From Bacteroidales bacterium (lineage in GTDB: Bacteria; Bacteroidota; Bacteroidia; Bacteroidales; UBA932), in contig JAEEQI010000017.1 in assembly GCA_016285215.1 (NCBI GenBank), forward strand, positions 1 to 20,891: 20,891 nucleotides of DNA, in the 5' to 3' direction. Numbering within the stretch: the stretch's first letter is position 1; every line of letters starts with the position of its first letter. Below the pieces are notes generated by a model, which ran no database searches, was not told where the DNA came from, and worked only from the letters and a program-made list of their open reading frames with translations. Of this stretch, positions 1-20,891 are shown piece after piece. The position numbers were made by a program, and so were the translations under genes.

Positions 1-47
1 AGTACAACTACCGCCAGGAATTTTATATTGATAACCACTATAACACT

Positions 48-1538
48 ATGTTCAGCCAAACCGATCAACAGCAAATCCTGGACAGAGGCGCCAGCCTCCG
101 ACAGGTAAAAGAGCAGATTGAGCATTTTAAGAATGGCTTCCCCTGGATGAAGATCGTGGGACCCGCCACTCCTGAAAGAGGCATCAAAGTGCTGGATCCC
201 AAAGCGGTAAAAGCCGCAGTAGACTATTATCAGAAGGCCGAAGTTCACGGAAAGAGCAAGTTTGTACCTGCCTCCGGCGCAGCTTCCCGTATGTTCAAGG
301 ATATGTTCCAGGGCCTGGCAGAGCTGGAAGCCGGCAAGGATCTTCCGGCCGATGCCCCCGGTGCCAAGCTGGCTGCCCGCATCAAGGATTTCGCCTTTTA
401 TACGGAAGAACTCTTCGGCACGCCTGAGGATACCCGGGAATACCGCCTGGAAACCCTCAAGAAGCTTCTGAAAGAAGATGGCCTGGCCTATGGCAGCAAG
501 CCCAAGGGCGTTCTCTGCTTCCACCGCTATCCGGAAGAAGTACGCACCGCCATTGCCGAGCATCTGGTAGAAGCCCAGGAGTATATGCGAAACAGTGACG
601 GTACGTGCAACCTGACCATTACCATCTCTCCGGAGCACCAGTCTCTCTTTGAGATTGCCATTGGCGCCATCAAGGAGGCCTATGAGAAGAAGTACGGTGT
701 CAAGTACAATATCACCTTCACCTTCCAGGACAAGGCCACGGATACCATAGCCGTAACGCCGGACAACAAGCCCTTCCGCAAGGAAGACGGAACCCTTCTG
801 TTCCGTCCCGCCGGTCACGGTGCCCTCATCTACAACCTCAATAAGGTAACGGACGAGCTGGTGAGCATCAAGAACATTGACAACGTGGCCCACGAGAAAC
901 TCCTGCCCGTTACGGCCGAGTACAAGCAGGTGCTTATGGGCGTTGCCCTGCAGCTCAGAGATAAAATCTTTGACTTCCTCCGCAAGCTGGACGAAAATCC
1001 TTCCGTGCAGCTTTGCAATGAGATAGAGAAGTTCCTGGACAAGGAACTCTGCGTCCAGATGCCGCTGGCCCATTCCGAGGAAGAACGCGTGAAGATGCTC
1101 CGTGCCAAGCTCAACAGGCCCATGCGCGTGTGCGGTATGGTGCGCAATGAGGGAGAGCCCGGCGGCGGTCCTTATGTGATTGCCGGCAAGGATGGCTGCA
1201 CCAGCCTCCAGATTCTGGAAAGCGTCCAGATCAACAAGGAAGACGCCGGAGCTATGGCTGCTATGAACCAGGCCACGCACTTCAATCCCGTAGATCTGGT
1301 TTGCTGCCTCAATGACTACAAGGGCAAGCACTTTGACCTCCTCAAGCACGTGGACCCCGACGCCGGCTTTATGAGCTCCAAGAGCTACGAAGGCCGTGAA
1401 CTCAAGGCCCTGGAACTCCCCGGCCTCTGGAACGGCGCTATGAGCGACTGGAACACCCTCTTTGTGGAAGTCCCCATCGAGACCTTTAACCCTGTAAAAG
1501 TAGTGCTGGACCTCCTTCGCCCTTCTCACCAAAGTTGA
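48..1538 (+). CDS. DUF4301 family protein
   Basis: The 496-residue product matches my memory of the DUF4301 family, a Bacteroidota protein of unknown function. Recognisable features are the opening MFSQTDQQQIL, the FVPASGAASRMFKDMF segment near residues 75-90, which looks like a phosphate- or nucleotide-binding loop, and FRPAGHGALIYNLN near residue 250. There is no signal peptide or membrane segment, so it is probably cytoplasmic. The frame stays open to the window's left edge, but the ATG at 48 is preferred because family members start with a similar MFxQxD sequence. It is followed after 77 bases by citD on the same strand. Any role in citrate metabolism is only suggested by position. The family call is fairly sure; the function is unknown. 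Confidence 0.85.
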   Translation: MFSQTDQQQILDRGASLRQVKEQIEHFKNGFPWMKIVGPATPERGIKVLDPKAVKAAVDYYQKAEVHGKSKFVPASGAASRMFKDMFQGLAELEAGKDLPADAPGAKLAARIKDFAFYTEELFGTPEDTREYRLETLKKLLKEDGLAYGSKPKGVLCFHRYPEEVRTAIAEHLVEAQEYMRNSDGTCNLTITISPEHQSLFEIAIGAIKEAYEKKYGVKYNITFTFQDKATDTIAVTPDNKPFRKEDGTLLFRPAGHGALIYNLNKVTDELVSIKNIDNVAHEKLLPVTAEYKQVLMGVALQLRDKIFDFLRKLDENPSVQLCNEIEKFLDKELCVQMPLAHSEEERVKMLRAKLNRPMRVCGMVRNEGEPGGGPYVIAGKDGCTSLQILESVQINKEDAGAMAAMNQATHFNPVDLVCCLNDYKGKHFDLLKHVDPDAGFMSSKSYEGRELKALELPGLWNGAMSDWNTLFVEVPIETFNPVKVVLDLLRPSHQS

Positions 1539-1544
1539 TTAATA

Positions 1545-1590
1545 AGCCCCTAAAGTCCCTCCCCCGAGGGGAGGGGTTTCGGGAGGGGGT
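1545..1590. repeat. G/C-rich intergenic palindrome with G-quadruplex motif
   Basis: Between the DUF4301 stop and citD lies CCCTCCCC (1557-1564), a CGA loop and GGGGAGGG (1568-1575), a perfect 8-bp stem. The right arm continues into four G-runs at 1568-1589 (GGGG, GGGG, GGG, GGGGG, with spacers A, TTTC and A), which fits the G-quadruplex pattern. The TAAAGTCCCTCCCC style resembles short dispersed intergenic repeats that I recall from Bacteroidales genomes, but copy number cannot be tested here. No T-tract follows, so it is not a standard terminator. Confidence 0.6.
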
Positions 1591-1615
1591 AACGTATACA
1601 TTTTATTTTCATGAA

Positions 1616-1885
1616 ATGAAACAAGCAGTAGCTGGAACTTTAGAATCAGGTGACATTATGGTCACCATCGGCCCCGGAGAAGGGCTGCAAGTAGATTTGC
1701 AGAGCTCCGTGGCCGCCCAGTTCGGCCGTCAGATCAAGGCCGTCATTACCGAGACCCTGGAAGGGCTCGGCATTAAAGATGCCCACGTGGAAGCCGTGGA
1801 CAAGGGAGCACTCGATTGTACCATCCGGGCGCGGGTAACCGCAGCTGCCGTCCGGGCAACAGGCAAAGACGTATGGAAAGACTAA
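1616..1885 (+). CDS. citD: Citrate lyase acyl carrier protein (gamma subunit)
   Basis: This 89-residue protein is the acyl carrier subunit of citrate lyase. It carries the 2'-(5''-triphosphoribosyl)-3'-dephospho-CoA group on which acetyl and citryl residues are exchanged. The N-terminus MKQAVAGTLESGD matches CitD; Ser11 in TLESGD is the expected attachment serine, and DKGALDCTIRAR matches the conserved C-terminal part. The frame is open back to 1535, but that stretch translates the G/C-rich repeat, so the ATG at 1616 is chosen. An ATG at 1611 is out of frame and stops at once. The end overlaps citE by 13 bases, indicating one transcript. Length is close to the family's usual 95-100 residues. 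The call is very sure. Confidence 0.95.
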   Translation: MKQAVAGTLESGDIMVTIGPGEGLQVDLQSSVAAQFGRQIKAVITETLEGLGIKDAHVEAVDKGALDCTIRARVTAAAVRATGKDVWKD

Positions 1886-2763
1886 GGAGAACCATGATGT
1901 TCGTTCCCGGTAACAATCCGGGAATGATGGCCGATGCCCATATTTACGGCCCCGACAGCATTATGCTGGACCTGGAAGACTCCGTAACTATGGCCGAAAA
2001 GGACGCAGCGCGCCTTCTGGTGCACAACGCCCTTAAGACCATCGATTACGGCAAGACTGAAATGGTGGTCCGCATTAACCCGCTCAATACCCCTTATGGA
2101 AAGAAGGACGTGGAAGCCGTGGTCAAGGCCGGCGTGGACGTAATCCGTATGCCCAAGACCGAAACGGCCGAAGAAGTCCAGGAACTCGAAGCCGAGATTC
2201 TCAAAGTGGAACAGGAGATTGGCCGGGTAGGGGAGACCAAGATTATGGCCGCCATTGAAAGCGCTCTGGGTATTGTAAATGCCTATGCCATTGCAACGGC
2301 TTCGCCCCGTATGATGGGTATCGCCCTGGGTGCCGAGGACTACAGCGCCAACCTTAAGACCAACCGTACTCCGGGCGGTGCAGAGCTCCTGCTGGCCCGC
2401 GAGCAGATTGTGGTGGCCGCCCGTGCCGCCGGTATCTGCTGCTTTGATACGGTATATTCCAATCTGGACGATATGGAGACCTTCCGCAAGGAGGTGGAAC
2501 TCATCAAGACCCTGGGCTTTGACGGTAAGTCCATCATCAACCCCCGTCAGATTGAGGTGGTGAACAGCGTGTTCACGCCCACCGAGAAGGAAATCACCAA
2601 GGCCCGCGCCGTGGTAGCCGCCATCAAAGAGGCCCAGGCCAAGGGTTCCGGCGTTATTGCCGTGAATGGTAAGATGGTAGACCGTCCGGTGGTTCTGCGT
2701 GCAGAGCGTACCATTGCTCTGGCCGTGGCTGCCGGTGTAATCAGTGAGGAGGAAGCCCTATGA
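1873..2763 (+). CDS. citE: Citrate lyase beta subunit (citryl-ACP lyase)
   Basis: The 296-residue beta subunit cleaves citryl-ACP into oxaloacetate and acetyl-ACP in the cytoplasmic citrate lyase complex. The start MERLRRTMMFVPGNNPGMM is the standard CitE beginning. MLDLEDSV, VVRINPL and AAIESALGIVNAYAIA, followed by LGAEDYSANL, are the metal- and substrate-binding strands of the HpcH/HpaI TIM-barrel family. A longer frame begins at 1816 inside citD, but the conserved N-terminus puts the start at 1873. The gene overlaps citD by 13 bases, and its stop overlaps the citF start as ATGA, so translation is probably coupled. CitE-like malyl- or citramalyl-CoA lyases are the alternative, but flanking citD and citF settle the identity. 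Confidence 0.96.
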   Translation: MERLRRTMMFVPGNNPGMMADAHIYGPDSIMLDLEDSVTMAEKDAARLLVHNALKTIDYGKTEMVVRINPLNTPYGKKDVEAVVKAGVDVIRMPKTETAEEVQELEAEILKVEQEIGRVGETKIMAAIESALGIVNAYAIATASPRMMGIALGAEDYSANLKTNRTPGGAELLLAREQIVVAARAAGICCFDTVYSNLDDMETFRKEVELIKTLGFDGKSIINPRQIEVVNSVFTPTEKEITKARAVVAAIKEAQAKGSGVIAVNGKMVDRPVVLRAERTIALAVAAGVISEEEAL

Positions 2764-4181
2764 GAAACAGCAAGTTAGTAACTCTGGAAGAGGCCATCAA
2801 GCGTTCCGGCCTCCAGAATGGAATGACCATCAGCTTCCACCACCATTTCCGTGGCGGAGACAAGGTGGTGAATATGGTGGTGGACAAGCTCGCAGAAATG
2901 GGCTTCAAAGACCTTAAGCTGGCTGCCTCCAGCCTTTCCGACGTACACGCCCCTCTCATTGACCACATCAAGAACGGTGTCATTACCGGTATCTCCACTT
3001 CCGGTCTGCGCGGCGCCCTGGCCGATGCCATCTCTCACGGCCTCCTGAAAGAGCCCGTGGTGTTCCGCTCACACGGCGGACGCGGCAGCGCCATTGCCAA
3101 CGGTGAGCTCAAGATTGACGTAGCCTTCCTGGGTGCCTCTTCGGCCGATGAACTGGGCAACGCCTGCGGCTATTCCCGTTCAGAGAACGCCAAATCCATC
3201 TGCGGCTCGCTGGGTTATGCCCTTCCCGATGCCCGTTACGCCAAGCACGTGGTGGTGATTACCGACGACCTCGTGGAGTATCCCAATATGCCCATGTCCA
3301 TCTCTGCGGCCGATGTGGAATCCGTAGTAGTAGTGGACAGCGTAGGTGACAGCTCCAAGATTGCTGCCGGCGCCATCCGTGACTCCAAGAACCCCCGTGA
3401 CATCCTGCTGGCCAAGCAGGCCGCCAAGGTTATCATCAATTCCGGTCTCTTTGTAGACGGATTCTCCATCCAGACCGGTACCGGCGGTGCCTCCCTGGCT
3501 GCCGTCAAGTACATCCGCGAGGAGATGATCAACCGCGGCATCAAGGCTTCCTTCGCCCTGGGCGGTATCACGGCCCATATGGTCAAGCTCCACGAAGAAG
3601 GCCTCATTGGCAAGCTCATTGACGTCCAGTCCTTCGACAAGGTGGCGGCCGAATCCATCAAGAACGACCCTACCCACCAGGAAGTATCGGCCGTGGAGTA
3701 TGCCTCCGGCCAGCACCTGGGTTCCGCTACCCACGCCCTGGATATCGTTATCCTGAGCGCCCTGGAAGTGGATACGGACTTCAACGTGAACGTACTGGTA
3801 GGTTCTGACGGTATTATCCGTGGCGCCATTGGCGGTCACCAGGATACCGCAGCCGACAGCGCCCTCAGCATCATCGTATGCCCGCTCCTCCGTGGCCGCA
3901 TCCCTTGCGTAGTGCCTCACGTGACCACTCTCATTACCCCCGGCAAGTCCGTGGATGTGGTGGTGACCGAGTACGGCATTGCCGTGAATCCGGCCCGTCC
4001 CGAGATTGCAGAAAAGCTTAAAGCAGCCGGTCTTAATATCGTTGATATCAAGCAGCTGGCCGCCAAGGCTTCTTCCATCATCGGTACGCCCGATCCGCTG
4101 CCTTTCGGTGACAAGGTGGTAGGTATCGTGATGAACCGTGACGGTTCTGTCCTGGACAAAATCCATAACATTGTGGAATAA
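2760..4181 (+). CDS. citF: Citrate lyase alpha subunit (acetyl-ACP:citrate ACP-transferase)
   Basis: The 473-residue alpha subunit exchanges acetyl for citrate on the acyl carrier protein, releasing acetate. Diagnostic segments are LEEAIKRSGLQNGMTISFHHHFRGGDKVVNMV near the N-terminus, SSLSDVHAPL, IQTGTGGASLA, FALGGITAHMV and LVGSDGIIRGAIGGHQDTA, all typical of the CoA-transferase-like CitF fold. It is shorter than the roughly 510-residue enterobacterial protein because it lacks about 35-40 N-terminal residues before LEEAI; the core is complete. The start ATG overlaps the citE stop, and its last base is the A of the citX ATG. No inactivating change is visible. The call is very sure. Confidence 0.96.
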   Translation: MRNSKLVTLEEAIKRSGLQNGMTISFHHHFRGGDKVVNMVVDKLAEMGFKDLKLAASSLSDVHAPLIDHIKNGVITGISTSGLRGALADAISHGLLKEPVVFRSHGGRGSAIANGELKIDVAFLGASSADELGNACGYSRSENAKSICGSLGYALPDARYAKHVVVITDDLVEYPNMPMSISAADVESVVVVDSVGDSSKIAAGAIRDSKNPRDILLAKQAAKVIINSGLFVDGFSIQTGTGGASLAAVKYIREEMINRGIKASFALGGITAHMVKLHEEGLIGKLIDVQSFDKVAAESIKNDPTHQEVSAVEYASGQHLGSATHALDIVILSALEVDTDFNVNVLVGSDGIIRGAIGGHQDTAADSALSIIVCPLLRGRIPCVVPHVTTLITPGKSVDVVVTEYGIAVNPARPEIAEKLKAAGLNIVDIKQLAAKASSIIGTPDPLPFGDKVVGIVMNRDGSVLDKIHNIVE

Positions 4182-4801
4182 TGCCCGTTACACTGGCAGA
4201 GCTCCTGGACAGCCGCGACACGCGGGTGAAACACCAGAAGGACTTGCTTGGAGCCAATCCAGGCAAGTCTCTTCTTTGTTTGACCGTCCAGTTGCCGGGT
4301 CCCGAAAAACGGAATGCTACCTCGTTGAAGATTGCCAAGGCAGGGGTAGAAGCCATCCGGAAGGCCTTTTTGCCAGAGTATGAAGAACTTAAGGATCTGG
4401 ATACCGGTTATGAAGCCTATTTCCTGGTAGATTTGCCGGCCGAAGAGGCCAAAAGACGTACCTGCCAGATAGAAGACTCCCATCCGTTAGGCCGATTAAT
4501 GGATATCGATGTCCTGTATAGTTTCCCTCCGGTTTCAACGGCCCCTCCGGCCCATCCGGTTGTGGAAAATTATTTTTCGCAAAGCTTTGCGAAAAACCAA
4601 TTTTCCACAACCTCCACAGAGCCTACGCACATAGTGGGGCGTGCTGACATTGGATTTCCACCAAGAAGGTGTCTTCTGTGTGGGAATGAGGTGCGGTATT
4701 GTATGAGAGCCAAGACGCACTCCAGAGATGAGTTATTGAGTCGAATTGAACAAATGATTAAGGAATATGAGCTACAAGCCCCTAACCCCCGAACAAATTG
4801 A
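4181..4801 (+). CDS. citX: Apo-citrate lyase phosphoribosyl-dephospho-CoA transferase (holo-ACP synthase) with in-frame insert
   Basis: CitX transfers the triphosphoribosyl-dephospho-CoA prosthetic group onto the serine of CitD. The family signature EDSHPLGRLMDIDVL (residues 98-112), followed by GFPPRRCLLCGNEVRYC (158-174), is clear. Between these blocks enterobacterial CitX has about 16 residues (recalled E. coli sequence), whereas this protein has about 47. The extra 30 or so residues (about 113-151) are encoded by a palindromic, A/T-richer segment unlike the rest of the gene, yet the frame is kept. At 206 residues it exceeds the usual 180 or so. It starts one base into the citF stop and overlaps the DUF4954 gene by 35 bases. 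Whether the enzyme tolerates the insert is unknown, but both conserved blocks are intact. Confidence 0.9.
   Translation: MPVTLAELLDSRDTRVKHQKDLLGANPGKSLLCLTVQLPGPEKRNATSLKIAKAGVEAIRKAFLPEYEELKDLDTGYEAYFLVDLPAEEAKRRTCQIEDSHPLGRLMDIDVLYSFPPVSTAPPAHPVVENYFSQSFAKNQFSTTSTEPTHIVGRADIGFPPRRCLLCGNEVRYCMRAKTHSRDELLSRIEQMIKEYELQAPNPRTN
4558..4612. repeat. 55-nt near-perfect palindrome inside citX
   Basis: The outer arms GGTTGTGGAAAATT (4558-4571) and AATTTTCCACAACC (4599-4612) are exact reverse complements. Inside them TTTTTCGCAAAG and CTTTGCGAAAAA (4573-4596) form an uninterrupted inverted repeat. Only one base (4572) and two bases (4597-4598) are unpaired, so 26 pairs form with almost no loop. The segment is read through in frame in citX, encoding about residues 126-144. 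A hairpin this exact is not expected from coding constraint and suggests an inserted palindromic element. Confidence 0.9.
4607..4639 (+). repeat. Short in-gene repeat, copy 1 (in citX)
   Basis: ACAACCTCCACAG at 4607-4619, then ACGCAC (4625-4630) and AGTGGGG (4633-4639), align in order with 8180-8210 in the citC::citG gene; the copies differ only in short spacers. In citX it encodes about TTSTEPTHIVG directly after the palindrome. Confidence 0.8.
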
Positions 4802-6746
4802 ACTGCTGGTTCAAAGAGGCTGCCGGGCCGATGACTGGTCCTCGGTTTGCACCTCACATCCCGAATCCCTGAACTACGTGCGCAATGTCCGCTTTTCCGG
4901 CACAGTGCAGTTTGGGCGCTTTGAGGAAGTGTTTACCCTTCCCGGAGGCGTCAGGAAGCACTCCGGTCTGCGTAATGCGACTTTGCACAATGTAACCGTA
5001 GGGGACAATTCCCTCATTGAAAACGTAACCAATTACGTGGCCAATTACACCATTGGTGCCCATTCCTATATTGAGAATGTGGACCTGCTGGTGTGCGAAG
5101 GCCCCTGCTGCTTTGGCAATGGCGTGGAAGTGTCGGTCCTCAGCGAGACCGGTGGCCGCGAGGTCAAGATCTACGACCGCCTGAGTGCTCAGATTGCCTA
5201 TGTGCTGGCTATGTACCGGCATCGGCCTGCCCTGATTGAACGCCTGAATGCTCTTATTGAGGAGTATGCCGCCGGGAAAGAGAGCAGCGTGGGCGTCATT
5301 GGGGATCATGTGTCCATCCGGAATACCCGTCATATCAACGGCGTTAACATTGGAGACTACGCCGTTATCAGCGGTGCCAGCCGCCTCAGAAACGGTACCA
5401 TCATCAGCAATGAGATTGCACCCGTAATCATTGCCCACGGCGTCATTGCAGACGATTTCATCATCTGCAGCGGCTCCCACGTGGCCGACAATACCTCCCT
5501 GGAGCGTTGCTTCGTGGGCCAGTGCTGCCGCCTGGGGCACGGTTACAGCGCCTCCGATTCGCTCTTCTTCAGCAATTGCCAGGAAGAGAACGGCGAGGCC
5601 TGCGCCATCTTTGCCGGTCCGTTTACCGTAACGCACCACAAGAGTACGCTCCTCATTGCCGGTATGTTCTCCTTTATGAACGCCGGCAGCGGCTCCAACC
5701 AGAGCAATCATATGTACAAGTTGGGACCTATGCATCAGGGTATCCTGGAGCGCGGTGCCAAGACATCGTCCGACTCTTATATCCTCTGGCCTTCCCGTGT
5801 AGGTGCCTTTTCCCTGGTGATGGGACGCCACGTGACGCACTCGGACACTTCGGCCCTTCCTTTCTCTTATCTGATTGAGCAGCAGAATACTACTTATCTT
5901 GTGCCGGGTGTGAACCTGCGCAGCGTGGGTACGGTCCGTGATGCCCAGAAATGGCCCAAGCGTGACGCCCGTAAGGACCCTGACCGCCTGGACTGCATCA
6001 ACTACAACCTGCTGAGCCCCTACACCATCCAGAAGATGTTCAAGGGCATTCAGCTCCTGAAGAACCTGCAGTATTCGTCCGGCGAACTCTCGGACGTGTA
6101 CTCGTACCATAGCACCAAAATCCGCAACAAATCGCTCCGGAGCGGTATCCATTACTACCAGACGGCCATTGCCAAGTTTCTGGGCAATTCCATCATCAAA
6201 CGCCTGGAGAATATGCCCGCCGGTGCCTCCGACGAGGAAATCCGCCAACTTCTCAAGCCCACCTGCCCCATAGGAAAGGGACAATGGGCCGATGTGGCCG
6301 GCCTCCTGGCTCCGAGGGACTGCCTCACCGAGCTGGTGAACTGCGTGGAGAAGGGTGAAATGAACCTTCACGATTTCTCCGATGCCTTCCATATGCTCCA
6401 CGAGCAGTACTATGATGCAGAGTGGACCTGGGCCTACGACAAGTACGGAGATTTCTTTGGCACTCCGCTGGACAGCATAACCGCCGCCCAGGTGGCCGAC
6501 ATTGTCAAGCGCTGGAAAGAGGCCGTCATCGGCCTGGACAAGGAGCTCTACGAGGATGCCCGCAAGGAGTTCAACCTGGCCTCTATGACCAGTTTCGGGG
6601 CCGATGGAGACCGCGAAACCAAAGAGCGTGACTTCACGGAAGTGCGCGGTGATTTTGAGTCCAACTCCTTTGTGAACGCCGTCCTGGACCACATCCGTAC
6701 CAAGGAAGCCCTGGGCGATGAATTGTTGATCCGCCTGGAAAGATAA
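4767..6746 (+). CDS. DUF4954 family protein, left-handed beta-helix (acyltransferase-like)
   Basis: The 659-residue protein resembles DUF4954, a Bacteroidota family with hexapeptide-type left-handed beta-helix segments like those of UDP-acyl-sugar acyltransferases and nucleotide-sugar enzymes. Hexapeptide-like runs occur near residues 70-110 (VTVGDNSLIENV, YTIGAHSYIENV) and 175-260 (GVIGDHVSIRNT, GVNIGDYAVISGA). FTVTHHKSTLLIAGMFSF and a histidine-rich region follow, and the C-terminal 200 residues look helical. No signal peptide is seen. It begins 35 bases before the citX stop, and its stop overlaps the next ATG as TAATG, so it is embedded in the citrate lyase operon. The substrate is unknown; a sugar-nucleotide or acyl-transfer role is inference from the fold only. 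Confidence 0.85.
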   Translation: MSYKPLTPEQIELLVQRGCRADDWSSVCTSHPESLNYVRNVRFSGTVQFGRFEEVFTLPGGVRKHSGLRNATLHNVTVGDNSLIENVTNYVANYTIGAHSYIENVDLLVCEGPCCFGNGVEVSVLSETGGREVKIYDRLSAQIAYVLAMYRHRPALIERLNALIEEYAAGKESSVGVIGDHVSIRNTRHINGVNIGDYAVISGASRLRNGTIISNEIAPVIIAHGVIADDFIICSGSHVADNTSLERCFVGQCCRLGHGYSASDSLFFSNCQEENGEACAIFAGPFTVTHHKSTLLIAGMFSFMNAGSGSNQSNHMYKLGPMHQGILERGAKTSSDSYILWPSRVGAFSLVMGRHVTHSDTSALPFSYLIEQQNTTYLVPGVNLRSVGTVRDAQKWPKRDARKDPDRLDCINYNLLSPYTIQKMFKGIQLLKNLQYSSGELSDVYSYHSTKIRNKSLRSGIHYYQTAIAKFLGNSIIKRLENMPAGASDEEIRQLLKPTCPIGKGQWADVAGLLAPRDCLTELVNCVEKGEMNLHDFSDAFHMLHEQYYDAEWTWAYDKYGDFFGTPLDSITAAQVADIVKRWKEAVIGLDKELYEDARKEFNLASMTSFGADGDRETKERDFTEVRGDFESNSFVNAVLDHIRTKEALGDELLIRLER

Positions 6747-7471
6747 TGATCCGTTGGTTAATCATACCGCTTGTGCTGTTGCTGGGACACCCGGTCACAG
6801 TGATAACCGATCCGGAAGAGGAAACGTGCACCTATGATGTCCGTTACCTCTATGGCAACCTGAATACCAAGGTGGCCAAGGCTACTTTTACCCTTACCCA
6901 GGACGAATTTGAAGGCCAAGATGCATACAAGGCCGAAATTGGAATCAAGGTCCAGCCCATCTTCCGGCTTTTCATGCACTCCAAATATAAGGTAGAAGAC
7001 TATTTTACCCGCCCGGGTATGAACCCCCTGTATTACTGTACGTCTTCCAACAAGGGAAGCGCCTGGTGCCGTTACTCGGAGGATGAGATCGTTTTCTGGC
7101 GACAATACGGCAAGATGCCCGAGCCCGCCATCTTTCACCATCCCAACGACGGCATCTCCATGGAACTGGTCACATTGCTCTACTATGTGAGAACCCACGA
7201 TTTCAAGGAAGGGGAGCCCTATGAGGTAAGACCGCTCATGGGAGGTCAGCCCCGCGAAGCAACCCTTACCATGGAAGGCATTGAGACGGAAAAGTACCCC
7301 GGTCATTCGGCCCAGATTTTTCATCTGGAGATGCTGGAACGCGGTATCTTGGAAAACGGTAGCGGCAAGGATGTCTGGATCTGGATTGACTCCGACGAGA
7401 GGCGCACGCCCCTGGGTTTGCAGGTGGCTTTGGGCAAGAACGGAATCATGGTCTGCAATCTTATAGAATAG
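6746..7471 (+). CDS. DUF3108 domain protein, probably exported
   Basis: The 241-residue product begins with a hydrophobic segment (IRWLIIPLVLLLGHPVTVI, residues 2-20) that looks like a signal peptide without a lipobox cysteine. The mature part contains CTYDVRYLYGNLNTKVAKATFTL and KVEDYFTRPGMNPLYY, which fit DUF3108, a beta-rich periplasmic domain of unknown function common in Bacteroidota. Its ATG shares a base with the preceding stop codon (TAATG), so it is probably co-translated with DUF4954. It is the last gene before a 105-base gap with a hairpin and candidate promoter ahead of citC::citG. An envelope protein inside a citrate lyase cluster is unusual. The family is likely; the role is unknown. 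Confidence 0.8.
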   Translation: MIRWLIIPLVLLLGHPVTVITDPEEETCTYDVRYLYGNLNTKVAKATFTLTQDEFEGQDAYKAEIGIKVQPIFRLFMHSKYKVEDYFTRPGMNPLYYCTSSNKGSAWCRYSEDEIVFWRQYGKMPEPAIFHHPNDGISMELVTLLYYVRTHDFKEGEPYEVRPLMGGQPREATLTMEGIETEKYPGHSAQIFHLEMLERGILENGSGKDVWIWIDSDERRTPLGLQVALGKNGIMVCNLIE

Positions 7472-7487
7472 CGCTTATAATTTGTTA

Positions 7488-7505
7488 CGATTTCTTGGGA
7501 AATCG
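7488..7505. other. 7-bp perfect hairpin after the DUF3108 gene
   Basis: CGATTTC (7488-7494), loop TTGG, GAAATCG (7499-7505). No T-run follows, so it is at best a weak terminator or a transcript-end stabiliser. Its loop overlaps the -33 box of the candidate promoter. Confidence 0.45.
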
Positions 7506-7525
7506 ATTAGAAATTGTTACCTTCG
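7495..7525 (+). promoter_or_regulatory. Candidate Bacteroidota promoter for citC::citG-acn-icd
   Basis: A -33-like TTG at 7495-7497, 20 bases, then TACCTTCG at 7518-7525, one mismatch from the TAnnTTTG -7 consensus. Transcription would begin near 7530, leaving a leader of about 47 bases. This would allow expression of citC::citG, aconitase and isocitrate dehydrogenase independently of citDEFX. Confidence 0.5.
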
Positions 7526-7539
7526 CGTAATGATTCCCT

Positions 7540-7573
7540 AACAGGCGGAACCGGGAGTATTGGAAAGCCTGTT
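7540..7573 (+). promoter_or_regulatory. Leader hairpin just before the citC::citG start
   Basis: AACAGGC (7540-7546) and GCCTGTT (7567-7573) are exact reverse complements, with 20 bases between them and the right arm ending three bases before the ATG at 7577. The enclosed GGGAG could be an occluded ribosome-binding site. It may modulate initiation, but a single 7-bp arm pair could be chance. Confidence 0.35.
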
Positions 7574-7576
7574 TGG

Positions 7577-9205
7577 ATGATGCAAAGCTATAGTAAGCAC
7601 AACATACAGGAACTGCCTCTAAGCAGTCTGTTCTTCCGAAATAAGGTGGATAACTTCCTCAGAGACAATGGTCTCCGGATGGAAGAACTTGATGTATATT
7701 GTGTCATAGAAAACGAAGCCGGAGACATCTTAGCCGGCGCCGGACTTTCCGCCGATATCATCAAATGCATAGCCGTAACCCCCGAAGCCCGTTCGGAAGG
7801 TTTGGTGGCACCGCTGGTGTCGCATTTGATTTCCATGGCGGCCTCCAAGGGAATCCTGGAGCTCAAGATTTTCACCAAGCCCGAGAACCAGGCCATCTTT
7901 GAAAGCCTGGGCTTCCACGTCCTGGCCCGTGCCCCCAAGGCCATCCTTATGGAAAACGGTCACGGTCTGGAGAGATACTGCCAGTATTTGAAGGGCTTCG
8001 CTAAAGAGGGCCGAAGCGGCGTCATTGTGATGAACGCCAATCCCTTCACCCTGGGCCACCTCTATCTCCTGCAACAAGCCTCCAGGCAGGTAGACCACCT
8101 TTACATCATCCCTGTAAAAGAAGATAGATCCCAGTTCTCTTACAATGAGAGACTGGAAATGATAAGAAAGGCCCTTCCTACAACCTCCACAGCCCGACGC
8201 ACCAGTGGGGAGGGGACGAATGTCTGTGTGTTAGAGGGATCGGATTATCAGATTTCAGCGGCTACTTTTCCTACTTATTTCTTGAAAAACTTATCAGACG
8301 CGGCGGAAACGCAGATGCGTCTGGATCTTGACCTGTACGCCCGGTGGATTGCACCGGCCCTGAATGCTTCCGTGCGGTTTGTGGGATCTGAACCTCTCGA
8401 TCCTCTCACGGCCCGGTATAATGACCTGATGAGAGAGCTTCTGCCTGAGGTCGTTGAAGTACCCAGATATGCTGAGGTCTCAGCATCTGAAGTGCGGAAG
8501 GCACTGGAGGAGGGGAGTTTCAGGAAGGCTTCGGCCCTGTGTCCGGAGAGTACCTGGCCGTATCTGCTGGCAGAACTGGCGCAGAGGGCTCTGAAGCTGG
8601 AGCTGGATACGCCCGGTAAACCGGGACTGGTGGGCCCTGATTCGTGCGGAGCGCACAAGGATATGGATTACGGCACTATGCTCAAGGGAATTGCTGCCAT
8701 TCGGCCCTTCTTCCCCAAGATGGTGCTGGCGTCGTCGGCCCTGGAACTTCGGGATTTGGGCATTGAGGCCGAAAAGGCTATGCTGGCTGCCACTGGCGGG
8801 GTCAATACCCACCGGGGTGCCATTTTCTGTATGGGCCTGGCTCTGAATGCCTGTGGAGATGGAGGCCGGATGACGGAACTGGCAGAGCAGATTTGCGGCG
8901 ACAATCACTCCAGAGGTGCCCGTACAATAGCCCTGGATGGCTATAAACTGCTCTTTGAGGACTGGCTGCCGTATTATGCCTCCGGCGCCGGAGAGCTCAA
9001 GACGCTGCTGCGCATTATGAGCACGCTGGACGATACCTGCGTGATCAAGAGGGCAGGGGCCGAAAGGGCCCAGCAGGTGAAGCAGGAGGCGTTGACTGTA
9101 GATAGCAAAGAATTATGTGACCGCTATGCGGCGGAGGGTATTTCTCCCGGCGGAGCGGCCGATATGCTGGCATTGACAATATTTATTCACTCAATCATAA
9201 TATGA
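7577..9205 (+). CDS. citC: Fused [citrate lyase] ligase (CitC) and triphosphoribosyl-dephospho-CoA synthase (CitG)
   Basis: The 542-residue protein joins two citrate lyase maturation enzymes. Residues 1-130 form a GNAT-like domain and 145-330 a nucleotidyltransferase with VIVMNANPFTLGHLYLL (149-165), EDRSQFSYNERLEMI (182-196), GSDYQISAATFPTYF and RFVGSEP; this is CitC, which acetylates the ACP prosthetic group using ATP and acetate. Residues 335-542 carry the CitG signatures PGKPGLV, GAHKDMDYG (358-366), GGVNTHRGAIF (407-417) and GISPGGAADMLALT (521-534); CitG makes triphosphoribosyl-dephospho-CoA from ATP and dephospho-CoA. The CitG half is compact, about 210 residues against 290. The frame opens at a TTG at 7514, but the ATG pair at 7577/7580 follows the promoter and leader. 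Residues 202-215 are an extra loop encoded by a repeat shared with citX. The stop overlaps the aconitase ATG. Confidence 0.93.
   Translation: MMQSYSKHNIQELPLSSLFFRNKVDNFLRDNGLRMEELDVYCVIENEAGDILAGAGLSADIIKCIAVTPEARSEGLVAPLVSHLISMAASKGILELKIFTKPENQAIFESLGFHVLARAPKAILMENGHGLERYCQYLKGFAKEGRSGVIVMNANPFTLGHLYLLQQASRQVDHLYIIPVKEDRSQFSYNERLEMIRKALPTTSTARRTSGEGTNVCVLEGSDYQISAATFPTYFLKNLSDAAETQMRLDLDLYARWIAPALNASVRFVGSEPLDPLTARYNDLMRELLPEVVEVPRYAEVSASEVRKALEEGSFRKASALCPESTWPYLLAELAQRALKLELDTPGKPGLVGPDSCGAHKDMDYGTMLKGIAAIRPFFPKMVLASSALELRDLGIEAEKAMLAATGGVNTHRGAIFCMGLALNACGDGGRMTELAEQICGDNHSRGARTIALDGYKLLFEDWLPYYASGAGELKTLLRIMSTLDDTCVIKRAGAERAQQVKQEALTVDSKELCDRYAAEGISPGGAADMLALTIFIHSIII
8180..8210 (+). 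repeat. Short in-gene repeat, copy 2 (in citC part)
   Basis: ACAACCTCCACAG (8180-8192), ACGCAC (8197-8202) and AGTGGGG (8204-8210) match the citX copy at 4607-4639 in the same order and orientation. It is read in frame as TTSTARRTSG between the helix ending in RLEMIRKAL and the strand before GSDYQIS. There recalled E. coli CitC has about 10 fewer residues, close to the 31-bp repeat length. Confidence 0.8.
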
Positions 9206-11439
9206 TTACACTAAACCCCAATGGAGTTTATCTCCTCGATGGTAAGACCATCGCCAAGGACGCGGCTCTCGGTAAGGACGAGGCCCGTGAAAACACCATT
9301 ACCTATCAGATCCTGCGCAAGCACGACGTAGACGGTTCCAAGGGCAAGGACCTGCGGATCCGCTTCGACGCTATGGTTTCGCACGACATTACCTACGTGG
9401 GCATCATCCAGACCGCCCGCGCCAGCGGACTCGAGAAGTTCCCGCTGCCTTATGCTATGACTAACTGTCACAACTCCCTATGCGCCGTGGGAGGCACCAT
9501 CAACGAGGACGACCACGTCTTCGGCCTGTCGGCTGCCAAGAAGTATGGCGGTATCTATGTGCCTGCCAACCAGGCTGTGATTCACCAGTATGCCCGTGAG
9601 GCCCTCACCGCCTGCGGCAATATGATTCTGGGTTCCGACTCCCACACCCGTTACGGCTCTCTGGGCAATATGGGTGTTGGTGAAGGCGGCGGCGAGCTGG
9701 TAAAGCAGCTGCTGGAGAACACCTGGGACATCAAGGCTCCCGAAGTGGTGCTGGTATGGCTGGAGGGCAAGCCCCGCCGCGGTATCGGCCCGCACGATGT
9801 GGCTATTTCCCTTGTGAAGGCCGTGTTTGAGAGCGGCTTCGTGAAGAACAAGGTGCTGGAATTTGCCGGCCCCGGCGTCAAGGAACTGCCCATCGACTTC
9901 CGTAACGGTATCGATGTGATGACCACCGAGACCACCTGCCTCTCCTCCATCTGGATCACCGACGAAGAGGTTCAGAAGTACTTCGAGATGCACAACCGTC
10001 CCGAGGCTTACAAGAAGCTCGAGCCCGGTAAGGTGGCCTGGTACGACTCTATGATTACCATTGACCTGAGCAAGCAGGAGAGTATGATTGCCCTGCCTTA
10101 CCACCCGTCCAACGCTGTGACCATCCACGAGCTGCAGGAGAACCCCGAGAAGGTGCTCAAGGCCATTGAAGAAGACACCGTCAAGCGCTTTGGTGACAAA
10201 GTGCACCCTGACCTCCTTTCCAAGATCAAGAACGGAAAGGTATACGCCGACCAGGGTATCATTGCCGGCTGCTCCGGCGGTACCTACGACAACCTCTCCG
10301 AGGCTGCCACCATCCTCAAGGGTAAGTCCATCGGTAACGATTACTTTACTATGAGCGCTTATCCCCAGAGCACGCCCGTGTATCTGGCCACCACGCGCAA
10401 TCACATTGCCGAAGAACTCCTGGAGGCCGGTGTGGTTATTAAGCCCGCCTTCTGCGGCCCTTGCTTTGGCGCCGGTGACGTGCCGTCCAACAACGGCCTG
10501 TCCATCCGCCACACCACCCGCAACTTCCCCAACCGTGAAGGCTCCAAGCCCGGTCAGGGACAGATTTCCATGGTGGCCCTGATGGATGCCCGTTCCATTG
10601 CAGCCACCGCTGCCAACGGCGGTGTCATTACCGCAGCCACGGACATTGAATACGAAGACACCCACAAGCCTTATCAGTTTGACGGCCGTATCTATGAGAA
10701 GCGCATCTACAATGGCTACGGAAAGGCCCATACGGAGGAGCCGCTGCGTTACGGTCCCAACATCAAGGACTGGCCCGTTATGCCCGCTATGCAGGAGAAT
10801 ATGCTGGTAGAGCTGGCTGCCGTGATCCACGACCCTGTGACTACCACCGACGAGCTCATTCCTTCCGGTGAGACTTCCAGCTACCGTTCCAACCCGCTCA
10901 AGCTTTCCGAGTTTGCCCTGAGCCGCCGCGTTCCCGAGTATGTGGGCCGCAGCAAGCGCATCCAGGCCGATGACCGTGCCCGCCGCGCCGGTGAGGTCAC
11001 CGAAGACCTCCGCAAGGCCCTCGCCGTTGCGGGAACTTCGGCCGAAACTACTTCCTTCGGCTCCTGTGTCTTTGCCAACAAGCCCGGTGACGGCAGCGCC
11101 CGTGAGCAGGCTGCTTCCTGCCAGAAGGTGCTGGGCGGTGACGCCAACATCTGCTACGAGTATGCTACCAAGCGTTATCGTTCCAACTGCATCAACTGGG
11201 GTATCGTTCCTTTCACCATCAGCAAGGACACTCCGTTTGAGTATGAGGTAGGGGACTATGTGTTTGTGCCCGGTATCCGCAAGGCCATCCTGGGCGGCGA
11301 AGAGCAGATTGAGGCCCGCGTCATTACCCGCGACGGCCGCTCCACGCCCATCACCCTCTACTTCCAGAACCTCACCGAAGACGAGCGTCAGATCCTCGCC
11401 GACGGCTGCCTTATGAATTATTATAAAAACCGTAAATAA
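9202..11439 (+). CDS. Aconitate hydratase
   Basis: The 745-residue enzyme interconverts citrate and isocitrate with a [4Fe-4S] cluster. Expected cluster ligands are Cys357 in AGCSGGTYDN and Cys418/Cys421 in AFCGPCFG, with spacing like that of mitochondrial aconitase. ILGSDSHTRYGSLGNMGVGEGG is the substrate-binding region, and the C-terminal swivel domain has TTSFGSCVFANKPGDGSAREQA with RYRSNCINWGIVPF. It belongs to the single-chain Bacteroides-type aconitase group, shorter than the roughly 890-residue AcnA. The ATG overlaps the citC::citG stop (ATGA), and icd follows after three bases, so all three are probably co-transcribed. In this setting it moves carbon between the citrate pool and 2-oxoglutarate synthesis. 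Homoaconitase is less likely given the adjacent isocitrate dehydrogenase. Confidence 0.95.
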   Translation: MITLNPNGVYLLDGKTIAKDAALGKDEARENTITYQILRKHDVDGSKGKDLRIRFDAMVSHDITYVGIIQTARASGLEKFPLPYAMTNCHNSLCAVGGTINEDDHVFGLSAAKKYGGIYVPANQAVIHQYAREALTACGNMILGSDSHTRYGSLGNMGVGEGGGELVKQLLENTWDIKAPEVVLVWLEGKPRRGIGPHDVAISLVKAVFESGFVKNKVLEFAGPGVKELPIDFRNGIDVMTTETTCLSSIWITDEEVQKYFEMHNRPEAYKKLEPGKVAWYDSMITIDLSKQESMIALPYHPSNAVTIHELQENPEKVLKAIEEDTVKRFGDKVHPDLLSKIKNGKVYADQGIIAGCSGGTYDNLSEAATILKGKSIGNDYFTMSAYPQSTPVYLATTRNHIAEELLEAGVVIKPAFCGPCFGAGDVPSNNGLSIRHTTRNFPNREGSKPGQGQISMVALMDARSIAATAANGGVITAATDIEYEDTHKPYQFDGRIYEKRIYNGYGKAHTEEPLRYGPNIKDWPVMPAMQENMLVELAAVIHDPVTTTDELIPSGETSSYRSNPLKLSEFALSRRVPEYVGRSKRIQADDRARRAGEVTEDLRKALAVAGTSAETTSFGSCVFANKPGDGSAREQAASCQKVLGGDANICYEYATKRYRSNCINWGIVPFTISKDTPFEYEVGDYVFVPGIRKAILGGEEQIEARVITRDGRSTPITLYFQNLTEDERQILADGCLMNYYKNRK

Positions 11440-11442
11440 ACC

Positions 11443-12654
11443 ATGGAAAAAATCAAAATGACCACGCCGCTCGTAGAGATGGACGGCGATGAAATGACCA
11501 GAATCCTCTGGAAAATGATTAAGGATGAGCTCATCCTTCCCTTCGTGGACCTCAAGACCGAGTACTATGACCTGGGTCTCCCGTACCGCGACAAGACCTC
11601 TGACCAGGTTACCATTGACTCCGCCAATGCTACCAAGCGTCTGGGTGTGGCCGTCAAGTGCGCCACCATCACCCCCAACGTACAGCGTATGAGCGAGTAC
11701 AACCTGCACCAGATGTGGAAGAGCCCCAATGGCACCATCCGTGCTATGTTGGACGGTACCGTGTTCCGTACACCCATCACCATCCCCAGCATTCATCCGG
11801 CCGTGAAGTTCTGGAAGAAGCCCATCACCATTGCCCGTCACGCTTACGGTGACGTGTACCGCGACGTGGAAATCCAGACCACCGAGCCCGGTGTGGCCAA
11901 GCTCGTTTTCGAGGGTGTCTCCGGCGAGCGCATTGAGGAAGTGATCCACGAGTTTGCCGGTCCCGGCGTCATTGAGGGTATGCACAATACCGACGCCTCC
12001 ATCCGCAGCTTTGCCCACGCCTGCTTCAAATATGCCCTGGATCTGAAGCAGAACCTGTGGTTCGCAACCAAGGATACCATTTCCAAGAAGTACGACGGCC
12101 GCTTCAAGGCCATCTTCGAGGAAGTGTTCCAGGAGTACAAGGACGCTTTTGAGGCTGCCGGCATCGAGTACTTCTACACTCTGATTGACGACGCCGTGGC
12201 CCGCGTAATGCGCAGCGAAGGCGGCTTCATCTGGGCCTGCAAGAACTACGACGGTGACGTGATGTCCGATATGGTTTCCACCGCTTTCGGTTCCCTGGCC
12301 ATGATGACTTCCGTGCTCGTAAGCCCCGACGGCAAGTACGAGTATGAGGCTGCCCACGGTACCGTGACCCGCCACTACTACAAGTACCTGAAGGGTGAGG
12401 AAACCTCCACCAACCCTATGGCTACCATCTTTGCCTGGAGCGGTGCCTTCCGCAAGCGCGGTGAACTGGACAACCTCCCCGAGCTGGTGAACTACGCCAA
12501 CCAGCTGGAGCAGGCTTGCTTCGATACCCTGAACGAGGGTCTGGAGACCAAGGACCTGGTGAACCTCTCCGAGGGCATCACTCCCAAGGGCCTTACCTCC
12601 CTGGAATTCCTCAAGGAAATCCGCAAGCGCCTGGAAATCCGCCTGGGTGCCTAA
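11443..12654 (+). CDS. icd: NADP-dependent isocitrate dehydrogenase, eukaryotic-type
   Basis: The 403-residue protein oxidises isocitrate to 2-oxoglutarate and CO2 with NADP. It belongs to the homodimeric subfamily that includes human IDH1. Visible motifs are [13 protein letters not shown] at the N-terminus, [17 protein letters not shown] (isocitrate binding), [11 protein letters not shown] with the catalytic tyrosine, [15 protein letters not shown] with the catalytic lysine, [24 protein letters not shown] (metal-binding aspartates) and [13 protein letters not shown] (NADP 2'-phosphate recognition). It starts three bases after aconitase and closes the citrate block; hairpins and a terminator follow. 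The reaction is reversible, so reductive carboxylation of 2-oxoglutarate is possible in an anaerobe. The call is very sure. Confidence 0.97.
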
Positions 12655-12666
12655 TTGAAAAAGACA

Positions 12667-12735
12667 GGGGCGAATGGCCGAAATTCGGTTCATTCGTCCC
12701 AAAATTGGAGCTTTGGTCCCAAAATAGCGCTTTTG
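12667..12735. repeat. Hairpin plus tandem 20-bp repeat after icd
   Basis: GGGGCGAATG (12667-12676) pairs with CATTCGTCCC (12691-12700) with one G-T wobble, and CCGAA/TTCGG pair inside it. Two 20-bp units beginning GTCCCAAAAT follow (12696-12715 and 12716-12735), ending GCTTTG and GCTTTTG, and each can fold through CCAAA/TTTGG. These may protect the 3' end of the citrate transcript. Confidence 0.6.
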
Positions 12736-12770
12736 GTCACTTGTGTTCGTCACAGGTGACTTTTCTTTTT
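12736..12770 (+). terminator. Rho-independent terminator of the citrate block
   Basis: GTCACTTGTG (12736-12745), loop TTCGT, CACAGGTGAC (12751-12760): a 10-bp stem with one G-T wobble, followed by TTTTCTTTTT. It lies 82 bases after the icd stop, and its T-tract overlaps the -33 box of the next promoter. Confidence 0.85.
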
Positions 12771-12797
12771 GGGGGTGGGGGAGGCACTGTACCTTTG
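12768..12797 (+). promoter_or_regulatory. Bacteroidota-type promoter of the acyltransferase gene
   Basis: TTTG at 12768-12771, 18 bases, then TACCTTTG at 12790-12797, an exact TAnnTTTG -7 box. The ATG at 12815 lies 17 bases beyond it, so the leader is very short. Confidence 0.75.
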
Positions 12798-12814
12798 CAT
12801 CAAACGAAACAGTT

Positions 12815-14092
12815 ATGATTGCATCCATCCCCGCCCGCCTAAGGCTCGACAATGCCGCCAATATCTATCCCGCATCTATGTCCAAGGAGTATAGTTCCCT
12901 GTATAGGATTAAAGTAACCTTGAAAGAAGTGGTAGATGTTACCCTTCTGCAAGATGCCCTCGTACGCGTATCCGAGCGTATTCCTACCTTCCGTTGCACG
13001 CTCAAGGCCGGAGCCTTCTGGTGGTATCTGGACCGTTGCCCCGTGAAGCCGGAAGTCCGTGGTGTCAAGCCGCTCAAGGATTTTAGCTTTGAGGAGCAGG
13101 ACGGCCTCTTATATCGCGTGAGCGCCCGCAAGTGCAGCATCTATCTGGATGTCTTCCACGCCCTGGCCGACGGAACCGGTGCTATGACTTTTCTGATGAC
13201 CCTTACCGGAGAATACCTCCGTCGCCGTTACGGGGTGGAGATCCCTTACAACCAGCTGGTGCTGGATCCCAAGGACCATCCGGTGTATGCCGAGGTAGAG
13301 GACAGCTTCAAGTCCGTCTTCAGCGGCCGTAAGGGCCAGCTGGAGAAGAATGTGGATGCATACCATATCCAGGGTAAGGCGCTGCCCGATTCGGCCGTAA
13401 AAGACGTTCGCGTGGTGGTTCCTTCCGAGGACGTCAAGAACCTCTGCCGTGAGTACAGCTGCACGGTAACCGAATTCCTGACCGCCGCTATGATCTATGC
13501 CCTGCAGGAGGAGCATCAGAAGGATGACTCCCGCCGCAAGCGCTCGGTCCTCAAGGTTTCCGTTCCCGTGAACCTGAGACCTTTGTACGGCAGCCGTACC
13601 GTGCGCAACTTCTCTTCCTATGTGAACCTGGGCGTGGACGTGAAGGACGGTTATTTCTCTTTCCCGGAACTGGTCAAGGCCATCAAGGAGCAGAAAGCCC
13701 ACGATATGCGCCAGGATAGGCTGGAATCCAAGATTGCCGCCAACGTGGCCCTGGAAGAAATGCTGCTGGTGCGTATGCTGCCCCTCAAGATCAAGCATCC
13801 CATCATTGATATCATCAACCTCCTGCACGGAGACCGCTTTATCTCCCAGACGCTCTCCAATATAGGCCAGCTCAAAGTTCCCGAAGCCCTCTATCCCTAT
13901 ATCCAGGACGTGGACTTCTCGCTGGGCCGTCAGCGCGGCAACAGCGGCGCCGTATCCTGTGTGGGATACAACGGAAAGCTCTACATCCACCTTACGCGGA
14001 AAATCGTCCGCAGCAGCTTTGAGAATGCCTTTATCCGCCAGCTGATGGCCCTGGGACTGTCTACTGAAGTCTCTGTGGATAATTTAGCCTAA
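12815..14092 (+). CDS. Condensation/alcohol acetyltransferase-like protein
   Basis: The 425-residue protein looks like a member of the chloramphenicol-acetyltransferase/condensation-domain superfamily. HALADG at residues 115-120, preceded by hydrophobic SIYLDVF, fits the HxxxDG active-site motif, with His115 as general base. VSVPVNLRPLYGSRTVRNFSSYVNLGV near residue 260 resembles the second conserved block of alcohol acetyltransferase and PapA-type acyltransferases, and FISQTLSNIGQL is the typical late segment. There is no signal peptide. The frame is open from 12743, but the ATG at 12815 follows the -7 box at the right distance. The gene stands alone and overlaps the convergent next gene by nine bases. 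Acyl donor and acceptor cannot be told from the sequence; lipid or alcohol acylation is inference. Confidence 0.75.
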   Translation: MIASIPARLRLDNAANIYPASMSKEYSSLYRIKVTLKEVVDVTLLQDALVRVSERIPTFRCTLKAGAFWWYLDRCPVKPEVRGVKPLKDFSFEEQDGLLYRVSARKCSIYLDVFHALADGTGAMTFLMTLTGEYLRRRYGVEIPYNQLVLDPKDHPVYAEVEDSFKSVFSGRKGQLEKNVDAYHIQGKALPDSAVKDVRVVVPSEDVKNLCREYSCTVTEFLTAAMIYALQEEHQKDDSRRKRSVLKVSVPVNLRPLYGSRTVRNFSSYVNLGVDVKDGYFSFPELVKAIKEQKAHDMRQDRLESKIAANVALEEMLLVRMLPLKIKHPIIDIINLLHGDRFISQTLSNIGQLKVPEALYPYIQDVDFSLGRQRGNSGAVSCVGYNGKLYIHLTRKIVRSSFENAFIRQLMALGLSTEVSVDNLA

Positions 14093-14614
14093 AGGATAGA
14101 ACAGGGAATCGTAACGGCTGTTCCAGCTGCGGTCGTAGTGCTTGCGGATGACGCGGGCACTGGCAAACGAATTGAAATTGTCCCAGGCCTCCAGGAAAAG
14201 GACGGCAAAATCCGTTCTCTGGTGCAGCGTAAGGGCAAACAGCGTATAAACGGCCACAATGTATACCATAGCCCGCTCGCGGTCATCGGCCTGCGGATTG
14301 GAGGGAGTGACCAGCGTCAGACGCTCGGCCTGCGCAAAGGCCAGGTCTGCTATGGCATCGGCCAGCAAGGCTTCCTCCGAAGGCGCATAAAGCTGCGCGC
14401 AGTAGCGCATAGAGGCGCAAGTACGGGCCGAAGCCTCCTTCTCCAGCACCGGCATAGGATTGGGAAGGGCCGATTCAAAATAGCGGTCATACTGGGCCTC
14501 ACCCCTCAGGAACTGAAGGGCCAGGACGCAATAGTCTCTTACGCTGGCCTCAATGACCATCGAGTAAGGGGCTTTCTCGTCTATACGGGCCAATATTTCC
14601 GTAATACTTGCCAT
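14084..14614 (-). CDS. Unrecognised protein of 176 residues
   Basis: I do not recognise this family. From the ATG at 14614 (MASITEILARID) the product is 176 residues, rich in alanine, leucine and charged residues, and looks mostly helical. Segments that may be conserved are EASVRDYCVLALQFLRGEAQYDRYF near residues 22-46 and AMVYIVAVYTLFALTLHQR in the third quarter, too polar at its ends to be a confident membrane segment. The frame continues upstream to 14662, but that stretch translates A/T-rich promoter-like DNA. Its 3' end overlaps the convergent acyltransferase gene by nine bases without a terminator. The overlapping forward frame is rejected because of its weaker, low-complexity translation. 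It is probably real, with unknown function. Confidence 0.65.
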   Translation of the reverse strand: MASITEILARIDEKAPYSMVIEASVRDYCVLALQFLRGEAQYDRYFESALPNPMPVLEKEASARTCASMRYCAQLYAPSEEALLADAIADLAFAQAERLTLVTPSNPQADDRERAMVYIVAVYTLFALTLHQRTDFAVLFLEAWDNFNSFASARVIRKHYDRSWNSRYDSLFYPLG

Positions 14615-14624
14615 ATCTAAAGTG

Positions 14625-14632
14625 TAAATATA
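14625..14632 (-). promoter_or_regulatory. Candidate -7 box of the unrecognised gene
   Basis: On the - strand this reads TATATTTA, one mismatch from TAnnTTTG, 10 bases upstream of the ATG at 14614. No convincing -33 box is seen. Confidence 0.35.
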
Positions 14633-14677
14633 CAAATTTTCTATTACATTTGTAAAACCCAAGGTTGAATCGAAGGA

Positions 14678-14730
14678 CTTAGGAGCGAAGCGACCCAGGG
14701 GGTCTGGGGGGATAGCCCCCCAGTCGTAAG
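14678..14730. repeat. G/C-rich double-hairpin intergenic repeat
   Basis: Two adjacent hairpins lie between divergent genes: GACCC/GGGTC (14692-14696, 14700-14704; loop AGG) and CTGGGGGG/CCCCCCAG (14704-14711, 14716-14723; loop ATAG). CTTA (14678) and TAAG (14727) bracket the segment, suggesting a defined unit. It resembles dispersed G/C-rich repeats of Bacteroidales, from memory only. It has no T-tract. Confidence 0.55.
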
Positions 14731-14761
14731 ATAGTTTTATTCATAAAATGCGGAGCTTTTT

Positions 14762-15688
14762 ATGAAAATTGTATTTTTAGATGCCATTTCTATGGGAGAC
14801 GTCTCCCTGGAAGAAATCGCCGCTCAGGGCGAGTTCACCTGTTATCAATCCTCTACGGCCGAAGAAGCCCGCGAGAGGGTGAAAGACGCCGATGTGGTGC
14901 TCTTGAACAAAGTGATTGTGGACCAGGCTTTCCTGGATGCCGCTCCCAAGCTCAAACTCGTTTGCGAAGCCGGAACCGGCATTAACAATATCAATGTAAA
15001 GCTTTGCGAAGAGAGGGGAGTGATTGTAAGAAACGTGGCCGGCTACTCTACGGATTCCGTGGCGCAGACGGCCTGGATGCATATCCTGAACCTCAGCGGC
15101 CGGGCTTTCCATTATCAGAACTTCGTTACCAGTGGCGCTTACAGCAAGAATCCCGTTCACGTGGATTTCGGCCATCCTTTTACGGAACTCGCCGGCAAGA
15201 CGCTGGGTATTGTGGGTATGGGTGCCATTGGCCAGAAAGTAGCCCAGATTGGCAAAGCCTTTGGGATGGAGGTTATTTATTACTCCACCTCCGGTACCGG
15301 TCACTGCAAAGACTATCCCTGCGTGAGCCTGGAAGAACTTCTGAAGCGTTCAGACGTGATTTCCATCCACGCTCCCTATAATGAAAGAACCGCCGGCCTC
15401 ATTGGCTACGAGCAGCTCAAGCAGATGAAACGCACGGCCATTCTGGTCAATACCGGCCGCGGTGGCATTGCCGTAGAGGCAGACCTGGCGCGGGCCCTGG
15501 ATGAAGGCCTCATTGCCGGCGCCGCCCTGGATGTCTATGTAAAGGAACCGCTTCCTGCCGACAATCCGCTTTTGCACCTGGTGCATCCCGAGCGCCTGCT
15601 CTTCTCGCCCCACATTGCGTGGTACTCCAGCGAGGCAAGAGCCCGGCTGGCTCACGAAATGGCAGAAAATATTAAGAGGGGCTGGTAA
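14762..15688 (+). CDS. D-2-hydroxyacid dehydrogenase (glycerate dehydrogenase/hydroxypyruvate reductase-like)
   Basis: The 308-residue NAD(P)-dependent enzyme reduces a 2-oxoacid to a D-2-hydroxyacid. The Rossmann motif is GMGAIG at residues 152-157. The catalytic triad is complete: Arg233 in NTGRGG, Glu262 in VKEPLP and His284 in SPHIAW. The substrate-binding loop EAGTGINNINV (69-79) is of the glycerate dehydrogenase/hydroxypyruvate reductase kind, making hydroxypyruvate or glyoxylate a likely substrate; D-lactate or phosphoglycerate dehydrogenase cannot be excluded, though the regulatory domain of long SerA forms is missing. It follows a G/C-rich repeat and an A/T-rich stretch, and ends in a terminator that includes its stop codon. 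It appears monocistronic. Confidence 0.9.
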   Translation: MKIVFLDAISMGDVSLEEIAAQGEFTCYQSSTAEEARERVKDADVVLLNKVIVDQAFLDAAPKLKLVCEAGTGINNINVKLCEERGVIVRNVAGYSTDSVAQTAWMHILNLSGRAFHYQNFVTSGAYSKNPVHVDFGHPFTELAGKTLGIVGMGAIGQKVAQIGKAFGMEVIYYSTSGTGHCKDYPCVSLEELLKRSDVISIHAPYNERTAGLIGYEQLKQMKRTAILVNTGRGGIAVEADLARALDEGLIAGAALDVYVKEPLPADNPLLHLVHPERLLFSPHIAWYSSEARARLAHEMAENIKRGW

Positions 15689-15706
15689 GAGCCCCTCTTT
15701 CTGTTT
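15675..15706 (+). terminator. Terminator overlapping the dehydrogenase stop codon
   Basis: AGAGGGGCT (15675-15683), six-base loop, AGCCCCTCT (15690-15698), then TTCTGTTT: a perfect 9-bp stem whose loop contains the TAA stop. On the other strand the stem is followed by TAATATTTT, so it may also end the convergent lipoprotein operon. Confidence 0.88.
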
Positions 15707-15730
15707 AACTAATTCAAACTTGTATCTACG

Positions 15731-16420
15731 CTAGTCTTTCTTCTTGGTTTCAATATTGGCAAAACCGCTCTTTCTGATGTTGGTGTGCTCGACTTCCAGT
15801 TCGCTGGCGTCAATGTCTCCGGCACCGGAAACACTCAGGTTGGCGGTATGGGCCTTACCGGACAGATCCACGTCACCGGCACCGTTCACGCTCACATTGA
15901 GGGTCTCAACGTCCAGGTCGCTGGCGTCAATGTCACCGGCACCATTTACCGTAAAGGTGAGGGAAGGAACCTTGATGGAAGAAACTTCAAAGTCTCCGGC
16001 TCCGTTAACCTGTACGTCCAGGTCTTTGTCTGATTTGTAGTTGAAGATCTCTGCATCGGCGGCGCCGTTTACCAGGAGTGTTTCCAGGCAGGGGAGAGTA
16101 ACGTACACCTTGAAGGTCTTTGCCACAATCTGAACATTGTCCTTGGATTTGAGCAGGAGCGTTCCATCCTTTACTTCATAGTCCAGATACTGGAAGACTT
16201 CTTCGTTGGCCTTGACACTTACCGAATAGTCCTCACCCTGGGTAATGGTGATATCGGAAGATCCGTTGATGGTAATGCCGCTGAAGCCGGACAGGTCAAA
16301 GGACTTGGTGGTTTCGGGGCCCTTGCAGACCACTTTCTTGCCGTTGCCCAGGCCATTGAAGCTGAAGGTGCAGCTGCAGGTGAGGGCCAGCGTGCAAAGG
16401 GCAATCAATACTTTCTTCAT
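15731..16420 (-). CDS. DUF2807 (head GIN domain) lipoprotein
   Basis: The 229-residue protein has a lipoprotein signal MKKVLIALCTLALTCSC with the lipobox cysteine at residue 17, so it is probably anchored in the envelope. The rest is a DUF2807 beta-roll with recurring turns: INGSSDITI, VNGAADAEI, VNGAGDFEV, VNGAGDIDA, VNGAGDVDL and VSGAGDIDA, spaced about 17-20 residues. At DNA level an identical 17-base stretch starting TCGCTGGCG recurs 117 bases apart (15801 and 15918), suggesting growth by internal duplication. It is the last gene of the GntR/ABC operon, six bases after the regulator gene. The domain's function is not settled; co-transcription with an ABC exporter suggests an envelope-stress or surface role (inference). 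Confidence 0.88.
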   Translation of the reverse strand: MKKVLIALCTLALTCSCTFSFNGLGNGKKVVCKGPETTKSFDLSGFSGITINGSSDITITQGEDYSVSVKANEEVFQYLDYEVKDGTLLLKSKDNVQIVAKTFKVYVTLPCLETLLVNGAADAEIFNYKSDKDLDVQVNGAGDFEVSSIKVPSLTFTVNGAGDIDASDLDVETLNVSVNGAGDVDLSGKAHTANLSVSGAGDIDASELEVEHTNIRKSGFANIETKKKD

Positions 16421-16425
16421 GTTCG

Positions 16426-16764
16426 TTATTTTTTAAATATACTTGCATCCAATCCCAGAAGCTCCATTTTGCGGAGGATGGCCGGGACTTCTTTTTCCAG
16501 GAATTCGGCCTTCTGGGCCTCCTGGATCTTTTCGCGGGCTTCGGCCGATACAAAGTATCCGATACCGCGTTTGTTGTAGATGATGCCGTCGACTGTGAGT
16601 TTCTCGTAAACGCGCATGACGGTATTGGGGTTCACCCCAATCTCTGCGCCATATTCGCGGACCGACGGGATTCTGTCATCGGCCTTCAGCTGGCCCGACA
16701 GGATGTTCTCTGCGAACACGTCGGCTATCTGGAGGTAGATGGGTTTTTCTCCGTGAAAGTCCAT
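16426..16764 (-). CDS. GntR-family transcriptional regulator, YtrA type
   Basis: This 112-residue DNA-binding protein has a winged helix at residues 8-72: PIYLQIADVFAENILSGQLK, then the recognition region IPSVREYGAEIGVNPNTVMRVYEKL and the wing GIIYNKRGIGYFV. The C-terminal tail is only about 40 helical residues, too short for an effector domain of the FadR or HutC kind, which matches the YtrA subfamily. YtrA-type repressors usually sit in operons with ABC transporter genes and bind their own promoter. Here it is third in such an operon, four bases after the permease gene, and a matching palindrome lies at the operon promoter (18438-18459). The ligand or signal is unknown. Confidence 0.93.
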   Translation of the reverse strand: MDFHGEKPIYLQIADVFAENILSGQLKADDRIPSVREYGAEIGVNPNTVMRVYEKLTVDGIIYNKRGIGYFVSAEAREKIQEAQKAEFLEKEVPAILRKMELLGLDASIFKK

Positions 16765-16768
16765 AATA

Positions 16769-17599
16769 TTAGTGCTTTAAGGTTTTGATTCTATAGAAGA
16801 TACCGCCGGCCAGAAGGATGGCAAAGGTGCCAGCATAGATGGTAACCATATTGATGGTATGGCGGATGAATTGCTCGGCTTGTGCAAAATCTTCTATATC
16901 AATGTAGCCCTGGATACCCAGCCAAGCGCTGATGCTGGAGCCCACGATGGAAATGCCAAAGAGAACCAAAAAGGCGTAAAGCAGCTTGTAACGCTTGAAA
17001 GTAACGCCGCAGCACAGGAAATAGAGGAAGTTGCAGCAGAATCCCACCAGGTAAGGCACAACCATAAAACCGAGACTCCAGGTGGTGGTGTATTCTTCGT
17101 TGGCAAGGGACAGACTGCTCTGGAGCTTCTCGAAGGCGTGCACAGCGTTGGTGATGAGCATTTCCCCATATGTAGGATCTACCAGGCTCAGGAGGCAATC
17201 CGTTGCGGTATAGACCACGATAAAGGATACCGGAATCACCAAGAGGGTCATCAGAATCATAGAGACCCATTTTTCAAAGGCCGAAGCGGGAATCATCAGC
17301 CAGGCGGAACCTTTCTTCCGGTTGGTGATGTAGCCGTAGGTACGAATCTGATAGAGCTCCAGGGCTACGGAGGCCAGGATAAAGACCACCAGTCTTCCGG
17401 CAAAGCCGGGGGCCTGCCAGACGCCGTGTCCATTTGAGATGGTGCTGGCAAGGGCGTTGAAGCCGATACCCAGTACATAGAAGATGACGCCGGCGAAGCC
17501 AATCATAATGGCGGCCTTTACGTGTATGCGCAGCGTCTGCGTAAGGTCGTATTTGAAATAGGTAAAGAAACGTTTACCGTTGAAAACTTCTGACTGCAT
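16769..17599 (-). CDS. ABC transporter permease-like membrane protein
   Basis: The 276-residue integral membrane protein has about six hydrophobic segments, near residues 28-50, 66-85, 110-135, 170-195, 200-222 and 245-270. I do not recognise a specific family. It follows the ATPase gene after four bases and precedes the GntR gene by four, so it is the likely membrane partner of the ATPase. The frame opens at 17650, but that start would overlap the ATPase gene, so the ATG at 17599 (MQSEVFNGKRF) is chosen. A large polar part lies between segments three and four. With no substrate-binding protein gene nearby, export or self-resistance is more likely than import (inference). Confidence 0.8.
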   Translation of the reverse strand: MQSEVFNGKRFFTYFKYDLTQTLRIHVKAAIMIGFAGVIFYVLGIGFNALASTISNGHGVWQAPGFAGRLVVFILASVALELYQIRTYGYITNRKKGSAWLMIPASAFEKWVSMILMTLLVIPVSFIVVYTATDCLLSLVDPTYGEMLITNAVHAFEKLQSSLSLANEEYTTTWSLGFMVVPYLVGFCCNFLYFLCCGVTFKRYKLLYAFLVLFGISIVGSSISAWLGIQGYIDIEDFAQAEQFIRHTINMVTIYAGTFAILLAGGIFYRIKTLKH

Positions 17600-17603
17600 A
17601 ATA

Positions 17604-18428
17604 CTACTGGAATAAGGCTTTGACAATATCTTTGTGAGAATGCACGGCATTGAAGAGGGCTTCCAGGTTTACCTTGGACTCTTCGCCGGTGGTGTTGGGA
17701 TACACCTGGATGGCGCCGGAAGGCGTTTGTTCCAGATAGAGGGCATCGGCCTTGATGTTGGAGCCGTAATCGAAGAAAAGCTTCTGGGTAATGGTCTCCA
17801 GGCTGGCGTTCAGGAGCACCTGCTCTTTGTCCAGGATGATGATGGGGTCGATGATTTCTTCCAGATCACGGACCTGGTGGGTGGAGATGATAATGGCGCT
17901 TTCCTCGCAGGTGTACTTCATAATGGCCTTGCGGAACTGGGCCTTGGAGGGGATATCCAGACCGTTGGTGGGCTCGTCCATATAGTAGTAACGGGCGTTG
18001 CAGGCCAGGGCAAAGGCAATCCAGGTCTTTTTGAGCTGACCGGTGCTCATAGAGTCCATACGCTGCAGGGAATCTACCTCAAACTCCAGGAGGATGGTGA
18101 GGTACTTGTTAAGGTCGAACTTGGGCCAGAGGGCGCCCTGCTCCTTACCAAAGTCAATGGCTTTGGCGTGAAGGCCGCTTACTTCGTCGGGGAGGTAGAA
18201 TTGCTCTGCCAGGAGGGAAGGCTGGCGGTCAAAAGGATGGCGGCCATCGGTTTCGATAACGCCGGTCTGGGGCTTTTTGAGGCCGCAGAGGAGGGTGAGA
18301 AGGGTGGTTTTACCTACGCCATTCTCTCCAAGGAGGCCGTAAATGTTGCCTCCCTTGAGCTCCATAGTGATGTTGTTGAGCACTCTCTTGGAGCCGTAAC
18401 TGAAGGATAAGTCTTGGACGCTAATCAT
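17604..18428 (-). CDS. ABC transporter ATP-binding protein
   Basis: The 274-residue ATPase powers the adjacent permease. From the ATG at 18428 (MISVQDLSFSYG), Walker A is GENGVGKTT (34-42), the signature is a divergent MSTGQLKK (127-134) instead of LSGGQ, Walker B is YYYMDEP (147-153) and the switch histidine is His184 in ISTHQ. It resembles the YtrB/CcmA-like exporter ATPases found with YtrA regulators. The last 60 residues are an extra domain without a recognised fold. The frame opens at 18464, upstream of the likely transcription start, so the internal ATG is preferred. It is the first gene of a four-gene operon with gaps of four to six bases. Confidence 0.93.
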   Translation of the reverse strand: MISVQDLSFSYGSKRVLNNITMELKGGNIYGLLGENGVGKTTLLTLLCGLKKPQTGVIETDGRHPFDRQPSLLAEQFYLPDEVSGLHAKAIDFGKEQGALWPKFDLNKYLTILLEFEVDSLQRMDSMSTGQLKKTWIAFALACNARYYYMDEPTNGLDIPSKAQFRKAIMKYTCEESAIIISTHQVRDLEEIIDPIIILDKEQVLLNASLETITQKLFFDYGSNIKADALYLEQTPSGAIQVYPNTTGEESKVNLEALFNAVHSHKDIVKALFQ

Positions 18429-18437
18429 ATCTTTGCG

Positions 18438-18459
18438 GTGTATTAGTTCATTAGTACAC
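18438..18459. promoter_or_regulatory. Candidate GntR (YtrA-type) operator
   Basis: A 22-base imperfect palindrome, with left half GTGTATTAGTT and right half CATTAGTACAC; 16 of 22 positions are symmetric, including the GTGTA/TACAC ends. It lies just downstream of the -7 box, over the expected transcription start of the ABC operon, which suits repression by the operon's own GntR protein. Confidence 0.65.
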
Positions 18460-18461
18460 TG

Positions 18462-18492
18462 CAAAGGTAAGAAGAAAAATCAAATCTCCAAA
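18462..18492 (-). promoter_or_regulatory. Promoter of the ABC-GntR-lipoprotein operon
   Basis: On the - strand TTTG (18492-18489) is followed after 19 bases by TACCTTTG (18469-18462), an exact match to the Bacteroidota pattern. The ATPase start at 18428 is 33 bases further on. Confidence 0.8.
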
Positions 18493-18499
18493 AAAAAAT

Positions 18500-18940
18500 T
18501 CACTTTTTTCGCCATTCATCGGGAGTCAACCCCGTATGCTGCTTGAAACTGTGGGCGAAATTGCTGCGGTCCGAGATTCCGACGCGGCGGCTGATGGTAG
18601 AAATGGAGGTCTCCGGCTCTGCTTTCATCTGCTCCATAGCGTCCTGGAGCCGCAGCCGGGTACGAAAGGCGCGGAGGTCATCTCCCTGCGCCAGAAAATA
18701 CCTATATATAATAGGGTAGGGAAGGCCGATGTTTTCCGCCGTCTCCGCCAGGGTTTTGTGGGGAAGGCGGTATCCCTTGGCCTGGACCCAGGCGTCCAGT
18801 GCCCGGGCCACCCTTTCCTCCTTCTCCGGAGAAAGCTGTTTGGGCTCAGGCGGGGGACAGAAAGAAGAAGGAGCCTGCTCTCTTTTGGGGAACAGGCTCC
18901 TGAAGTAATCTTTAAGGGATTGCTTACCAGCCCAGGACAT
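18500..18940 (-). CDS. AraC-family transcriptional regulator, short form
   Basis: This 146-residue protein has an AraC/XylS DNA-binding domain in its C-terminal 100 residues. The first helix-turn-helix is in LAETAENIGLPYPIIYRYF and the second is ISTISRRVGISDRSNFAHSFKQHTGLTPDEWRKK at the C-terminus, with the typical F-K-G-P(D) pattern. The N-terminal 40 residues are charged and proline-rich and too short for a sensor domain, so no ligand can be proposed. The ATG at 18940 lies 17 bases inside the deoxyhypusine-synthase-like gene, so the two are probably co-transcribed. The stop is eight bases from the -33 box of the ABC operon promoter. Targets are unknown. Confidence 0.85.
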   Translation of the reverse strand: MSWAGKQSLKDYFRSLFPKREQAPSSFCPPPEPKQLSPEKEERVARALDAWVQAKGYRLPHKTLAETAENIGLPYPIIYRYFLAQGDDLRAFRTRLRLQDAMEQMKAEPETSISTISRRVGISDRSNFAHSFKQHTGLTPDEWRKK

Positions 18941-19898
18941 AGGCGAAAATGAGCGGTGCTACGATGGTAGCATCGGATTCCACGATGAACTTGGGCGTAT
19001 CGGGTGCCAGCTTGCCCCAGGTGATTTTCTCGTTGGGGACGGCGCCGGAGTAAGAACCGTAGGAAGTGGTGGAGTCGGAGATCTGGCAGAAATAGGCCCA
19101 CAGCGGGGTACCGGTCCAGCCCAGATCCTGTTCCATCATAGGAACGCAGCAGATGGGGAAGTCACCGGCGGTGCCGCCGCCAATCTGGAAGAAGCCAACG
19201 CCAGCGCCCTGGCTGTTCTTCTTGTACCAGTCTACCAGGAACATCATAACCTCTACACCCTGGATGACCATGTGGGGGTCATACTCACCGCGAATCACGT
19301 GGGCGGTGAAGATGTTACCGGTGGTGCAGTCTTCCCAGGCGGGGCAGATAATGGGGATGTTCTTTTCGCAGGCGGCTACTACCCAGCTGTCCTTGGGGTC
19401 AATCTCGTAGTACTGCTTGAGGACACCGCTGCGGATCATCTGATAGATGAACTCGTAGGGGAGGTATCTCTTGCCTTCGGCCTTGGCCTTGTCCCAAACC
19501 TCTACCAGGTGCTTCTCCAGACGGCGGAAAGCTTCCTCTTCCGGGATGCAGGTGTCCGTAACACGGTTGTAGTGGTTGTCCAGGAGTTCCTGCTCCTGCT
19601 TGGGGGTAAGATCACGGTAACCGGGAACCCTGTAGTAGTGGCTGTGGGCCACGAGGTTCATAATATCTTCCTCCAGGTTGTTGGCGCTGCAGCAAACAAA
19701 GGCAATCTTGTCCTGGCGAATCATTTCTGCCAGGGAGAGGCCCAGTTCTGCGGTACTCATGGCTCCGGCCATAGCCAGAAACATTTTGCCACCCTTGTTC
19801 AGAAGGTCTTCATAGGCTTTTGCAGCATCTACCAGGGCTGCGGAATTGAAGTGACGGTAGTGATGGGTAATGAATTGAGAGATAGGTCCCTTTTCCAT
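18924..19898 (-). CDS. Deoxyhypusine synthase family protein (probable polyamine aminobutyltransferase)
   Basis: The 324-residue protein belongs to the deoxyhypusine synthase family. The C-terminal VPNEKITWGKLAPDTPKFIVESDATIVAPL matches the active-site region, with Lys296 in WGK equivalent to the lysine that carries the aminobutyl intermediate. GFFQIGGGTAGDFPICC is the NAD-binding glycine loop, and MFLAMAGAMSTAELG the N-terminal conserved segment. Bacteria lack eIF5A, so the true acceptor is probably a polyamine, as in homospermidine synthesis; this is family knowledge plus inference. The ATG at 19898 fits known N-termini (MEKGPISQFITHHYRHFN). An AraC-type gene overlaps its end by 17 bases, and a methyltransferase gene diverges upstream. 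Confidence 0.88.
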   Translation of the reverse strand: MEKGPISQFITHHYRHFNSAALVDAAKAYEDLLNKGGKMFLAMAGAMSTAELGLSLAEMIRQDKIAFVCCSANNLEEDIMNLVAHSHYYRVPGYRDLTPKQEQELLDNHYNRVTDTCIPEEEAFRRLEKHLVEVWDKAKAEGKRYLPYEFIYQMIRSGVLKQYYEIDPKDSWVVAACEKNIPIICPAWEDCTTGNIFTAHVIRGEYDPHMVIQGVEVMMFLVDWYKKNSQGAGVGFFQIGGGTAGDFPICCVPMMEQDLGWTGTPLWAYFCQISDSTTSYGSYSGAVPNEKITWGKLAPDTPKFIVESDATIVAPLIFAYVLGW

Positions 19899-19956
19899 TT
19901 TTTTACAGCTTACCGCGGGCGAAGCCAGTCTGTGACTTCCAACCAGCAGATTTGTG

Positions 19957-19964
19957 CAAAATTA
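19957..19964 (-). promoter_or_regulatory. Candidate -7 box of the deoxyhypusine-synthase-like gene
   Basis: On the - strand this reads TAATTTTG, an exact TAnnTTTG match, 58 bases upstream of the ATG at 19898. No good -33 box was found at the usual spacing. Confidence 0.5.
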
Positions 19965-19985
19965 GGAAAAAAACTCGAGAAACGC

Positions 19986-19993
19986 TATATTTG
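19986..19993 (+). promoter_or_regulatory. Candidate -7 box of the methyltransferase gene
   Basis: TATATTTG fits TAnnTTTG exactly and lies 17 bases before the ATG at 20011, the same spacing as at the acyltransferase gene. The -33 region is weak. It is back to back with the - strand box, so the 112-base gap is a divergent promoter region. Confidence 0.6.
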
Positions 19994-20010
19994 CAAATTA
20001 TTTTGTGTGT

Positions 20011-20891
20011 ATGAACCTATTTCCTAACATTGAGAAAGCATATACCCGCGAACATCTGAATGCCCGGGAGGCCCAGCGAATGGCAGAATTCATCGCTTTC
20101 GGCCCCGTTGTCTTTCAGGTGAGCCGGCTTATGATCAAGTTCGGAATTCTGGATCGTCTTCGTGAAAAGGCCATGACTTTGCCTCAGATTGCAGAAGCAG
20201 CCGGCCTCAGCGAATACGCCGCCAAGGTTCTCATGGAAGCCTCTTTGTCCATCGGCACGGTTACCATAGATCCCGAGAAGGATGAATATCATCTGACCAA
20301 TGTGGGCTGGTTCCTGCTAACGGACAAGTCTATCCGTGTCAATATAGATTTTAACCACGATGTAAACTATGAAGGTTTCTTCCGTTTGGAAGAGGCCCTG
20401 AAAGAGGGAAGACCGGCCGGTCTGACTCACTTCGGTTCGTGGCCTACCATCTATGAAGGTTTATCCTCCCTGCCCCCTCAGGTACAGGCGAGTTGGTTCG
20501 GCTTTGATCATTATTATTCCGACCTTTCTTTCGCGGAGGCCCTTCCCATCGTATTTGCCGGCAAGCCCCGTCGCATCATGGACGTAGGCGGCAATACGGG
20601 CCGATTCTCTCAGCAGTGCGTCGCGTATGACCCGGATGTGGAGATGACCATCGTGGACCTGCCTCAGCAGATCGGCCTTATGAAGGAAGCGGTGAAAGAA
20701 GACCCTAACGCAGGGCGGATCCATGGATATGGCACCAATCTGCTGGACCTCTCCAATGAATTCCCGGAAGCCGTGCATCCGGACGTGATTTGGATGAGCC
20801 AGTTCCTGGATTGCTTCAGCGAGCCTCAGATCCTGAGTATCCTGCAGCGGGCGGCCCGGATCATGGACGGCCATACGCGTCTGATGATCAT
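20011..20891 (+). CDS. SAM-dependent methyltransferase, 3' end outside window
   Basis: An open frame of at least 293 codons runs off the right edge without a stop. The N-terminal 100 residues look like the winged-helix dimerisation domain of class I O-methyltransferases (VSRLMIKFGILDRLREKAMTLPQIAEAAGLSEYAAKVLMEA). The SAM-binding motif I is MDVGGNTGRFS at residues 190-200, and an acidic VDLP (215-218) follows the second strand. VIWMSQFLDCFSEPQILSIL matches the typical post-motif region. The substrate cannot be told; such proteins act on small molecules and on hydroxylated aromatics or polyketides. The start follows a -7 box at a short leader distance. The remainder is outside the window, so completeness cannot be judged. 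Confidence 0.85.
   Translation, partial: MNLFPNIEKAYTREHLNAREAQRMAEFIAFGPVVFQVSRLMIKFGILDRLREKAMTLPQIAEAAGLSEYAAKVLMEASLSIGTVTIDPEKDEYHLTNVGWFLLTDKSIRVNIDFNHDVNYEGFFRLEEALKEGRPAGLTHFGSWPTIYEGLSSLPPQVQASWFGFDHYYSDLSFAEALPIVFAGKPRRIMDVGGNTGRFSQQCVAYDPDVEMTIVDLPQQIGLMKEAVKEDPNAGRIHGYGTNLLDLSNEFPEAVHPDVIWMSQFLDCFSEPQILSILQRAARIMDGHTRLMI

Follow-up and report, generated by a model that had tools for sequence, protein, structure and literature searches.

A putative lineage-restricted family of short palindromic elements read in frame within citX and other genes of rumen Bacteroidales

Short palindromic repeats lying within protein-coding genes have been described from several groups of microorganisms. 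Rickettsia palindromic elements (RPEs), which are 105–146 bp long (PMC2229807), are palindromes fused in frame into unrelated and often conserved proteins, with several families per lineage; 19 intragenic cases have been reported, one of which, in gmk, was shown to be translated and active (PMC10969869, PMC2229807, PMC2996958). The literature cites RPE-like elements from Wolbachia and Methanocaldococcus jannaschii as well (PMC2996958), so the Rickettsia precedent named in an earlier note on the present DNA is correct, but the phenomenon is known more widely. REPs form hairpins and composites, with some copies in genes, including those of Opitutus terrae and R. conorii (PMC3733652). The bulge of the Escherichia coli REP is needed by TnpA-REP (PMC8266576), and the Bacteroidetes are recorded as having both CGTC-type REPs and structurally atypical TnpA-REP subclasses (PMC3733652, PMC6006769). 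Among MITEs, intragenic copies have been reported for ERIC/RU-1, the 107 bp Correia element, QMITE1 and BOX, several of them fused in frame (PMC10969869, PMC2229807), and the BrickBuilt MITEs of Porphyromonas gingivalis, a member of the Bacteroidales, indicate that such elements do occur in this order (PMC5771137).

Translated palindromes were known before from conserved genes of Rickettsia and a few other microbes; here, we describe a family from gut Bacteroidales. The stretch of DNA analysed (the window) comprises 20,891 nucleotides from a Bacteroidales bacterium and includes a citX gene that carries a 55 nt palindrome within its reading frame. We consider it quite probable that this palindrome belongs to a lineage-restricted family of short, non-autonomous palindromic elements of rumen Bacteroidales that has spread in frame, a confidence that covers the element and its in-frame spread, not the enzyme that would mobilize it. 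No earlier description of the element, or of a Bacteroidales equivalent, was found in the open-access literature searched, and the earlier note named none.

The palindromic segment of citX

The citX open reading frame (ORF) is matched by the Pfam CitX profile in two stretches, the better of which covers residues 3–113 (E 3e-42). The features of the gene that matter here are as follows.

4181..4801, + strand: citX ORF carrying the in-frame element (Pfam PF03802, E 3e-42; TIGR03124)
4514..4636, + strand: extra coding segment, residues 112–152 (120 listed homologs; short-site DNA of L006 and L012; low pLDDT mid-segment)
4525..4536, + strand: CCCTCCGGTTTC, probable remains of the left arm of another unit, since decayed, as we infer
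4558..4612, + strand: hairpin core, 55 nt, read within PVVENYFSQSFAKNQFSTT (exact arms; covariance model R1)
4558..4571, + strand: outer left arm GGTTGTGGAAAATT (exact complementarity)
4572..4572, + strand: asymmetric bulge, A side, facing CC at 4597–4598 (A/CC in 62 of 63 copies, three genomes)
4573..4596, + strand: inner 12 bp perfect inverted repeat TTTTTCGCAAAG/CTTTGCGAAAAA (arms 4573–4584 and 4585–4596)
4597..4598, + strand: asymmetric bulge, CC side (A/CC in the same 62 of 63 copies; C in 48 of 49 and 49 of 49 copies)
4599..4612, + strand: outer right arm AATTTTCCACAACC (exact complementarity)
4613..4637, + strand: right tail TCCACAGAGCCTACGCACATAG..., partly common to other copies (moderately conserved columns, 49 copies)

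Between the conserved blocks RLMDIDV and RRCLLC lie 50 residues in the window protein, against 12 in the shortest of the homologs listed (the best 120 of 1417); the extra residues seen in the earlier note are thus present, but their number is about 38 rather than about 30. The 55 nt palindrome that it described, with exact 14 bp outer and 12 bp inner arms, is found at 4558–4612, the outer arms (4558–4571 and 4599–4612) being exact complements over 14 bp, and its statement that the palindrome is read without a stop holds as well, the frame being open across the hairpin and both conserved blocks being present. Exact 12 bp arms separated by a loop of at most 40 nt begin at four positions in the window, all within the citX element, against a mean of 0.13 and a maximum of 3 under the same criterion in 60 Markov-1 simulations. 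The fold energy of the hairpin corresponds to z = −5.26, a value as good being reached in none of 200 shuffles. Likeness to other copies extends rightward past the hairpin to about 4637, and the window copy scores 96 bits (E 8e-22) with R1, of which it is one of the 49 building copies. To the left, the probable remnant at 4525–4536 resembles the left arm of L220, and in some CitX homologs PPVS stands directly before NYFS. Searches for tRNA and tmRNA genes found none, and an Rfam search returned no family at gathering scores.

Full units of the element, defined in the protein as [NKI][YN]F[SL]x4[KR][NKS][QHR][FI], vary in number among CitX homologs: among the best 120 of 1417, there are none in 45, one in 61, two in 12 and three in 2, so that 75 of the 120 carry at least one. 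The median segment length for these four classes is 25, 45, 73.5 and 88 residues, respectively, in a listing of 120 that favours window-like proteins and whose no-unit class contains partial units and other repeats. Near-identical CitX proteins differ by whole or partial units (e.g. P0001/P0002 and P0022/P0046), and in the solved CitX structure 7dcm three residues separate the two matched blocks. These three residues, and the 12 found in some of the 120 listed homologs, bear out the view of the earlier note that the segment is an insertion rather than a conserved part of CitX.

The window CitX, the sole protein modelled, was predicted with AlphaFold2 from 23 sequences, and the model matches 7dcm with a Foldseek probability of 1.00 (TM 0.70 by query, rmsd 3.2). 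Its mean pLDDT is 79, with residues 117–134 and 139–146 below 50. Since low confidence in these residues, within the span of 113–151 singled out by the earlier note as a possible loop, accompanies an otherwise CitX-like fold, the insert would be expected to be a disordered loop, and in this model the low-confidence stretch probably is one. Other inserts occupy the same CitX site in P0087, P0094, P0107, P0112, P0119 and the citX of L008. Most of them contain EKGMEICSASAKNYADATAEHTS, which looks like one more repeat family, and in P0087 the element described here is read in a different frame.

Copies in the citrate operon, in unrelated genes and across genomes

A DUF4954/DUF6819 gene and a DUF3108 gene (4767–7471) lie between citX and citC in the window, and the citrate lyase ligase C-terminal domain is joined to a CitG domain in a single ORF (7514–9205). 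Two features of this ORF concern us.

7514..9205, + strand: citC-citG fusion ORF, with elements at several loop sites in relatives (Pfam/TIGR; motif in 11 of 61 ORFs; alignment of 23)
8177..8203, + strand: decayed element in citC, hairpin absent, ACAACCTCCACAGCCCGACGCACC left, in frame as TTSTARRT (DNA comparison with L002, in which both arms are present)

In a count that misses antisense copies, such as that in the citX of L004, the motif occurs in 6 of 66 citX ORFs (the window counted) and 11 of 61 citC ORFs, and in none of the 62 citF, 20 DUF4954 and 12 DUF3108 ORFs compared. The 23-row alignment of citC contains both empty and filled sites, loops being short in some relatives (e.g. L009, L012 and L025) and filled in other rows, some of them by other repeats (CHSERSEES, VMPGPDRASA and EILRFAQND). 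At the C-terminal site of citC, L016 and L024 have the hairpin, and L023 is 57 nt shorter with the flanking parts of the element kept. In the citC of L002, the arms alone are left, with 36 nt fewer than a full hairpin, and the window citC lacks a further 12 nt relative to L002. Read in the direction of loss, these comparisons suggest that hairpins disappear in multiples of three bases. A HAD-domain gene has the element in G006 and none in G008, and at its second site both genomes have a copy, sense in G006 and antisense in G008. No target-site duplication or parent insertion sequence was noticed in the citC alignment or in the site DNA comparison.

Outside the operon, a Pfam scan of 20 ORFs located copies within domains, or between them, in a range of unrelated proteins. 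A copy lies inside the NUDIX domain of MutY in L194 and L076 and just before the matched part, with identical flanking residues, in L218; in RibF (L208 and L222), it falls between the two domains. Further carriers are an HI0933-like flavoprotein (L218 and L249), SpoU methylase, beta-ketoacyl synthase (KAS), UDP-sugar dehydrogenase, RmlD, alanine-racemase N, NTP-transferase and HAD proteins, and in L225 (1697–2899) an antisense copy is read through within a beta-lactamase-family (PF00144) domain. The copy in RnpA (L235) precedes the matched stretch, which begins at profile position 40, and that in ATP synthase a (L245) precedes the domain; the copy-bearing ORF of L228 has no Pfam match, and that of L260, named by reading its sequence, is an apparent methionine synthase. 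Copies are found on either strand and in other frames, antisense included, and NQFSTTSTEPTHIVGR is an example of the peptides that translation of the element would give.

In G001, 19 of 24 copies fall within open frames no shorter than 200 codons, against a background of 0.83 for random stretches; there is, thus, no intragenic enrichment in this genome, and the family does not avoid its genes. The corresponding figures are 6 of 22 fetched copies in G236 (background 0.89) and 9 of 17 in G354 (background 0.84), more matches having been reported in both genomes than copies fetched. The copies of G236 lie mainly outside long frames, often adjoining other repeats. The NYFS frame is the one used by 25 of the 34 in-frame copies of these three genomes.

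A contig scan yielded 69 loci, many of them of rumen origin, and the nearest carry Bacteroidales or Bacteroidia in their titles. The pattern AATTATTTTTN{10,16}AAAAACCAATTTT had 35 occurrences, spread over 9 of 10 relative genomes, and the reversed-pattern control had none. From 97 fuzzy matches, 49 copies were picked by hand (48 reverse-complement, shifted or chance matches being discarded) and aligned as A2, from which the covariance model R1 was built and applied with a cut-off of E 0.001. Matches were found in 22 of 151 genomes sampled from the genus of G001 (G001 included), in 2 of 199 from its family (G001 and another at E 1.1e-4), in 3 of 393 from its order (G001 and two marginal ones with E values between 1e-4 and 2e-4) and in 17 of 36 genomes selected from CitX relatives, with 25, 19, 9 and 107 candidates scored per genome, respectively, and hence with differing sensitivity. 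As far as sampled, the family appears concentrated in one genus, its absence elsewhere being loosely bounded because of the unequal sensitivity of the genus, family and order draws. We presume that this genus may be the rumen RC9 group (Cryptobacteroides). Per-genome totals of R1 matches reach 40 (G236) and count some palindromes on both strands, and plasmid and phage records gave no blastn match to 4536–4644 at E 0.01. Other copies, which the earlier note anticipated, were counted in relatives, where they are many and often in frame in unrelated genes. Since the segment is unconserved across CitX and many copies lie elsewhere, the interpretation offered there, tolerance together with a mobile, protein-coding repeat family, is supported as regards a dispersed in-frame family, for which active mobility may be presumed.

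Other repeats share these sites. A second one, TGTCATTCTGAGCGAAGCGAAGAATCT, read as CHSERSEES (EILRFAQND on the opposite strand), lies in frame in CitX, CitC and other proteins and shares the loops of the element in citC site 1 of L018 and L031, in L192 and L209, and in P0082, P0084 and P0116. A third, palindromic repeat, GTCATGCCCGRCCCCGAYCGGGCATCTGC, read as VMPGPDRASA, stands directly upstream of element copies in several genomes and forms composites with them (L234, L235, L239, L240, L241, L242 and L248); labels of this kind were coined in this analysis.

Conservation of the hairpin and the means of spread

The hairpin, and not the peptide, appears to be what is conserved, since the stem pairs covary while the A/CC bulge stays. 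On A2, 92.5% of the cells of the 24-pair stem are paired; 17 of the 24 pairs have been altered on both sides in one sequence or more, 5 are invariant and 2 depart by unpaired cells only. Controls that are supportive rather than probabilities, the rows of A2 being related and the structure derived from the same rows, give a whole-structure covariation score of 0.361, compared with 0.153 for shuffles (none of 500 attaining the observed value) and 0.08–0.13 with slid partners, and 82.6% pairing, against 37–55% in slid versions; the number of further pair types (69 versus 66.0, reached by 102 of 500 shuffles) gives no separation. Two mid-stem pairs, followed in 126 distinct copies collected with a wider regular expression, read AT/AT in 87, TT/AA in 28 and AA/TT in 9 and are broken in 2, and the peptide read from these copies shifts in step (N..NQF, I..NQI and K..NHF). 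The outermost core pair is an A–C mismatch in 18 of the 126. Among the 63 copies taken from G001, G236 and G354, 62 retain the bulge, an apparent constancy favoured by collecting patterns and a model that contained the core and the bulge. Across four versions of the element, 3, 3, 5 and 4 of the six frames are open, which rules out an expected openness of five of six; the NYFS frame is open in all four.

In the explanation that we propose, the conserved unit would be a foldable hairpin of about 55 nt, composed of outer arms of about 8 bp, AAAATT/AATTTT, the asymmetric A/CC bulge and an inner stem, with a short right tail and, in some copies, an outer 9 bp repeat bringing the whole to about 100 bp. 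Copies would reach new sites, genes among them; as to the means, we tentatively favour a trans-acting HUH enzyme of the TnpA-REP/RAYT type that would recognize the single-stranded hairpin and copy it. An insertion into a tolerant loop or linker would survive and be translated if it left the frame intact, helped by the open frame NYFS..KNQF, and the host proteins would presumably retain their function. Copies would accumulate at tolerant sites and decay there as the hairpin is lost by multiples of three bases.

Movement by an HUH enzyme is a leading guess, not a finding, and we hold it tentatively, since 20 Y1 loci are free of copies, the excess of RAYTs is uncorrected for kinship and G236 is without a RAYT at E 1e-40. 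Y1_Tnp genes occur in all ten of the first genomes, and, with a cut-off of E 0.001, PF01797 (Y1_Tnp) is matched in 13 of 14 genomes that bear the element and in 12 of 18 that do not, so that having the gene does not by itself set the two groups apart. Within the genus, 17 of 22 genomes with the element, as opposed to 53 of 129 without it, have RAYT homologs at E 1e-40 (Fisher p 0.002, uncorrected for phylogeny or genome completeness). At this threshold, G236, the richest genome, has no RAYT relative, and G322 has element matches and no PF01797 match at E 0.001. R1 gave 0 matches in 20 of the 33 Y1_Tnp places. Four inspected Y1 loci are flanked by other repeats, one of which, in G001, contains GTAG. 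Among 15 further Y1 loci, partly chosen for an element on the same contig, seven have copies, one about 230 bp upstream of the Y1 ORF (L259) and the other six further away, in or by neighbouring genes. No mobilizing enzyme was tied to the element among the Y1 loci examined.

The nearness of RAYTs to copies in G006 and G008 was set aside as evidence, as these RAYTs are 88% identical beside the same HAD gene and represent one conserved neighbourhood. A RAYT-like HUH gene (about 295–334 aa) lies near a HAD-domain gene in L233 (633–1520), L231 (4193–5080), L262, L263 and L264, the ORFs being listed for two genomes and the gene recognized by peptides in three more; the N-terminal part of this HAD neighbour resembles uracil-DNA glycosylase by reading, without a Pfam match. 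Separately, the Y1_Tnp genes of L101 (1–2200), L103 (533–2422), L105 and L106 have their own repeats nearby (GCGGTAGATGGGACAC.., ATAGTCCTCGTTC.. and CCTGCTTGTGCAC..), which are candidate REP families.

We judge it unlikely that the element is instead a MITE whose outer inverted repeats (GGCATCTGC...GCAGATGCC) are the substrate of a DDE-type transposase that moves it, the hairpin being of secondary importance. Outer 9 bp terminal repeats do occur in copies of G006, G008, G009, G345, G349, G355 and G358, and that of L016 shows a compensatory change (GCATTTGC..GCAAATGC). On A2, however, the outer helix is paired in 56% of cells, against 92.5% for the hairpin; the outer repeat is unclear in the copies of G001 and G236 and in the window copy and partly belongs to an adjoining, different repeat (GTCATGCCCG..CGGGCATCTGC), and no target duplication was noticed in the citC site comparisons.

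Neutral replication errors, by which palindromes would arise, stay matched through template switching and spread locally by recombination with no transposition, are improbable as a full account. Template switching at quasi-palindromes has been proposed to restore arm complementarity (PMC6649704), and the arrays and partial units of CitX homologs resemble recombination products; yet template switching should erase the A/CC bulge, which is retained, so that recognition of a folded strand seems the better reading, and the same core recurs in more than ten unrelated gene families across several genomes. The strong, covarying and RNA-foldable stem would also suit a functional RNA (attenuator, mRNA stability or termination element) regulating the citrate-lyase operon, but this is most improbable for a hairpin that has no Rfam match at gathering scores, is missing from most orthologs (6 of 66 citX and 11 of 61 citC ORFs carry the motif) and occurs in unrelated genes on either strand. 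An ordinary CitX linker, palindromic by chance in a segment of variable length, is refuted by the copies in other genes, the same DNA recurring in many of them in other frames and antisense with peptide residues that change jointly as stem pairing demands.

A dispersed family of palindromic elements, inserted in frame, is thus the reading that we prefer. A wider possibility, to which we would give somewhat less than an even chance, is that the rumen Bacteroidales genus runs a standing process of protein-loop insertion, in which the element and the CHSERSEES and VMPGPDRASA repeats keep entering shared, tolerant loops of housekeeping enzymes, in frame and in either orientation, where they expand, recombine and are trimmed by threes. 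If so, conserved enzymes would bear fast-changing disordered segments dictated by DNA hairpin pairing, not by protein selection. Empty sites, together with graded unit numbers and products of decay within one protein family, amount to a natural dataset on selfish DNA adding protein segments, and because stem pairing makes amino-acid pairs change together, selection at the DNA level can be tested against selection at the protein level. Coevolution methods may misread such stem-driven residue pairs as protein contacts.

Comparison with described palindromic repeats

The element resembles MITEs in being non-autonomous and dispersed with in-frame copies, the likeness to BrickBuilt being one of description, but it has terminal repeats in a subset of copies only. 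With the REP/RAYT system, it shares a hairpin with a bulge, composites, some intragenic copies and host genomes in which HUH Y1 genes are frequent. Unlike REPs, it shows no invariant GTAG or CGTC tag beside its copies (49 aligned copies, by eye), does not flank the searched Y1 genes, save for the L259 copy, and in G001 lies mostly within long open frames. With no tag seen and no cognate gene established, we do not file it as a REP.

Like RPEs, the element is palindromic, forms a hairpin and lies in frame within genes of more than ten unrelated families. The differences are that it belongs to another phylum, being found in Bacteroidales or Bacteroidia and not in Rickettsia; that its hairpin measures 55 nt and the whole approaches the RPE length, at about 100 bp, only where the outer repeat is present; that its divergent arms covary around a fixed A/CC bulge; and that up to three units occupy a site, at sites common to other repeat families. 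The element would, therefore, seem to work like an RPE without being filed as one, since its host differs and the two are likened by description rather than by sequence comparison.
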